Origin: Ancylothrix sp. D3o
GTDB lineage: Bacteria; Cyanobacteriota; Cyanobacteriia; Cyanobacteriales; Oscillatoriaceae
Direction: 5' to 3'
DNA length: 64,000 nt
Assembly: GCF_025370775.1 (NCBI RefSeq)
Contig: NZ_JAMXEX010000005.1
Coordinates: forward strand, 1-64,000
Positions 1-64,000 of this stretch are shown here, piece after piece; position 1 is the stretch's first letter, and the number at the start of each line of letters is the position of its first letter. Under the pieces are notes generated by a model. The model made no database searches. It saw only the letters and a list, made by a program, of their open reading frames with translations, and was not told the origin of the DNA. A program made the translations under genes and the position numbers.

Positions 1-131
1 GCCAAGTAGGCGCAGGGGAAAAGCAGCAGGCCAGACCAGCCGATAAATACGAAGCGATCACGCTTTAACCAGTCATCAAGGGCGTCAAAGATGCCTCTTT
101 GGGCTGGGGCGCGTCCGACTGCAATGGTCAT
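1..131 (-). CDS. psbD: Photosystem II D2 protein, N-terminal 43 residues (cut by window edge)
   Basis: The minus strand from the ATG at 131 reads [20 protein letters not shown] and continues into a first hydrophobic stretch ([15 protein letters not shown]), which is the well-conserved start of D2. D2 is a reaction-centre subunit of photosystem II in the thylakoid membrane that, with D1, binds the P680 chlorophylls, pheophytin and quinone QA. Only the stromal N-terminus and the beginning of the first helix are in the window. The gene runs off the left edge; psbC normally follows it in cyanobacteria but cannot be seen here. It is divergent from ycf4, with a 152-bp shared upstream region. Identification is secure; the rest of the gene is unseen. 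Confidence 0.95.
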
Positions 132-283
132 TTTGTTCTAAGCCTCTTGTATTAAAACGGCGAGGTTTCTAAGTAAGTTAACATAACTATATAAGAAATT
201 TACCAAAATTCGTACAGCCCTTCTGAAAAAGTTGGGTTATTCCCCTGCAAAATGAATTTCATTGTGTTAACCCCGGCAATAAG

Positions 284-850
284 ATGACTGGACAAACTCT
301 CTCAAAAAATGACCGCATTCTGCGGCAAAACATTGTCGGTTCCCGCCGGCTCAGCAATTATTTCTGGGCGTCTGTCATCTCCTTGGGTGGCACCGGCTTT
401 TTGCTCTCTGGCGTTTCTAGCTATCTGCACAAGAACTTCCTGCCCTTTGCTGACCCCACTCAGCTGATCTTTGTCCCCCAAGGTTTGGTGATGGGACTCT
501 ATGGAGTTGCAGCTTTGTTGTTGAGCCTTTATCTCTGGCTGTCCATTATTCTCGATATTGGCGGCGGTTACAACGAATTCAACCAGCAAACCGGCAAAAT
601 TAAAATTTTCCGCTGGGGCTTTCCGGGTAAAAACCGCAAGGTTGAAGTTGACTGCTCGACTGATGATGTCCAGTCTGTGCGCGTAGATATCAAAGAAGGC
701 TTAAACCCCCGTCGTGCTCTTTACTTGCGTCTGAAAGGCCGCAGGGATATCCCCTTGACTCGTGTCGGTCAACCGATTAGCTTGTCTGTGTTGGAAACTC
801 AAGGCGCTGAGTTGGCTCGCTTTTTGGGTGTGCCCTTAGAAGGTCTATGA
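284..850 (+). CDS. ycf4: Photosystem I assembly protein Ycf4
   Basis: 188 residues, the usual Ycf4 length. There are two hydrophobic segments near residues 25-48 and 65-92 (for example GLYGVAALLLSLYLWLSIIL), followed by the conserved soluble part with GGGYNEFN, IKIFRWGFPGKNR and a C-terminal ELARFLGVPLEG. Ycf4 is a thylakoid protein that helps assemble photosystem I; in cyanobacteria its loss lowers but does not abolish photosystem I. It is divergent from psbD, so one intergenic region serves genes for both photosystems. A hairpin follows the stop codon. The ATG at 284 is the only sensible start. Confidence 0.95.
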   Translation: MTGQTLSKNDRILRQNIVGSRRLSNYFWASVISLGGTGFLLSGVSSYLHKNFLPFADPTQLIFVPQGLVMGLYGVAALLLSLYLWLSIILDIGGGYNEFNQQTGKIKIFRWGFPGKNRKVEVDCSTDDVQSVRVDIKEGLNPRRALYLRLKGRRDIPLTRVGQPISLSVLETQGAELARFLGVPLEGL

Positions 851-854
851 TTGT

Positions 855-882
855 AAGGCCGGCCCCATAAAGGCCGGTCTTT
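855..882 (+). terminator. Hairpin after ycf4, probable terminator
   Basis: A 10-bp stem (core CCGGCC pairing with GGCCGG) with a 7-nt loop starts four bases after the ycf4 stop and ends in a short T-rich tail. The U tract is weak, so read-through into the cyclophilin gene is possible. Confidence 0.5.
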
Positions 883-904
883 ATGGTTTGTATTGAAGAC
901 AAAT

Positions 905-1666
905 ATGAGATTTCAAAGTTTGTTGATTTCTGCTTTTTTGGTGAGTGCGTTGTTGTTGGGTGGGTGTGCGTCTCAGCAAACAGCCACCGAGTCCACAGCA
1001 ACCGCAACGGAGGCCAAAACTACCCCCTCTGCCCAAACAACAACCCTGGCCGATAATCCCCAGTTTGCCAAGTTACCTCGTTTGGAGGGTAAGGCTACGG
1101 TGGTGATGGTGGTGAAGGGCCAACCTATTACGATTGAAGTTGATGGTACTAATGCACCAATCACGGCAGGCAATTTTGTCGATTTGGTGCAGCGTGGTGT
1201 TTACAATGGTTTGGTGTTTCACCGTGTGGTCAGAGAACCTCAGCCTTTTGTGGTGCAAGGCGGCGATCCTCAAGGCAAAGATGCCAATGTGCCGCCTGAA
1301 AGTTTAGGGACTGGTAGTTTTATTGACCCCGCCACCTCTCGTCCCCGTTTTATTCCTCTCGAAATTAAGCCTCAAGATGGCAAAGACCCCATCTACAGTC
1401 AAACCTTAGAGAAGGCTGGCGTGCGTTCTGCACCGGCCCTACGTCACAAACGCGGCGCCGTAGCAATGGCCCGTTCTGCATCGCCCGATTCTGCTTCGGC
1501 TCAGTTTTATTTTACTTTGGCCGATCTGCCGTTTTTGGATGGCAGTTATGCCGTTTTTGGCAATGTCACTGAAGGCATGGATGTGGTAGATAAAATTGAA
1601 CGCGGCGACCGCATTGAGTCTGCGAAAGTCACTAAGGGTGCCGAAAATCTCAAAACCGGCTCGTAG
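905..1666 (+). CDS. Cyclophilin-type peptidyl-prolyl isomerase, lipoprotein
   Basis: 253 residues from the ATG at 905; an upstream in-frame TTG at 893 is less likely because the signal peptide starts cleanly at [11 protein letters not shown]. The N-terminus is a lipoprotein signal with lipobox LLGGC (Cys about residue 21), then a low-complexity Thr/Ala linker, then a cyclophilin fold: [50 protein letters not shown] and [18 protein letters not shown]. Cyclophilins catalyse cis-trans isomerisation of X-Pro bonds; the motif with FHR and the QFYF segment carry the active-site residues. The lipobox places it anchored at the periplasmic or lumenal side of a membrane. It is probably a general folding helper; no partner can be named from context. 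Confidence 0.9.
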
Positions 1667-1802
1667 GCTCTGCCCACCATCCCTGAGAAATTTGTAAATT
1701 TTTGTAACAACTCCGGCTTTGCAGGGTGAGCACGCCCGCATCACCCCTAGCGGACGCGGCGCTCACACCCCTACGGCCCAGCTTAAACAAAGGTTGAAAG
1801 AT

Positions 1803-2924
1803 ATGGATGTTGTTGTTACCGGCATAGGATTGATTTCAGCTTTAGGTCAAGACTTGCAATCAAGCTGGAATGCTTTGCTGACAGGAATTCCGGGAATTCA
1901 TCTATATCAACCTTTTGCGGAATTACCACACCTGCCCCTGGGTTTAATTGAGCAAAGGCCGGTTGATTTATTTGAGTTAATTCAGCAAGTGGTGGCGCAG
2001 GCGGTAGCGGATGCCGGTTTGCTTTTACCTCTGTCTAATTGTGGCGTGGTAATTGGTTCGTCTCGTGCTCTTCAAGCAGAATGGGAACGTTTGGCCGGTA
2101 TCGGGGCCATGCCTCTGTCCGACTCTTTTATTCGCGCCCTCCCTCACACACCGGCCATCTCAGCAGCCCGTCAAATTGGCTCCACCGGCCCGGTTCTAGC
2201 CCCAATGGCCGCTTGTGCAACGGGAATTTGGGCCTTGGCGCAGGGGTTTGGCTTAATTCAACGCGGTGAGTGTGAGCAAGTTTTGGCCGGTGCCGTCGAG
2301 ATGCCGGTCACACCTTTAACGCTGGCGGGGTTTGCCAAAATGGGCGCTTTGGCTGAAACCGGCTGTTATCCCTTTGACCGCCATCGAGAAGGTTTGGTTT
2401 TGGGGGAGGCCGGTGTTGTATTTATCTTAGAGTCCCTGACAGCCGCGCGGCGTCGGGGTGCAAAAATTTATGGAAAAATTTTAGGTTTTGGCTTGACAAA
2501 TGATGCTTTTCATGTAATCTCTCCTGATATGAGTGGCAAGACGGCGGCGGTAGCGGTTAAAAACTCTTTGTATAGAAGTAAGTTGTCTGCTAAGCATATT
2601 AATTATATTCATGTTCACGGCACCGGCACAACTTTAAACGATCAATGTGAGGCAAGGTTGATTGAAAAAATATTTCCTTTTGGGGTGCCGGTGAGTTCTA
2701 CAAAAGGCGCAACTGGTCACACTTTAGGTGCATCAGGGATGTTGGGAGCGGCGTTTTGTTTGATGGCTTTGCAAGAAGGAATTGTACCACCTTGTGCGGG
2801 GTTAAAAAATCCAGAATTTGACTTAGATTTTGTTAGAGAGGCACGGAAACTAGCCCTCGAAAATGTGCTTTGTTTCGCGTTTGGTTTTGGCGGTCAAAAT
2901 GCCGTGATAAGTTTGGGCAAATAA
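1803..2924 (+). CDS. Beta-ketoacyl-ACP synthase, FabF (KAS II)-like
   Basis: 373 residues from the ATG at 1803 (MDVVVTGIGLISALG, the typical family start); the frame stays open upstream but that extension is not family-like. The Cys-His-His set is visible: nucleophile Cys138 in MAACATG, first His in HVHGTGTTLNDQ, second His in KGATGHTLGASG, and a C-terminal glycine-rich FGFGGQNAV. Such enzymes condense acyl-ACP with malonyl-ACP in fatty acid or specialised lipid synthesis. It is about 40 residues shorter than housekeeping FabF and stands alone, without acpP or other fab genes, so it is probably a second, divergent copy. Substrate not predictable. Confidence 0.85.
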   Translation: MDVVVTGIGLISALGQDLQSSWNALLTGIPGIHLYQPFAELPHLPLGLIEQRPVDLFELIQQVVAQAVADAGLLLPLSNCGVVIGSSRALQAEWERLAGIGAMPLSDSFIRALPHTPAISAARQIGSTGPVLAPMAACATGIWALAQGFGLIQRGECEQVLAGAVEMPVTPLTLAGFAKMGALAETGCYPFDRHREGLVLGEAGVVFILESLTAARRRGAKIYGKILGFGLTNDAFHVISPDMSGKTAAVAVKNSLYRSKLSAKHINYIHVHGTGTTLNDQCEARLIEKIFPFGVPVSSTKGATGHTLGASGMLGAAFCLMALQEGIVPPCAGLKNPEFDLDFVREARKLALENVLCFAFGFGGQNAVISLGK

Positions 2925-2951
2925 TAGCCCAAACCGCAAACTTGCATCCTT

Positions 2952-3572
2952 TTAAAGCACAGAAAAAGATTCAATAATTTTTGCAGCTTCTTGAGGATCA
3001 ATTTCATTACGACACTCAGAAACCCGTTGATTTGGACGTTCACCATAGTAAGCTTGACGCGCTAAGGCTGCACCAACAAGCCGGTAAAACGGCCCCGTGC
3101 CGGCCCATTCCATATAAAGTAAAGATTGGGGAGACCTTTGACGCATTTCTGGCATTTCGTATTGGCCGTAATAAAGGATTGATTTACCTAAACTGCCGAC
3201 ATTAACTGCTATTTGATTTGTCAAACCGGGCGGGCCACCAACACCGCCGCCGGTGGCTTCAATGGCAAAACAAACATTATTTGAATTGCGGTAAACAATG
3301 CCATATTGCGGCCCAAATCTACAAACTCCTTTTGCACTGCGTTGAGAACCACTAGGACAAGGTTTTATGTCTATTTTGGCAACGCGGAAACCGGCAGGAA
3401 TATAATTCGGAACAAAAACAGTAATTCCCAAAGATTTTAAATCTTGCGTTTGCGTTTTATTTAGCTGCGCTTTTGCTAATAAGTTGGATGGATTTTGAGC
3501 CAAAACCGGCCCCATACCTACTGCCAACGCACACAAGATAAAACTCAAGCCAAAACTTGCTGCTTTTTTCAT
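2952..3572 (-). CDS. Secreted protein of unknown function
   Basis: 206 residues starting with a classical signal peptide (basic MKK, hydrophobic core SFGLSFILCALAVGMG, cleavage around LAQ-N), so it is exported. The mature part has a region around GITVFVPNYIPAGFRVAKID, a Cys pair in CPSGSQRSAKGVC and further Cys residues later (NNVCFAIEA, VSECRNE), suggesting disulfides outside the cytoplasm. I do not recognise the family; the pattern resembles conserved cyanobacterial hypothetical proteins. It converges on the upstream ketoacyl synthase with only 27 bp between the stops. A ribosome site (AAGGAG) sits in the sequence just before the start. Confidence 0.7.
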   Translation of the reverse strand: MKKAASFGLSFILCALAVGMGPVLAQNPSNLLAKAQLNKTQTQDLKSLGITVFVPNYIPAGFRVAKIDIKPCPSGSQRSAKGVCRFGPQYGIVYRNSNNVCFAIEATGGGVGGPPGLTNQIAVNVGSLGKSILYYGQYEMPEMRQRSPQSLLYMEWAGTGPFYRLVGAALARQAYYGERPNQRVSECRNEIDPQEAAKIIESFSVL

Positions 3573-4087
3573 TCTTTTTCTCCTTATTTAACGAGATTTT
3601 TTCAGTAAATGCTAATAACAGAACTTACCCAGTAGGACGCGACAAAAGGTTTTTGCGTAGAGATATATCTGACAAACCGGCACCTGATGAGACAATCCTC
3701 TTAAAAAGTTTTTTTCCAATAAAATTGAGTTATTCTCGGCCTGTCAAAGGTTGATTATTTGTTAGTTAAAATTGGTTTGTTTGAACCGGCCCGAATGTTC
3801 AACAAATAGCATCTATTACCTCAGCCGTCAATAACTTTGTTACAATTTATAACCTCAGCTAAAAAATCCACACCCTTTCGGCTATACAAGATCCATATAG
3901 CGACATCAAGCTTTGTAGGTATAGGCTTCGCTCATTCGCCTGATTAGCCGCATTAATAAATCATCCATCGATCATAGCGGCAACCAGCCGTGCGTTCCTT
4001 AAAAAAACCTGCCATCTTTATCACATTGCAAAAATTAAGAGAAGATAGATCAGCATCCTCCTCACTCTTTCATCCAGGTATCGGCAC
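3573..4087. other. Intergenic region, no gene seen
   Basis: 515 bp between divergently transcribed genes, AT-rich with short interrupted frames only. It must carry promoters for the secreted protein (minus) and the kinase (plus), but I could not assign boxes with confidence. No RNA gene signature was recognised. Confidence 0.5.
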
Positions 4088-5173
4088 ATGGATCTCAAAA
4101 ATCACCCATTTATCACCTACTTTGATACCCTGCAAGCCGAAAAACTGTGTCAGCAAGCAGTCGTAGAAAATTTTTCCAGCGAAACTATAATTTTTGAAGA
4201 AGGAGAAATACCCGACTATTTATACCTAGTTTTAGAAGGACAAGTAGAATTTTCAAAACACATGGGAATCGGCAAAAATCAAATTGTCGCCTTCGCAAAT
4301 ATAAACGAATTTTTCGGAGAATTTGGAGTATTAGACGGACAGCCTCGCAGCGCCAAAGCTACCGCCACAGCCGGCACAACTCTCGCCAAAATTCCCTGCG
4401 ATCAACTGATGGAAATTTTACATCAGACAAACGGCGGAGTCGTCCTGAATATTTTTCGCCATATCATTCAACGACTGCGAGGAACCACAGAACAATTAGT
4501 CAGCCAAGTGGTGTACAAAGAAAAAATGGTCTTAATAGGAGAAATGATCAACACCCTCATCCACGATTTCAAAAGTCCCTTTACCAGCATTCAACTCGCT
4601 AGCGAAATGCTTAAAGAACAGCATCTCGACGCGGATACACAAGAATGGTGCGAACTCATTCAAGCGCAAATTACCCAAATGTTATCAATGGCCGATGAAG
4701 TCCTCGAATTTTCACGCGGAAACTCTACTTTATACAAAACTCCTATCAACGTCATCGACCTTTTAAACCGCTTTCATAGACTAAACCGCAACTATTTTCA
4801 ACACACAAAAGTTGCTTTTATTTTCGACGCTCCCGATCTGACGCTAAGCATTGACGAAACAAAAATATTGCGGGTTTTACAAAACTTAGTTAGCAACGCC
4901 GTCGAAGCATTTAATGACCAAGGGGGAGAAATAGAAATCAAGGTTCGAGCCACCGGCAACCGTGTCCAAATCAAAATTGCCGATAATGGCCCAGGCATTC
5001 CCCAAGAAATTCAAAAACGCTTATTTGAGCCCTTTGTTACCTATGGTAAAAGTGGGGGAACCGGCTTAGGAACTGCAATTTCCCAATCAATTATCAACGC
5101 ACACGGCGGCGAAATTTCCTTTCAATCCAAAGTGGGGGCCGGTACAACTTTCTACATCTATTTACCTCTTTAA
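4088..5173 (+). CDS. Histidine kinase with N-terminal cyclic-nucleotide-binding domain
   Basis: 361 residues. Residues about 15-120 form a CRP-like cNMP-binding domain (EEGEIPDYLYLVLEGQVEF, then FGEFGVLDGQPRSAKATA with the phosphate-binding-cassette pattern). A short helix leads to a dimerisation/phosphoacceptor region with His159 in LIHDFKSPF, then a HATPase domain with N box (NLVSNAVEAFND), G1 box (DNGPGIP) and G2 box (GTGLGTAI). It is soluble, with no membrane segments. This layout suggests autophosphorylation controlled by a cyclic nucleotide or a related ligand. No response regulator lies next to it. It converges on three other kinases at 5.2-12.4 kb, separated by a strong hairpin. Confidence 0.85.
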   Translation: MDLKNHPFITYFDTLQAEKLCQQAVVENFSSETIIFEEGEIPDYLYLVLEGQVEFSKHMGIGKNQIVAFANINEFFGEFGVLDGQPRSAKATATAGTTLAKIPCDQLMEILHQTNGGVVLNIFRHIIQRLRGTTEQLVSQVVYKEKMVLIGEMINTLIHDFKSPFTSIQLASEMLKEQHLDADTQEWCELIQAQITQMLSMADEVLEFSRGNSTLYKTPINVIDLLNRFHRLNRNYFQHTKVAFIFDAPDLTLSIDETKILRVLQNLVSNAVEAFNDQGGEIEIKVRATGNRVQIKIADNGPGIPQEIQKRLFEPFVTYGKSGGTGLGTAISQSIINAHGGEISFQSKVGAGTTFYIYLPL

Positions 5174-5181
5174 TTCCAAAC

Positions 5182-5210
5182 ACCCGGTTTCTTTAACAAA
5201 CCGGGTTTTT
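5182..5210. terminator. Bidirectional hairpin terminator
   Basis: Perfect 9-bp stem ACCCGGTTT/AAACCGGGT with a 7-nt loop and a T run on the plus side, lying between two convergent genes. Much the same arm sequence is reused at 31112-31145. Confidence 0.85.
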
Positions 5211-5218
5211 AGAAACTC

Positions 5219-7933
5219 TCAAGCCGCCGCAACTTCCTCAGCAACTTGCTGACGAACAGGCACTAAAATCGTAAACTCAGAACCCATCCCCACCTGAGAA
5301 TTAACCAAAATTTTACCCCCATGCTTCTCAACAATTTGATAACAAATAGAAAGACCTAAACCCGTACCTTTCCCCACCGGCTTCGTCGTAAAAAACGGGT
5401 CAAAAATCTTCTCCAAAATTTCCGAAGAAATCCCCGATCCACTATCTTGAATACGAATTAAAACCCAATCCCGATTATCTCGATAAGACTTCTTACCAAA
5501 AACACTTAATTGTTGACTATCCCCTCGCAACAACTCAGTGTAAATAGCAATCTTACGCAACCCATGATGGCTTTCCACTGCATCAATAGCATTACTTAAA
5601 ATATTCATAAAAACCTGATTAAGCTGCGCCGGATAACACTCAACCGTCGGCAACTCCCCAAACTCCTGAAGCACCTCAATAGCCCCACGATTGCCCTTTT
5701 CCTTTAAACGGTGCTGTAAAATCATCAGCGTACTTTCAATACCCGAATGAATATTAACCCGCTTCATTTCTGCCTCATCCAACCGCGAAAAATTACGCAA
5801 ACTAATCACAATATGCCTAATTCGTTCAGCCCCTACCTGCATAGAAGAAAACAACCTCGGTAAATCTTGCATCAAAAAATCCAAATCAATTGTATCAATA
5901 TAGGCCCGCACCGGCCCCACCGGGTCAGGATAATACTCTTGATAAAGCCGCACCAACTTCTGCAAATCTGCAATATACTCCCCCGCATAAGTGAGATTTC
6001 CATAAATAAAATTTACCGGATTATTAATCTCATGGGCCAACCCCGCCACAAGTTGACCAAGAGAAGACATTTTCTCGGTTTGAATTAACTGCCCTTGCGT
6101 CTGCTTTAACACCTGCAAAGTTTCTTCTAACTGCCCCGCTTTCTCTCGCAGTAAAGCTTCCGATTTGCGTAAATTTTCCTCGACAATTTTGCGTTCTGTA
6201 ATATCTAAAATCGTGCCAAATAACTTAACGATTTTTCCTTTTTGATCACAAATCGGCTGTCCTTTTGCAGCCAAATAGCGAATTTCACCATCAGGGCAGA
6301 TAATTCGCTGATCAAACTCATAAGGTTTGCCCTCATTCACAACCCGCTTTACCGATTTTTTAACATTTTTTAAATCTTCAGGATGAACTTTTTGCAAATA
6401 TTCAGCAAAAGAAGGCTCAATTTCACCCGGATTTAGCCCCAAAATTCTAAATAACTCATCTGACCAAGTAACCAGGTGAGTTGAAACATCAAATTCCCAA
6501 CAACCAACATGGGCTACCTTCTGAGCTTCTGCCAATAAAGAAGCCAAAGAGCGAGTTTCTGCTTCACTTTTCCGCAAAGCAATTTCTACCCTTTCTCGAT
6601 AATTAATTTCCTCCCGCAACTGATTAATCACGAGCCATAATTTGCGGGTGCGTTCTTTAACTTGATCTTCGAGACCATATTTTGCTTTTGCCAGTTCTGC
6701 TTCAGCTTTTTTGCGTTTAGAAATATCTTCAACCACAATAATAAAATATTTGGGTTGTTTGCTTTCAAGGCACTCTCTCACCAAAGCAACCGTTAGATTT
6801 ACCCAAACCACAGAACCGTCTTTACGCCTACAACGTTTTTCAATAGAATAGGTAGAAATTTGGTTTTCTATCAAAAGCTGTCTCTGCTCTAAATCGGCAT
6901 CTAAATCTTCAGGTAAAATAATATCGGCAAAAGTTAAAAGCTGCACTTCTTCAGCCGAGTAGCCAACAATCTCACAAAAGCGCTTATTAATTCGCAAAAA
7001 GCTTCGATCTAACCCGCAATGAGCAATGCCAACCGCTGCTTGTTCAAACGTGGCGCGAAAGCGCTGCTGGCTTTCTTTTAAAGAAGCAATCATTTTGTTT
7101 TGTGCCGCTTCCGCTTCCACTCGATGCGTGATATCAATGCCGGTGGCAATTAAATATTTAAGAGAGCCATCTTTATTCAGCAAACCCGTATTTGTCCAAG
7201 CTATCCGCCGGCGATTTCCATAACGAGTAATGCAGTCGCTTTCTTGTTCTTTTGGAAAGCCACCATAACTCGGTGAAACTTCTGGATGTTGTCCAAAATT
7301 TGGATAAGGAAAATGTAAAGGCCCGTCTATTTTTTCTTCGTGTGCCAAATGCCAACGCTGCAACCAATCTGGCACATCTTCCGGCGCCAAAAAAACTTGC
7401 CAGAACATTTCCCCTTCTAATTTTCGCGCTGGGTAGCCGGTCATTGTCAAGCAGGCCCGATTAAATCTCACAATGCGTCCGCAGCGGTCTAGCACAACCA
7501 CTAACGCCCCCGCCGTGTCCAAAATGGCCGCCAGCAAATCGCGTTCTTCTTTATAACTAGCCTCCGCTTGTTTGCTTTTGCTAATTTCCCAACACAGCCC
7601 CGCGCTTACCCGCATTCCGTTTTCATTAGATAAGCAATGTCCGCGACTCGCCAGCCAGCGAACCCTCCCATCAGGTAAACAAACTCGAAATTCAATCTCC
7701 CACTGCGCTAAACCGGCCAACATTTGCCGAAAAACAAGCCGATCCTCTGGATGCACAAGTTCCAGCAAACTTTGCGTATTTACCGCAAAACTCCCCTCCG
7801 CTATCCCAAACAAAGGTTCTATATTTTCAAACCAAGCGAGTTTTTCCGAACTCACATCCCACTCCCACCAACCCAACTGAGCATTAGCCAACACTGATTT
7901 TTGCCGATTATTTAACTGTGCCAGACTTTTCAT
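5219..7933 (-). CDS. Multi-PAS sensor histidine kinase
   Basis: 904 residues, no membrane helices, so a cytoplasmic sensor. Four PAS/PAC units can be read: about 18-125 ([26 protein letters not shown]), 130-275 ([20 protein letters not shown]), 285-410 ([27 protein letters not shown]) and 470-590 ([33 protein letters not shown]), with a coiled coil after the third. The phosphoacceptor is His634 in [12 protein letters not shown]; the HATPase shows DSGSGI and [14 protein letters not shown]. It has no receiver domain, so it needs a separate response regulator, none of which is nearby. The kinase core is closely similar to those of the next two genes, pointing to local duplication. PAS ligands cannot be predicted. 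Confidence 0.88.
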
Positions 7934-8240
7934 AAGCGAGGATTTTTAAACGTTAGTGGTTATTTCCTAATTCTTAATTGCCCGTTTGTCAATCACAAAG
8001 CTGATATCTTAAATTATAAAGAATCCTTTAAATTGCAAACGGCAATTATTTGGGTAATTCAAACAGCTTTATTTGCGCTGTTTTAAAAAAAGTAAATCTT
8101 CCCTGATTTTAAAAAATATTGCAAATTAAATGTTTATGGCTTAACCGCAGACATAACAGCAGGCTGTCGATCAAAGTTAGATTCGTAACATTTTGTTATA
8201 ATTTACCCCTCCTAAAAATCCTTTTCATAATCGCTTCAGC
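7934..8240. other. Intergenic region between two kinases, no gene seen
   Basis: 307 bp, AT-rich. It should contain the promoter of the 904-residue kinase on the minus strand. No terminator hairpin for the upstream kinase gene is obvious and no other feature was recognised. Confidence 0.5.
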
Positions 8241-10385
8241 CTACAGAGAAACCGAAGCTACGGGTTTATGTTTTAAAGGTAGCATAATCGCCAACTCGGC
8301 GCCCTCACCCGGCTCAGAATTGAGCCAAATGTGACCGCCATGCTTTTCAATAATTTGATGACAAATAGAAAGCCCCAAACCGGTACCTTTCCCCACAGGC
8401 TTCGTTGTAAAAAACGGGTCAAAAATCTTATGTTTCATCGCCGGTGAAATTCCTGGGCCATTATCCGCAATCCGAATCACCGCCCAAGTATGACAAGAAC
8501 TTAAAGAAGAAAACTCCCCACATTCTGCTGGCAAATTTTCCTTTAATTCCGTACAAATTGTAATCACACCATCTTTATTTTGAGCAACCAAAGCATCAAT
8601 AGCATTCGTAAGAATATTCAAAAACACTTGATTTAAAGAAGCAGCATTACATTCAATTGTAGGCAACTCGCCATAATTCTTAAACACCGAAATTTTTTCC
8701 TGAGTAAGCCGGTTACTCAAAATCAATAAAGTATTATCAATCCCCTCGTGAATATCCACCCATTTAGCCTTAGCTTCATCCAACCTAGAAAAATTCCGCA
8801 ACGACAACACCATTTGACTTATTCGTTCAGCCCCATTTTTCATAGAAGATAAAATCCTCGGCACATCTTCTGCAATAAAATCCATCTCAATTTCATTCAA
8901 ATATTCTTCAATTTCTGGGCCTGGTTGCGGACAATGATCCTGATAAAGTTGCACCAACTTTAACAATTCTTCAAAATAAGTTTCCGTGTGGCTAAGATTG
9001 CCATAAATAAAATTAACAGGATTATTAATTTCGTGAGCAATACCGGCCACCAATTGCCCCAAAGACGACATTTTTTCACTCTGCACCAAATGCGCTTGAG
9101 TGCGTTGCAACTCCGCCAAAGTATGCTCTAACTGCGTTGCTTGTTCTTTTAACTGTTTAGCCGACAAACGTAACGCTTCCTCAGTTTGTTTGCGTTCCGT
9201 AATATCCCGCGCCACACAAATTAAACCAATCACCCGTCCGTCAGGATCACGATAAACATCTTTTTTCGTTAAATAAATTCGCGGCGAAGACACATTATCT
9301 AAACTTTCATCCCCCCTCACCAAAACCATCTCCTCAACCGTTTGAGTTGCGCCGCGAATCATAATTTTGCGGTCGCTTGTCATAATTAAACGAGCCGTTT
9401 CTGGCGAAAGCAATTCTAAATCATCCTTGCCAATAATTTCTTCCCGACTTCTTCCTAAAACCCCAGCCACCGCCGAATTAATTAACACATACCGGCCTTG
9501 GGTATTTTTCACATAAATTAAATCCGTCGTTCCCTCAATCACCGCCTGCAAAAGATTATAACTTTGTTGCAAAGCTTCCTCAGTTCGGGCGCGTTCTGTA
9601 ATCCGTTGCTCTAAATTAAAAACCGTTTGTTGAAGTTGGGAAACCATCCCATTAAACGCCGATTTAAGATTGCCAATTTCGTCATCATAACTTCCCACAA
9701 TCGGCTGTAAAGATTCAAAATTATGATTTTCCACAACCCCAGTCAAAGACTGCGCTAAATAAGCTAAATCTTGCAAAGGTTTACGGATAAAACGATTAAA
9801 CAAAAACACCGTCAATAAAACCACACTTCCACTAACCACAAGCGATTGAACACCTGTAAGCATCAAAGACTTGAGCAATCTTTTCTCTGCTGAGACAGTA
9901 GAATAACCCAAACGCACCTCTCCCAGAGTCATCCTTTCCCAACGAATAGGAACCCTTATTTCTCGAATTTGGGAATTAGCGCCAACCTTCCCAATAAAAA
10001 CAACTGCATTATTAGAAAATTGATTTGTCGCCCTCAACTCAGCAATTTTAAAATTTTCGCGGTTCAAAAATTCTGCCAGCGTTTGTCCATCGCCGTTAAC
10101 AACTTTACTATAAGCAAAATCAGAATCGCCGGCCATTTGCTGCACCAGCGTTTGTAACATCCCTAAATCAGATTTTTTGAGAGCTTCCGTAGACGAACTG
10201 CTGAGCAATCTTGCTTGCATCATCGCTTTGCCGTTGAGATCGTCTAACTGTTCGTCAAATTGCCGGTAGCCATTCACCGCACCAAAAATCAATTGAATCA
10301 CCACTAAAAAACTACCAGCTACCCACAAATAGCTAAAAGCTATACTATTTTTTAATGCACCGGAGTTCTTAAATTTTGGCGTCAT
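8241..10385 (-). CDS. Membrane sensor histidine kinase with HAMP and PAS
   Basis: 714 residues. A hydrophobic segment near residues 18-40 and a second near 178-200 (SLVVSGSVVLLTVFLFNRF) enclose a periplasmic loop of about 140 residues that would be the sensing domain. A HAMP linker follows (RKPLQDLAYLAQSL), then a coiled coil, one PAS domain (AVIEGTTDLIYVKNTQGRYV to IGLICVARDITERK), the phosphoacceptor His451 in [12 protein letters not shown], and a HATPase with DNGPGISP and [14 protein letters not shown]. There is no receiver domain. It lies between two paralogues in the same direction. The extracytoplasmic domain differs from that of the neighbour at 10.5 kb, so the shared kinase core is probably fed by different signals. 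Confidence 0.88.
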   Translation of the reverse strand: MTPKFKNSGALKNSIAFSYLWVAGSFLVVIQLIFGAVNGYRQFDEQLDDLNGKAMMQARLLSSSSTEALKKSDLGMLQTLVQQMAGDSDFAYSKVVNGDGQTLAEFLNRENFKIAELRATNQFSNNAVVFIGKVGANSQIREIRVPIRWERMTLGEVRLGYSTVSAEKRLLKSLMLTGVQSLVVSGSVVLLTVFLFNRFIRKPLQDLAYLAQSLTGVVENHNFESLQPIVGSYDDEIGNLKSAFNGMVSQLQQTVFNLEQRITERARTEEALQQSYNLLQAVIEGTTDLIYVKNTQGRYVLINSAVAGVLGRSREEIIGKDDLELLSPETARLIMTSDRKIMIRGATQTVEEMVLVRGDESLDNVSSPRIYLTKKDVYRDPDGRVIGLICVARDITERKQTEEALRLSAKQLKEQATQLEHTLAELQRTQAHLVQSEKMSSLGQLVAGIAHEINNPVNFIYGNLSHTETYFEELLKLVQLYQDHCPQPGPEIEEYLNEIEMDFIAEDVPRILSSMKNGAERISQMVLSLRNFSRLDEAKAKWVDIHEGIDNTLLILSNRLTQEKISVFKNYGELPTIECNAASLNQVFLNILTNAIDALVAQNKDGVITICTELKENLPAECGEFSSLSSCHTWAVIRIADNGPGISPAMKHKIFDPFFTTKPVGKGTGLGLSICHQIIEKHGGHIWLNSEPGEGAELAIMLPLKHKPVASVSL

Positions 10386-10541
10386 TAGAGCTTAACCTGC
10401 TTCTGAATTGACACGGGGCGAAAAAGTTCACAAATAAACCTGAAAGTTGACAAATCAACCTTAGCACAGCGATTTCTCGTTGTCTGTTATCTGCATTTAG
10501 CCCTAAATTAGTATTCCCCCCCTTGCCCAGTAAAATAACCC

Positions 10542-12392
10542 TTACTGTGGTATCAAACCTAACTGCAACGGTTTAACCGGCAAAACTATCTCAAACTCTG
10601 TACCCACACCAACCTGGGAAAAAACACTAATTTGACCACCATGTTTTTCCACAATTTGGTAACAAATAGAAAGCCCCAAACCCGTCCCACTCCCCACCGG
10701 CTTTGTCGTAAAAAACGGATCAAAAATTTTCTCTTTAATTTCCGCAGAAATTCCCACACCCCGATCAGCAATTCGTACCTTTACCACCTCATTTTCAGCC
10801 TCTTTCTTTTCTAACTCCGTAGAAATTGTAATAACTTTTTTCGCCACCTGCTCTTCCATAGCATCAATAGCATTAACCAGAATATTCATAAAAACTTGAT
10901 TTAACAGCGCTGGGTAACACTCAACTAAAGGCAAATCCTGATAAAGCTTTTTCACTTCCACATTCTTAGCCATCAGCCGGTTATTTAAAATAAGCAGCGT
11001 ACTTTCTATCCCCTCATGCAAATCAACAGCTTTAAAATCCGACTCATCCAGGCGAGAAAAATTTCGCAGCGACAGTATAAGCTGGCGAATACGTTCCGCA
11101 CCATTTTTCATCGAATAAATAATCTTCGGCAAATCTTCTCGGATAAAATCTAAATCCGTAGCCTCAAGCTCCCCTTCAATTTCTGGCCCTGGTTGTGGAT
11201 AGTATTTTTGGTAAAGATTCACCAACCGCAGTAAATCTTCCGCATAATTTTCTGCATATTCCAAATTGCCATAAATAAAACTCACCGGATTATTAATTTC
11301 ATGGGCAAGTCCCGCCACCATTTGACCCAAAGAAGACATTTTCTCAGCCTGAATTAGTTGCGCCTGCGCTTGTTTCAACTCCTGCGTATAAATAGCAACC
11401 CACTCAATTAACTGATTCAACGAACTTGCCAACACCCCCACTTCATCATCACTACTCACCGGCACTCGTAACTGAAAATTAGCCTCCTCACTCACCTGTT
11501 GAGCAAGTTTTGTCGCCGTTTCTAAAGGACGAGCAATCGCATGACTTGTATAAACCGCCATCAGCGCAGCCGTCGCCGTAGAAGCAAACAAACTACCAAT
11601 TAAAATCAAAGTTCCCAGCCATTCAGCTTCTCGGTAATCCTGTAATTCTTCTTGTGTTTCCGCCTCAAAAGATTGAACCAAACTAGAAAATTTTTCCGAA
11701 ACTGCCGTAAACTTTAGCGACTCCTGACTTTTACTAAACTCAATCAAAAACTGCCGCGCCGTTATCAAATCTTCTTTATTCAAACTTTCCGGCTCGGAAT
11801 CCTTGAACACTTTATAAACTTCTTCTTGGTAATTCGCAACTACATCTTTATAATTCACCAGCAATGCTGTCAGTTCTTTAGCATTTCTTTGATGATGAGA
11901 ATTATCTAATAAATTATAGTCTTTTTCGCAGAACTTTTGGGTTTTATATAATAAATTTTCCGTCTTTAAATTGGCATCAAAAAAATTAAAATAATAAACT
12001 CTCAAATTAGGACTATCCGGCGGCAAAGAAATAATTTTTTGGTGATATGTTTGCGCTTGAATCATCGCCCTTTGCAAATCATTTAAAAGAGCCGTTGCTT
12101 CCTGCGATTTACCCAATTGTGTCATCGCCAAATGTTTACTATAGCCTTCCACAAGCCGGCCCGTCAAAGTTCCCAAAACCGCAATACTCAAAGCCAGGGC
12201 ATAACCATAGCCAATTTTTTCCCGAATACTCAACCGACTCAAAATTGATTTTAGCCAAAACTTAAAGCCCCATTTTTTGGCAGAACTTTCCCCCCTCTTT
12301 CCCGCCGACAAAAAAGACAAACTTTTGAAACCAAAAATACGCTCTTGACGCTGCATAATTTTTACTCGTGAAACAACCAAATAAAAACCCAT
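10542..12392 (-). CDS. Membrane sensor histidine kinase with HAMP
   Basis: 616 residues; an internal ATG at 12356 ([12 protein letters not shown]) is an alternative start. Two membrane helices ([15 protein letters not shown] near residue 65; [20 protein letters not shown] near 260) flank a helical periplasmic domain of roughly 170 residues, resembling four-helix-bundle sensors. HAMP follows ([14 protein letters not shown]), then directly the phosphoacceptor region with His364 in [12 protein letters not shown], and a HATPase ([23 protein letters not shown]). There is no PAS and no receiver. It is the most upstream of three related kinases transcribed leftward. No partner regulator in the window. 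Confidence 0.87.
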
Positions 12393-12841
12393 TAACTTAT
12401 AATATCATTCTGCCCCACAAAGGCATCCTCAAAAATCCTACCCTCCATATTATCTCCCCAAACTGCTCAACCAAACAAAAAACCTCTCATCGTTTCTTCA
12501 ACTTCAACAAGCGCTTACAACCCCAAAATCAAAACCTTACACCCTAAAAATTAAACTTTAACAAAAACAACACATCCCCGCCAACCCCTTTTTAAAAAAG
12601 CTTTTCCCCAAAAATAAAATCAGACACTTAAAAATACAGAATTTACCCCCGCCGCATCAAAAAACCGTAATTGGAAAAATTACCCGGTTTATTGCCTTGC
12701 TCCTCAAATAATCATCCCTATCAAAACCAAGCATTGCCTTTAGCCAAAAGACAATTTAAAATCAAAAACCGGCCCCCACTCCCAAAAAAACACCACCCAT
12801 CATAAGCTGGATCAAACATACCCACCCAACACCCGAATATT
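12393..12841. other. Intergenic region, no gene seen
   Basis: 449 bp between divergent genes. A long minus-strand frame reaches into it from inside trpD but looks like a composition shadow. A small imperfect hairpin (AAACCGTAAT / ATTACCCGGTTT) lies at 12661-12690; no gene ends there, so its role is unclear. Confidence 0.45.
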
Positions 12842-13909
12842 ATGCTTCCAAGCGCCACCCCAACAACAGAGACACCCCTCCAAACCGACAACTGGCCCAG
12901 TTTATTGCAACAAATCCTCAACCGGCAACCCCTCAGCCGAGAGCAAGCCGCACAACTCATGCAAGGCTGGTTAAACCAACAAATACCCGATCCCCTCTCA
13001 GGAGCCATACTCGCCGCCCTGCAAGCAAAAGGCATAACAGCCCAAGAACTAGCAGGCATGGCCCAAATCTTACAAGCCCAAACCCATCCCCAAAACATAC
13101 CTAATTTCAACACCATCATCGACACCTGTGGCACCGGCGGAGACGGCGCATCCACCTTCAACATCTCCACCGCCGTCGCCTTTGTTGCAGCCGCCGCCGG
13201 AGTCAGAGTAGCCAAACACGGCAACCGTTCAGCCTCCAGTCGAGTAGGCAGCGCAGACGTCCTCGAAGCCCTCGGCATCCACCTCAACGCCCCCGCCGAA
13301 AAAGTAGAAGCCGCCCTATCCCAAGTCGGAGTCACCTTTTTGTTTGCCCCTGGCTGGCATCCCGCCCTCAAAGTAGTTGCCCCCCTGCGTCGCACCCTCG
13401 GCATCCGAACCATTTTCAACCTCCTAGGGCCCCTCGTCAACCCCCTGCGGCCCACCGGCCAAGTCATCGGCGTAAGTGATCCCAACCTCGTCCCCACCAT
13501 CGCCGAAGCCCTCGCCCAACTCGGAACCCAACAAGCCATCGTCGTACACGGACGCGAAAAACTCGACGAAGCCGGTTTAGGAGACATCTCCGACTTAGCC
13601 ATCTTAAACAGCGGTCAAGTTCACCTCGACACCCTCAACCCCAGCGAATTAAACTTAACCCCCGCCCCCATCAGCACCTTGAGCGGCGGAGATGTCCAAG
13701 AAAACGCCAAAATTTTGCAAAACATCCTCCAAGGAAAAGGCACTCAAGCCCAAATGGATGTTGTCGCCCTCAACGCCTCCCTCGCCCTTCAAGTTGCCGG
13801 CACCATCCCCCTCAAAAATCACAGTGCCGGCATCACCCTTGCTAAAGACATCCTCCAAAGCGGTGCCGGTTGGTCAAAACTCCAACAACTCGTTCGATTT
13901 CTTTCTTAA
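12842..13909 (+). CDS. trpD: Anthranilate phosphoribosyltransferase
   Basis: 355 residues, the normal length. The PRPP-binding glycine loop [14 protein letters not shown] and the anthranilate-site segment [18 protein letters not shown] are both intact, as are [10 protein letters not shown] and [15 protein letters not shown]. The enzyme transfers phosphoribose from PRPP to anthranilate, the second step of the tryptophan branch, in the cytoplasm. It stands alone, as trp genes usually do in cyanobacteria. The coding strand is strikingly rich in C and A. Upstream it faces a kinase gene; downstream it converges on a secreted protease. Confidence 0.97.
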
Positions 13910-13954
13910 ACAATTCCTAACCTTGAATTAGGAAAAAGGGAAACCAATAAATAT

Positions 13955-13989
13955 CCCCCCTCGTTTGCAGGGGGGTTGCCGCATTTTTT
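13955..13989 (+). terminator. Hairpin terminator after trpD
   Basis: Six C residues pair with six G residues across a 9-nt loop, followed a few bases later by a T run. It lies between the convergent trpD and protease genes. A weaker hairpin (TTCCTAA/TTAGGAA) precedes it at about 13914-13933. Confidence 0.55.
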
Positions 13990-14027
13990 CCCAAATTTTC
14001 TAATTCCCTGCTTCCTTATTTCCTAGA

Positions 14028-14573
14028 TCATTGTGAACGCAACTCCACCACATCTTTTTTAATCGTCACATCATAACCCCCAAAAAAATTTTGTCCCAAA
14101 AGTGGCACCGAACCAATCGAAACTTGCACATTGCTTGCCACCGCACCACCCACATTTATTTGAGAAACCCGCCCCGTCGGAAACTCCACAAAATCACCGC
14201 TTGCCACTTGCGCTCGAATTTTGCCATCCGCCACCACCCCTAAACTGTTTGCCATTGCCTCCGTAATCTTTGTAATCGAAGCGCCGGTATCCAACAACAT
14301 CTCAAATTTTTGTTTGCCATTAAACGTTACATCAATCACAGGAATTCCCCCATCGCGCCGTTTAATTGGTACTTGAAAAACACCCGTTTTTGTCGAGTTA
14401 TTTGTTGTCGGAATTGGAGCCGGTGCAGCTTCAGGACAAAGCGACGGTAAACTCACCACTCTGCCATTGCGATCAACAAAAAAACATCCTTGATATTCTT
14501 GAGTCATCGCTGCCGGTTGCCATCCCATCACCACCGCAGCCATCATCACAGAAAAACTTATTATTTTTCGCAT
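14028..14573 (-). CDS. Secreted retropepsin-like aspartic protease
   Basis: 181 residues from the ATG at 14573 (MRKIISFSVMMAAVV), chosen because it begins a signal peptide and is preceded by an AAAGG ribosome site; the frame is open 14 codons further up. After cleavage (around MTQ-EY) comes a short linker and a clan AA single-domain aspartic protease: catalytic motif LLDTGASITKI, then VSIGSVPLLGQNFFGGYDV. Such enzymes act as dimers because each chain gives one Asp. The next gene upstream encodes a larger paralogue with the same order of motifs, so the two are a tandem pair. Substrate unknown; location is periplasmic or outside. Confidence 0.8.
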   Translation of the reverse strand: MRKIISFSVMMAAVVMGWQPAAMTQEYQGCFFVDRNGRVVSLPSLCPEAAPAPIPTTNNSTKTGVFQVPIKRRDGGIPVIDVTFNGKQKFEMLLDTGASITKITEAMANSLGVVADGKIRAQVASGDFVEFPTGRVSQINVGGAVASNVQVSIGSVPLLGQNFFGGYDVTIKKDVVELRSQ

Positions 14574-14617
14574 AAAAATTACCTTTCTTGATAAATATAT
14601 CCCCCTCCCCCACAACC

Positions 14618-15574
14618 CTAAATCGGGCGAAATTCCACCACACTTTCTTTTAAAGTCAATTCATACTGACTAAAAAAGTCTTGCCCCAACAAACCTATTT
14701 CAAGCTGTGTTGCAATCGCCACCGTTACATTTTGAATACTCGCTCCTCCCACCTCAATACTTCTTACCTTACCGATGGGAAATTGCACAGCTTGATCGCT
14801 GGGAGTAGAAGCCACAATTACTCCTTCCGGCACCACATTTAAAGCCGATGCCATTGCTTTAGTAATAACTGTACCACTCGCGCCGGTATCCAAAATCATC
14901 TCAAACGTTTGCTGATTATTAAAAGTTACATCAATCACAGCCGTTCCCCCCGCACGCCTTTTAATTGGCACCTGAATTACATCCCCACTACTTCCCCTTA
15001 CCGGCGATACCCCCGGACTCGCCCCAGACGCATCCGACGCATTAGAATTAGAATTCGCCCCCACCACCGGCCCAGAATTTCCACTCGCCACCCGCACCGA
15101 CTCCGGTTTTTTTGCCACCCCTGCTTTAATCGCTTGTTGTTTCGCAATCGTGGCATTTCGCTGATATTCTTTGATTTTCCCTTGCCCTGCTTTATATTGA
15201 CTGCTAGATGCAGGTAAACTTTTTAACAATGCAATCGCTTCGCTCCACCGGCTTTCCACCAATTTCCAATCATCGACAGATGCAGCCGACTGAGAAATAG
15301 AAGCCGCACTATACGCTTTATCTAAAGCAAATTGATAAGTTTTTTCCCCAGTTGGATCATTATTGACCAAACTAGCCGGCTGCTGAGGCGTAGGTTTAGG
15401 AGCAGTTGGTTTTGCTTGAGCCGGTAACACAGAAGCCGGAGTGCTGGGTGCAGTTGGGGTATTATTACTGCTTGGATTCTCCGCCATCATGCCGGTATTG
15501 CAGCCCCCAATTCCCAAAGCCAAACCGGCTCCTAGAAACGTCATTGATGCACCAATTTTAAAAATTTTAAACAT
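14618..15574 (-). CDS. Lipoprotein with retropepsin-like aspartic protease domain
   Basis: 318 residues from the ATG at 15574 (MFKIFKIGASMTFLG); the longer frame adds 27 residues that hide the signal. The lipobox is LGIGGC, so it is a lipid-anchored envelope protein. A Pro/Ala/Thr-rich linker is followed by a helical segment (about 70-150, with WKLVESRWSEAIALLKSL) and, at the C-terminus, a clan AA protease domain with MILDTGASGTVITKAM and IGLLGQDFFSQYEL. The last residues (ESVVEFRPI) mirror the end of the downstream paralogue (KDVVELRSQ). The two genes are 44 bp apart and probably co-transcribed. The catalytic Asp-Thr-Gly is intact. Confidence 0.82.
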   Translation of the reverse strand: MFKIFKIGASMTFLGAGLALGIGGCNTGMMAENPSSNNTPTAPSTPASVLPAQAKPTAPKPTPQQPASLVNNDPTGEKTYQFALDKAYSAASISQSAASVDDWKLVESRWSEAIALLKSLPASSSQYKAGQGKIKEYQRNATIAKQQAIKAGVAKKPESVRVASGNSGPVVGANSNSNASDASGASPGVSPVRGSSGDVIQVPIKRRAGGTAVIDVTFNNQQTFEMILDTGASGTVITKAMASALNVVPEGVIVASTPSDQAVQFPIGKVRSIEVGGASIQNVTVAIATQLEIGLLGQDFFSQYELTLKESVVEFRPI

Positions 15575-16376
15575 GAAAAAAATCGGGCGAGTGTGTGCGA
15601 ACGCCAATTCAGCGCGAGTTGGGAATTCTCCAGAAAGGCCATCCAAGAACCTCATCGTTAAAGTGAGGCATAAAAAATACGCAACAAATTAAAGGCTTTC
15701 CAGGCTTTTTTCACCTTCTCAGGCTTATATTTTTACATATTTTATTTACTTGTGCAGTTATTTTCACAGATATTGAGATTGTATTTTGCCACTGCTTGGA
15801 GCTACAGAAGTTTTATCAAATAAATCGCCCTTCCCTCAGACCAGACGCCCAGCCCCCAAAGAGTTTTGCAATTTGGCAGTTGCAATATTTTATAAATTCT
15901 TTACATTCCCCTGGAAATTCAAGGAATTTTTAAAGAATTGATAAAGCCAGACAGCAACACCGATCCGCGATGATAGCATAGAAGCGGAAACAAGGCAAAA
16001 GCTTGATAAAAACGCTTAATTTACTTCACACCCCCTCAAAAAATTTTTCACGCAACCAAACTGAACTTTAGGCCAGACAGCGCCAAAGAAGGCGTGATCG
16101 TAAACAGCCAGTTAAAAAAAGTGAAACCCAGGGGCGAAAGTCATTTAGCGCTCATCGATCAAGAAACCCGAAACCACAGAGTGAGAAATTAGGGTGCAAA
16201 AGGCTCCAAATAAAATTTAAAAATTGTCCGCCATCTTTTCACTCTAGCGGGCAAAAAAAATTAAAAAGCATCAGAAACGAAACCTTGTTAGAGCCTCTAA
16301 AAATCGGTTTTGTTAGGACAACCAAAAAACCAGCCAAAGTATAAAACTGGTTCAAAATTTCCAAGGAGAAATACTT
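15575..16376. other. Long intergenic region before the PEP-CTERM gene
   Basis: About 800 bp without a credible gene. It holds two copies of a motif GCCAGACAGC (about 15954 and 16072), several small hairpins (for example GTCCGC pairing with GCGGGC around 16228-16255, and AACCAG with CTGGTT near 16329-16352) and a clear ribosome site AAGGAGA just before the ATG at 16377. A long structured leader or a small RNA is possible; I could not match a known riboswitch. Confidence 0.4.
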
Positions 16377-17219
16377 ATGTTTACCCTTCATGGTTATAAA
16401 AAATACGCCTCCTGTCTTTCTGGGGGACTGCTGAGTATAAGTTTAATTTTTAGTAGCAGTCAACAAGCAACAGCCGCAACCTTCAGCAAATCTTGGGATG
16501 GAGAACAAAACTCCCTCCAAAATTTGTTAAATAACATCACCCTTAGCGGCCCGCAAATCAACACAGAAAAAGCACAGACAAACTATCAAACTTTCACCAA
16601 CACAGCCAGCGGCATCTCAGCCGGCACATTCATGTTTGAAGTAGCAGGCATGGCAAATTCAAACAAACTTGGAATTTACAACCGAGGAAATCCTAATCAA
16701 AGAATACAACTTTTTGACGGAGCAAACAGCCCCGGAGCCGGTACCACAATCACATTTTTAGAAAGCGGAATCAACGTAATCACCCAACAATTTAATCCCA
16801 CAACCGGCAGACCCCAAAACAGCCCAAGCCCAACAATTAACTATTATGAAGGGCAAAATTGGAACGAATTTGGCTATTATATTCAAACCGGCCAAGGAAA
16901 CATTTTTTACACCCAAAACAATCTCAACCCTGGTGGAAAACAACAAGCCGTAGTTTATCGAGGAAACAACCAAACCCAACTCCAACTAGCAGGCCGGCAA
17001 AAAGGCATATTTACAGACAATGAATACATCATTGCCTTTGAAGACAGACTATTAGGAGACATCGCTGGAGTTAGTAGTGATTGGGACTATAACGATTTAG
17101 TAGTAATGGTTGAATCCATAGAACCTACCAGCGTACCCGAACCCGCCAGCTTAGTAGGATTAACAGCCATTGCCGGAATGTTAGGATTAACCGGCCGGCG
17201 AATTCAGAACAAATCCTGA
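16377..17219 (+). CDS. PEP-CTERM surface protein with DUF4114-like domain
   Basis: 280 residues. An N-terminal signal peptide (core LSGGLLSISLIFSSS, cleavage after QQATA-A) is followed by a domain ending in the DUF4114 pattern YIIAFEDRLLGDIAGVSSDWDYNDLVVMVE, and then the C-terminal sorting signal VPEPASLVGLTAIAGMLG with a terminal RR. PEP-CTERM proteins are recognised by exosortase at the membrane, cleaved at the PEP and usually delivered to the outer surface or extracellular matrix. No exosortase gene lies in this window. The ribosome site AAGGAGA is 7 bases from the start. Exact role unknown; acidic WDYND resembles a calcium-binding loop. Confidence 0.88.
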   Translation: MFTLHGYKKYASCLSGGLLSISLIFSSSQQATAATFSKSWDGEQNSLQNLLNNITLSGPQINTEKAQTNYQTFTNTASGISAGTFMFEVAGMANSNKLGIYNRGNPNQRIQLFDGANSPGAGTTITFLESGINVITQQFNPTTGRPQNSPSPTINYYEGQNWNEFGYYIQTGQGNIFYTQNNLNPGGKQQAVVYRGNNQTQLQLAGRQKGIFTDNEYIIAFEDRLLGDIAGVSSDWDYNDLVVMVESIEPTSVPEPASLVGLTAIAGMLGLTGRRIQNKS

Positions 17220-17408
17220 ATCATCTAAAAACTCGCCAAAAACAAGCTAACAAATAGCCGCCACCGATGACTATTGGTGGCTGCCAAGTTTCCTGACAAA
17301 AAAACCGTGCGAGCAAGAGCCGGCAATTCCAACAAAAACGGAATATCACCCCAGATCAACTCATGGGATAATACCTTACGCCAGTGAAACTTAAATATTG
17401 ACTACTTT

Positions 17409-18572
17409 ATGCCGCACTCTGCTGCTCAACCGGCCCTACTAATCCTCATAGATGGCACCGCATATCACGGATGGTCCTTTGGAGCCACCGGCACCACCGT
17501 CGGTGAAGTTGTATTCAACACCGGCATGACCGGCTATCAAGAAGTTTTGACCGATCCCAGCTACTGTGGTCAAATCGTCACCTTCACCTATCCAGAACTC
17601 GGAAACACCGGCATCAACCCCGAAGACGAAGAATCAAGCCACCCCCAAGTACGCGGAGCAATTGCCCGCAACATCTGCAAAAGACCTAGCAACTGGCGCA
17701 GCACAACCAGCCTACCAGACTACCTCAAAAAAAATAACATCATCGGAATCTATGGCATAGACACCCGCGCCCTCACCCGCAAAATCCGCTCAGTCGGAGC
17801 CATGAATGGAGCCATCTCCACCGAAATTTTAGATCCAGCAGAACTACTCAACACAGTTCGGCAAGCCCCCGACATGACGGGCTTAAACCTCGTTCCCCAA
17901 GTCTCCACCCCCGAAACCTACGAATGGAATGAACCCACAACCAGCCTGTGGGAATTCAGCGAAAGCGCCCAAGAAAAAAACAGCGAACAATTTACAGTAG
18001 TCGCCATCGACTTCGGCATCAAACGCAACATCCTGCGACGACTCGCCAGCTATGGATGCCGGCTGATCGTCGTCCCCGCCAACACCCCGCCCGAAGAAAT
18101 ACTCAAACACAACCCAGACGGAATCTTCCTCTCCAACGGCCCAGGCGACCCGTCAGCCGTTACCGAAGGCATCGCCACCGTCAAAGCCTTACTAGAAAGC
18201 AACAAACCCATGTTTGGCATTTGCCTGGGGCATCAAATTCTCGGACTCTCCCTTGGAGCAGACACCTTCAAACTCAAATTCGGGCATCGAGGCTTAAACC
18301 AACCAGCCGGCTTGCGGCAACGCATCGAAATCACCAGCCAAAATCACGGCTTCGCCATCAACCCCGACACCCTAGCCCCAGAAGTAGAAATCACCCACCT
18401 CAACCTCAACGACCGAACCGTAGCCGGAATGCGCCACCGGGAGCTACCCTTATTTTCCGTACAATACCACCCCGAAGCCAGCCCCGGCCCCCACGATGCC
18501 GACTATATTTTCGAGCAATTTGTAGAAGCCATGCGCTCAGCCCGCGCCCAAACCAGCACAACCGTCAACTAG
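17409..18572 (+). CDS. carA: Carbamoyl-phosphate synthase small subunit
   Basis: 387 residues, full length. The N-terminal CarA domain reads [17 protein letters not shown] and [20 protein letters not shown]; the C-terminal class I glutamine amidotransferase has the nucleophile Cys272 in [14 protein letters not shown] and the His/Glu pair in [13 protein letters not shown]. It splits glutamine and passes ammonia to CarB, giving carbamoyl phosphate for arginine and pyrimidine synthesis. carB is not adjacent, which is common in cyanobacteria. The coding strand is C/A-rich like trpD. A small hairpin without T tract (TTCGGGT/ACCCGAA) follows the stop. Confidence 0.97.
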
Positions 18573-18667
18573 CCCTTCGGGTGGCCCTCTACCCGAAACC
18601 GCAGAAAGTGTAGACAAGTACCTGGAAAGCAACTATACTAAAGCCTCGATTTGAGCAAAATGCAGCT

Positions 18668-18681
18668 AGGAGGGAGCTATT
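18668..18681 (+). promoter_or_regulatory. Strong ribosome site followed by an ATT start
   Basis: AGGAGG at 18668-18673 is followed by five bases and ATT at 18679. An in-frame TAG at 18667-18669 closes the frame upstream, and no ATG, GTG or TTG occurs in this frame until 18841, inside the STAS domain. The position decides the start of the next gene. Confidence 0.65.
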
Positions 18682-19050
18682 GCTGAGCCACTCACCCTAA
18701 CGGTTAGCCTCAGAGGCACCCGCGAAGTTAGGGAAAACCTACAGTTATTCCGCCTCACCGGATTACTTGATGCCTTTTCGGAAGCCACCTTTCGCAGAGT
18801 CATCGGCAAATGTATTGAAGACGGGCCAAAGCATATCGTTTTGGATCTCTCACAGATAGATTTTGTTGACAGTTCCGGTTTGGGCGCTCTGGTGCAGATC
18901 GTCAAAACAGCCCAAACCGAAGGCGGCTCTTTACAAATTGTCACCAATGCCCGTGTCACACAAACGGTTAAGCTTGTTCGTTTAGAGAAATTTCTCTCGT
19001 TGCAGCCCTCCGTCGAGGAAGCGCTCAACAACATTCAGCCGTCTAGTTAG
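18679..19050 (+). CDS. STAS-domain anti-sigma factor antagonist
   Basis: 123 residues if translation starts at the ATT at 18679, giving AEPLTLTVSLRGTREVREN as the N-terminus. The STAS core includes FRLTGLLDAFSEATF, HIVLDLSQIDFVDSSGLGAL (the SSGLG loop carries the Ser that a partner kinase normally phosphorylates) and GSLQIVTNARVTQTVKL. Such proteins bind anti-sigma or other switch kinases in partner-switching control. The conventional start, TTG 18841, would cut off half of the domain and cannot be right. I recall cyanobacterial homologues with the same N-terminal sequence beginning just before TLTVSL. No partner kinase or phosphatase gene is adjacent. A strong terminator follows. Confidence 0.82.
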   Translation: MAEPLTLTVSLRGTREVRENLQLFRLTGLLDAFSEATFRRVIGKCIEDGPKHIVLDLSQIDFVDSSGLGALVQIVKTAQTEGGSLQIVTNARVTQTVKLVRLEKFLSLQPSVEEALNNIQPSS

Positions 19051-19066
19051 CCGACAAAACCACTCG

Positions 19067-19105
19067 CAAGCTATCCAGTTTTTTTTTGCTGGATAGCTTG
19101 TTTCT
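19067..19105 (+). terminator. Strong hairpin terminator
   Basis: Perfect 12-bp stem CAAGCTATCCAG/CTGGATAGCTTG with a T-rich 10-nt loop and a TTTCTT tail, 16 bases after the STAS gene stop. Confidence 0.85.
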
Positions 19106-19170
19106 TGCCAGGGCATCACCCCATCACAACATATAATTAGAAAGACAGAAACAAAAAATTCTTGTCCCAG

Positions 19171-19209
19171 TGTCAATTGACCATCGTCAATTGTCAATTG
19201 TCATTTGTG
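19171..19209. repeat. Short tandem TCAATTG-type repeat
   Basis: GTCAATTG occurs three times with GACCATC between, then GTCATTTG. Short heptamer-like repeats of this kind are widespread in filamentous cyanobacterial intergenic DNA; a related one is at 40831-40860. Confidence 0.5.
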
Positions 19210-19316
19210 GCAAACAACCACCGTCAGACTTGACAACGCCCAACGGCAGGCAAACTATATCAACCATTCCCGCCTCCCCACCCCCACCCAATTCCCAGTC
19301 GCCCCCCTTAGCCCGG

Positions 19317-19781
19317 ATGATCCTATCTACGCTTGATGAAAACCCCGCCGACGAAAGTGTAGTAACCACAGCGTTGAGTCCGTTGTTTTCGCCTTGTTTA
19401 TCAGCCTCGCAAATTAAACAACTCTCACCCGCCGCCCTAGCGTATCTCGGTGATGCCGTTTACGAACTGTACATTCGTAGCTTTTATTTGATGCCTCCCA
19501 AGCGATTAAATACTTATCACCAAGAAGTCGTCACCCAAGTACGCGCCGAAACCCAAGCTCAACACCTGCGCTTGCTCGAACCCCACCTCACCCAGGCGGA
19601 ATTAGAGATCCTCAAACGCGGACGCAACGCTACTAAAACCGGCCCGAAACGTCTTCCACCGGCCATTTACCAGCAAGCTACCAGTTTAGAAACCTTAGTT
19701 GGATATCTCTATCTCAGCGATCCCAAACGCTTAACTGAATTATTTGGTTATTTGCAACTCGCTTTCAACCCCAACTCATAA
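19317..19781 (+). CDS. mrnC: Mini-ribonuclease III (MrnC family)
   Basis: 154 residues from the ATG at 19317; the open frame reaches back to 19170 but that stretch is Pro/Ser-rich and begins inside a repeat. The RNase III catalytic domain reads LSPAALAYLGDAVYELYIR (the YLGDAV motif), then a helix with RAETQAQHL and the second acidic helix in ATSLETLVGYLYLSD. There is no double-stranded RNA-binding domain, which is the hallmark of mini-III. In Bacillus it matures 23S rRNA ends; the same role is likely here. It lies upstream of an rRNA methyltransferase, fitting a ribosome-maturation context. Family certain, start less so. Confidence 0.88.
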   Translation: MILSTLDENPADESVVTTALSPLFSPCLSASQIKQLSPAALAYLGDAVYELYIRSFYLMPPKRLNTYHQEVVTQVRAETQAQHLRLLEPHLTQAELEILKRGRNATKTGPKRLPPAIYQQATSLETLVGYLYLSDPKRLTELFGYLQLAFNPNS

Positions 19782-19910
19782 GTCTTTCTGCTTCAAGCCG
19801 CTTGGAATTCTTGCCAGAAGATCATAAAAAACTGCCGGTCTGCCTAAACAAAAACAGCGGCAAAAGTCAATAATAACTGACAAAACTTGATAATTCAGGA
19901 AATCATCACA

Positions 19911-21119
19911 ATGACCGAGAAACCACAAAAGAAATCTTTTCGGGGTAAACCCAGTTCTGGTAAACCGTCTGGCCTGAAATTTAAACGCAGTAGCGCACCC
20001 AAAAAAGATAGCTTCTCCAAACCAGACAAAAGCTTCTCCAAAGATGGCCCCCGCAAAGTAGAGCGAGAAAAAAGTTACTCAAAAGAGCGCCCACCCCAAC
20101 GGGAAAACAGTTACTCCCAAGATCGCCCACCCCAACGGGAAAAAAGTTACTCAAAAGATCGCCCACCCCAACGGGAAAACAGTTACTCAAAAGATCGCCC
20201 ACCCCAACGGGAAAACAGTTACTCAAAAGATCGCTCACCCCAGCGGGAAAACAGTTACTCCCAAGATCGCCCACCTCAACGGGAAAAAACGTTCTCACCC
20301 AAATACTCAAGCCGTCCCGAAGTAGAAATCAGCCCCTCCGATGAAGAAACCGATCTGATCTACGGGCGTCATTCAGTCCAAGCAGCCCTCAACAGCAACC
20401 GAGACCTGCACCGCATCTGGATCACATCTCAACTGCGTCACGATCCCCGCTTTTATACCGCCATTGTAGAAGCAAAACAAAACGGCACCGTCGTCGATGA
20501 AGTAGATTTTCGCCGCCTTGACCAAATTACAGGCCGAGCAAACCATCAAGGCGTAGCTGCTCAAACAGCACCCTATAAGTATTGCGAACTATCCGAAATG
20601 CTCCAAGTTGCTAAGGCAGCCGGTGATCAAGCCGTAATTATAGTCGCCGATAGCATTACAGATCCCCACAACCTGGGTGCCATTATTCGCACCGCCGAGG
20701 CAATGGGTGTACAAGGTTTGGTGATCCCCCAACGTCGCGCCGTTGGCATTACCTCAACTGTAATGAAAGTCGCCGCCGGCGCTTTAGAAAAATTTCCAGT
20801 CGCAAGGGTTGTCAATTTGGCCAGAGCCTTGGAAGAATTGAAAGCAGCAGGCTTTTGGGTCTACGGCACAGCCTCCAACGCCAGCCAACCACTGCACACT
20901 CTCAAAGTCCATAACCCCACTGTCTTAGTTGTGGGTTCCGAGGGCGAGGGTTTGAGCCTTTTGATACAGCGCCTCTGTGACGAATTAGTTTCAATTCCTT
21001 TACAGGGCGATACTCCCAGTCTTAACGTCTCTGTCGCAACCGGCATGGCTCTTTATGAAATTTACCGCCACCGCTGGGCCCAGACGCGATATGTAGATGT
21101 CAAACAATCAAACAATTGA
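19911..21119 (+). CDS. rlmB: 23S rRNA 2'-O-methyltransferase, TrmH/RlmB type, with repeat-rich N-terminus
   Basis: 402 residues from the ATG at 19911. Residues 1-140 are basic and disordered: Lys/Ser-rich, then six 12-residue repeats of the form [12 protein letters not shown], then a linker. From about 147 ([15 protein letters not shown]) comes an RlmB-like substrate-binding domain and the SPOUT methyltransferase with its three motifs: [26 protein letters not shown] and [14 protein letters not shown], which form the knotted SAM site. RlmB methylates a guanosine of the 23S rRNA peptidyl-transferase loop (G2251 in E. coli). The long basic extension is probably an RNA-binding tail; E. coli RlmB lacks it. 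Mini-RNase III is upstream in the same direction. Confidence 0.88.
20064..20279 (+). repeat. 36-bp tandem repeat inside the methyltransferase gene, six units
   Basis: Six in-frame 36-bp units encode RE(K/N)SYS(K/Q)(D/E)R(P/S)PQ; a seventh is decayed. The units are nearly identical in DNA, including third positions, which points to recent slippage or unequal exchange. Confidence 0.95.
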
Positions 21120-21233
21120 AAAAAGAAAAACAACCGAGTATAACGAAATGTAAATTACGCGAACATTTGCGTATCACCCCACCAACCAGTCGCCACAAGC
21201 GACCCTACGCGAACGGTAAACAGGCAAATGACA

Positions 21234-21515
21234 ATGAAAGAATTCTTGACTAGCTTGCTCTCCTTTTTCGGATTGGCTTTTTGGGTGGAAATAAGCACCG
21301 AAAGCCCCCGCTGCACCTACTACTTTGGCCCCTTTATTACCGCCAAAGAAGCAAATGCCGAAGCAGCCGGCTATGTTGAAGACCTGCAACAAGAATCCGC
21401 TCAAGGCATCCAAGTCAGTATTAAGCGCTGCAAACCTACCACCCTCACCGTCTATGAAGACTTGGGGGAGATTCGTGAGGCTCGCCGCGTGCCGGTTTTT
21501 AGCGGTCAGCCTTGA
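21234..21515 (+). CDS. DUF1816 protein
   Basis: 93 residues from the ATG at 21234 (an ATG two codons earlier is also possible; CAGG at 21221 is better spaced for 21234). The domain reads AFWVEISTESPRCTYYFGPF, then ITAKEANAEAAGYVEDLQQE and VSIKRCKPTTLTVYED. DUF1816 is a small, essentially cyanobacterial family with no function known to me. A second member lies 2.1 kb away at 23645 with the same WVEI, CTYYFGPFI and AKEA motifs. It follows the rRNA methyltransferase gene and converges on a hydrolase gene. Confidence 0.82.
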   Translation: MKEFLTSLLSFFGLAFWVEISTESPRCTYYFGPFITAKEANAEAAGYVEDLQQESAQGIQVSIKRCKPTTLTVYEDLGEIREARRVPVFSGQP

Positions 21516-21550
21516 GCGAAAGTATGATGCCAGCCGCTGCTCAAAAAAAC

Positions 21551-21583
21551 AGCCGCCCTTGTACTAGGAAGGCGAGTTTTTTT
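21551..21583 (+). terminator. Probable terminator after the DUF1816 gene
   Basis: A short imperfect hairpin (CGCC pairing with GGCG) is followed by a run of seven T. It sits between convergent genes. Confidence 0.45.
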
Positions 21584-21614
21584 GTCAGCAACCAGCCAAA
21601 TGCTTAAGCTGTTT

Positions 21615-22517
21615 TCATTCTCCATTTCCGCCAGCGCCTAGACAATTGGGCCGGCCTACTACTTGTGGGTGCGATTCTATCCATCGGTCAATATCTGCTA
21701 ATACCTGGTCGGGTATTTCCCAAGGAAACAGATGCGCCGTGTTGGGATAGCAAAGATATTCGCAATCTCGCAGATTTTGGGCCGTCTCTAAACTAGATTC
21801 GGCGGTGATGTGCCGGTCGGAATCTCCTGCTAGTACCAAGCACGGACATTCAATCAAAGCCAGCGCTTCGTTACGGTTATAGCCTTGCCTTAAGGCTTTA
21901 TTGAGCGCTCTTGTCGCCGGTTTGGAGGTTTGCAGGTAAGCTGTCATGCCATTATCCGCTAAGTATTTATAGGCGCTGGGCGTGTGTTGAGCCACCAAAT
22001 AACGGTAAAGGGATCGCTTGGCAAAGTTGTCTATATTCCATTGCCAGCTAGGAATCGCTCGGTTGATGAGCGAAGCAATAGCGGTGTAGGCCAAGTCTTG
22101 CCAGCTTACCGGCGGATGGCTGTTTCTGGGCTTGGCCGCTGAAGCTACTAAAATTAAGCCACTGACTAATTCTGGTCGCTTGAGTGCTAATTCTAAGCCG
22201 ATGATTCCTCCTAACGACCATCCCAGCACCAAGCACTGCTTTATTTTTAGCTTTTCCAGCAGTGCTTCTAAATCTAAAAGATGATCAGTCATATCAAAAT
22301 CATTTTGGGTAAGACTTTTACCATACCCCCGCAAATCTGGTGCTAAAGTTTGGAAGCGCTCGGATAAATGGTCTGTAAACACAGACATACTCTCACCACA
22401 ACCCGGATGGCCGTGTAAGCAAAGAATGGGAAATCCTTTTGAGCGCACAATCACATTTAACGAACAGATACCTCGGTCGTTGGAATTGGGCGCTAATCCT
22501 GAGCCGATTTTTTTCAT
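21615..22517 (-). CDS. Alpha/beta hydrolase
   Basis: 300 residues. The fold is clear: oxyanion segment ILCLHGHPGCGES, APDLRGYGKS, nucleophile elbow VLGWSLGG (Ser), acid in LVLAGDSDRHI and the catalytic His in NTAHLFPWE, so the triad is complete. There is no signal peptide, so it is cytoplasmic. The substrate is unknown; esterases, lipases and C-C hydrolases share this pattern. The minus-strand gene converges on DUF1816 and has no obvious operon partner. The last residues (about 285-300) look unlike the fold and may be a tail. Confidence 0.85.
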   Translation of the reverse strand: MKKIGSGLAPNSNDRGICSLNVIVRSKGFPILCLHGHPGCGESMSVFTDHLSERFQTLAPDLRGYGKSLTQNDFDMTDHLLDLEALLEKLKIKQCLVLGWSLGGIIGLELALKRPELVSGLILVASAAKPRNSHPPVSWQDLAYTAIASLINRAIPSWQWNIDNFAKRSLYRYLVAQHTPSAYKYLADNGMTAYLQTSKPATRALNKALRQGYNRNEALALIECPCLVLAGDSDRHITAESSLETAQNLRDCEYLCYPNTAHLFPWEIPDQVLADIDRWIESHPQVVGRPNCLGAGGNGE

Positions 22518-22751
22518 TGTCTTTGTCTTTTTGTGTCAATTCCAATTCAGCGATTTAAAATATTTCGACCTAAAAGGTATAGTAGAAGTGGCTAACACCT
22601 TGATTTAATCATAATTCTATCAATGGGTCGATGATTCCACCGGCTATCCCTCCTGGGCGAAAAAGACCACGAGGCCGGTCACTAAAAGCCAAATTTGTGA
22701 TAAATTTGCATGAGTTAAGCTAGATGAATTCTCCTCCTTTGAAATGCTCAA

Positions 22752-23351
22752 ATGGCGAATCATATTAAATTAGACATCCAAGAAACTGCCGAAGAGTTGA
22801 GAAATCTCCTCAAAAAAGAAACCAATACCCAAAAAAAAGAAAGACTCCACGCCCTGTACTTACTGAAGTCAGGCCAAGTTACTACCTTGGAAGCTCTTTC
22901 TAAATTACTGGTGAGAGATACTTCAACAATATACCGATGGTTTCAAAAGTATAAAACAGAAGGATTAACCGGCTTTCTCAAGTTATACATCCCCGCCGGT
23001 AGACCGTTAACCATTCCCCCAGAAGCCTTAGAACAGCTTAAGCAAAAAGTCCAAGAACCCGAAGCCTTTAAAACCTATGGAGAAATTCAATTATGGTTAA
23101 AAGCTAATTGTGGGGTAGATGTTGATTACTATGTAGTTTATCGAACCGTCCGCTATCAGCTAAAAGCTAAAATGAAAGCGCCTCGAAATTCTAAAAAAAA
23201 TTCCCTTCGTGAAACCTCCCGCGATAGCGACATGGCGCTTCCTTCTGCCAACACAAAACCCTCAAAGAGCGTCAACAACACTTATAACGCCTCCGGCGAA
23301 CCATCCATGCGTTTCGTGCCGGCTTCTCCCTCTGGTCAAGGGTTTCTGTGA
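22752..23351 (+). CDS. IS630-type transposase remnant (HTH part only)
   Basis: 199 residues. The first 145 match the N-terminal helix-turn-helix half of IS630-family transposases as found in cyanobacteria: a stretch with ERLHALYLLKSGQV, LVRDTSTIYRWFQKYKTEGL, AGRPLTIPPEALEQL, and KTYGEIQLWLKANCGVDVDY with the second winged-helix YRTVRYQLKAKMK. After KAPR the reading turns to a Ser/Asn-rich tail of about 55 residues with no DDE catalytic motif in any frame that I could find before 23645. It is therefore probably a broken transposase that ends in random sequence, though a domesticated DNA-binding protein cannot be excluded. No terminal inverted repeats were identified. Confidence 0.65.
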   Translation: MANHIKLDIQETAEELRNLLKKETNTQKKERLHALYLLKSGQVTTLEALSKLLVRDTSTIYRWFQKYKTEGLTGFLKLYIPAGRPLTIPPEALEQLKQKVQEPEAFKTYGEIQLWLKANCGVDVDYYVVYRTVRYQLKAKMKAPRNSKKNSLRETSRDSDMALPSANTKPSKSVNNTYNASGEPSMRFVPASPSGQGFL

Positions 23352-23644
23352 TAATCTTACTGTGCCTAAATAAATCGCGTCAAAACAGCCCTCTGACTGT
23401 TCTCGAAATCAAAACGAGCCAATGCGGGTAGAAATTTTTAATGAGTGGAGCAGGAAAACCGGCCTGGACGTTAAAGCAACCCACAGAAAAGTCGGTGAAC
23501 CTCCCCCAACTCATCCAACCAACCATGACAAAAAATGCCACACTCAAAGTACAACGATCCAATAGCAACACTTTGAGCAAAAACCACAGGTTTTAAGCAG
23601 CGGATCTTCCACACAACTACGCCGTTAGACTTGAGGGACAAACA

Positions 23645-23893
23645 ATGAAACTAGCCACAACAATAGAAGACATTTTTACCGCTCACTTAGAAAAATTTGA
23701 GTTAGCTTGGTGGGTAGAAATTATCACCACAGAACCCGCCTGTACCTACTATTTTGGCCCCTTTATCAGCGCCAAAGAAGCCCTTTTATCCAAAGACGGA
23801 TACATCGAAGACCTTGAACAAGAAGAAGCCCAAGGAATCACCGTTCAAATTAAACAATGCCACCCCCAAGAATTAACTCTTTTTGAAGACTAA
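23645..23893 (+). CDS. DUF1816 protein, second copy
   Basis: 82 residues with the family pattern AWWVEIITTEPACTYYFGPF, SAKEALLSKDGYIEDLEQEE and VQIKQCHPQELTLFED. It is a paralogue of the gene at 21234 (same motif order and length), separated from it by the hydrolase and the transposase remnant. Function unknown; I would not go beyond the family assignment. Confidence 0.82.
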   Translation: MKLATTIEDIFTAHLEKFELAWWVEIITTEPACTYYFGPFISAKEALLSKDGYIEDLEQEEAQGITVQIKQCHPQELTLFED

Positions 23894-24224
23894 AAACCTC
23901 AAAAAATATCTTTTTACCCTGGGGTTTATTCTCAACAAAACCCTAACCGAGGTTAGGCATTTTATCTTTTAAAAGCCGAATATTGCCTTCAACTTTACCC
24001 AAAGAGCAAAGCCAACAATTAAAAGAAAATACCAGTCTGCTCACAATATCCAGCCACCAAAGAAAAACAGACAGTTTTCGCCAAATTCGTATTCCTGATA
24101 CCGCTTCGCTTAACGTTTTTTTTGCGCCTAATTTTTGGTCAGCCACCATTTTAACAGCCCCAAAACAAGCTATACTCAAAAACGTCAAGTTATTGCCTCA
24201 CCTTGCGATGGTGGTGGCCAAAAA
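23894..24224. other. Intergenic region before the desaturase gene, no gene seen
   Basis: 331 bp. A plus-strand open frame runs through it but continues out of frame into the desaturase and has no family likeness. An in-frame TTG at 24135 would extend the desaturase by 30 residues of non-family sequence. Confidence 0.45.
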
Positions 24225-25331
24225 ATGCTCGCCGAAAAAACCATTAATCCCCTTGACCAACAAAGGCTCATTCCCCAATCAGTTTACGCTAAAAAATTGC
24301 GTCCCCTTTTGCCAGACGATGCCTTTGCTCCCAACTCCAACAAATTACTTATCCTATTAATAAATATCGGGATTTTATTGCTGGGATGGGGAATTGCTGC
24401 TCATTTAGATCAGTGGCCCATCTATCTTTTATGGCTCTATTTACCTCTGGCCTTAATTATGGGCAATAGCGTCATCGTTTTGTTGTTTAGTTCCCACGAT
24501 CTCATGCACGGAAGTGTCATTAAAAAATCATGGTTTAGCTATTGCATTAGCTTCCTGGGACTAACGATGTTATGGATGCCTCCGACTCAGTGGAAATATG
24601 TCCACAACCTCGTCCATCATAACCACACAAATTCCCTCAAAGATCCAGATCGCAATTACCTTTATGAGCAGCCTCATACCTGGGGAAAATGGATTCAAAA
24701 TCTCTTTGTTCCCTCGGTAGAAGTTAATTTTCTGTGGTTGATCTTGGGAATGACAGCATCTTGGGGAGTGCATAATTTACGCAATGTCTCTTCTGTGCTG
24801 TTTTTTAATAATGAGTCCGTTGATTATGTGCCGGCAGCCTTTAAAGTCAGTCAAAAAGATCGGTTAACCATCGCTTTTGAATGTCTGGGAATTTTTGCGC
24901 TTCATTTGAGCATTCTCTTCTATCTAGGCTTTCATCCTCTAAAACTTGCCCTTGGCTACTTTTTGCCCATAGCAATTGGTCATGCCGGCGCAATGTTTTA
25001 CATCTATACCAATCACATGACTTGTCGGATGACAAGTATTAATGACCCCCTCATTAATAGTGTTTCTCTGCGGGTTCCAAAAATCTTTGACTTGCTGCAT
25101 TTACATTTTTCTTACCACACAGAGCATCATATTTTCCCCAGCATAAACTCTGATTATTATCCCCTGGTTCAAGAATTGTTAGAAATTCACTATCCCAACC
25201 GGATGAACTTAGTTGATGCCGGTGAAGCTTGGCGGTTGCTGATGCAAACACCTCGACATTATAAAGATGAAGTTACCTTGACAGATTCGTCTGGTAAATT
25301 ATCGGTAACTTGTCCGCTTAATAATGGTTAA
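24225..25331 (+). CDS. Membrane fatty acid desaturase
   Basis: 368 residues from the ATG at 24225. All three histidine boxes that bind the di-iron centre are present: HDLMHG, HNLVHHNH and HTEHHIFP. Four hydrophobic stretches surround them (for example LLILLINIGILLLGWGIAA and IYLLWLYLPLALIMGNSVIV). Such enzymes introduce double bonds into acyl chains or desaturate/hydroxylate related lipids at the thylakoid or plasma membrane using ferredoxin. The boxes do not allow me to name DesA, B, C or D. The gene stands alone. A long A/T hairpin follows the stop. Confidence 0.85.
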   Translation: MLAEKTINPLDQQRLIPQSVYAKKLRPLLPDDAFAPNSNKLLILLINIGILLLGWGIAAHLDQWPIYLLWLYLPLALIMGNSVIVLLFSSHDLMHGSVIKKSWFSYCISFLGLTMLWMPPTQWKYVHNLVHHNHTNSLKDPDRNYLYEQPHTWGKWIQNLFVPSVEVNFLWLILGMTASWGVHNLRNVSSVLFFNNESVDYVPAAFKVSQKDRLTIAFECLGIFALHLSILFYLGFHPLKLALGYFLPIAIGHAGAMFYIYTNHMTCRMTSINDPLINSVSLRVPKIFDLLHLHFSYHTEHHIFPSINSDYYPLVQELLEIHYPNRMNLVDAGEAWRLLMQTPRHYKDEVTLTDSSGKLSVTCPLNNG

Positions 25332-25369
25332 AAAAAAAAGCCGCAGTTTTAAAGCTGGGGCTTTTTTTT
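25332..25369. terminator. Bidirectional terminator between desaturase and TgpA-like gene
   Basis: An A run, GCC ... GGC stem with an inner CAG/CTG, and a run of eight T. It begins at the desaturase stop codon and serves both convergent genes. Confidence 0.8.
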
Positions 25370-25385
25370 ATTCAAAAATCACGAA

Positions 25386-27710
25386 TCAGCGAGAAACTCG
25401 ACGACTTAAATGCTTTTTCAAAGACTGTAACCGCTGGGAAAGAGAAGGAATATTAGCCACAACACCGCCATAACGCCAGCGTACATAAGCATCTGTAATG
25501 TCATTAACAATTTCCCGCCAAGACTGATAAGAAATTTGAGAATCCCGCGCAAATTCTAAAGGAGTTTGAGCAGGATGTTTGCGGAACCCTCGCTCAGCCA
25601 AAGCCGCCAACATTTGCTGATAAATACTTTCCACCGGCGCTAACTTAGCCAACCATCGACGGTAACGCCAAGCTCGCCAACCTTTCCAACTCAACCAACC
25701 GGCAAAACCTAAACCTATCGCCATCAAAATCAGGGCAAACAAACCCAACCAACCCTGGGAAAATAAATTCCATAACCAGGCAAACAAAAGCAGAAAATTG
25801 GTAAAAATTGCCCCAAACACCCGATTTAAAAAACCGGTAACAGGAGATGGTAACCAACCGGCAACCCAACTCCAAAACTGTTGTAAAACCCCAAAAGTTT
25901 GATTTTCTTCAATTGAACTAGGGATCACATCATGCCCCGGAATGGGATCAAAAGCAAACCAACCATACTTAGGGAAATAAACCTCAGTCATCGCATAAGC
26001 ATCGGTATTGCGGACAATATAAAACCCTGTAAACGGATTAAATTCTCCAGAGGCATAACCCACCACCAAGCGAGCCGGTATGCCAATCGAGCGCAACATC
26101 ACCGCTAACACTGTTGAAAAATGATCGGGATAACCGCCTTGATACTTAAAAAGAAAAGCCTCAGCCAAATCTTCATTTTTTTCTAAAAACGGCATCCCAG
26201 GCTTTAATTGATAGCGCTGTTTTAAAGCTTGCGCCAAATACAAAGCCTTTTCATAGGAAGAAGTAATGGGAGTCGGTGATGTAGCTAACAAATCTTCAGT
26301 CAGATTTTTAACCTTACCCGCAATCTTTGGAGGAACCTGCAAGTAAAGTTTTTGAAAGATTTTGTAACCGTTGGTATTTTTTGCAGAAATAGGCGGTGCA
26401 TTTCGTAGTGCCGAACGATTGCGATAAGGAACATCAGAAATGACAGTATAGGTAATTCCTTCTGCTAAGGGCACCGGCGAACGTAAACCCCCCTCAGTAT
26501 CAAACGCCACCTCTGGAGTTGGGAAAAAAAGCTGTTTTGGTTCTGCCAACGCCGGAATCAAATTCGGCATATCCGAAATAGCCGTATAAGTTTGAATTAC
26601 CTCTTTTGTCCGGTTTGCAGTTATCGGCGAAGGCACATAAAATTGATAAGACCAAGGCGGACGAGTGAGTTTTTTCGCCTGTTCATTGCGCGAAATTTTC
26701 CAGCCTTGGCCGGTGTAGCGATCAAACGCCAAAACCCGCCAAAAACCAGGAGACTGAGAACGAACCCGCATTACTTCCTTGGGTTTCATTACACCCCGCA
26801 GGTTCATATTCATTTGGCTATTAAAGCCATAATAAAAAGTATCATCAAGCTGACCCGGCCCTTCTTCTTGTTGAGTTCCAGCACCGGCCCCACCAGAACC
26901 CTCACCACCACCACGACCCAAACGCGGGTTAAAAATCCGGCTACTATCAAATTGTCCTTGAAATTCAATCGGAGCGCTAACAGGAAAAGACCGTAATTGA
27001 TACCCAGGAAAGCGAGGAAGAACCGCAAAAACCGCTAGACCTAAACCGAGAATAAAGCTAAAAAGTAACAAGTAAAACTTGAAAATTTGGCGATTTTCTT
27101 GGGCGCTTTTTTTGATTTTTTGTTGTTGAGGTTTAGAGACAGAAAGACCCAAACGTGAGCGGTAATCTAAAACTAAAGCTGGTAAAGCAATTGCCAAAAA
27201 CAACAATAAAACCGGCCCAAAGGCTAAGGTTTGAGATAAGGTGCCGGCCACCCCAATTAAAATTAGTCCGATCACCATTGAATAGCCCAAATCTTTACGG
27301 CGGGGCAAATCAAAACTGTGAAGGACTTGCACTTGAATTAACAACCCAGCCAGCACAGAGCGTGTATCATTAGTTGCATCAACAACCGACGCAAACAATC
27401 CCTGAAAGAAAAATCCTAAAGCCAGCAGCATTCCAATGGCCAGTAAAAATTTAACCGGCACATTAGCGCGGCGACGCTGACGATAACTCCAAAAAGCTCC
27501 GACAATACTCAAAGGCACGGCCCAAAAGCTAATTTGAGTTTCCGCCGCAATATCAGTAGCAATAATTCCCACAATCACAAGTGCCTGTACCAACACCCGC
27601 AGCCAGATAGACTCTTCTGGCACTGGCGGGGGTACCGATTCAAGCCGCCGCCACAAATCCCCAATCAGGGGAAGCGAAAGCAGCCGGCGACTTCCAAAGG
27701 AATTTGACAT
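25386..27710 (-). CDS. TgpA-like membrane protein with a catalytically dead transglutaminase domain
   Basis: 774 residues. The N-terminal third is the DUF3488 region with at least five membrane helices (for example VLVQALVIVGIIATDIAA, LLAIGMLLALGFFFQGLFA, LLLFSFILGLGLAVFAVL). A periplasmic part leads to a transglutaminase-like core, then another helix (LGLFALILMAIGLGFAGWL) and a cytoplasmic DUF4129 tail (PLEFARDSQISYQSWREIV). In active TgpA the triad is Cys-His-Asp; here the equivalents are Pro528 (GGYPDHF), Tyr572 (NTDAYAMTEV) and Asp588 (GWFAFDP), with spacings of 44 and 16 residues. Cys and His are therefore missing and the domain cannot be a normal transglutaminase or protease. A binding or scaffold role at the envelope is an inference. 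Confidence 0.85.
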   Translation of the reverse strand: MSNSFGSRRLLSLPLIGDLWRRLESVPPPVPEESIWLRVLVQALVIVGIIATDIAAETQISFWAVPLSIVGAFWSYRQRRRANVPVKFLLAIGMLLALGFFFQGLFASVVDATNDTRSVLAGLLIQVQVLHSFDLPRRKDLGYSMVIGLILIGVAGTLSQTLAFGPVLLLFLAIALPALVLDYRSRLGLSVSKPQQQKIKKSAQENRQIFKFYLLLFSFILGLGLAVFAVLPRFPGYQLRSFPVSAPIEFQGQFDSSRIFNPRLGRGGGEGSGGAGAGTQQEEGPGQLDDTFYYGFNSQMNMNLRGVMKPKEVMRVRSQSPGFWRVLAFDRYTGQGWKISRNEQAKKLTRPPWSYQFYVPSPITANRTKEVIQTYTAISDMPNLIPALAEPKQLFFPTPEVAFDTEGGLRSPVPLAEGITYTVISDVPYRNRSALRNAPPISAKNTNGYKIFQKLYLQVPPKIAGKVKNLTEDLLATSPTPITSSYEKALYLAQALKQRYQLKPGMPFLEKNEDLAEAFLFKYQGGYPDHFSTVLAVMLRSIGIPARLVVGYASGEFNPFTGFYIVRNTDAYAMTEVYFPKYGWFAFDPIPGHDVIPSSIEENQTFGVLQQFWSWVAGWLPSPVTGFLNRVFGAIFTNFLLLFAWLWNLFSQGWLGLFALILMAIGLGFAGWLSWKGWRAWRYRRWLAKLAPVESIYQQMLAALAERGFRKHPAQTPLEFARDSQISYQSWREIVNDITDAYVRWRYGGVVANIPSLSQRLQSLKKHLSRRVSR

Positions 27711-27938
27711 GGTAGATGTTTGGTGCGTTGATTTTAGAAATTAGAGCATGAATTTTGAAGCAGCGGCACGAAGACCGGCTTTCAAAATTACCTTGCCATC
27801 TTTAATCTAAAATCCGCTTAAAAGTTGTGCCACCCATCACCAGACAAATCAGACTGACAAGATATTAAAAGTAGCCATACTGTCAATATCATCTGTATTG
27901 ATCTGGAGTTTTTTAAATTCCACCCGTAGAGCAAGCAC

Positions 27939-28979
27939 CTAAGTTGAGGACACCGGACAAACTGCCAGCGATAGCGGTTGAGCCTCAAGCATATCTAAAC
28001 AAACTTCTAAAGCATAGGTTGTGTCGGGTTGAGGATCAAAAATCTCCACAGAGAGACAACCAGCATCAGGCCGGTGAGTTTGAGCAGAGACTTTTCCGCA
28101 ACACATTTGCAACGAACCACCGGCAGGAAGCTGACACTGCACCCGCAGTTTAGGAAACTGAAGCGCCGGTTCATAAAAAGCTTGCACCAGAACAATGCCA
28201 ACCGCAGTTTCCCATGTGCGCTGTACAACTGATTGAGCCGGTGAAACCACCAGCGTCAAATGGCCCATAATTTCCCGCGCCGCCAATAAAGAAAGCTGCA
28301 TCTGTTGGCTTGCAGTAGCTTGTTCATAAGTTGAGGGTAAATTTGATCCCCCGCGAGCAGCCCCCAGCAACACCAAAGAAGCGACCTCATTAAGGGCTCC
28401 CGATTGACCCGGAAACACAGTCTCAACAGCGCGAATTAACCTAACTCCTTCTCGCACCGACGAGTTAACCAAATTCAAACAGCGCTCAAAAATTTGTAAT
28501 AAAACGGTTTCAGGAACCGCCGGCAGATTGAGAGTACCGAGTTGATTTGCCCAAAAAGAGCAATCAGGAACAATTGTCTCAAATCCACCATCTGGATATT
28601 CAACAACCTCGCTTTCCCAAGGAAAAAGCGGCGGTTTTAATTGGATTTCAGCTTCCATGCGGCGCTTTAGTAACGCCTTAAAACGGTCTTGCACGACAGG
28701 TATTTCTCCCAGACTAAAAGGTTTGTCCTCCTGTGAGGCAGGAGGGGCTACCGTTGGTGAAGCCTCTGCAAAGTCGCAAGCCGAATCATTAGAAACAGAA
28801 AAACTTATTTCTTCCGAATCTAACGGGTCGATCTCAGCGTCGAGAAAATCGTCCTCCGCTTCAGCCTCAATAGCCATTTGGGCCCCAGCCGATAGATTAG
28901 ACTGGGATGAGGCATCGGTAGCTTTTTCGTGTAAAAGCCGAGCGAATAGACTTTGTAGCGCTTCTGAGTCACTATTCAT
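27939..28979 (-). CDS. patU: PatU-like protein, downstream partner of HetZ
   Basis: 346 residues. The acidic N-terminus (residues 1-85, DDFLDAEIDPLDSEE) is low complexity; the conserved part begins near VQDRFKALLKRRMEAEIQLK, followed by PPLFPWESEVVEYPD, LGTLNLPAVPETVLLQIFERC and a C-terminal domain around TWETAVGIVLVQAFYEP. This order and the position directly after hetZ fit PatU, which in Anabaena 7120 is split into patU5 and patU3 next to hetZ. There it influences heterocyst pattern; filamentous species without heterocysts also keep hetZ and patU. The start codon overlaps the hetZ end by 8 bases, implying translational coupling. Name rests on context and motif memory, not on a search. Confidence 0.72.
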   Translation of the reverse strand: MNSDSEALQSLFARLLHEKATDASSQSNLSAGAQMAIEAEAEDDFLDAEIDPLDSEEISFSVSNDSACDFAEASPTVAPPASQEDKPFSLGEIPVVQDRFKALLKRRMEAEIQLKPPLFPWESEVVEYPDGGFETIVPDCSFWANQLGTLNLPAVPETVLLQIFERCLNLVNSSVREGVRLIRAVETVFPGQSGALNEVASLVLLGAARGGSNLPSTYEQATASQQMQLSLLAAREIMGHLTLVVSPAQSVVQRTWETAVGIVLVQAFYEPALQFPKLRVQCQLPAGGSLQMCCGKVSAQTHRPDAGCLSVEIFDPQPDTTYALEVCLDMLEAQPLSLAVCPVSST

Positions 28980-30114
28980 CAGTAGATGTACCCTCTCCGG
29001 ACACTAAACGATTGCGAAGTTCCCAAGCTTGCTCAAGTAGTTTAAACCACCTTTTTTGTACCCAGTTGACTGTACAGCCTAACTTTTGGGCGATGGCTGC
29101 ATCTGCTAGTCCCTGTTGTTTTAACTTTAACAATTCTTTATTTTCTGGCCCCATTTTAGCAAGCCATTCTTGCCACTGTTGGGGCAATAAACCAAGATTT
29201 TTTTCTAAGTCAGCTTCTAACCACTGGTGAACAAGTTCCCAACGGTGACGCAGGGCAAATCGAATTAAATGATATTTGAAGCGCTGTTGTAAATAATCTC
29301 TCTGGCGGGGGGTTAATCCTAAAATTGATTCAATTTCGCCGGTGGTTAAATCTTTCAAGCGCAAGGCAAAGTAATCGGCACAATCAGTTTGTTTGTTTTC
29401 TTCGAGATAAACCATCAATTCGGTGATCACTTCACATCGCAGGTCTTCTACCATTGGTTCGGGTTCGCTGGAAACCATTTGAGAGCGTACCTGCTGAACA
29501 GAAGTATCATTCCAAGTTTGATCAGACTCGACACCGGCCCCTTCAGCGGCCTGTTCCATATCTACGGAAGTTTCAGGCGGTTGCTGTTGAGAAAATGATT
29601 GCGCTCTGAGGATAATCAATTGTTGCGACCGGCCCCCCCGCAAGGGAATCCGCCGTTTGCCATAGCGTTCAGCAAAAGCCATATACTCAGCTAACTCAAG
29701 CAGGCTTTGCGGTCTATATTTTAAACTCAGGTGCGCTTCTCTGCGAAATGCTTTTAAAGCTTCTTCATAAAAGCCTTGCAAAAAGTCTTCTATCAAACTC
29801 AGTCGTGCTTGATAACTCGATCCGGCGATCAAGGGGGTGATATAACGGTAAACAATGGCGCTGAGGGTGCTGTGCAGTTCGACCCGTCCTTGCCGTGACC
29901 CCAGGCTGTAGTAATTAAGACATTGTTGAAGCCGATGTCTGGCGAGGGCGATTGCCCACGATTCTACCTCGCCGGATGCTTGAATACGCTGGCTTTGCTG
30001 GCAAATGCGCGTCACTTCTTCGGCAATGCGACCGGCAACTTCTCGGCAATTGCTGTCAGAGGCGCGAGTCGCCTGCTTGAGTTCTGTGTATAGTAGCTCA
30101 AATATTGCTTCCAC
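28972..30114 (-). CDS. hetZ: HetZ-type regulator of filament cell differentiation
   Basis: 380 residues, near the HetZ length of about 400, starting at GTG (30114). Conserved blocks include EAIFELLYTELKQATRA, QASGEVESWAIALARHRLQQ, HSTLSAIVYRYITPLIA, GKRRIPLRGGRSQQLIILRA, SQQQPPETSVDMEQAAEGAG and a C-terminal helical region (EIESILGLTPRQRDYLQQRF, then DAAIAQKLGCTVNWVQKRWF) that reads like a helix-turn-helix. In Anabaena HetZ acts early in heterocyst formation downstream of HetR. Here it is followed by patU with an 8-base overlap. A role outside heterocysts, such as filament or cell-type control, is likely if this organism is an Oscillatoriales member; that is inference. Confidence 0.8.
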   Translation of the reverse strand: MEAIFELLYTELKQATRASDSNCREVAGRIAEEVTRICQQSQRIQASGEVESWAIALARHRLQQCLNYYSLGSRQGRVELHSTLSAIVYRYITPLIAGSSYQARLSLIEDFLQGFYEEALKAFRREAHLSLKYRPQSLLELAEYMAFAERYGKRRIPLRGGRSQQLIILRAQSFSQQQPPETSVDMEQAAEGAGVESDQTWNDTSVQQVRSQMVSSEPEPMVEDLRCEVITELMVYLEENKQTDCADYFALRLKDLTTGEIESILGLTPRQRDYLQQRFKYHLIRFALRHRWELVHQWLEADLEKNLGLLPQQWQEWLAKMGPENKELLKLKQQGLADAAIAQKLGCTVNWVQKRWFKLLEQAWELRNRLVSGEGTSTDE

Positions 30115-30603
30115 GCTCTCTTGTAGGTCTCCCCTTGTATGGTTTTTTGCTGTGCAAAATCCTACTACGCACCAAAAAAAAGGCCGTCTTGTCGGATTTT
30201 GAGGCTGATGTCGGCCCTCGCAGCGGTTGATAGATGACCGGCAACAGTTTGTGAGTTCTGAATTTTGAAACCCATAGGTTCCAAATTCTGTTTATTGTTG
30301 CTGGCATTGGGTTGGCTGCGGCTGGTTTGCGGTCAGGGTGCGAGTTTTCACCTAAACTTCTCTTTTCACTCTTGCCACCCAAAAAACAGCAATAAATTTA
30401 CTCTTGAGGGGTAAATTTTTCTTTTCTGTGCCCTGAATAAATATTTTTGTTTAGTAACTGTCAATGCACTCTGATTGCTTTTGCCTTTGCATCGGCCCCG
30501 TCTGACTCGATTAAATGCCTTTTTGCTCTGGTCAAAAAATCCTGCTTTTCTTATGCTAAGGTTATAGCCTCGCTTCAAAAGCGTTCGACGTAGCTCACGC
30601 TAA
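30115..30603. other. Divergent promoter region of hetZ and a conserved hypothetical gene
   Basis: 489 bp, no credible gene on either strand. It must contain the hetZ promoter. I found no convincing HetR-type palindrome or NtcA box (GTA-N8-TAC) by eye. Confidence 0.45.
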
Positions 30604-31095
30604 ATGCTGATGAATTTAGATAAACAAATTCAAGTCCTGATTGATAATGCGCCCCAAGATGGCACCACTCCTCAGATCGTGGCGACGATTGCACCGGCTC
30701 TCAAAATTCTGGCCGGTCAGCTACGCCACGCCCAATATTATATCGTGCAATCTCTTCAAGGTGAGTGGGTGCTGACGACTTTAAGCAACCGCGCCTTTCC
30801 AGATCGTGAAAAGCAGGTGATTTATGCTTTTCCTAGCAGTCAAGATGCTTTGTCTGGGGAGTTTGCGGCCAAAAATCCGCAGTTAATGGCATCGGCGGTG
30901 CCGGTGGTTCACATTTTATTTCAAATGCTTACTCTTGAGCCTGTCGAGAGTATTCTTTTTTTTGAAATTCCGGGCAATAAGTCAACGGGGACGGAGGTTT
31001 TGCGTTCTCAAGTTCAATATTTAATTCAGGGAGAGTTGCAAAAATTAAAGTCAAAATCTGCGGGCAATATTAACATCCCCCCTGATATTGCTTGA
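30604..31095 (+). CDS. Conserved hypothetical protein
   Basis: 163 residues (an ATG two codons in, at 30610, is also possible). It has no signal peptide or clear membrane helix and is probably cytoplasmic. Recognisable stretches are QIVATIAPALKILAGQLRH, YYIVQSLQGEWVLTTLSNR and VESILFFEIPGN; I recall no domain. A perfect terminator follows. It is divergent from hetZ-patU and converges on sds. No function can be proposed from the sequence. Confidence 0.7.
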   Translation: MLMNLDKQIQVLIDNAPQDGTTPQIVATIAPALKILAGQLRHAQYYIVQSLQGEWVLTTLSNRAFPDREKQVIYAFPSSQDALSGEFAAKNPQLMASAVPVVHILFQMLTLEPVESILFFEIPGNKSTGTEVLRSQVQYLIQGELQKLKSKSAGNINIPPDIA

Positions 31096-31111
31096 GTTTT
31101 TGCAATTTGTT

Positions 31112-31145
31112 AAAAACCCGGTTTCGTGAAGGAGACCGGGTTTTT
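31112..31145. terminator. Bidirectional hairpin terminator
   Basis: Perfect 11-bp stem AAAAACCCGGT/ACCGGGTTTTT with a 12-nt loop, between convergent genes. The arm core ACCCGGT is shared with the terminator at 5182-5210. Confidence 0.88.
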
Positions 31146-31175
31146 GTCTATGGGTGTTTATTGCTGTTTGTTTTG

Positions 31176-32147
31176 TTAATAAAGCCGGCTTACTACATAC
31201 TCGGCTAAATCAATCAACGCTTGCCGGCATTCCGAAGCTGGTAACTTCAATAAATGCTGTACGGCTTGTTGGGCGTGGTGGGTGGCTAATTCACGGGAAC
31301 GATCAATGCCTTTACTTTCTGATATAAAAGCTAGGGCTTGTTCGATGTCTCCGTCTTGGGAAAATTCCCTGTCAATTAGCACTTCTAAATAGGGTTTTTC
31401 TTCTAAAGCATATAGCACCGGCGCTGTCAAATTGCCGCTTTTGAGATCCGAGCAGGCCGGTTTGCCTAATCCTTCTGTGGAGGCGGTAAAATCCAAGATA
31501 TCATCGACGATTTGGAAGGCTAGGCCAATATGACGTCCATATTGATAAAGGTCTTCTGTCAAATCATCGGCTACTTCGCTGAGAATCGCTGCGGCTTTTG
31601 AGCTATTGGCGATTAATGATGCTGTTTTGTAATAGCTTTTTTCTAGGTAGGCTTCAATGGTTAGGCTGGTGTCAAATCGATTGAGTCCTTGTTGAATTTC
31701 TCCTTCGGCAAAGTCTTTGATAACTTCTGAAAGTAGTTTGACGACTTGCAGGTTATCCAGGTTGGCCAAATACCACGAAGATTGGGCGAAGAGGAAATCT
31801 CCGGCTAAAACGGCGATACGGTTTCCGAAACTGCTGTGTACGGTGGGAATGCCTCGCCTGAGTTCTGATTCGTCTACCACGTCGTCATGCACTAAGCTGG
31901 CAGTGTGGATCATTTCCGTAATTTCTGCAAGTCGCCGGTGTCGTGGGGTAATCTCTTCTGGTAGCATGGTTGCTCTGGAGATTAATAAGACGATTGCCGG
32001 CCTCACTCGTTTTCCCACAGCGCCAAACAGATGTTCCGCCGCAGCAAACAAAATGGGGTGACGGGCGCTTACGAGTGTTTTGAGGTTGTCTGTCAACACC
32101 CGCAGGTCTGCTTCAACCGGGGAAAAAAGAGATGTGGTTGAGGTCAT
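31176..32147 (-). CDS. sds: Solanesyl (polyprenyl) diphosphate synthase
   Basis: 323 residues, full length. Both aspartate-rich motifs are intact: LVHDDVVDESELRRG (first DDxxD) and FQIVDDILDFTAS (second). Other family marks are GKRVRPAIVLLISRA and GEIQQGLNRFD. The enzyme adds isopentenyl diphosphate units to an allylic primer to make the long prenyl chain, in cyanobacteria used for the plastoquinone side chain. In many cyanobacteria sds follows murI and an N-acetylmuramoyl-L-alanine amidase; here the same order and direction hold, but 1.6 kb separates sds from murI. Confidence 0.93.
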   Translation of the reverse strand: MTSTTSLFSPVEADLRVLTDNLKTLVSARHPILFAAAEHLFGAVGKRVRPAIVLLISRATMLPEEITPRHRRLAEITEMIHTASLVHDDVVDESELRRGIPTVHSSFGNRIAVLAGDFLFAQSSWYLANLDNLQVVKLLSEVIKDFAEGEIQQGLNRFDTSLTIEAYLEKSYYKTASLIANSSKAAAILSEVADDLTEDLYQYGRHIGLAFQIVDDILDFTASTEGLGKPACSDLKSGNLTAPVLYALEEKPYLEVLIDREFSQDGDIEQALAFISESKGIDRSRELATHHAQQAVQHLLKLPASECRQALIDLAEYVVSRLY

Positions 32148-33248
32148 GGATTGGCTGACTCAGGCGTTATTTACGAAATTTTACATATCTTATCATCTTT
32201 TTAAGATATGTTTCCTCTGTCCTGAAAGTTTTGTTGGTGTAAATGCCGGCTCTTACTCTGGCGGTTTCAATTTTTGCTCTTTAGGGTTTTGGCGGCAACC
32301 TGTTTGCTCGCTGAAAGTTGGTGATTTGTAATCTGTAGCACAGATTTTCTCCAAAGTGTCTGAAATGGCGGGCTGGGCTTTTTTGGTTTTCTTTTTTGAT
32401 TTGTGCGATTTTATCCTTTAAGTTCTTTGCCTTCAAATGGTTTTTTCTGACGAAAAGCTGCATTAAATTAGTGAAATTTAAAATACGATTGTTTTGGGTT
32501 GATTGCCCTGCGCCTGAGCAATCTTGGGGTGGGCCGGATGCCGGTTTAGCCGATGGGGAAGCTCTTTGAGCCGGATCTCTATAATTATGTAGATTTGTAA
32601 ATGATTTGCTCAGAAAGGCTGTAAAAACTACCGCTCTGTGTTATCCTACAAGTAAGAATTTCAACAATTCCATATATTTCCGGTAAAACAGTTACAGATA
32701 CTACAGATATTTGAAAGCTGCGAGCCGGTAAAATCTGCTCCACGTTCGCCCCTACACTGGCGGTAAAATTGTGGGCCTGCCTGTTCTTAACGCCGAGCCG
32801 AAGAAAAACTGCTGCTATCTAAAGCAACGGTTTTTAGTTGGGTAGGAAAGTTAATAAAGGTGGGCCGCTGCTTCAAGACAAGCCAGCCGGTTCTGAAAAC
32901 GAGCAACGAGAGTGTTTCTAAAAGCAGACGGCTTTGCGATGGTGCAGTCGTTGTAAGTCAATGGCTGTTTAATCGTTAGGGTTCGGTTTGCCTCGCGTAC
33001 CGGACTTGAGCGGGTTAGCTGGCAGAAAAACTCAGGGTTGTGGGACTGGCTGCGTCGGGGTGAGGGCGAGCGGGTGTTGTGAGCGAGTGGAATACCGCCC
33101 AAAAATATAGATTTGCTGGGGATAATAATTCCCACTAATTTGCTTTGTGAAAAAAGCTTTTCTGCGTGTGTATGTGGAAATGCTGATGCTTTTGCATGAA
33201 CTGAATTTTTTAAGTTAACGTCTCGCTCACACTAAGAATGGCCGTCCT
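32148..33248. other. Unusually long gap between murI and sds
   Basis: About 1.1 kb with no gene I can support. A 94-codon minus-strand frame (32851-33135) has no family features. The gap is T/G-rich on the plus strand and contains several CCGGY motifs. I checked for RNase P RNA, tmRNA and SRP RNA signature words and found none. It could contain an undescribed RNA or decayed sequence. Confidence 0.4.
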
Positions 33249-33362
33249 ATGACTTACCACGATATTCCTTTGATTATTCCTTTTCTGGCAACGGGTTATC
33301 TGCTAACGATTTATGTGTTATTGGGATTTGCCCAGAAAAACACGACCAGAGTAAAAAGTTAA
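33249..33362 (+). CDS. Possible small single-helix membrane protein (37 residues)
   Basis: The frame reads MTYHDIPLIIPFLATGYLLT and continues IYVLLGFAQKNTTRVKS: one strong hydrophobic helix of about 20 residues followed by a short basic tail. This is the layout of the small subunits of photosynthetic and respiratory complexes, but I do not recognise it as any Psb, Psa, Pet or Ndh subunit. An ATG at 33238 starts a four-codon frame whose stop TGA overlaps the ATG of this frame (ATGA). There is no clear ribosome site. It is on the opposite strand to murI and sds. A real gene is plausible but unproven. Confidence 0.4.
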   Translation: MTYHDIPLIIPFLATGYLLTIYVLLGFAQKNTTRVKS

Positions 33363-33698
33363 TAAGTGTTTTGAGAGTTAAATTTTTATGGGAGAGGGGA
33401 GAGGGGAGAATAGTATCAAGATTGGTTAAAGAGTGAAGAGGAAAGTTTTTAGTAAGGCTTTAAGGGCTTACTAGGAATAGTTGAATTTAAGCTAAGCTTA
33501 CCGACTTGATAGAGCACTTGTTTTCAGCAGGGTAAAGGAACATAAAAATTTTTTAGGGGCCGGTCTTCCCTTATTTTTCTGAGCTTGGTGGCAAGGAGAG
33601 AGATTTGGGAGGCTGGGCTTTTTAATGCAATTTATCATAAATAATATTGTATTTTTTGGGGTATTTAAAGATTAAAAGTTTAATGAGGAAAAGTAGGT
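33363..33698. other. Intergenic region downstream of murI, no gene seen
   Basis: 336 bp, AT-rich, with a short low-complexity run of GGGGAGA units near 33391-33410. Nothing else recognised. Confidence 0.45.
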
Positions 33699-33728
33699 AA
33701 AAAAGCCACCAGCAGGGGAGCCGGTGGC
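33699..33728 (-). terminator. Terminator of murI
   Basis: On the minus strand GCCACC pairs with GGTGGC across a 12-nt loop and is followed by six T. It lies 53 bp beyond the murI stop and shows that murI is not co-transcribed with sds. Confidence 0.75.
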
Positions 33729-33780
33729 GAAGAAACCAAGAGCAACTGGTGGTGATTAGCTCTATTAAAGAGCAAGTTAA

Positions 33781-34611
33781 TTATTCCGCAGAAGCATTGC
33801 GAACCGGCTCATAAACCAAGGTAGGTAAAGTGATTTTTTCTACAGAAGGAGTGTAGCCTAACCAGGGTCGGGAAAGTTGAGCGAACTGTTGCGGACAACC
33901 GCTGACGCCGAAGCGAGTGGGCAGAGGTTGGCGGGTTTCCCGTAGGCCCAAAAGTTCCAATTCACGGGAAGCAGCAGCGACAACATGGACTGCTGGATCG
34001 ATCAAGCGCACAGAACTGGGGAGAATTTGGCGCAACACCGGCTCTAAATGAGGATAGTGGGTACAGCCATAAACGAGGGTATCAATTTGCTGCTGGATGA
34101 GCGGTGCAAGATATTCCCGCGCTACTTCATAAGTATAGGAGTCATTAATTCTGCCTTGTTCGATGAGTGGCACAAATTCGGGACAGCCGACTTGCCAGAC
34201 GCGGGTATCGGGGTCTATTTCCATAATGGCCCGCCGGTAGGCATTAGAAGCGGCGGTGGCGGGGGTAGAAATGACGCCGATGCGTCGTCCTTGCTGGACT
34301 GCGGCGCGGGCACCGGGGAGAATGACACCCAAGATAGGGACGTCAAATTCTGAGCGGACGGTTTCTAGGGCGAGGGCCGAACTGGTATTGCAGGCCATGA
34401 TCACCATTTTGACGCCAGATTCGGTCATCCAGGTGAGAATTTCACGGACGAACTGCAAGATTTCTGCGCTTTGACGAGTGCCGTAAGGCAGCCTTGCCGT
34501 GTCTCCAAAATAAAGAATGGATTCTGTTGGCAATTGCCGGTAAAGCTCTCTCAAAACAGTTAAGCCACCCACACCACTATCAAAAATACCAATTCGTTTT
34601 TCTTTTGTCAT
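33781..34611 (-). CDS. murI: Glutamate racemase
   Basis: 276 residues. Family motifs are complete: GIFDSGVGGLTVLREL, LYFGDTARLPYGTRQ, first catalytic Cys in VIMACNTSSALAL and second in LVYGCTHYPHLEPV. The enzyme interconverts L- and D-glutamate, supplying D-Glu for peptidoglycan precursors in the cytoplasm. It lies 156 bp downstream of the peptidoglycan amidase gene in the same direction, the usual cyanobacterial arrangement, and has its own terminator. Confidence 0.95.
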   Translation of the reverse strand: MTKEKRIGIFDSGVGGLTVLRELYRQLPTESILYFGDTARLPYGTRQSAEILQFVREILTWMTESGVKMVIMACNTSSALALETVRSEFDVPILGVILPGARAAVQQGRRIGVISTPATAASNAYRRAIMEIDPDTRVWQVGCPEFVPLIEQGRINDSYTYEVAREYLAPLIQQQIDTLVYGCTHYPHLEPVLRQILPSSVRLIDPAVHVVAAASRELELLGLRETRQPLPTRFGVSGCPQQFAQLSRPWLGYTPSVEKITLPTLVYEPVRNASAE

Positions 34612-34767
34612 TTGTTTTGCAATCAGCGTCCGATTGTTTATCCTTTGTCTCTGTCGTTTGTCTGCTTGTGTTTTAGCAGCGTGGTTCGACTTTTGACAAA
34701 TGAGGCGGAGTTGGGCTGGGTTCAGGAAGATCGATTTCGACGATATTCAATTTTAGGGAACCAGCCC

Positions 34768-36468
34768 TTAATAACGATTTTGTTGGATGTATTGGAGGAT
34801 ACCGCGAGTAATGCCTTCTGCTAGCAGTCGGCGGTAGGCTGGGTCGGCCATGCGTGCGGCATCTTGGGCACCCGTTACAAAACCAACTTCTACTAAAACT
34901 GCTGGCATTGTCGTCTTGCGTAAGACATAAAAGTTCGCTTGCTTGACTCCTCGGTTGTTGGCGCCGGTGGCGGCGAGGAGGTTGCTTTGAATGCTGCGAG
35001 CTAGACCAATGCCACTAGAGTAATAGAACGTCTCTATGCCGTTGACATCAGGACGACTCATGCTGATGGCGTTGGCGTGGATGCTGACAAATAGGGTGGC
35101 GTTGATCCGCTCGGCAAGCTGGACGCGGGGTTGGAGTTCGATTTCTCGGTCGTCGGTGCGGGTGAGGATGGCTTGGATGCCGTTTTGTTCGAGCATTTGG
35201 GCCACTTGGTAGGAGATGTCTAGTACGATGTCTGTTTCTCGAATTCCGCCAATGCCGACGGCACCGGGATCGCCGCCGCCGTGTCCTGGGTCTACTACTA
35301 CGCTCAGGCGTCCGCTGGGGATGCGGGGGATGTTGGCTTCGGGTGTGTTGTTGGGGGGTGGGGTTTGGGCTGCTTGCAGTTGCAAGGCCAGCATTTGGTT
35401 GCTGGGTTGGTTAAGCTCGCTGAGTTGGACTCCGGCTGCCGGTTGTACCCAAATAACTACGGTGTTGGGGTCGGCTTGTTGGAGGGCGACTCGCAGGGCG
35501 TTGGTTTGGGGTGATCTGACTCCGGCACCGATGCGGGCGGCGGGGATGGTGATTTGGAAGTAGCCGGAGGCTCTGTCCCATCCACTTGTGTAGGTGAAGG
35601 GGCCGTCTGTACGGATGACCATTTGGCTGCCGGTCATTTCTACGGATTGGATGGTGGTGAGTTGGCCGCCGGTGGAAATGTCGGAAATTTGGGGTTGTCT
35701 GGCTGTTGTGGTGGTGGTGTCTTCGGGGAGGATGATGATTTTGCCGTTGTTGTTTGCGGTGGCTCTCCAGTCTTTGTTGGGGTCGGTGACGTTGAGGGTG
35801 ATGCGGGCCACCGGCGGGCTGGTTTGGATCTGACCTATCTGGATGCTCCCGATGTTGTTTCGGTTGACGATTTGCTGATAGCCTTGCAGTCGGGGTGTGA
35901 GGGTTGTGTTTTGCAGGTCGATGTTGACGGTTGAGCGGTCGCTACTTTGCTGGACGTTGACTTCTGGGGTCGTTCCTCTGGTGTCCAGAAATAGTCCGTC
36001 ACCTGTGACTCTGACGTTGTTTAGTGTGGTTTGGAGGCCGGCGGCGGTGGTTTGTGGGGGTTGGGGGGCGGTGGCGGCTATTGGTTGGGCTTCGGGGATT
36101 TGAACTGTCCATTCGGAAGCTGTTTGACCTCTAACTATGACTTGTTGGGGGTCGATGGTGTAGCCGCTGTTGAGTTCGATTACTAGGCGGGTGGTGTTTC
36201 CGTCAAATTGGCCGGCTCTGACGGCTCGGATGGCTCCGCCGACGGGTTGGGTCATTTGCGGCTTTCCATAGGTTGTGCCGGGGAGGTCGATTACGAGGCG
36301 GGTTGGGTTGAATAGCAGTTGCGCTTTAGGTTGTACGCCGTCGTCGGTGGTTATATAAAGTCGGTTTTCGGTGCTGTCAAATCGCCATGATTGTAATCGA
36401 GCCGCTTGTGCGCTCGTTGATACTAAAAATACGGAAATTATGCTGGGTAGTAGCCAGTGGAATCTCAT
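34768..36468 (-). CDS. amiC: N-acetylmuramoyl-L-alanine amidase with AMIN domains (AmiC type)
   Basis: 566 residues from the ATG at 36468 (MRFHWLLPSIISVFL), chosen because it opens a signal peptide (cleavage after AQA-A) and is preceded by AAGGAG nine bases away. Two AMIN-like regions cover about 25-340 (RLVIDLPGTTYGKPQ marks the first) and target the septum or cell wall. The C-terminal Amidase_3 domain carries the zinc ligands: VVVDPGHGGGDPGAVG, GIRETDIVLD and FVSIHANA, plus the catalytic Glu in VLVEVGFVTG. It cleaves the amide between MurNAc and L-Ala. In filamentous cyanobacteria AmiC-type amidases also drill nanopores in the septal wall for cell-cell communication; that specific role is inferred from homologues. 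Confidence 0.93.
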   Translation of the reverse strand: MRFHWLLPSIISVFLVSTSAQAARLQSWRFDSTENRLYITTDDGVQPKAQLLFNPTRLVIDLPGTTYGKPQMTQPVGGAIRAVRAGQFDGNTTRLVIELNSGYTIDPQQVIVRGQTASEWTVQIPEAQPIAATAPQPPQTTAAGLQTTLNNVRVTGDGLFLDTRGTTPEVNVQQSSDRSTVNIDLQNTTLTPRLQGYQQIVNRNNIGSIQIGQIQTSPPVARITLNVTDPNKDWRATANNNGKIIILPEDTTTTTARQPQISDISTGGQLTTIQSVEMTGSQMVIRTDGPFTYTSGWDRASGYFQITIPAARIGAGVRSPQTNALRVALQQADPNTVVIWVQPAAGVQLSELNQPSNQMLALQLQAAQTPPPNNTPEANIPRIPSGRLSVVVDPGHGGGDPGAVGIGGIRETDIVLDISYQVAQMLEQNGIQAILTRTDDREIELQPRVQLAERINATLFVSIHANAISMSRPDVNGIETFYYSSGIGLARSIQSNLLAATGANNRGVKQANFYVLRKTTMPAVLVEVGFVTGAQDAARMADPAYRRLLAEGITRGILQYIQQNRY

Positions 36469-36665
36469 GCGGCGCTTCTCCTTGTTTGCGTTGCTGCGTG
36501 CTGTATGCCCCCCCGATGGGTGCTTGAGATGTACCATTACACCCCCCCCTGCGTGATCTTTGCGGCTCCTCGCTATTTAAGACGCTCGTTGAAAAATAGC
36601 ATGAGTTGGGGCCGATGTGTTGGATAAGCCTGCTTTTTTTCGCGGCTTGCTTGTGCGCTTGGCTG

Positions 36666-36899
36666 TCATGTGTGTTTATTTTTTTCTGCCGGCGGGACTG
36701 GATCGTATCCCCCCGGATGCAGGGGATGACACCGGCATATTCTGGCTACTGCCATTCTGCTACCACGCCAAGGGCCAAATCTGTCGATGGCTTGGAGGGC
36801 ATATTGAGAACAGGTTGGCTCAAACCGGCACACCGGCGGAAATAATGGGGAGATAAATAATCTATATCCTTGAATTATTCCGAGTAATATTACTTTCAT
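36666..36899 (-). CDS. yidD: Membrane protein insertion efficiency factor YidD
   Basis: 77 residues with the whole family signature: [50 protein letters not shown]. YidD is a small amphipathic protein at the inner face of the membrane that helps YidC insert proteins. In many bacteria it lies next to rnpA and yidC; here it sits alone between the amidase gene and acylphosphatase, all leftward. C-terminal tail is short and charged. Confidence 0.93.
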
Positions 36900-36962
36900 T
36901 TGTTAATGGTCATTTGTGATCGAGTATTACCTATTACTGGTTGTCCAATCAGCAATTATCAA

Positions 36963-37244
36963 TCATCGATTTATTTCAAATTGGTTGCATCCTTGGGGTT
37001 TTTCATGGTTGATAGTCACTTCGGTTACTTCGGCTGCTGGTGGCCCTTGGTGACACCAGTTTATCATGTCGGTAATGGCTTGTTTATTTCCTTCAAAAAT
37101 TGCTTCGACTCGACCATCTGGGAGGTTTTTTACCCAGCCGGTGATTCCTAGCTGTTTGGCTTGTTGTGCTGTGTAATAACGATAGCCGACTCCTTGAACT
37201 TTGCCAGATATAATTAGATGAGTTCTGATTTTTTCATTGCTCAT
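36963..37244 (-). CDS. acyP: Acylphosphatase
   Basis: 93 residues, the usual size. The phosphate-binding loop GKVQGVGYRYY with the catalytic Arg and the catalytic Asn in ITGWVKNLPDGRVEAIFEG are present. It hydrolyses acyl phosphates such as carbamoyl or acetyl phosphate in the cytoplasm; the physiological substrate is not known in bacteria. Two Cys residues near the C-terminus are not part of the active site. Probably its own transcription unit, 63 bp upstream of yidD. Confidence 0.93.
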   Translation of the reverse strand: MSNEKIRTHLIISGKVQGVGYRYYTAQQAKQLGITGWVKNLPDGRVEAIFEGNKQAITDMINWCHQGPPAAEVTEVTINHEKPQGCNQFEINR

Positions 37245-37318
37245 GGTTTTTTGTTATTTAGAGAAAGTACGAAAAGAGCAATTGCGGACGCTGAACTGAA
37301 GGACAAGAGGATTATACA

Positions 37319-37900
37319 ATGATGTTGGGGTATTTTGTCAAAGTGATTTTTTCTCGTTTGACTGGGGCTTTTTATACTGTTCCCCGGATGGATGATTGGC
37401 TGGTTTGTGCTGCTATTTTAGGGGTTTATACGTTGATTGCTGTGCCGGTGGGTTGGCGCTGGGGTTTTTTAAATTTTAAGGTAGAAAAATCGCTGATTGT
37501 GGTGTTGGGGGTGATTTTGGGTTCTTTGCTGCAACCGGCTTTTTCTGAGGAATTGTTTTTTCGGGTTTTGTTTTTACCGCATAAAACTGAAAATTTTTCT
37601 GGGGTGAGTTTATGGGGGTGGATGGTGTTGGGTTTAATTTGTTTTATTGTCTATCATCCTTTGAATGCGATTAGTTTTTTTCCGATGGGAAAAGAGGTTT
37701 TTTTTGAGCCGGTATTTTTGTTTTTGGCGGCGGTTTTGGGGGTGGGGTGTACGGTGGTTTACTGGTGTAGTGGTTCGGTGTGGCCGGCGGTTGTTTTACA
37801 TTGGGTGGTTGTGGTGGTGTGGTTGTTGTTGTTTGGGGGGTATGAAAGGTTGTATGCTGGAAGAAGTGAGGGATGCGATCAAAAAAGTCCCTCAAAATGA
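37319..37900 (+). CDS. CPBP-family intramembrane glutamic protease
   Basis: 193 residues with about five hydrophobic helices. The CPBP (Abi) motifs are there: first SEELFFRVLF with the paired Glu and Arg, second ICFIVYHPLNAISF with the His, and third VVLHWVVVVVWLLL. Members are related to Rce1 prenyl-protease and to bacteriocin-immunity proteins; in cyanobacteria they are common with unknown substrates. The coding strand is extremely T/G-rich, like the next two genes, with which it may form an operon (30 and 54 bp apart). Confidence 0.82.
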   Translation: MMLGYFVKVIFSRLTGAFYTVPRMDDWLVCAAILGVYTLIAVPVGWRWGFLNFKVEKSLIVVLGVILGSLLQPAFSEELFFRVLFLPHKTENFSGVSLWGWMVLGLICFIVYHPLNAISFFPMGKEVFFEPVFLFLAAVLGVGCTVVYWCSGSVWPAVVLHWVVVVVWLLLFGGYERLYAGRSEGCDQKSPSK

Positions 37901-37929
37901 TTTTTTGCCAAAATTAAGTAGATGCAGTT

Positions 37930-38292
37930 ATGTCTGATTTACCGGCTTTGAATTTTGATACAATTTGGGCGATTCTCAAGGAAGAATTGGATGATGCGAC
38001 GGTTAACCGGCTGGTGTGGCATTATTTGGGTTATCGTTATGATCAGGCTTGTCTTAAGTGGGATAATTCGGGTGTTTCTGAGGAGTGGCGTTCCGAGTAT
38101 CCCGAACCACCAGATTTTATTGAAAATCGGCCTCCTACTGTTAAGTTAACGCGCTCTATTCCGCCGGAAAATAAGCAGCTTTTGAAGGAAAAGTTAGGAT
38201 TTAAGGGATATAAAGTTGGTGAGTTTGGGCCGCGACAAACGCGCCGCGCAACGATGGCGAATTGGTTGTTAAGTTATATGGCTGGTTTGTAG
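37930..38292 (+). CDS. DUF1823 protein
   Basis: 120 residues without membrane helices. Recognisable family segments are TIWAILKEELDDATVNRLVW, HYLGYRY, SEEWRSEYPEPPDFIENRPP and a C-terminal RRATMANWLLSYM. DUF1823 occurs in cyanobacteria and plant plastids; no function is known to me. It lies between a CPBP protease and a Ser/Thr kinase in the same direction. Confidence 0.8.
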   Translation: MSDLPALNFDTIWAILKEELDDATVNRLVWHYLGYRYDQACLKWDNSGVSEEWRSEYPEPPDFIENRPPTVKLTRSIPPENKQLLKEKLGFKGYKVGEFGPRQTRRATMANWLLSYMAGL

Positions 38293-38336
38293 TGGGGGCT
38301 GCGCCCACCGGCTTTTTAATGGTGGGCTATGCCCAC
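38292..38336 (+). repeat. Paired GTGGG/CCCAC hairpins before the kinase gene
   Basis: Two small hairpins follow each other: GTGGGGGCTGCGCCCAC at 38292-38308 and GTGGGCTATGCCCAC at 38322-38336. The second covers the ATG at 38329, which argues against that ATG as the kinase start. Confidence 0.5.
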
Positions 38337-38346
38337 TCTACAAAGT

Positions 38347-39813
38347 ATGTTTGAATTAGGTTTTATTTTAGGAAATCGCTATCAGCTTAAGGAGTGTTTT
38401 TCTCAAAATTCTGGCCGCGAGACTTGGCTGGCTGAGGATTTGAAATTGAGTGAGAAAGTTGTGGTGAAGTTGTTGTTTTTTGGGGCGGGGATGTTCTGGG
38501 ATGATTTAAAGTTGTTTGAGCGAGAAGCTGAGGTTTTGCAACAGTTAAGTCATCCGCTGATTCCTAAATATCGAGATTATTTTTCGGTGGATGAACCGGC
38601 GGTGTGTTTTGCTTTGGTTCAAGATTATATTCCGGGGGTTTCTCTGAAAAAATTGCTGGAAGAAAAAAGGAGTTTTTCTGAGGAGGAGGTGCGGAATATT
38701 GCGGGGGATGTTTTGGATGTTTTAATTTATTTACATGGGTTGACTCCTGCGGTTTTGCATCGGGATATTAAGCCGAGTAATTTGATTTTAGGGGAGGATG
38801 GGAAGGTTTTTTTGGTGGATTTTGGGGCGGTGCAAAATCAAATGCGGGTTTCTGGTTCTACGTTTACGGTGGTGGGGACTTATGGCTATGCGCCGGTGGA
38901 GCAGTATGGCGGACAGGCGGCTACGGCTTCTGATTTATATGCTTTGGGGGCGACCATTATACATTTAATAACAGGGATTGCGCCGGCAGATTTGCCTTTG
39001 CGGGAATTACGGATTCAGTTTGAGGAGCGGGTAGGCAGGGATGTGAGTTTATATTTCGTGCGGTGGTTGGAACGCATGACGGAACCGACTCTGGAACGGC
39101 GTTTTAAGTCGGCGGTGCAGGCGCGGGATGCAATTGCGGGCCGGTTAAGTATAGGGGGGCAAAGTGAGAGATATGAAGGGTTGCCGGTGGGGACGCGGGT
39201 TGTTTTAAATGTGGCGGAGGGGAAGTTGGAAATTTCGATTCCGGCGCGGGTGGAGGTGGAGGTTTTTGAGCCGGTGAAGTTAATTTTAACTCGCGGTTGG
39301 GATAGGTTTAAAAGGGGCTTGAAGTTGTTAGTAGATAATCTAAAAAATTCGTCTCTTTTTGCAAGATCACCGGGGTTGGTGCGGGTTGGTTTTGTGGGTG
39401 GGGGTTTGGTGTTGGTTGGTATAGGTTTTCCGGCTATTTTTTCGCTGATTCCATTTTTGGGGGGTCTGCTTTTTTTTGGGGTTTGTTTTGCTGCGGGGAA
39501 TTGGTTGGGGCGTTCTCGAAGTTATTTTGAGCGGACTTATGTTTGTTTTGATTCGGAAAAATTTGTGATAGAGTTTCAGGAGGTTTGGGCTTGGAGTTAT
39601 CGGCGGTTTGGTGGGGAGACGAGGGAAATTTTGGGGGTGTCTGTTGGGCCTTTTTCTGAGGGAAATGGGCCGGCTTTGTTGGCGGTGATTTTACGGGTGG
39701 GGATGTTTTCGGGGAGGCTGGAAAATTTGGCTTTTGGGCAAGAGTTGAGTGAGGCTGAGTTGAATGAGTTGGTGCGGGTGATTGGGGATTGGTTGGGCTT
39801 AGCTGCCGGTTAA
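38347..39813 (+). CDS. Ser/Thr protein kinase (PknB type) with C-terminal membrane segment
   Basis: 488 residues from ATG 38347 (MFELGFILGNRYQL, the usual kinase start); an ATG six codons earlier lies in a hairpin. Kinase domain about 8-270: catalytic Lys in VVVKLLFFG, catalytic loop VLHRDIKPSNLIL, metal-binding VDFGAVQ, activation segment TYGYAPVEQYGG and DLYALGATIIHLITG, all intact. The glycine loop is weak. After a linker come one or two hydrophobic helices (about 355-395) and a small C-terminal domain beginning FERTYVCFDSEKFVIEF, which resembles regions seen in other cyanobacterial kinases and membrane proteins but which I cannot name. The kinase domain precedes the membrane span. Targets unknown. 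Confidence 0.88.
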   Translation: MFELGFILGNRYQLKECFSQNSGRETWLAEDLKLSEKVVVKLLFFGAGMFWDDLKLFEREAEVLQQLSHPLIPKYRDYFSVDEPAVCFALVQDYIPGVSLKKLLEEKRSFSEEEVRNIAGDVLDVLIYLHGLTPAVLHRDIKPSNLILGEDGKVFLVDFGAVQNQMRVSGSTFTVVGTYGYAPVEQYGGQAATASDLYALGATIIHLITGIAPADLPLRELRIQFEERVGRDVSLYFVRWLERMTEPTLERRFKSAVQARDAIAGRLSIGGQSERYEGLPVGTRVVLNVAEGKLEISIPARVEVEVFEPVKLILTRGWDRFKRGLKLLVDNLKNSSLFARSPGLVRVGFVGGGLVLVGIGFPAIFSLIPFLGGLLFFGVCFAAGNWLGRSRSYFERTYVCFDSEKFVIEFQEVWAWSYRRFGGETREILGVSVGPFSEGNGPALLAVILRVGMFSGRLENLAFGQELSEAELNELVRVIGDWLGLAAG

Positions 39814-40228
39814 GCAGTGTCTACATGAATAAAATTCGGTGATGGGGGTTAGGGTGATAGGGGGTTTTGGGGGGATAGGATTTTGTTTTTGGAGGAGCCG
39901 GTTTTAGCCGATGGCGTTGCTTAGTGAGGGGTTAATTAACTTTAGCTTGTTAATTAATAATTAATAAAATTTATGGTTTGGATTGCGGCTAAGGTCAGAT
40001 GCTAAAAATTATAAGCGTCCCTAGATATTTTCAGTGATTTTCATTTCTGCTTTTAGAAATTGATGGGGAGGGAGGTTGAGAAACTGTGCAGAAAGGGTAG
40101 TTTTTTTAGAAAAAAAAGCTAGAAATATTTGCTGGTGAGGGTTTGAGGGATGCCGGTGGATAGAGTTTCCGCACCGGCCACAAACGCTCACACACTTAAA
40201 TTGCAATCAAACTGAAGCGTAAAAGACG
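39814..40228. other. Intergenic region beside the IS630 remnant, no gene seen
   Basis: 415 bp. It would be expected to hold the catalytic half of the transposase if the element at 40229 were complete, but no DDE motif or frame is visible. Confidence 0.5.
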
Positions 40229-40675
40229 CTAAACTCGGCTGAGAGGTAAACGCACTTTATGTTTTCTCAAAATGCGAGTTACTTGTGTAGCGCTGATTTC
40301 GATAGATGTTTCTTTAGCTAAATGAGCCGCTAACCGCTGACTCGTCCAAACATCAAAATCATAGCTTAGCTTTTTTGGTTCTTTTTTCACGACATCAAGT
40401 AAAATTTGGATGTAGTCTTCATTGGCTTTGCGGTAGTTTCCTTGTTCCCGCTTGTCTCTTAGACTGTCGAGATCGTCAGGATCGCCATGCACGCACCAAT
40501 AAGCAACCGTGCGGTAAGAACACCCAATGAAGTCAGCGATCTCTTCATAGGTTTTACCATCATTTTGCAATAACAAAATCAAAGCGTGCTCTCGCAATCG
40601 GGGACAGTCGCTCTTTCTGACCGCTTTTTGCAATTGCTTTCTCTGCTCCTCTGTTAAGAAATTTTTTATCGGCAT
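40229..40675 (-). CDS. IS630-type transposase, N-terminal HTH part only
   Basis: 148 residues from the ATG at 40675 (MPIKNFLTEEQRKQLQ); the longer frame adds 39 non-family residues. The protein has the two-part helix-turn-helix of IS630 transposases: HALILLLQNDGKTYEEIADF with IGCSYRTVAYWCVHGD, and SQRLAAHLAKETSIEISATQ with VTRILRKHKVR. The DDE domain that should follow is missing. It is a different lineage from the remnant at 22752. In two-frame IS630 elements this would be OrfA, but there is no OrfB. Probably an element remnant. Confidence 0.72.
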   Translation of the reverse strand: MPIKNFLTEEQRKQLQKAVRKSDCPRLREHALILLLQNDGKTYEEIADFIGCSYRTVAYWCVHGDPDDLDSLRDKREQGNYRKANEDYIQILLDVVKKEPKKLSYDFDVWTSQRLAAHLAKETSIEISATQVTRILRKHKVRLPLSRV

Positions 40676-40830
40676 AACCCTTTTTCTTGAAAATTCTTCT
40701 TTATATATTTTATGATATTTAGGTGTTTTTTGGGGGAGGGTGACTGGTAATGGCCGATCTGTAATGGGGGAATCGTCCTCACCTGGCCTCAATTACAATT
40801 GACCTGTGCTGTTATTTTTCTTGATTCAGC

Positions 40831-40860
40831 AGTCACCAATCACCAATGACCAGTGACAAT
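40831..40860. repeat. Short CACCAAT/TGACCAGT heptamer-like repeat
   Basis: Tandem words TCACCAA, TCACCAA, TGACCAG, TGACAAT resemble the short tandemly repeated sequences common in filamentous cyanobacteria. Confidence 0.45.
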
Positions 40861-40930
40861 ATAAAAACGGTCAAAAATCCTCAACACGGATAGCCGAAAC
40901 AAAATCTCTCGTTTAAAAGTAGAAAATGCT

Positions 40931-42055
40931 ATGTCAATGGTAAAATTACCCGGCCTCAAAACAATCATTGAAAGTTTGAGCCGCGAACGAAGTCTACCTG
41001 AGTCGGCAGTGCAAAACGCCCTAAAAGAAGCGCTCAAGAGCGGTTATGAACGTTATCGCCGCACACAAGTCACAGAAAACCCAAACTTCACAGAGGATTA
41101 CTTCGACAATTTTAACGTGCAGCTTGACCTCGTAGGGGAAGGCTACCGCATCCTGGCAACTAAAACTGTTGTCGAAGAGGTTGTGGAACCAGATAAAGAA
41201 GTTGCGTTAAAAACTTTATCAAAAATTGCCATCAGAGCAAAGATAGGTGACACGATTATGGTTGATGTTACCCCGTTGCAAGGAGACTTTGGCCGGTTGG
41301 CAGCATTGCAAACTAAACAAGTTTTGACGCAAAAACTTCAAGAACAACAGTTAAAAATTGTTCAAGAACTTTTTCAACCTTTACGCGGTACAGTTCTGGA
41401 TGGGAAAGTGCATCGAATCGACCGCAAAGCGGCAATTTTTGCGTTGAATGCTGGGGTAGGAAATCCAGAAGTGTATGCCGAACTTCCCAACTATGAAAAA
41501 CTGCATCAAGATAATTATGTTATGGGTGCAACGATGAAAGTTTATCTTAAAAAAGTGTACGATACTCCGCGCCAAGGGCCGCCTCTTCGGGTTTCTCGCG
41601 CTACCACCGGCCTCGTCTCTGGAATGTTAACGAGTTTAGTTCCAGAAATTCAACAACAAATCATCGAAATTACTAACATTGTCCGCGACTCTACTCCCGC
41701 CAAGCCAGAAATACCTTCTCGTACCAAAATAGCGGTCAATACTCAACAAGATGATATCGATCCGGTTAGCATTTGTGAGGGGGAAAACTCTGGCAATATT
41801 GCTGTAATTTCTAAAGAATTAGGCGGCGAAAAAATAGAAATTTTGCTGTGGTCTGAAGATCCTTGTGTTTATATCAAAAATGCTTTGATGCCGGCTACTG
41901 TGCAAGAAGTTATCATTCTTGATGCCGAAAAACAACAGGCACAAGTTACCCTTACTCCCGATCAATTGCCTTTGGCACTTGGGCTTGATGAACAAAATGT
42001 CAAACTTGCTTCTCGTTTAACCGGCTGGAGAATTGATTTGATTACGGGAGAATAA
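40931..42055 (+). CDS. Degenerate NusA-like protein
   Basis: 374 residues. The NusA N-terminal domain is recognisable (SMVKLPGLKTIIESLSRERS, ALKSGYERYRRTQ), then an S1-like region (GTVLDGKVHRIDRKAAIFAL), the segment PPLRVSRATTGLVSGMLTSL before KH1, and a KH pair ending RLTGWRIDLITG. True NusA has GPRGSRV and IGKEGQN loops in its KH domains; here the equivalents read CEGENSGNIAV and LGLDEQNVKL, so both GxxG RNA-binding loops are lost. The neighbours rimP and infB that normally flank nusA are absent. It is therefore most likely a second, diverged copy rather than the main transcription factor. It may have lost RNA binding or taken a new role. Confidence 0.75.
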   Translation: MSMVKLPGLKTIIESLSRERSLPESAVQNALKEALKSGYERYRRTQVTENPNFTEDYFDNFNVQLDLVGEGYRILATKTVVEEVVEPDKEVALKTLSKIAIRAKIGDTIMVDVTPLQGDFGRLAALQTKQVLTQKLQEQQLKIVQELFQPLRGTVLDGKVHRIDRKAAIFALNAGVGNPEVYAELPNYEKLHQDNYVMGATMKVYLKKVYDTPRQGPPLRVSRATTGLVSGMLTSLVPEIQQQIIEITNIVRDSTPAKPEIPSRTKIAVNTQQDDIDPVSICEGENSGNIAVISKELGGEKIEILLWSEDPCVYIKNALMPATVQEVIILDAEKQQAQVTLTPDQLPLALGLDEQNVKLASRLTGWRIDLITGE

Positions 42056-42106
42056 ATTTAATTTTTTCCTCCTCACTCCTAACCTCCTATACCATTAGGG
42101 GGAGAC

Positions 42107-42135
42107 GTGGGAAAAAAAGCCGGCTTTTTCTCACC
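42107..42135 (+). terminator. Probable terminator after the NusA-like gene
   Basis: GTGGGA7GCC pairs imperfectly with GGCT5CTCAC around a small loop, giving an A-rich stem with a T run. Confidence 0.4.
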
Positions 42136-42144
42136 CAAAAGATA

Positions 42145-42231
42145 CTCCTAGCGACAGTAGCCGGCCTCTGGTGTCTATGGCAAAAATTTACATAGTTACT
42201 CGCAATTAAATTAGACAGATATCGCTAGGAG
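42145..42231 (+). promoter_or_regulatory. Leader inverted repeat that covers the amylase ribosome site
   Basis: CTCCTAGCGA at 42145-42154 is the exact reverse complement of TCGCTAGGAG at 42222-42231. The downstream arm contains the ribosome site AGGAG, nine bases before the ATG at 42241. If transcription starts upstream of 42145 the mRNA could fold with the ribosome site paired, so the leader may control translation. Confidence 0.5.
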
Positions 42232-42240
42232 CAATCTTTC

Positions 42241-44181
42241 ATGGAACCAAAATCTACCGTTCAAACAAAAATCGTATCTTTAACCGAAGCAGAAGGTATT
42301 ATCGATGCCGGTACTGCTGAACAAATTAACCTCGCGCAACAAGATGAAAACCCTTATGAATTTCTTTACACGCGATCTATAGAATTTCGTCAAGAAACAA
42401 TTTATTTTATTGTTGTTGACCGCTTCAATGATGGCGACCCTGATAATGATGAAGGCCCAAACCCTGAACTTTACGACCCGAATAGCCAAGATTGGGGCAA
42501 ATATTGGGGGGGAGATTTACAAGGAATTATTGATAAATTAGATTACCTCAAAGGTATGGGAGTTACTGCGGTTTGGCTGACTCCTTTGTTTGAACAAGTC
42601 GAAGCTTTGTTTGTGGAACAAGCCGCAATTCACGGCTACTGGATTAAAGATTTTAAACGCATTAATCCCCGTTTTATTGGCAAGAATGAAGACCCCTCTC
42701 TCAACAAAACTCAAGAGGCGAAAAATACAACTTTTGACCGCTTAATTGAGGAGTTGCACAAGCGAGATATGAAGTTTATTCTCGATATTGTGTGTAACCA
42801 CAGTAACCCGGATTTCAGCGGTAAAAAAGGCGAGTTATACGATGATGGGGTGAAAATTGCTGATTTTAATAATGATGAAAAAAACTGGTATCACCACTAT
42901 GGGGAGGTGACAAATTGGGAGGATGAATGGCAAGTTTTAAACTGTGAATTATCCGGGTTGGCTACGTTTAATGAAAATAATGTCGAGTACCGCGATTATA
43001 TCAAATCTGCGATTAAGCAATGGATTGACCGGGGTGTAGATGCTTTGCGGGTGGATACGGTTAAGCATATGCCAATTTGGTTTTGGCAAGAATTTACTGC
43101 CGATATCCAAACTTATAAACCTGATATTTTTGTGTTTGGAGAATGGATTTGCAGCCATCCTCAAAATGCTCGCTCGGTTGACTATGCAAACCGTTCGGGA
43201 ATGACTATTTTAGATTTTGGTTTGTGTATGGCAATTCGTCAAGCTTTGGCGGCGGGAGATCCGGCGGGTTTCCAGCTAATCCAAGATATTTTTGACATGG
43301 ATCATTTGTATGAAAGTGCAACGGAGTTGATTACGTTTATCGATAATCACGATATGCACCGCTTCCAATCGCTTAATGCTGATCCTGATATTTTGCGGAT
43401 GGCGATTATTTTGGTGATGACAAGTCGGGGGATTCCTTGTGTCTATTATGGCACGGAACAATATTTGCACGATGATACTAATTGTGATGGCAATATTTAC
43501 GGTAATAATGACCCGTATAACCGGCCTATGATGGATAAATGGGATACGGATAGTCAAATTTATCGGGATATGCGTTTACTTTCTGGTTTACGCCGTTTAA
43601 ATCCTGCGGTTTGTTTGGGTAGTCAATGGCAAAAATACATCACTCCAGATGTTTATTGTTATGTGCGCCGCTATCGGGATTCGCGCTGTTTTGTGGCGAT
43701 GAATCGTTCTTTTGAGCCGGTGAAAATTGAGCAGGTGTTAACAGATTTACCTGATGGTGAGCATACTTGTGTTGTTTCACGGCGTAAATTTGAGGTGACG
43801 GATGGCTGTTTGCATAATTTGGAATTAGAACCAAAAGATGTAGTAGTAATTAGTCATGTTGGCGAACGCATAAAAGGGAAAGTGATTGCGCGGGTACAGG
43901 TAAATGGCATTAATACAAATCCGGGTGAAACTGTGGTGATTATTGGCGATTGTCCGGAGTTAGGAAATTGGGATCTTGCTAAGGCTTACCCGATGGAATA
44001 TGTTAATGCAAATACTTGGTTTGCGGAAATTCCTTTTGATGAAACTGCGGGTAAACCTATTGCTTATAAGTATGCAATGTGGCGAGACGGAGGTTCGCCG
44101 GCGCGTGAAAATATTGTCTGTCGCCGGTGGCTTTTGGCTGATGAGGGAATTGTGAAATGGCGTGATTCTTGGGCTCATTAA
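42241..44181 (+). CDS. Alpha-amylase family (GH13) enzyme with C-terminal CBM20 starch-binding domain
   Basis: 646 residues, no signal peptide, so cytoplasmic. GH13 regions: DIVCNHSN (I), GVDALRVDTVKHM with the nucleophile Asp (II), FVFGEWIC with the acid Glu (III), FIDNHDMHRF with the transition-state Asp (IV); RFNDGDPDNDEGPNP is a calcium-site-like loop as in cyclodextrin glucanotransferases. Residues about 545-646 (RVQVNGINTNPGETVVIIGD, CPELGNWDLAKAYPM, TWFAEIPF, YKYAMWRDGG) form a CBM20 domain. Expected role: cleavage or transfer of alpha-1,4-glucan, that is internal glycogen. The first 45 residues are an extra acidic stretch. Ribosome site AGGAG lies in an inverted repeat. Confidence 0.9.
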   Translation: MEPKSTVQTKIVSLTEAEGIIDAGTAEQINLAQQDENPYEFLYTRSIEFRQETIYFIVVDRFNDGDPDNDEGPNPELYDPNSQDWGKYWGGDLQGIIDKLDYLKGMGVTAVWLTPLFEQVEALFVEQAAIHGYWIKDFKRINPRFIGKNEDPSLNKTQEAKNTTFDRLIEELHKRDMKFILDIVCNHSNPDFSGKKGELYDDGVKIADFNNDEKNWYHHYGEVTNWEDEWQVLNCELSGLATFNENNVEYRDYIKSAIKQWIDRGVDALRVDTVKHMPIWFWQEFTADIQTYKPDIFVFGEWICSHPQNARSVDYANRSGMTILDFGLCMAIRQALAAGDPAGFQLIQDIFDMDHLYESATELITFIDNHDMHRFQSLNADPDILRMAIILVMTSRGIPCVYYGTEQYLHDDTNCDGNIYGNNDPYNRPMMDKWDTDSQIYRDMRLLSGLRRLNPAVCLGSQWQKYITPDVYCYVRRYRDSRCFVAMNRSFEPVKIEQVLTDLPDGEHTCVVSRRKFEVTDGCLHNLELEPKDVVVISHVGERIKGKVIARVQVNGINTNPGETVVIIGDCPELGNWDLAKAYPMEYVNANTWFAEIPFDETAGKPIAYKYAMWRDGGSPARENIVCRRWLLADEGIVKWRDSWAH

Positions 44182-44233
44182 AGTGATTGTATGTAGTTAA
44201 GCTTACATACCCAGAGATTTTTAATTTAATTTA

Positions 44234-44261
44234 AGCCTCCTAATTAATTGGGAGGTTTTTT
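44234..44261 (+). terminator. Terminator after the amylase gene
   Basis: CCTCCTAATT pairs with AATTGGGAGG (one G-U pair) and is followed by six T. Confidence 0.75.
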
Positions 44262-44449
44262 GCTGGGTAATGGAAATTATGACAGAAATTGATGAGATAA
44301 TTACGGTGTGGCCGGTGGAATAACAAACCGTTTGCTGGTAGTTCCGGCGGAACGTCTGTACGGGGAGGTGGGAAGATTCAAAACTGTGAAAAATTGTTAG
44401 AGTGAAAAAATGATAATTAATATTGCTACCGGCAAGTGAGGTTTCATTT

Positions 44450-45211
44450 ATGGTGATTAGCAGTCAATCGGATCTGCCAGCACTTCCGCCAACGGATCTT
44501 TGGAGTGAAGAGTTACCCTTTGAACTTCCGCCGGAGTCATCACTTCCGCCAACGGATCTTTGGAGTGAGGAGCCACCATTGGAAAGTTATCGTCATCTCA
44601 AACAACTGCTTTTATTCTTAAGTTGCTTAGAGCGTTTATGGCAAGATCGCAATGATTTTTTTGCGGCTGCGAACATGAGCGTTTATTACAGTTTAAAGCA
44701 GTTAAAATCACGCGATTTTCGCGGGCCAGATTTTTTTGTAGTGTTAGGAACAGAACGCCGCGAACGCAAAAGCTGGACGGTGTGGGAGGAAGATGGAAAA
44801 TACCCGGATTTTATAGTCGAGATTTTATCAGAATCAACGGCTGCAAATGACCGGGGAATCAAGAAACAAATTTATCAAGATATTTGGCATACTTCCGAAT
44901 ATTTTTTCTTTGAGCCTTACAAGTTGCAATTTGAAGGCTATAAACTCCTTAATGGAAAATATGAAGAAATAGTGCCAAATGAGCGCGGCTGGCGTTGGAG
45001 TGAACAGTTGCAATTATTTCTAGGTGTTTTTGAGGAAAAATTGCGCTTTTTTACTCCTGATGGTGTGTTAGTTCCCACACCAGAGGAAGCCGAAGTGCAA
45101 GAACGCCGGCGAGCAGAACAAGCAGAAATGCGAACAGAACAAGCAGAAGCACAAGCCGCAAAACTGTTAAGAAAGTTGCAAGAATTGGGGGTGAATGTAG
45201 AAGAATTGTAA
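44450..45211 (+). CDS. Uma2 family (DUF820) putative nuclease
   Basis: 253 residues from the ATG at 44450, with GTGAGG eight bases before it. The N-terminus holds a repeated LPPTDLWSEE sequence (residues about 11-40) produced by a 60-bp duplication. The core is PD-(D/E)XK-like: GPDFFVVLGTERRERKSW, KYPDFIVEILSEST and a following Lys-containing helix KKQIYQDIWHTSEYFFFEP. The C-terminus is a coiled coil rich in EQAE. Uma2 proteins are hugely expanded in cyanobacteria; nuclease activity is predicted from the fold, the role is unknown. It precedes bioF but functional linkage is not implied. Confidence 0.82.
   Translation: MVISSQSDLPALPPTDLWSEELPFELPPESSLPPTDLWSEEPPLESYRHLKQLLLFLSCLERLWQDRNDFFAAANMSVYYSLKQLKSRDFRGPDFFVVLGTERRERKSWTVWEEDGKYPDFIVEILSESTAANDRGIKKQIYQDIWHTSEYFFFEPYKLQFEGYKLLNGKYEEIVPNERGWRWSEQLQLFLGVFEEKLRFFTPDGVLVPTPEEAEVQERRRAEQAEMRTEQAEAQAAKLLRKLQELGVNVEEL
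44481..44568 (+). repeat. Duplicated 28-bp block, copies 60 bp apart
   Basis: CACTTCCGCCAACGGATC and the following ten bases occur at 44481-44508 and again at 44541-44568, in frame in the Uma2 gene. Confidence 0.9.
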
Positions 45212-45267
45212 TAAAATAAGCGATGCTCTTGGGGTTTAACTTTCTCTCAAAACCCCCCGCTAATCAA

Positions 45268-46443
45268 ATGCCAAAAGATCCCTATTCTTGGATAGAAAAC
45301 TCGCTGCAAACCATCCACAAAGCCGGCTGGTATCGTTCTGTACAAACCATAAATAAACTCCCCGGCTCCACCGTTGAAATAGACGGCAAAACGCTTATCA
45401 ATTTTGCCGGCAATGATTATCTCGGACTAGCAGGACATCCGCGTTTAATTGAAGCAGCAATAAACGCCACCAAAGAATACGGCACCGGCACAACAGGCTC
45501 ACGTTTAATAACCGGCCACCGCGACATCCACCGGCAACTAGAACTAGCCATCGCTTCCCTCAAAAAAACCCAAGATGCCATCGTTTTCAGTTCCGGTTAT
45601 CTTGCCAATATTGGCACCATTTCCGCCTTAGTTGGCAAGCGAGATTTAATACTATCTGATGGCTACAATCATTCTAGCTTAAAGGCCGGTGCAACACTCA
45701 GCCAAGCCACAGTTTTTGAGTACCGGCATAACGACATTCAACACCTAGAAATCCTCCTCAACCAACACCGCGAAAATTACCGCAAATGCCTGATAATTAC
45801 TGATACTGTTTTTAGCATGGATGGTGATATTTGTCAACTGCCGAACCTATTAAATTTAGCCGAAAAATATAGCAGTATGCTGCTAGTAGATGAAGCACAC
45901 GGCACCGGCATATTTGGAGAAAAAGGAAGCGGAGTAGTAGAGCATTTTGGATACACCGGCCACCCTTTAATTCAAATGGGAACCTTAAGCAAAGCATTAG
46001 GCAGTTTAGGGGGATATGTGGCCGGTTCTAGTAGCTTAATAGATTATCTCAGAAATCGCGCTCCCAGTTGGATATATACCACCGGCTTATCCCCAGCAGA
46101 TACAGCAGCAGCATTAGAAGCCATTCATCTGATTAAAGAAGAACCCCAGCGGCGAAAAAAGCTATGGGAAAATGTGGAATTTTTGAAATATTTGTTAGCA
46201 GAATATCAGATTAAAACTCTATTTCAAGAATCGCCTATTTTTTCTGTGCCGGTCAAAGATGCGGAAACAGTTTTTGAGTTAGGAAAGCATTTAAAAGAAG
46301 CGGGGATATTAACCGGCATAATTCGACCTCCGACAGTCCCCACAAGCCGAATACGCATTACTTTAATAGCCCCGCATTCATCTGAACACTTAACAGAACT
46401 AGGGCGAGTTTTGGAGAGCGTGTTAAACCTAGATAAAACCTGA
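45268..46443 (+). CDS. bioF: 8-amino-7-oxononanoate synthase
   Basis: 391 residues from the ATG at 45268 ([16 protein letters not shown]); an ATG at 45223 would add 15 residues and cannot be excluded. It belongs to the alpha-oxoamine synthases: [36 protein letters not shown], the Asp/His segment [18 protein letters not shown] and the PLP-binding Lys in [12 protein letters not shown]. It condenses pimeloyl-ACP (or CoA) with alanine in biotin synthesis. Other bio genes are not next to it. A possible hairpin follows. Confidence 0.9.
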
Positions 46444-46444
46444 T

Positions 46445-46496
46445 CAACCTGCCTGTTACTTGAGCAAAAAACTTGTAGTTTTCAGGTTGGCTTTTA
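46445..46496 (+). terminator. Possible terminator after bioF
   Basis: CAACCTG at 46445 pairs with CAGGTTG at 46483 across a long loop, followed by CTTTTA. Weak. Confidence 0.3.
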
Positions 46497-46563
46497 TGTC
46501 TTTAATTGGGAAACTTTAGCCATGAAAGTTTTTTTTCAAACCAACTAAAAACCGACCTTTTAA

Positions 46564-47436
46564 TTAACTCAAAGCCACCTGCTTTAAAACCATCACCGGC
46601 CCGCTATTTTTCAGTCTATCCAACTGCCCCTCATTCCGCACAAAAAACGTCCCAACAAACCCCAAACCATTCACAGAAATACCCTCAAAATCCTCACAAG
46701 AACGCCGCACAACAAACATCCAATCCCGCGTCGCAAACAAATTATAAGCCCCCGTAGCATCCCCCACAAAATCGCCCTCAAAACCCACCGCCCTCAACAA
46801 ACAATGATAAACCTCCAACAAACTCTTAGCCCCCTTCTCCAAACGAGAAAAAGCATGAACAAAATCAAAACCAGGTACCCTTCCCACCCCATTATCATCA
46901 AAACAAACCCCCTCCAAAACAGGCTTAATTGGAATCTCCATCATCGGCACAACCTGTAAATGCTTATGCCGTTGCGAAGCCCCCGCCAGCCTTCCAGAAT
47001 TATAAAAAACCAACCCATCAAACTCATTTAAAACCAACTCCATCGCCTCAAAATCTGCTAAATTTAACCATGTTTCCTGCTCCTCAAAAACCCGCGTCAC
47101 AATCAACAAATGATAATCCACCACATTAAACTTATTCAACAAACATAAATGAGTTTCTGACAAATCCGCAACAAACAAATCCTCCTCATAAGGCAAAAAC
47201 GGATTAAAATCCTTTGGTTTACTTACCTTTTTTTTAAACTCATCCTTGCGAACCAAATTCGACGCCACCCGCACCACAAAACGAATCCCCACCTCCTCAA
47301 TAAACTCACACTCTGTAACAATAGAATGCAGCGCCCCACATTCAATAGCTTTCTTTGTGCATTCCTTCACCTTTTGCCAAAGAGAGCCGGTTTCCAGCTT
47401 CCGCATTTCCTGCGAAGGAGATTTGTCTTCACACAT
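46564..47436 (-). CDS. Ap4A phosphorylase (ATP adenylyltransferase)
   Basis: 290 residues; a second ATG at 47403 (MRKLETGSLWQKV) is an alternative start. Family marks are GSLWQKVKECTKKAIECGAL, NPFLPYEEDLFVADLSETHL, HLLIVTRVFEEQ and the histidine motif SQRHKHLQVVPM, in which the middle His is the nucleotidyl acceptor; FYNSGRLAGASQ precedes it. The enzyme splits diadenosine tetraphosphate with phosphate to ADP and ATP in the cytoplasm. It converges on bioF. The coding strand is G/T-rich. Confidence 0.9.
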   Translation of the reverse strand: MCEDKSPSQEMRKLETGSLWQKVKECTKKAIECGALHSIVTECEFIEEVGIRFVVRVASNLVRKDEFKKKVSKPKDFNPFLPYEEDLFVADLSETHLCLLNKFNVVDYHLLIVTRVFEEQETWLNLADFEAMELVLNEFDGLVFYNSGRLAGASQRHKHLQVVPMMEIPIKPVLEGVCFDDNGVGRVPGFDFVHAFSRLEKGAKSLLEVYHCLLRAVGFEGDFVGDATGAYNLFATRDWMFVVRRSCEDFEGISVNGLGFVGTFFVRNEGQLDRLKNSGPVMVLKQVALS

Positions 47437-47601
47437 AATTTAACAACCGCAACTTAATTTTACATTTCGTTTTGATTGTACAAAACTTCTGCTATCAAAA
47501 TTCATTTAAAATAAATCTAACGAGCCGGCTTTTCCCAGCCTTGCTTGTGTAGCCACCCTTTTTAGCCGGTGGATGCGAACCAACCCCAACCCCCTAAAAC
47601 C

Positions 47602-48330
47602 ATGCCAGATCAAACCATCATCGAAAAAATCAAAAAACTCCTAGCCCTCACCACCTCATCCAACGAAAACGAATCGACAATCGCCGCCGAAAAAGCCTCA
47701 TTATTACTCGCCCAACATAACCTCAGTTTAGCCGATCTAGGCAACACTCAAGATACAGAAATAACTGAAACAGTCATCGACAAAACCACCCGCTTCGTCA
47801 CCTGGAAAATGATCTTACTTTCCGGCATCGCCGATGCCAACTTTTGCCAAGCACTCAGAAGCAACTACAACGGCAACGTATATCTCCTTGGTAGCGCCAC
47901 CAACTTAATAGTATGCCAGCATCTTTATAACTACCTATCCAAAGCAATAGAACGCCGCGCTAAATATCGAAAAGGCAGCGGACGCGCTTATTTAAACGCC
48001 TTTCGAGTCGGCTGTGCAACCCGTCTTAGCGAAAGATTACTCGCCCAAAAACACGAACTCGAAACATCAGGAATAGCCGGCACCAGCGACACCCCAGCCA
48101 CCCCCGCCATCGTCGTCCGTTCGATGTTTGAAAAAAACAAACTCTCCATCGACGACTACCTAGAAAATCGCGGCGTTACTGTTAGATCCCGATCCAACTC
48201 TCAAATCAGCAGCGAAAAAGGATATCATGCCGGTATCAAAGTAGGCGATCAAATCAGCCTCAACAAACCAATGCCGGCAGGCCAAAATATCAAACGCCTC
48301 CAACCCAAGGAGGACGAACTCGAATTTTAA
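47602..48330 (+). CDS. DUF2786 protein
   Basis: 242 residues from the ATG at 47602; a GTG at 47569 would add 11 residues. The N-terminal 40 residues match DUF2786 (IIEKIKKLLALTTSSNENES then AAEKASLLLAQHNLSLADLG), a short helical motif also seen in phage and bacterial proteins. The middle has FVTWKMILLSGIADANFC and a stretch resembling a nuclease or metal-binding core (YLLGSATNLIVCQHLYNYL), the C-terminal third is basic with GYHAGIKVGDQISL. Function unknown. No operon partner; a large inverted repeat separates it from the catalase. Confidence 0.75.
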   Translation: MPDQTIIEKIKKLLALTTSSNENESTIAAEKASLLLAQHNLSLADLGNTQDTEITETVIDKTTRFVTWKMILLSGIADANFCQALRSNYNGNVYLLGSATNLIVCQHLYNYLSKAIERRAKYRKGSGRAYLNAFRVGCATRLSERLLAQKHELETSGIAGTSDTPATPAIVVRSMFEKNKLSIDDYLENRGVTVRSRSNSQISSEKGYHAGIKVGDQISLNKPMPAGQNIKRLQPKEDELEF

Positions 48331-48395
48331 TGCCTATGTTTTTACTTTATTCTCACAGAATGAAAAGTTATTTGTGTGCATTAAAACCTTAAATT

Positions 48396-48474
48396 TTAAC
48401 CGCAGATAAACGCAGATGGACGCAGATAGGTTATCTGTGTGTATCTGCGTTTATCCGCGTCTATCTGCGGTTAA
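48396..48474. repeat. Imperfect long inverted repeat (CGCAGAT family)
   Basis: Arms of about 33 bp (TTAACCGCAGATAAACGCAG... and its near complement ending GTCTATCTGCGGTTAA) flank a short loop. The arms themselves repeat CGCAGAT. The element lies between the convergent DUF2786 and catalase genes and may also act as a terminator. Similar sequences are spread through many cyanobacterial genomes. Confidence 0.8.
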
Positions 48475-48491
48475 ACAAAACTCGCCTAAGA

Positions 48492-49493
48492 CTAAAGTTT
48501 AGGAGTCTTTAACTTACTCTTTTCTCGCGCCACAATCGGACTTTCTGCGGTCTTATCTGGGTAGTCACTCCACTGCTTCACTTCACCCTCAGCACCCATC
48601 GCAGAAGTTACCTCATGTGAGCGTATTTGACTTAATTGCTCAGTCACTTTCACAGCTTCTTCCTGTGTCCGTTTCGTGCCTTCCACCGGCTGATCTAACA
48701 AACCATTTGTTTCCACAACTTTCTCTTGGGGATTCTCAACATATACCCAATTTTCGCCGGGTTCCCACGAACCTTGACCCTCATTCCAAGGCCCGCGAAT
48801 ATTCCCCCCATCTGACATATTAAAATACAAATGAGTGTAACGCGGATCGCCTTGCAAAACACCAGGCGGGAAATTCGGCTCAATCGTTTCTAACGCCGCC
48901 GCAAACATCTTATAGTGTGCAATTTCCCGCGTCATCAAAAACCCAAGCGATTCCTTAACGTAAGGATCATCCGTAAACTGAATCAGATTTTCGTAAGTAA
49001 TTTTAGCCCGCGATTCCGCCGCCAAATCTGAACGTAAATCAACCGTCAAATCGCCATTTGCATTGATATAAGCACCCGTCCAAGGCACACCCTGGCTATC
49101 CGTCAGCATCGGCCCACCACTAGATTGCAAATAGAAATGTGGGTTAACCAAAGCTTCCTGAATAAATTTGTCTTTGTTTTTATTGCCAGAAAACAAACCA
49201 AAAGCACTACTATCAGCAGCATCCTTCAGTTCGCCATTAATCCCCTCCAGCAACATCGTAATCATTGCACCCACTATTTCCAAGTGAGCCAATTCTTCCG
49301 TAGCGATATCCATCAGCATATCGTACTTATCCGGGTAAGTCTTGCGGAATCCAAAGGCTTGAATAAAATACTGAATTGCCGCTTTTAATTCCCCATTACC
49401 GCCGCCAAATTGTTCGAGCAGCAAACGGGCAAAACGCGGATCTGGAGCAGAAACTCGCGCATTAAATTGTAGTTCTTTGACGTGATGAAACAT
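48492..49493 (-). CDS. Manganese catalase
   Basis: 333 residues. The ferritin-like four-helix core of manganese catalases is plain: MFHHVKELQFNARVSAPDPR, RFARLLLEQFGGGNGELKAA, MLMDIATEELAHLEIVGAMI and FLMTREIAHYKMFAAALE supply the Glu and His ligands of the dimanganese site. The conserved C-terminal arm begins near PPGVLQGDPRYTHLYFNMSD. It converts hydrogen peroxide to water and oxygen without haem; cytoplasmic. The Fur-like box at 49942 lies about 450 bp upstream, so iron-dependent control is possible but not shown. Confidence 0.93.
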   Translation of the reverse strand: MFHHVKELQFNARVSAPDPRFARLLLEQFGGGNGELKAAIQYFIQAFGFRKTYPDKYDMLMDIATEELAHLEIVGAMITMLLEGINGELKDAADSSAFGLFSGNKNKDKFIQEALVNPHFYLQSSGGPMLTDSQGVPWTGAYINANGDLTVDLRSDLAAESRAKITYENLIQFTDDPYVKESLGFLMTREIAHYKMFAAALETIEPNFPPGVLQGDPRYTHLYFNMSDGGNIRGPWNEGQGSWEPGENWVYVENPQEKVVETNGLLDQPVEGTKRTQEEAVKVTEQLSQIRSHEVTSAMGAEGEVKQWSDYPDKTAESPIVAREKSKLKTPKL

Positions 49494-50389
49494 CTTATTT
49501 CTATCTCCAAAAGTGGCTGAGATTGTTTTTTACTATCCTGTCTTTAATTAAACTAACGAATCGAAATCGCTACTAACTTCTACCAAAGGGATGAGTTAGA
49601 GGTGAGATTGTATTTGCAAATTTGTCTTAAAAAATTTTTTATCAACAAGCAAACTCTTGTTTTGTTGCTAACCAAAATATTTCAAAAGGTAGATGAAAAT
49701 GAATCGTTGGGATTGAGCGCTCAATTATCAAAAAATTTTTAACTTTTCACTTATCTACTCTCAAATTTTTTTCCATACCAAATAAACTACTCCTCTGCCA
49801 TGAACACACAACTAAACTTTTTAAATTTATTAGGTTAATTTATACTTATTTTATGCAAAGTATTTGTATAGTGAGATGGGCATCAACAAGCCTTTTAGCC
49901 TTATCCGTATAAACCCTTAGCTCAGCTTGCACGTTAGCAATAATGATTATCATTCTTACTTTTTAACTCAGTATTTCCCGTCCAGGCCATTTTTTTTTCT
50001 TTACAAAAAAAACATAAATTTTCGTTAAAGCCAGACGATCAAAGTAATAAAACTGGCCAATTCCAACTCAAAAGCCTTGATTTAGCGTGAAAAAAGCAGC
50101 TTTATCTTCATAAAGGATTGTTACAAAAGCGACAATTATAAAGTTTCTGTATAAAGACGTAGAAGTTATTGACACCGGCCCTAGCAATAGGGGTAGTATA
50201 GCGGTGTCAGTGTTTCAGCAGGAACATTGAACAAGAAAAAGGAGTCGGGCATTTCCCTTTGATTAGTTTCAAAAAATCCCCCTCCGCTTTAATTCTTCTA
50301 CAAAGAGTTTTCCAAACTCCTTGGTTTAGCAAATCCATTGCCAAACCATATAATCCCTTGCGTTAAAAACAACTTAAGACGAGGAATAA
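49494..50389. other. Long divergent regulatory region
   Basis: 896 bp, AT-rich, no gene. It contains a Fur-like palindrome, the motif AAAGCCAGAC (about 50029, also seen before the PEP-CTERM gene) and a possible promoter TTGACA at 50169 with TAGTAT at 50194 (spacing 19, longer than ideal). Confidence 0.5.
49942..49954. promoter_or_regulatory. Fur-like operator
   Basis: AATGAT-T-ATCATT is a perfect 6-1-6 palindrome within AATAATGATTATCATTCT, a close match to the Fur consensus. It lies between the manganese catalase gene and the large repeat protein, about 440 bp from either start, so its target is uncertain. Confidence 0.55.
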
Positions 50390-53005
50390 ATGACAGACTC
50401 TACTACTTTTGGGCTTAATGAATTTACAGGCGGCAATACATATACCCAAATCACCCTGGAAGATATCGTAACTGGGGGAGTCAAAGTCACTGTTAACGTT
50501 CTTCCCGATCCCGTTACCGGCAACATAGGCGATTTAAATGGAGTCTTTTTTCATGTAAAAGATGAAAGCCTAATTTCTACCTTAAATATCAGCGGCGGCG
50601 ATGTCACCGGTACCGCTTTTGGGCCGGCAAATAGTGTTAGCAAAATCGATTTACCTAAAGGAGGCGGAACAATCGCCATCGATCCGCAATCCTTTGATGC
50701 CGGTGTGGCGATTGGAACCTCCGGCATTGGCAAAGATGACATTCGTTCCACCAGCTTTACAATTTCCAGCCGCAGCAAAGAATTAACCCTCGCAGACTTC
50801 ATCAACGCCAACACCGGCGGCTCAGATTTTGGTGTTCGTTTAACCAGCGTTGGCACCGAAGGAGGAAAGCGCGAAGATAGCAGCAAACTCTCAGGAGAAG
50901 TAACTCAAAGCTTCACAGCCAACCCCCAAATAAACATCGACAAAGTAACAGGAAACGGCACAACAAAAGGCGACGGATTAACAATTTTAGAAGGTGAAAA
51001 CGTCACCTGGACCTACACCGTAACCAACACCGGCAACGTCGAACTATCAAACATCAGCCTCAACGACGATCAAATCGGCGCTATCAGCAACCTAGTCAGC
51101 GGCGACACCGATAAGGACAACAAACTAGACACCAACGAAACCTGGGTTTATAACGCCACCGGCACCGCCACAGAAGGCGACTACAGCAACATCGGTCTCG
51201 TCAGCGGTTCCTACAATGGCACCACAGTAACAGACAGCGATCCAAGCTCATATTTTGGCGCCAACCCAGAAATTAATATTGATAAAGTAACCGTCTATAA
51301 AGATATTGAAGGCGACGGATTAAACATCAAATCAGGCGAAGCAATTGACTGGAAATATACCGTCACCAACACCGGCAACGTGGGACTATCTAACGTCAGC
51401 GTTAGCGATGATAAAGTGGGTTCCATCAGCACCTTTGTCGGGGGAGACACAGACGGCGACAGCATCTTAGACACCACCGAAACCTGGGTTTATAAAGCAT
51501 CCGGCACCGCCACCGTAGGCGACTACAAGAACACCGGCACCGTCAGCGGTTCAGTCACAGACGACTTAGGAAATACCAAAACGGTTACTGATAGCGATGA
51601 CAGTTCCTACTTTGGCGAAAACCCCGCAATTAACATCGACAAAGTAACCGTCTACAAAGGCGAAGAAGGAGACGGATTAAACATCAAATCAGGCGAAGAC
51701 ATTAGCTGGAAATATACCGTCACCAACACCGGCAACGTCGGCTTATCTAACGTCAGCGTCACCGATGATAAAGAGGGCGCGATCACCAACTTTGTCGAGG
51801 GAGACGCAGACGGCGACAAAATCTTAGACACCAACGAAACCTGGGTTTATACAGCAGCCGGTACCGCCGCAAAAGACGACTACAGCAACACCGGCACCGT
51901 CAAAGGTTCAACCACCGATAGTGCAGGAAATACCCAAACCGTTACCGATAGCGATGACAGTTCCTACTTTGGCGAAAACCCCGCAATCAACATCAACAAA
52001 GTAACCGTTTACAAAGGCCAAGAAAAAGACGGACTAGCAGTCTTAAAGGGCGATACAATTGACTGGAAATATACCGTCACCAACACCGGCAACGTCGGAC
52101 TATCTAACGTCAGCGTCACCGATGATAAAGAGGGCGCTATCACCAACTTTGTCGGCGGAGACACAGACAACGACAAAATCTTAGACACCACCGAAACCTG
52201 GGTTTATACAGCCACCGGCAAAGCCATCAGCGGCCCCTACAGCAACACCGGCACCGTCACCGGTTCCAATAACGGCACCACAGTCACCGATACGGACGAC
52301 AGTTCCTATACAGGATGTGCAGGTGTAAGAACTCCTGGCTACTGGTGTGCAAATCGTGAAATCTGGAACGGCGATGCAAGCGATGATTACAACGTAACAC
52401 GCAAACCCAACGCCCCCACCGGCGATATCCTTTTACAACCCTACACCAACTCAGCCCAACCAGGAAAAGTCCTTGATCCCGTCGATCCCGTCACAGGCCA
52501 ATATAGTGTCGGCCTCTTGATCGGAGACCTCAACAAAGATGGAGTCACCAATAACGGAGAACGAACTATATTTTACAACCTTGACGAAGCGGAAAAAACG
52601 ATGAGTCGGGCACAGTCACAACTAGCTGCACAACTAGCAGGAAAACCAACTATAATCGACACTCGTTACTACGTTGCCAGCAACCTCACCGCTGCTTGGC
52701 TGAACTACCTCTCAGGAAATCCCGTCGATGCACAAAGCATCAACAATGGTGTCCAGTGGTTGCAACTCCTCACCCCCGATGAAAACAATGATGGTAAAGG
52801 AGATGGCTATACCGCAGGAGATGGTTACTTATGGTTGATGGGAGATAGGGAGTTAAATCGATTAAGCCCTCCCGTTTCAGAGACACATAGTGCCTGGACT
52901 ACTGGTATTACAAATCCCCTCGTTCCTTCTGGTGAGTCTATTGCTGCTACCCTACAGGATTACAACACAACAGGTGGCGGAATTTCTGTATGTGCCCCTG
53001 TGTAA
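50390..53005 (+). CDS. Large DUF11-like repeat protein, probable surface or matrix protein
   Basis: 871 residues. Residues 1-175 are a unique N-terminal domain. About 180-640 are four repeats of roughly 119 residues, each with NP(E/A)INIDKVTVYK, WKYTVTNTGNVGLSNVSV and a calcium-loop-like DGDKILDTNETWVY, the pattern of DUF11 and other Ig-like surface modules. The C-terminal domain (645-871) begins CAGVRTPGYWCANREIWNG and contains LLIGDLNKDGVTNNGE, a dockerin- or EF-hand-like loop. No N-terminal signal peptide, LPXTG or PEP-CTERM was seen; a type I or other signal-less export route or a wrong start is possible. Function as adhesin or matrix component is inferred. Confidence 0.75.
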   Translation: MTDSTTFGLNEFTGGNTYTQITLEDIVTGGVKVTVNVLPDPVTGNIGDLNGVFFHVKDESLISTLNISGGDVTGTAFGPANSVSKIDLPKGGGTIAIDPQSFDAGVAIGTSGIGKDDIRSTSFTISSRSKELTLADFINANTGGSDFGVRLTSVGTEGGKREDSSKLSGEVTQSFTANPQINIDKVTGNGTTKGDGLTILEGENVTWTYTVTNTGNVELSNISLNDDQIGAISNLVSGDTDKDNKLDTNETWVYNATGTATEGDYSNIGLVSGSYNGTTVTDSDPSSYFGANPEINIDKVTVYKDIEGDGLNIKSGEAIDWKYTVTNTGNVGLSNVSVSDDKVGSISTFVGGDTDGDSILDTTETWVYKASGTATVGDYKNTGTVSGSVTDDLGNTKTVTDSDDSSYFGENPAINIDKVTVYKGEEGDGLNIKSGEDISWKYTVTNTGNVGLSNVSVTDDKEGAITNFVEGDADGDKILDTNETWVYTAAGTAAKDDYSNTGTVKGSTTDSAGNTQTVTDSDDSSYFGENPAININKVTVYKGQEKDGLAVLKGDTIDWKYTVTNTGNVGLSNVSVTDDKEGAITNFVGGDTDNDKILDTTETWVYTATGKAISGPYSNTGTVTGSNNGTTVTDTDDSSYTGCAGVRTPGYWCANREIWNGDASDDYNVTRKPNAPTGDILLQPYTNSAQPGKVLDPVDPVTGQYSVGLLIGDLNKDGVTNNGERTIFYNLDEAEKTMSRAQSQLAAQLAGKPTIIDTRYYVASNLTAAWLNYLSGNPVDAQSINNGVQWLQLLTPDENNDGKGDGYTAGDGYLWLMGDRELNRLSPPVSETHSAWTTGITNPLVPSGESIAATLQDYNTTGGGISVCAPV
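51262..52310 (+). repeat. 357-bp tandem repeat within the large surface protein gene
   Basis: Units begin near 51262, 51619 and 51976, and long segments are nearly identical in DNA, including silent positions; an older, more diverged unit precedes them from about 50920. Confidence 0.92.
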
Positions 53006-53026
53006 GCTTTAATTAACCTGTGATTT

Positions 53027-53063
53027 AAAAAACCTGCTGGCAGAGACGTCAGCAGGTTTTTTT
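53027..53063. terminator. Strong terminator after the repeat protein gene
   Basis: Perfect 13-bp stem AAAAAACCTGCTG/CAGCAGGTTTTTT, 10-nt loop, T tail; between convergent genes. Confidence 0.9.
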
Positions 53064-53082
53064 GATGATTGTTGCCACCGAT

Positions 53083-53679
53083 TTAAGATTGCCGAATTCC
53101 TTTGAGAAATTCTGTTGTCCCCTCAAGTCTGGATGGTATCAATAGACAACGGACAAATAAGTCAATATCTAAATCTGGCAAAAATCCACTCCCAGAAACT
53201 TTCTCATAAATGTCTTCCCGCAGGCGGTAAATAGAAAGCTGGTTATCTTCCCAAAACCAAACCTCTTGAATCTTAAAACGCTTATATTTTTCCAGCTTTT
53301 CAACCTCGCCACTCGTAATTACAACTTCTATAGCCAGGTCTGGATGTTCTTTTTTACCTCCAATATAATAAGAATCATCCGGCTCAAAAGATGAGCCTCT
53401 TTCTTTTGATCGGCGAGTAGCGCTACCTACCGGAATATACTCTATCTGTTTCTCAAAAAAATAAAGTTGTAGGTAAAAGCAAATAATCGTTTTAATCAAT
53501 TCATGTTGTTCGCCAAGAGTCATAAATTCCACACACCCATCCAAATAAGTAATCCGTAAACCGGGCTCATTTTTCATTAAAGCTTCTATCGCCTCAAACT
53601 CCTCCCACGAGTGATAGCCAGGCAGAACGAATCTTTGTTCTTTTTGAGGGATTATTTTTTCAATAATTTGGGCAGTCAT
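53083..53679 (-). CDS. Uma2 family (DUF820) putative nuclease
   Basis: 198 residues from the ATG at 53679 (MTAQIIEKIIPQKEQRF); a GTG at 53739 would give a longer product with a non-family hydrophobic start. The PD-(D/E)XK core shows GLRITYLDGCVEFMTLG, SSFEPDDSYYIGG, HPDLAIEVVITSGEVEKLEK and WFWEDNQLSIYRL. This is a standard-size Uma2 protein, unlike the longer one at 44450. Its role is unknown. Confidence 0.85.
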   Translation of the reverse strand: MTAQIIEKIIPQKEQRFVLPGYHSWEEFEAIEALMKNEPGLRITYLDGCVEFMTLGEQHELIKTIICFYLQLYFFEKQIEYIPVGSATRRSKERGSSFEPDDSYYIGGKKEHPDLAIEVVITSGEVEKLEKYKRFKIQEVWFWEDNQLSIYRLREDIYEKVSGSGFLPDLDIDLFVRCLLIPSRLEGTTEFLKGIRQS

Positions 53680-53768
53680 AATTTTATCTAAATTTTCTTT
53701 AGGAGCATCACTAGAGATTAGTAGAATAGCCACCGGCACAAAAACCGGTGGACTATAAACCTACTATT

Positions 53769-55982
53769 TTAATGCACTAACTCAATGGCACGTTTCGTCA
53801 ACGCCTCAGCCGTCAAACCATTAAACGCCATCAACTCACCCGCGCTTGCAGTAGTTTCGCCGCGTTTCCAGGCAAAAGTATCGCGCTTGGCATTACTGCG
53901 TAACATCAGAGGTTCCAGCATACCGGCAGCACCTCCCGTGACACCAATCAAGGCATCACCGCCAAACAAACGCTCAAAACCCGCATCATCCAAAAATCCG
54001 CCATCAGCTTCCGAACAAGTATCCCACGCCACATCACTAGAACGATATAACCGGCGCGGATTCACCACCGAAACAATGCGCGCACCAATACCCTCGGTTT
54101 CCAAAAACGCCGCCGCTTCAAAAACCGGCATCAAAGTCATATCCCCAATCACCGCAAAAACCACCGTTTTATCGCCTGGAATTTCATGGATTGTCACCGC
54201 ACCATCCTGCAACGCTAAACGGCTTTGCTCAAAGGTTGTCCGAATTGGCAAAGGCGATTTAGAAGCCGTAATCACAATGCCTTTATTCTTAGTTGAAAGC
54301 GCCCATTCATAGCAAGTCTGAATACTATTTGCATCCGTTGGAAACAGCGGAAAAACATTACCATTCCGCATCATTGCTGCAAAATATGCCTCAACTTCAG
54401 GACGTTGGTGAGTCCAGCCATTTCGCCCTTGTTCCAAAGCACCGGCAGTAAACAAAGTAACTGCTGAAGGTGTGCAGCGGCGTAACTCAGCCATCGCCTG
54501 CGTCACAGTTTGCCAAATTGGTAAACCATTAATTGCAAAAGACTCATAAGAACACCACAAACTCCGCGCGCCAAACAGCGATAAACCCACCGCCAAACCG
54601 GCACAAGCATCTTCACTTAAAGGCTCATAAACTTGTCCATTTGGTGTTTGATTATAAAGCTCATCAGATGTGGGGTGAATAATCTTCAAGCCGACATTAA
54701 TATTACCAATGGCAGATGCTTCATTTCCATCCGCATTTGTCACCAAAAAATTGCGGTCACTTTGCCCAACTTTCACAACTAAATTACCCATAGCTGTTGT
54801 TGCAACTTTGGCGTCGCCACCAACGGCATACTCTTGCAAAGGTAACTCACCAATCTCTGCTAAAGGCAATTCAAACTCGGTAACAACGGTTTTGGCTGCC
54901 GGCCCGCCTCCAGCCCGCTCACAGTTTGTCCGCACCAACTCCCACCCCTGACGGGAAAGAGCGCGATTCTTCAATGCTTCTATAATGTGAGGTGCATCTA
55001 GGGTGTCTTTCGGGTACAAGTTGTGAGATTTTGCGCCCTTGGCGTGAACACCGGCCCCTTTCAATTGCTTAATAATAAATGCGGTCAATTTGCCGCCTAG
55101 AGCCGATTTCGCCGCCTTATCTACACCCAGCAAAACAGCTTTCATAAATGCTAGGCGCTGTTTCATTGAGAACACAGTGCTATCTACATAATCACCACTT
55201 TGATTTGTATCATCAAATTCTTTGGCATCGACTAGCACAACTTCGGCAAAACCGTTGCCTTTCCAATAGGCGATCATCTCTTCACTGGTTTTTGTGGAAA
55301 CCATGCTGTGATGCTCTTGGGAGTAGCCATTCCAGACTAAAACCGGCAAGAAATTTGTAGCGGTGGGATAGGCTGTGTTAAAGTGTGCCATGCTGCTCAT
55401 CGGGTAAGGTTCACCCATACCGCCATCACCCATTGTGAAGGGGAAAAGCTTATCGCGGTGAAGCAAAGCACCGGCGAGGGCGAAATGTTGGCCTTGACCA
55501 AGGGGGCCGGCGGGGCCAAGAATCCCCGGAATATAACCGGATAAGTGACCGAGCAAGCCGTGCTTTTCGCGGAAACGGTCGCGCAGTTGTTGCACGGTAG
55601 AAATACCCATGTCTTCTAAAGACCGGTCGAGGAACATGGCGCTATAAAAACCGGGGGCGTGGTGTCCGACTTCGGTAATAATATTTTTGTAGCCCAACAT
55701 CACTAAAGCCGCATAAGCTTCGGCTTGGCTGGCAAAACCGCCTGGGTGTCCTGAAGCTTTGGAGCCGGTGACTTGCAGGGTGAGGTAGCGCAAAGCGTCT
55801 GCGTATAACAATGTTTGGAAGACTGCGGAGGTGTCGGTGGGATCAGAGATCGCGTTTTGACCTTCGGAAATAACCGGTGTTTGGCCGTGTGTATCGAAAC
55901 CGGGCCAGTTTTCGCCGTAGTATTGGATGCCGTCACAAAAGTTTGAGGCCGTTGAGGTGGGGGGTTGAATCGTTGAGGTCAT
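53769..55982 (-). CDS. Transketolase/phosphoketolase-like thiamine diphosphate enzyme
   Basis: 737 residues. The N-terminal pyrophosphate domain has SGHPGGFASQAEAY, GHHAPGFYSAMFLD, GLLGHLSGYIPGILGPAG and the ThDP metal site GDGGMGEPYPMSSMAHFN. The middle domain has VYEPLSEDACAGLAVG with the cofactor-activating Glu, SYESFAINGLPIWQTV and IVITASKSPLP; the C-terminal part reads ARIVSVVNPRRLY. GHPGG resembles transketolase, whereas LSEDACAG, CSYESF and TASKSPLP resemble phosphoketolase, so it seems to sit between the two families. Transketolase moves two-carbon units in the Calvin cycle and pentose pathway; phosphoketolase makes acetyl phosphate. Which reaction this enzyme does is open; it is not the housekeeping transketolase (which has IREHAM). 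Confidence 0.75.
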   Translation of the reverse strand: MTSTIQPPTSTASNFCDGIQYYGENWPGFDTHGQTPVISEGQNAISDPTDTSAVFQTLLYADALRYLTLQVTGSKASGHPGGFASQAEAYAALVMLGYKNIITEVGHHAPGFYSAMFLDRSLEDMGISTVQQLRDRFREKHGLLGHLSGYIPGILGPAGPLGQGQHFALAGALLHRDKLFPFTMGDGGMGEPYPMSSMAHFNTAYPTATNFLPVLVWNGYSQEHHSMVSTKTSEEMIAYWKGNGFAEVVLVDAKEFDDTNQSGDYVDSTVFSMKQRLAFMKAVLLGVDKAAKSALGGKLTAFIIKQLKGAGVHAKGAKSHNLYPKDTLDAPHIIEALKNRALSRQGWELVRTNCERAGGGPAAKTVVTEFELPLAEIGELPLQEYAVGGDAKVATTAMGNLVVKVGQSDRNFLVTNADGNEASAIGNINVGLKIIHPTSDELYNQTPNGQVYEPLSEDACAGLAVGLSLFGARSLWCSYESFAINGLPIWQTVTQAMAELRRCTPSAVTLFTAGALEQGRNGWTHQRPEVEAYFAAMMRNGNVFPLFPTDANSIQTCYEWALSTKNKGIVITASKSPLPIRTTFEQSRLALQDGAVTIHEIPGDKTVVFAVIGDMTLMPVFEAAAFLETEGIGARIVSVVNPRRLYRSSDVAWDTCSEADGGFLDDAGFERLFGGDALIGVTGGAAGMLEPLMLRSNAKRDTFAWKRGETTASAGELMAFNGLTAEALTKRAIELVH

Positions 55983-56335
55983 GCGGATGTCTGTTGTGTT
56001 TTCTGAGTTTTAATGATTTTACAACTTTGGTGTTGCGAAAGTTCATCGCTTTTGAGTTATAAATCAGAGAGGAGGTAAATTTTGCCCAAAAGCTCAGACA
56101 TCTAACAGATAATCAGGCTCTTTTGTTTAATAGAGTTGGATCAGAGATCAGGTTTCTATTTTGTAGAGATTATCTCTTGGTAGAAAATATGTGTGCTTGG
56201 GATTAAAGAAAGATAAATTTGCCCAAATCTCACTTATTTTGTGGCGTAGTTTACTTGCACCGGCCTGCTGAATCCATCACAATAAAACCATAGAAACAAA
56301 TCTTAAGGTTTCTCTCATATTTATTTTTACCATTA
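55983..56335. other. Divergent intergenic region, no gene seen
   Basis: 353 bp between the thiamine enzyme and the ClC gene, AT-rich; promoters for both genes must lie here but no box was assigned. Confidence 0.45.
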
Positions 56336-58246
56336 ATGAACGGCTTATCTTCTCGGAATGGACAGCTATTTAAATCTCCTGCTCTTGCTTCTTTCTCCAA
56401 CGCACTGACGCGCTTTCTTAACCGCTTACAGCCTTCCCCAGAAAGCATTGTGATGATTCTGGCGGTTTTGATTGGGGGTAGCACTGGGATGGGGGTGGTG
56501 ACGTTTCATTTTCTTATCCATCTGATCCACAGTCTGACTTTAGGGGATTTGATGGGGCTGATTGGTGGGTGGGGGGCTTGGACGCTGGCTTGTGTGCCGG
56601 CGCTTGGGGGGGCGATTATTGGTTTAATGCGTTTGCTTTCGCCGGATTTTGGCCCTGGGATTTCTTCGATGATTGCGGCGGTGCAAAAAGAGGGGTTGCC
56701 GGTGGCGCCGGTTTTAAAGCCGGTGACGAAAATGGTGGCGGCGTCGGTGTCTTTGGGTACGGGGGCTTCCTTGGGCCCAGAGGGGCCGTCTGCTGAGATT
56801 GGGGCTAATTTTGGGATGTTGGTGGGGCAGGTTTTGCAGGTTTCGCAGGAACGGCAGCGCTTGCTTTTGGGGGCCGGTGCGGCGGCGGGTATTGCGGCGG
56901 GTTTTAATGCGCCTATTGCCGGAGTTTTTTTTGCGATTGAGTTGGTGTTGGGGACGAGTTTTGCGACTTCTGCGGTGAGTGTGGTGCTGCTGGCGGCGGT
57001 GGTTGCGGCGCTTATTGCTCAGATTGGGATAGGGGCAAAACCGGCTTTTATGTTGCCTGCTTATGTGGTGCGTTCTCCGTTTGAATTGCCTTTGTATGTG
57101 GGGTTGGGGTTGCTGGCAAGTTTGGTGTCGATTGCTTATACGGCGGCGATTAAGCAGGCTCAAAAGTTTTTTGCGGGGGAGATAAGGGGTTTTCGCTGGT
57201 TGAGTAAGGTTCCCCGCTGGGTGCATCCGGCTATAGGGGGGGTTTGTGTGGGGGTGGTGGCGTTGAGGTGGCCGCAAATTATGGGGATTGGCTATGAGAC
57301 GATTGAGGCGATGCTGCAAGATGTGGAGTTTTCGTTGCAGTTGTTGCTGAGTTTGCTTGTGGTTAAGTTGGTGATGACGGCGATTAGTTTGGGTAGTGGT
57401 TTGGTGGGGGGGACTTTTGCGCCGTCGATGTATTTGGGGGCGTCGTTGGGTTCGGCTTATGCAAAAATTCTGGCTTTGGCTATACCGAGTATAGCCAAGT
57501 ATATGGCGGGGCCACCGGCCTATGCAATGGTGGGGATGGCGGCGGTGTTGGCTGGTTCTGTGCGGGCTCCTTTGACGTCGATTATTTTGATGTTTGAGTT
57601 AACTCGTGATTATCGGATTGTTTTGCCTTTGATGGCGGCGGTAGGGTTGAGTGTTTGGTTGGTGGATGTTTTGAAGAAGCCGGCACAAACGGCGGCTTCT
57701 ACTACGAATTTGCAGCAGATTGGTTTGAATATTGAGGGGGATAATAATAGGGAGGTTTTGGAGAAAATTCGGGTGTCGGAGGCGATGGATAAGTCGCCGT
57801 TGATTTTGTCGGGAAATACAGCGGTAGTTGAGGCGGGTTTGCGGTTGACTGAGTTACACCGGCATAGTGCTTTAATAATTAATGAGGCGGGACGTTTAAT
57901 TGGGATTATTACTTTGCGTGATGTTAATCGGATTTTGTCGCAGGTAAAGGGGGATGATTTGTTGGGGTTGTTGTTGAATAAAAAAATTGCGGATATTTGT
58001 ACGGCGGAGATTGTTTTGGCGTATGAAGATGAGCCTGTGACTGATGCTTTGGATCGAATGGCGGCGCGGGGTTTTCATCAGTTGCCGGTGGTTGAGCGTG
58101 ATAATCCTTATGAGGCTTTGGGGTTGTTGAATGAGGATGATGTTTCTTTGGTTTGTCAGGTGGCGATGACGCGGGATGTTTTGCGGGGTTTTTGTGTTGT
58201 GCCGGTGGGGGTTTCTGAGGAGGAAAAGGAACGGTTGCCGGTGTGA
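56336..58246 (+). CDS. ClC-type chloride transporter/channel with CBS pair
   Basis: 636 residues. The ClC membrane domain (about 35-450) shows GSTGMGVVTFHF, the gating-Glu motif GTGASLGPEGPSAEIG, FNAPIAGVFFAIE, GSGLVGGTFAPSMYLG and RAPLTSIILMFELTRDY. Two CBS domains follow (about 480-620: VSEAMDKSPLILSG, GIITLRDVNRILSQ, VTDALDRMAARGFHQLPVVE), which usually bind adenine nucleotides. The outer gating Glu is present; at the inner proton-Glu position of E. coli ClC (Glu203) the residue appears to be Leu (IELVLG). That change is found in channels and uncoupled members, so proton coupling is uncertain. Coding strand is very G-rich. Confidence 0.9.
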   Translation: MNGLSSRNGQLFKSPALASFSNALTRFLNRLQPSPESIVMILAVLIGGSTGMGVVTFHFLIHLIHSLTLGDLMGLIGGWGAWTLACVPALGGAIIGLMRLLSPDFGPGISSMIAAVQKEGLPVAPVLKPVTKMVAASVSLGTGASLGPEGPSAEIGANFGMLVGQVLQVSQERQRLLLGAGAAAGIAAGFNAPIAGVFFAIELVLGTSFATSAVSVVLLAAVVAALIAQIGIGAKPAFMLPAYVVRSPFELPLYVGLGLLASLVSIAYTAAIKQAQKFFAGEIRGFRWLSKVPRWVHPAIGGVCVGVVALRWPQIMGIGYETIEAMLQDVEFSLQLLLSLLVVKLVMTAISLGSGLVGGTFAPSMYLGASLGSAYAKILALAIPSIAKYMAGPPAYAMVGMAAVLAGSVRAPLTSIILMFELTRDYRIVLPLMAAVGLSVWLVDVLKKPAQTAASTTNLQQIGLNIEGDNNREVLEKIRVSEAMDKSPLILSGNTAVVEAGLRLTELHRHSALIINEAGRLIGIITLRDVNRILSQVKGDDLLGLLLNKKIADICTAEIVLAYEDEPVTDALDRMAARGFHQLPVVERDNPYEALGLLNEDDVSLVCQVAMTRDVLRGFCVVPVGVSEEEKERLPV

Positions 58247-58270
58247 TTTTTGGGGGGTTGCAAATTAATG

Positions 58271-58380
58271 GTGCCGGCATTCGATCAATGGCATTTGGTG
58301 CCGGCATTCGTCACCGGTTAAAACCGGTGCCTACCCGAATAAAACCCCTTCGGGGTTCAACCACTAAAAGCGGCAACTTA
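58271..58380 (+). repeat. Palindromic repeat, copy 1
   Basis: GTGCCGGCATTCG occurs twice (58271 and 58298), followed by GTCACCGGTTAAAACCGGTG and ATAAAACCCCTTCGGGGTT. It shares ATTCGTCACCGRTTAAAAYCGG and ATAAAACCCC with the copy at 62627, and the AACC...AGCGGCAA end with the other copies. Confidence 0.7.
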
Positions 58381-58436
58381 AAAAAGTTTTGTTATGCTGA
58401 AAATAACAACTAAATTCAAAATACCAGAATCTATCT

Positions 58437-58640
58437 ATGAAACTTAAAATCATTGTCCATGAAGCTGAAGAGGGCGGATATTGGGCAGAAGTTCCTGCTA
58501 TTCCAGGGTGTGCGACTCAAGGAGAGACTTTTGAGGAATTACTGCAAAATTTGTATGAGGCAATTGAAGGGTGTTTATCTGTTGATCTGGAATCTATCGA
58601 GATGACGGATAAAGATAAAGTTATGGAGATTGCTGTATGA
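58437..58640 (+). CDS. hicB: HicB-type antitoxin
   Basis: 67 residues: MKLKIIVHEAEEGGYWAEVP then AIPGCATQGETFEELLQNL and EAIEGCLSVDLESIEM, the HicB fold (partial RNase H-like) in its short form without a C-terminal DNA-binding domain. HicB normally neutralises the mRNA-cutting toxin HicA, encoded next to it. Here the hicA start overlaps the hicB stop (ATGA) but hicA is broken after seven codons, so the antitoxin is an orphan. It lies between two copies of the palindromic repeat. Confidence 0.85.
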   Translation: MKLKIIVHEAEEGGYWAEVPAIPGCATQGETFEELLQNLYEAIEGCLSVDLESIEMTDKDKVMEIAV

Positions 58641-58675
58641 ATTCTCTGTCCGGCAAAATAAGTCACCGGTTTTAA
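58637..58675 (+). pseudogene. hicA: HicA toxin remnant cut off by a repeat
   Basis: The ATG at 58637 overlaps the hicB stop and reads MNSLSGK, the typical beginning of HicA toxins (MNSxSGKE), then runs into the repeat at 58657 and stops after ISHRF. The dsRBD-like body with its catalytic His (GSHH) is absent up to the next gene. The remnant fits disruption of hicA by the repeat. Confidence 0.65.
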
Positions 58676-58745
58676 CCGACGGCAAATACCGGCACAAACA
58701 CCGGCATTTTTACCCGGCACCAACAAACACCGGCACCCCATAAAC
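58657..58745 (+). repeat. Palindromic repeat, copy 2 (in hicA)
   Basis: GTCACCGGTTTTAACCGACG, then GCAAATACCGGC and CCGGCA words. It matches the right part of copy 3 (GGTTTCAACCGGCGGCAAAT at 62704) with few changes. Confidence 0.7.
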
Positions 58746-58795
58746 CTTTTAAAAATTTGCTATTATCTACAATAACGTCTCAATTTTTAACTCCT

Positions 58796-61700
58796 ATGCC
58801 GGTACCACATTTAGGGCAAACTTCTATCCGCTTACTGTTGTCTAGTTCTGTCGTTGCTGCCAGTGCATTATGTCCGATAATAGGAGCATCAGTAGTAACA
58901 ACAACAGCAGCAGCAGCGGTTGCAAGTGTCGCCGGCGGGGTACTTGCCAATGATGTCGGTGAGCATCTAAAATTAGCCCACCGGCTGCGGGAAAAGAAGA
59001 ATAGTTTAAGAAACCATGACTTGACAAAAGCAGTAGGAAGTGCTATATCAATTGTGCTTTTTGCAGTGGCGGAAGAACACAAAGCCAGAAAAAATGACTG
59101 GCATAAAGATTTTGAAAACCTGGCAAAAGCAGCCCCGAATTATTGGAAAAATATTGCTGATAACCGGCAAGATGATTTTGCCGGCATTTGGGAAGAAAAT
59201 CTACCGGCTGAATTATTTTCTACCAAAGCCTCGGAATTTGCCACAGTAAAAGCCTTAGATGAAAATAGCTGGATTGAGTTTCTCCAGGGGTTGTGTGCAG
59301 AAAATAAGGTTGGTTTAGGCGATGTTTTGATCCTAAATACAGCGCAAAAATGGGAGAGCATTTTTCCGAAGGCGTTGCGGGAAGTTTTGAAAGATGATTT
59401 TGAGCATGGCGGTAAAGCTTTTGCCTCGCTTACATTGTCGATGATGAGTGAAATTTCCGCCGGCATTAAAGAAAATCAAACAGCAATTTTACAATTGTTG
59501 CAAAATCAGGGAATTGCTCAACCTAATCAAGAATATAATGAGATTTTGAGCCGGTTGGATGCACTGGCAAACCAGCAAACAATTACCCCAGAAATTAAAA
59601 ATGCTCTCAAGCAAGTATCCACGCAGATAGAATCTGGCTTTGAGGAAGTCTTGCGAGAAATGGGGGTGCAGTATGAGGAAATACGCAAAGAAATTGAAAC
59701 GCTGCGAAATGAGATTTTAGATGCCCTTTCAAATATTTCTTCAAGAAAAGAAGATCAAGACCGGCATATAGAAATAGTAGAAGGCAATCAAAAAATATTA
59801 GAAGCGGTTGTAAAAATCACTCCCGCAAATTTGGCTAATTTGGATCATGCTTATCCAAGTATAACAGATTGGGTGGGGCGGGCCGGTGAATTGCAAACAG
59901 TGGGCGAATATTTGGCTAATTCAAACATTGCCCTCATTAAAATTATCGGCGTTGGCGGCATTGGCAAATCTACCTTAGCCGCGAAAGTTTTTGAAGTGGA
60001 AGGTAGCAAGTTTGAGGGGAAATTTTGGTGGGATCTCACCATCAGCCCCAACTTTACAGAGTTTGTCAGAAATGCACTGAGGCACTTAGGGCGTTTTTCG
60101 CTGCAAGATATCCAGCAAATTCCTGAAAAGGATGTCATAGATAGGCTGGTAAATTTGTTGCAAAAACAAGCGTTTTTAATTGTCATAGATAATTTGGAAA
60201 CTGTGTTAAAAAGCGGCTGGGAGGGGAGTTTATGGGAGAAGTTTTTCTGCCGGTGGTTGGGGTGTGCGGGAAAAAGTAAGATTATTGTGACGAGTCAGGA
60301 TGTACCAAATTTGACTGAGTTAAAAGGCAAAACTTTGCACTTAGAAGAGGGTTTAAATTGCACTGAGGGAGCCACATTATTACGCAATTTGGGGGTGCTG
60401 GGTGAGACAAGAGAGTTAGAGGATTTTGTTGAGTCGGTGGGGGGATATCCGCTGTATTTGATGCTGGTGGCGGGTTTGTTGGTGACGGAAGAGGAAGACG
60501 ATCCGCAGATTAAATATTTGAGCCGGTATGGGAATTTGTATGAAATTAAGGGGATACACCGGGGTAAAAATTCGGTGAGTGTTAAGGATGTTTTTGAGGA
60601 GAGTTTTGGGCGGCTTTCTGATCAGCAAAAACAGTTATTGTTAAATTTGAGTGTGTATCGTTTGCCGTTTGAAAGTGCAGCGGCGTTGGTGATGTATGAG
60701 GGGACGGAAAGTGAGGCGGAAAATGATTTGAAGTTGTTGGCGAAACGGTGTTTTTTGTTGAAAGGAAAGGATGCGTCTGGGTTTAAGTTTCAGCCGGTGG
60801 TTTTGGCGTATTTGAAGTCGAAGGCGGGGGATTTAACGGAGGTGCATCGTAAGGCGATTGAGTATTATGGTTCGGTTCAAGAATCTGAAGGCTGGAAGAC
60901 AAAAGAGGATGTTTCTGGATACATTGAAATTTGTTATCATTTGGGTGAGTTGGGAGAGCGTCGTGCTGCGTTTGATACGATTGGGATTTGCGATGAGTTT
61001 TTGAACTTTCAGGGTTTTTATGATGTTTTGATAGAAGTTTATGAACTAATTGTGCAAAATTGGCAACCAAAAGATGAGGATGAAGAGAGACTATTTGCTG
61101 CTTACCTCAATAATTTAGGTAGCGCCTACAATTCCCTTGGACAATACCAGAAAGCCATAGAATACCACGAGAAATCTTTAAAAATTAGAGAGAAAATTGG
61201 CAACCAGCCAGATATAGCCCGTTCCCTGAATAATTTAGGTAACACCTACAATTACCTCGAAAAACACGAGAAAGCCATAGAATACTGCGAGAAATCTTTA
61301 AATATTTGGAACCAACTTAACAACCATCAGGAGATAGCAGATACCCTGAATAATTTAGGTAATGCCTACCATTCCCTCGGACAATACGAGACAGCCATAA
61401 AATATCACAAGAAATCGTTAGAAATTAGAGAGGAAATTGGCCCCCAGCAGGATATAGCAAAATCCTTCATTAATTTAGGAATAGCCTATTATTCCCTTGG
61501 AAAATACGAGACAGCCATAGAATACTTAAAAAAATCTTTGACAATTAATCGTAGAATCGGCCACCAGCAGCAGATAGCCCTTTCACTCAATAATTTAGGG
61601 TCAGCCTACGATTCCCTTGAACGATACGAGACAGCCATAGAATACTATAAGGAATCTTTGGAAATTAGACAGAAAATTTGCAACCAGCAGGAGATAGCCC

Positions 61701-62104
61701 ATTCGCTCCATAATTTAGGTTTGGCTTACCGTTCCTACGAAGAATACCAGAAAGCTATAGAATGCTTTGAAAAACTGCTAGAAATTAAACGCCCAACTAA
61801 CGATAAAGAGGGTGAGGCGAAATGCCTGCAAATTCTCGCGGGTTTATACCACCAAACCGGCCAATTTAAAAAAGGCTATGCTGCCGGTTATCAAGCTAGT
61901 CAAATCTTACAAGAATCAAACCTCCCTCTCGATAGCCTGTATCCCAAATGGCTGCAATCTATCATCAAATTTGCTCAAAAAGGTAAAGGGCAATTTGTGT
62001 TATGTTTTATCACCGGCCTTTTTGCTTTTCCCTTTGCCCTTGTCTGGATAATTGTTGTCATGCTGTGGCGAATTATCCGCGCCAAAATCAACCGGCCACG
62101 ATAA
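58796..62104 (+). CDS. NB-ARC STAND NTPase with TPR sensor and membrane segments
   Basis: 1102 residues from the ATG at 58796 (a TTG at 58757 is possible). Order: hydrophobic, Ala/Val-rich segment (about 10-55, VVTTTAAAAVASVAGGVLAN) and a second (78-92, AVGSAISIVLFAVAEEH); helical domain to 215; coiled coil (215-345, EEIRKEIETLRNEILDALS); NB-ARC NTPase with Walker A near 385 (GVGGIGKSTLAAKVF), Walker B (AFLIVIDNLETVL), sensor KIIVTSQDVPNL and GGYPLYLMLVAGLL; a winged helix; six 40-residue TPR units plus one decayed (765-1005); and a C-terminal membrane helix (1063-1090, FVLCFITGLFAFPFALVWII). STAND proteins use TPRs to sense a ligand and oligomerise; several bacterial ones are antiphage. The N-terminal hydrophobic part may be a membrane effector; this is inference. 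Confidence 0.85.
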   Translation: MPVPHLGQTSIRLLLSSSVVAASALCPIIGASVVTTTAAAAVASVAGGVLANDVGEHLKLAHRLREKKNSLRNHDLTKAVGSAISIVLFAVAEEHKARKNDWHKDFENLAKAAPNYWKNIADNRQDDFAGIWEENLPAELFSTKASEFATVKALDENSWIEFLQGLCAENKVGLGDVLILNTAQKWESIFPKALREVLKDDFEHGGKAFASLTLSMMSEISAGIKENQTAILQLLQNQGIAQPNQEYNEILSRLDALANQQTITPEIKNALKQVSTQIESGFEEVLREMGVQYEEIRKEIETLRNEILDALSNISSRKEDQDRHIEIVEGNQKILEAVVKITPANLANLDHAYPSITDWVGRAGELQTVGEYLANSNIALIKIIGVGGIGKSTLAAKVFEVEGSKFEGKFWWDLTISPNFTEFVRNALRHLGRFSLQDIQQIPEKDVIDRLVNLLQKQAFLIVIDNLETVLKSGWEGSLWEKFFCRWLGCAGKSKIIVTSQDVPNLTELKGKTLHLEEGLNCTEGATLLRNLGVLGETRELEDFVESVGGYPLYLMLVAGLLVTEEEDDPQIKYLSRYGNLYEIKGIHRGKNSVSVKDVFEESFGRLSDQQKQLLLNLSVYRLPFESAAALVMYEGTESEAENDLKLLAKRCFLLKGKDASGFKFQPVVLAYLKSKAGDLTEVHRKAIEYYGSVQESEGWKTKEDVSGYIEICYHLGELGERRAAFDTIGICDEFLNFQGFYDVLIEVYELIVQNWQPKDEDEERLFAAYLNNLGSAYNSLGQYQKAIEYHEKSLKIREKIGNQPDIARSLNNLGNTYNYLEKHEKAIEYCEKSLNIWNQLNNHQEIADTLNNLGNAYHSLGQYETAIKYHKKSLEIREEIGPQQDIAKSFINLGIAYYSLGKYETAIEYLKKSLTINRRIGHQQQIALSLNNLGSAYDSLERYETAIEYYKESLEIRQKICNQQEIAHSLHNLGLAYRSYEEYQKAIECFEKLLEIKRPTNDKEGEAKCLQILAGLYHQTGQFKKGYAAGYQASQILQESNLPLDSLYPKWLQSIIKFAQKGKGQFVLCFITGLFAFPFALVWIIVVMLWRIIRAKINRPR
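61106..61825 (+). repeat. Six 120-bp units encoding TPRs
   Basis: Units start with (CTCAA/CTGAA)TAATTTAGGT-like words at 61106, 61226, 61346, 61466, 61586 and 61706, exactly 120 bp apart, with high DNA similarity. Confidence 0.93.
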
Positions 62105-62175
62105 AATGAAAGCATTAAAACTTCAGCATCCAAACCACTTTATAACTGCAATAGATGGTAAAGTAAGACTTCATT

Positions 62176-62622
62176 ATGTCAGCCACACAAACAAGCGAAA
62201 AAATAAGTCACGTCACCACCACAATTACCATCACTAATCTAGTCGATGAAATCTTAGCCGAACGAAATTTTATCACTTCGGATCAAATTCGTTCCCTCAC
62301 CTTAGAAAACGTCCTCGTAGACACCGGCAACCCTCGCCTCTGCTTGCCGGCAAATATCATCGCCCAATTAGGTTTAGCTTTTGATACAGAAATTGAAGCA
62401 AAAACAGCAGCGGGAGTCAAAAAAATCCGTCTTTTCCACAGATTAAGCCTGACGATAGAAGGTAGAAAGGGAGTGTTTAATTGTTTAGAATTACCAGGCG
62501 GACAAGATCCCTTAATCGGTGTTCTCCCTTTAAAAGATTTAGGCTTACAACCAGATTTAATGAATCAAAAATTGATAGTGTTACCTAATCGCGGGCCAAA
62601 TACCTATCACTTAATGTACTAA
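62176..62622 (+). CDS. Retropepsin-like aspartic protease, cytoplasmic
   Basis: 148 residues, no signal peptide. The clan AA motif reads NVLVDTGNPRLCLPANII with the Asp-Thr-Gly followed by Asn rather than the usual Ala or Ser, then FNCLELPGGQDPLIGVLPLK as the second-half motif. It differs from the exported pair at 14-15.6 kb and looks like the small cytoplasmic aspartyl proteases common in cyanobacteria, often in multiple copies. It starts 71 bp after the STAND gene stop in the same direction, so co-transcription is likely. It could be a partner of the STAND protein or an unrelated passenger; dimer formation is expected. The C-terminal half is short. Confidence 0.78.
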   Translation: MSATQTSEKISHVTTTITITNLVDEILAERNFITSDQIRSLTLENVLVDTGNPRLCLPANIIAQLGLAFDTEIEAKTAAGVKKIRLFHRLSLTIEGRKGVFNCLELPGGQDPLIGVLPLKDLGLQPDLMNQKLIVLPNRGPNTYHLMY

Positions 62623-62626
62623 CATC

Positions 62627-62745
62627 AGCATTCGTCACCGATTAAAATCGGATGTAAACAAAAATAAAACCCCCCTAGGGGGTTTTTTGATTCGTGTAGA
62701 CTCCGGTTTCAACCGGCGGCAAATATCGGCGTTAAATACCGGCTT
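62627..62745 (+). repeat. Palindromic repeat, copy 3 (longest)
   Basis: ATTCGTCACCGATTAAAATCGG, the hairpin ATAAAACCCCCC/GGGGGTTTTTT, then CTCCGGTTTCAACCGGCGGC and AAATATCGGC ... ATACCGGC. It appears to hold both the left part seen in copy 1 and the right part seen in copy 2. Confidence 0.72.
62666..62688 (+). terminator. Terminator after the protease gene, inside repeat copy 3
   Basis: AAAACCCCC pairs with GGGGGTTTT around a very small loop with a run of six T. Confidence 0.75.
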
Positions 62746-62756
62746 TCTATCATTAA

Positions 62757-63083
62757 CTACCACCAAACGCGATTACCTTCTTCATCCATACGCGCCTGCC
62801 TAATAACATCAGAAATCTCATCAGCATCTTTAACGTGATGCAAAGCCTTTTTCTCACCATCCGGGTATTCAACAATAAAATAGGTAGGTACCTTAATATG
62901 GTCGCCGGTAATATCAGGAGCATCTACAGCAACCTGTTTCGCCTTTTCTTCAACACTCTTTCCTTCATCTATCCGGTCGCCCGGATTTGCCGTCAAATTT
63001 TGTTCTTTTGGACCCGGTTCACTTTTAGAATGCCAATCGACACTAACGGGTTGTAGCGGTTGTTGGTTGGGTTCGCGGCTCAT
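62757..63083 (-). CDS. Small hydrophilic protein of unknown function
   Basis: 108 residues. The first 65 are polar and probably disordered (REPNQQPLQPVSVDWHSKSE); the last 40 hold a folded-looking motif TYFIVEYPDGEKKALHHVKD ending RMDEEGNRVWW. No signal peptide or membrane helix. I recall no family. It is divergent from the HPP gene and lies next to repeat copy 3. Compositionally normal for the window. Confidence 0.6.
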   Translation of the reverse strand: MSREPNQQPLQPVSVDWHSKSEPGPKEQNLTANPGDRIDEGKSVEEKAKQVAVDAPDITGDHIKVPTYFIVEYPDGEKKALHHVKDADEISDVIRQARMDEEGNRVWW

Positions 63084-63445
63084 AGTTTTTTATTCCTTTC
63101 TAAACTGTGTTTTTACTACTTTCACTATATAAATTAACCCCCCCTCTCTGTATCCTTCAAAGGAAATAATTTCTCCATATTACTAAAGACTATCTTTTCG
63201 CTAAACAAATGCCTCACCCCCCTATTTCGGCATTCCTTTAGGATTATTTATCAGATTTATTTCTCACCCTTGCGCCAGAACACATCTCAACAATTGCCCA
63301 TATAAAGCCAATATTTGGAAAATGATAAGCAGAGGCCGGCAGCACTTCAACATTCAACAAAACCCAGCTAAAAGAAGAGCAACAACACCAGAACGCTTAA
63401 ACAAAATAAAATAAATGCAACCCTTAAAAAACATTTACCTGCCTT
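63084..63445. other. Divergent intergenic region, no gene seen
   Basis: 362 bp, AT-rich, between the small hydrophilic protein and the HPP gene. No promoter or RNA feature assigned. Confidence 0.45.
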
Positions 63446-63970
63446 ATGACTGATAAACAAAGCTTAAAACCCCTAAAAGGTGCAAACCGCAAAATCCGCC
63501 GCCGGCTCACCATTCAAGGTGAACTATTACTCGCCTTATTACCAACCATAACTATACTAGGAGTGCTGGGGATGGTTGAAGTATTAAGCCGGCAACGTTT
63601 ACTCTTCGCATCCCTCGCATCCAGCGCATTTTTAATATATCTCGATCCCCAACACGGCACCAACGGCATCCGCACCCTCATCACCTCTCAAATGCTTGCC
63701 GCCACCCTTGGATTTATCACTTATTTAGTATTTGGGCCCGGTTACATAGGCGCCGGCATAGCTATGATTATAACCATAATTTTGATGATAATTTTAGATG
63801 TCGTTCACCCCCCAGCCGTCTCCACATCTTTAAGTTTTGCTTTGCGGGCCGGTAATGAAACAAACATAATTTTATTCGCTCTCGCACTTGCCATCACATC
63901 AATTTTAGTTTTGCTACAACGCTGTAGTTTATGGTTACTAGCACGTTACAGCCAACGCCAAAATTCATAG
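63446..63970 (+). CDS. HPP family membrane protein
   Basis: 174 residues. A basic N-terminus (KGANRKIRRRL) leads into four or five hydrophobic helices (LLLALLPTITILGVLGMVEV, LLFASLASSAFLIYLDPQH, IAMIITIILMIILDVVHPP, IILFALALAITSILVLLQ). The family signature HPP is in LDVVHPPAVSTSLSFAL. HPP proteins are integral membrane proteins; some in cyanobacteria and plants are nitrite transporters of the envelope, so a transport role is plausible, but this member is short and I cannot assign a substrate. The window ends 30 bp after the stop. Confidence 0.85.
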   Translation: MTDKQSLKPLKGANRKIRRRLTIQGELLLALLPTITILGVLGMVEVLSRQRLLFASLASSAFLIYLDPQHGTNGIRTLITSQMLAATLGFITYLVFGPGYIGAGIAMIITIILMIILDVVHPPAVSTSLSFALRAGNETNIILFALALAITSILVLLQRCSLWLLARYSQRQNS

Positions 63971-64000
63971 GTTAAAAACCCTTAGCAACTTCTCTGGCCG

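Follow-up and report, generated by a model that had tools for sequence, protein, structure and literature searches.

The window analysed here, 64,000 nucleotides from the start of contig NZ_JAMXEX010000005.1 of the cyanobacterium Ancylothrix sp. D3o (assembly GCF_025370775.1), encodes a TgpA-like protein whose transglutaminase domain lacks the catalytic cysteine. The gene, called pseudo-TgpA below, is to judge from sequence comparison a variant of the known TgpA-like kind, a pseudo-enzyme that has become fixed in a broad range of cyanobacteria. It is probable that the protein is an ancient, vertically inherited pseudo-enzyme acting as the third member of a MoxR-DUF58-TgpA module, with the dead domain serving in binding during envelope upkeep. 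The features discussed are collected in Table 1; genomes, loci and contigs carry the prefixes G, L and C, and the window's own genome is G000.

Table 1. The pseudo-TgpA gene, its altered sites, its neighbours and its partner genes. Positions are those of the window unless a contig is named.
Feature	Position	Strand	Description and basis
pseudo-TgpA gene	25386..27710	-	774 aa; TgpA_N / dead transglutaminase / DUF4129; ORF, Pfam, orthologues, structure model
TgpA_N	26421..27536	-	membrane helices and start of periplasmic part, residues 59-430; Pfam, whole-genome search
dead transglutaminase domain	25911..26267	-	residues 482-600, most constrained part; Pfam, dN/dS, entropy
DUF4129	25455..25625	-	C-terminal tail, residues 696-752; Pfam
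codon 528	26127..26129	-	Pro replacing catalytic Cys; TgpA alignment, orthologues, model
codon 572	25995..25997	-	Tyr replacing catalytic His; TgpA alignment, orthologues
codon 574	25989..25991	-	Met replacing active-site Trp of 'HAW'; TgpA alignment, orthologues
codon 588	25947..25949	-	Asp kept (Asn in 14/95 orthologues); TgpA alignment, orthologues
patU-like gene	27939..28979	-	named for its place behind hetZ; matches neither Pfam nor NCBIfam models
hetZ	28972..30114	-	NCBIfam NF037963, 642 bits, cut-off 550
divergent DUF58 partner, own genome	contig C5, 168110-169291		orthologue search
orphan MoxR ATPase, own genome	contig C1, 480555-481484		orthologue search

Pseudo-TgpA has the three domains of the TgpA-like architecture, each above its curated Pfam gathering cut-off: TgpA_N (80.6 bits, cut-off 30), Transglut_core at residues 482-589 (74.6 bits, cut-off 23) and DUF4129 (49.4 bits, cut-off 24.8). 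An earlier note on this DNA, made from the letters alone, had called the membrane and DUF4129 parts intact. Aligned by phmmer with the periplasmic domain of Pseudomonas aeruginosa TgpA, known from a crystal structure (6g49), the protein shows no gap between Pro528 and Asp588, and Pro528, Tyr572 and Asp588 fall at the Cys, His and Asp positions, so that the Cys-His-Asp triad of catalytic transglutaminases is incomplete. The same alignment agrees with what had been read by eye, namely that Cys and His are replaced, that Asp is kept, and that the spacings of 44 and 16 residues are those of the TgpA triad. A third active-site change, Met574 in place of the Trp of 'HAW', was absent from that first list.

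The catalytic Cys of the transglutaminase fold sits at the start of a helix, where proline is well tolerated, and in the structure model Pro528 is the first residue of helix 528-541. An intact Cys and His elsewhere in the domain were looked for among 95 orthologues, and no alternative was found: no column of residues 440-620 has Cys in more than three of the 95, and in the same stretch the only columns besides the catalytic one with His in most rows are 530 (91/95) and 593 (75/95). A transglutaminase-like motif elsewhere in the window was also considered and rejected; the two matches to one pattern lie in reading frames that stops interrupt close by.

Eight genomes of the family and 292 of the phylum were searched, and the loci were fetched and aligned. 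The 95 orthologues are those that cover the site; three more were not fetched, and in G128 the gene is broken and the site missing. Column 528 holds Pro in 83, Ala in 8, Glu in 2, Val in 1 and Ile in 1, with Cys in none. Column 574 is Met in 56, Leu in 28, Ile in 8 and Val in 3, and never Trp, while column 572 is Tyr in 62, Phe in 15, His in 14 and Gln in 4, and column 588 is Asp in 81 and Asn in 14. In a second set, the best 80 of 434 loci, which is biased to close relatives and may overlap with the 95 orthologues, position 528 is Pro in 79 and Ala in one; this set spans Nostoc, Oscillatoria, Planktothrix, Fischerella, Chroococcidiopsidaceae and others. Loss in every orthologue is confined to the Cys and the Trp; the His position varies and the Asp is D or N. 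The lineage-wide pseudo-enzyme that the earlier note suspected is upheld (the Cys is missing in 95/95 orthologues and 80/80 loci), with the correction that the His persists in 14 of 95.

The Cys, His, Asp and Trp are kept in all 41 other transglutaminase-domain proteins of the alignment, 17 of them from deeper classes of the phylum and one from the window's own genome. A distant TgpA with intact C-H-D was found, and the dead one not seen, in G043, G092, G248, G184 and four genomes of family f26. The same-class lineages with an intact distant TgpA are represented by loci L115-L118, L120, L123, L128 and L131.

The tree of 78 proteins comes from a quick search, for which the tool warns of long branches. 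In it, the 48 dead proteins form a clade of their own (SH-aLRT 100), as do 16 intact proteins from the deep part of the phylum (support 95). Both clades join one very long row, L134, in a three-way fork under a branch with support of 93. Within the dead clade (48 rows), at least 17 changes fall in the His column and six in the Asp column. The simplest reading would be that the catalytic Cys was lost once, before the sampled carrier families diverged, and that this residue went first and permanently, with the rest of the triad then drifting within a narrow set of residues. On the tree and the alignment, pseudo-TgpA appears to be an ancient, vertically inherited pseudo-enzyme. Residues 449-450 were considered as a clade-specific feature and dropped, as they are probably an artefact of gaps in most rows.

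The loss of the Cys has not been followed by relaxed selection. In 163 pairs with dS between 0.05 and 1.2, which share sequences and are not independent, the median dN/dS of the whole protein is 0.146. Purifying selection is strongest in the dead domain, with a median of 0.060 (161 pairs) versus 0.130 in the membrane part, 0.162 in the rest of the ectodomain and 0.151 in the C-terminal part. The ratio of non-synonymous differences between the domain and the rest is 0.59 in the dead proteins versus 0.61-0.64 in three intact sets; the relative constraint of the dead domain is therefore as in living enzymes. Three genome pairs, all those in which dead gene and intact paralogue are comparable, give dN/dS values for the dead domain versus the intact paralogue of 0.019 versus 0.241 (G037-G081), 0.060 versus 0.236 (G238-G081) and 0.078 versus 0.243 (G134-G081).

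The structure model has a mean pLDDT of 77, with most of the domain near 90, and shows the TgpA fold: it matches 6g4h with Z 23.7 over 261 residues at 3.3 Å, and with a Foldseek E-value of 3.6e-15. Because this fold is kept and the domain is under stronger purifying selection than the rest, it probably has a sequence-specific job other than acyl transfer. A non-enzymatic role for pseudo-TgpA would be the natural conclusion.

TgpA-like genes often neighbour genes for a MoxR ATPase and a DUF58 protein. Both partners are present in the genome of pseudo-TgpA, where the three genes are not contiguous: TgpA and DUF58 lie far apart on contig C5 (at 25389 and 168110), and MoxR on C1 (at 480555). Of the 292 genomes, the 92 with the dead TgpA are precisely those with the DUF58 orthologue; the other 200 have no match at that level. 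The weakest match within the set has an E-value of 1e-92 (3e-36 for a broken copy in G128), and the best outside it 2e-24. The orphan MoxR orthologue, at 66 percent identity or more, is found in 90 of the 92 dead-TgpA genomes and in no others of the 292, the best match outside the set being E 4e-98 (G028). One of the 90 is a partial match in the fragmented assembly of G162; G138 and G128 have none, and G138 keeps TgpA and DUF58. The cut-offs for calling an orthologue were chosen after the gap in scores was visible.

Losses follow the same pattern. Eight genomes (G058, G240, G094, G077, G154, G166, G190 and G275) are without TgpA and MoxR of this kind, and DUF58 at the orthologue level was not found in them either, G275 giving a weak match of E 1.5e-5. 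The MoxR matches that remain in G058, G240 and G094 are 47-50 percent identical and represent paralogues. The family and genus codes point to some five to six separate losses in the order, and since the genomes are related, few independent loss events lie behind the co-occurrence. MoxR, DUF58 and TgpA are kept and lost as a set, and they may form a physical complex. In G128 (contig C1, 2403023-2404197 and 3575132-3575943), TgpA and DUF58 are both fragmented and MoxR is missing: unlinked genes have decayed in parallel. Its congener G061 has the complete set.

In nine of 17 genomes of deeper relatives, TgpA and the best DUF58 match are neighbours; in the other eight, that match is on another contig. 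A MoxR match adjoins the neighbouring DUF58 in at least eight of the nine. As the genes are contiguous in several deep relatives and scattered yet co-occurring here, the operon seems to have split while the set stayed together. At L231 (genome G158), pseudo-TgpA is preceded on its own strand by the orphan MoxR, at a distance of about 4.5 kb, which may be a relic of the old operon. The DUF58 partner keeps the core GD..R.IHW stretch. Loss of its metal-site (MIDAS) motif was examined as a sign of parallel decay and is not usable, the four related DUF58 proteins aligned with it also being without the motif. With the dead part the most protected and the gene kept and lost with two partners, pseudo-TgpA probably serves the cell envelope as a binding or structural component.

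The genomic position of pseudo-TgpA gives a different kind of evidence. In the window, hetZ and patU are adjacent and in the same direction, and both lie upstream of pseudo-TgpA in 70 of 81 loci (the window and 69 of the best 80 of 434). In the other 11, neither gene is seen in about 8 kb upstream at L144, L192, L202, L206 and L213, nor in the 3.1 and 3.5 kb of upstream sequence at L175 and L209; L153, L155 and L191 have less than 1 kb of upstream sequence, and at L217 patU is seen before the contig ends. A hetZ orthologue, at 57 percent identity or more, is present in 63 of 292 genomes, 60 of which have the dead gene. In 49 of these 60, it is upstream, in the same direction and within 4.6 kb; the remaining 11 comprise one convergent pair, two with the genes far apart on the same contig and eight with them on different contigs. 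No hetZ orthologue at that identity is found in 32 of the 92 dead-gene genomes, and G058, G240 and G094 have hetZ and no dead gene. HetZ is neither necessary nor sufficient for pseudo-TgpA, and the link is positional only. Because of these 32 and three genomes, the MoxR-DUF58 link is the stronger of the two. Twenty loci unlinked to hetZ had no prominent conserved neighbour, the commonest family occurring in five of 20 at varied distances.

Two rearrangements were seen. At L261:2489-5299 (+) in genome G029, hetZ is fused in frame to pseudo-TgpA in one ORF of 936 aa, which lacks the intervening patU and the N-terminal membrane segment of TgpA, and at L262 (genome G156) pseudo-TgpA is inverted beside hetZ and faces it. 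Divergent from hetZ in the window (30604-31095, +) is a gene for a 163-aa protein that has relatives in 66 of 81 loci and no Pfam or NCBIfam match. Upstream of hetZ (31176-36537, -) are genes for a solanesyl diphosphate synthase, a glutamate racemase (murI) and an AMIN-Amidase_3 protein, with relatives in 42, 30 and 30 of 81 loci, respectively, within an 8 kb flank; the surroundings as a whole give the hetZ-patU-tgpA locus a wall-related setting. The window's genome encodes another HetZ-like protein (G000 contig C3, 130712-131800), with 55 percent identity to HetZ, and such a second copy is found in many hetZ-bearing genomes. A scan counted 10 promoter-like sites versus 6.0 expected, and two terminator-like sites versus 7.6 expected.

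Part of this neighbourhood has been described. Passages of one study report that PatU3 restricts the synthesis of septal peptidoglycan and has the divisome protein ZipS as an interaction partner (PMC12288457), and passages of a comparison of genomes list hetZ and patU3 among genes confined to filamentous species (PMC2821919). The adjacency of a 'transglutaminase' to patU is already in print for one species (PMC9284123): excerpts of that paper call the gene in the hetL/patU cluster of Mastigocladus laminosus a pseudogene with a stop codon and its counterpart functional in PCC 7120, and these excerpts do not mention catalytic residues. The position behind hetZ-patU, which are tied to septal wall synthesis, points to, rather than proves, a septal use in filamentous species.

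Several known systems resemble pseudo-TgpA in part. P. aeruginosa TgpA (PA2873; 6g49, 6g4h) shares with it TgpA_N and a periplasmic transglutaminase domain, the fold and the triad spacing, but keeps the triad, whereas pseudo-TgpA has Cys, His and Trp replaced. Excerpts of the TgpA study describe a conserved triad and an assay of the purified domain for transglutaminase activity (PMC3507681). The MoxR-DUF58-TgpA operons of the deep classes of the phylum consist of the same three families, whose orthologues co-occur in cyanobacteria; in the dead-TgpA cyanobacteria, however, the genes are scattered and the transglutaminase is dead. These families also make up the bifidobacterial PFNA operon, as part of one article relates (PMC12067865). 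Erythrocyte protein 4.2 (EPB42) is likewise an inactive transglutaminase fold (passage of PMC10318531) within a membrane-skeleton complex (8cs9_X, Z 9.2), but is an animal protein of unrelated architecture and represents an independent loss. The intact paralogue of the window's genome (G000 contig C14) has a transglutaminase domain 39 percent identical over 99 residues; unlike pseudo-TgpA, it has C-H-D intact and shares an operon with MoxR and DUF58 genes of its own. In open-licence papers, as far as their accessible text goes, nothing was found on the lost catalysis or on the partner genes. A survey of bacterial transglutaminase homologues by Makarova, Aravind and Koonin in 1999 may have noted inactive cyanobacterial members.

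Other explanations of these observations can be weighed. It is somewhat unlikely that pseudo-TgpA partners HetZ-PatU as a sensor, in the membrane or periplasm, dedicated to cell differentiation and septum control in filamentous cyanobacteria, and that its MoxR-DUF58 link is a relic. Such a role would fit hetZ lying upstream in 49 of 60 genomes, hetZ and patU preceding the gene in 70 of 81 loci, the limit that PatU3 sets on septal peptidoglycan synthesis (PMC12288457, in the passages cited), the murI and AMIN/Amidase_3 genes further upstream and the one in-frame hetZ fusion. However, the gene is kept in genomes without hetZ and absent from three with it, no prominent neighbour takes the place of hetZ at the 20 unlinked loci, and co-loss tracks DUF58 and MoxR, not hetZ.

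It is very improbable that the dead domain has become a different kind of enzyme, using another nucleophile within the same cleft. Strong constraint, the conserved polar residues Asp529, His530, Asn568 and Glu576 near the site, and Ser532 in 72 of 95 orthologues would accord with it, but Ser532 is not universal, and the at least 17 changes in the His column and six in the Asp column (48 tree rows) are unlike a working catalytic centre. Just as little probability attaches to an inactive antagonist, or decoy, of an active TgpA-like paralogue in the same cell. Although the window's own genome has an intact C-H-D copy in a MoxR-DUF58-TgpA operon, this copy is patchy in distribution, most dead-gene genomes show a single match (with at most three candidates scored per genome, so that some copies may have escaped notice), and the resemblance of dead and intact proteins is limited to the 99 residues mentioned above. 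The replacement of two catalytic residues might also be ascribed to decay, chance alteration or a sequencing error in the window's genome. There is practically no likelihood of this, and it is ruled out by the conservation across 95/95 orthologues and 80/80 loci: the same kind of replacement recurs in unrelated assemblies, and dN/dS is far below 1, in line with the first reading of the gene as not decayed.

Under the preferred explanation, a non-catalytic third member of the MoxR-DUF58-TgpA module, the job of the dead domain may be binding. It would bind a periplasmic protein or a peptidoglycan peptide, and the membrane part and the DUF4129 tail would relay this binding to the DUF58-MoxR chaperone pair, or be remodelled by it. 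The setting would be envelope or septum upkeep. In a more far-reaching version, which is quite unlikely, the MoxR-DUF58-TgpA envelope system would have been converted from an enzyme system to a non-catalytic binding machine before the divergence of most cyanobacterial lineages and later wired to HetZ-PatU septum control in filamentous lineages.

Inactive transglutaminase folds met in the literature are mostly eukaryotic; here, one appears to be fixed across a large part of a bacterial phylum, with its dead domain under tighter constraint than the living paralogue in three paired comparisons. The shared presence and loss of the three genes suggests that catalysis is not the sole useful output of MoxR-DUF58-TgpA systems, and DUF58 and the orphan MoxR provide two testable partners for a protein that is uncharacterised. 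The place beside hetZ-patU offers a lead on the cell-wall side of filament formation. If the conversion and the wiring to HetZ-PatU were true, pseudo-TgpA would be an overlooked component of cyanobacterial multicellularity.
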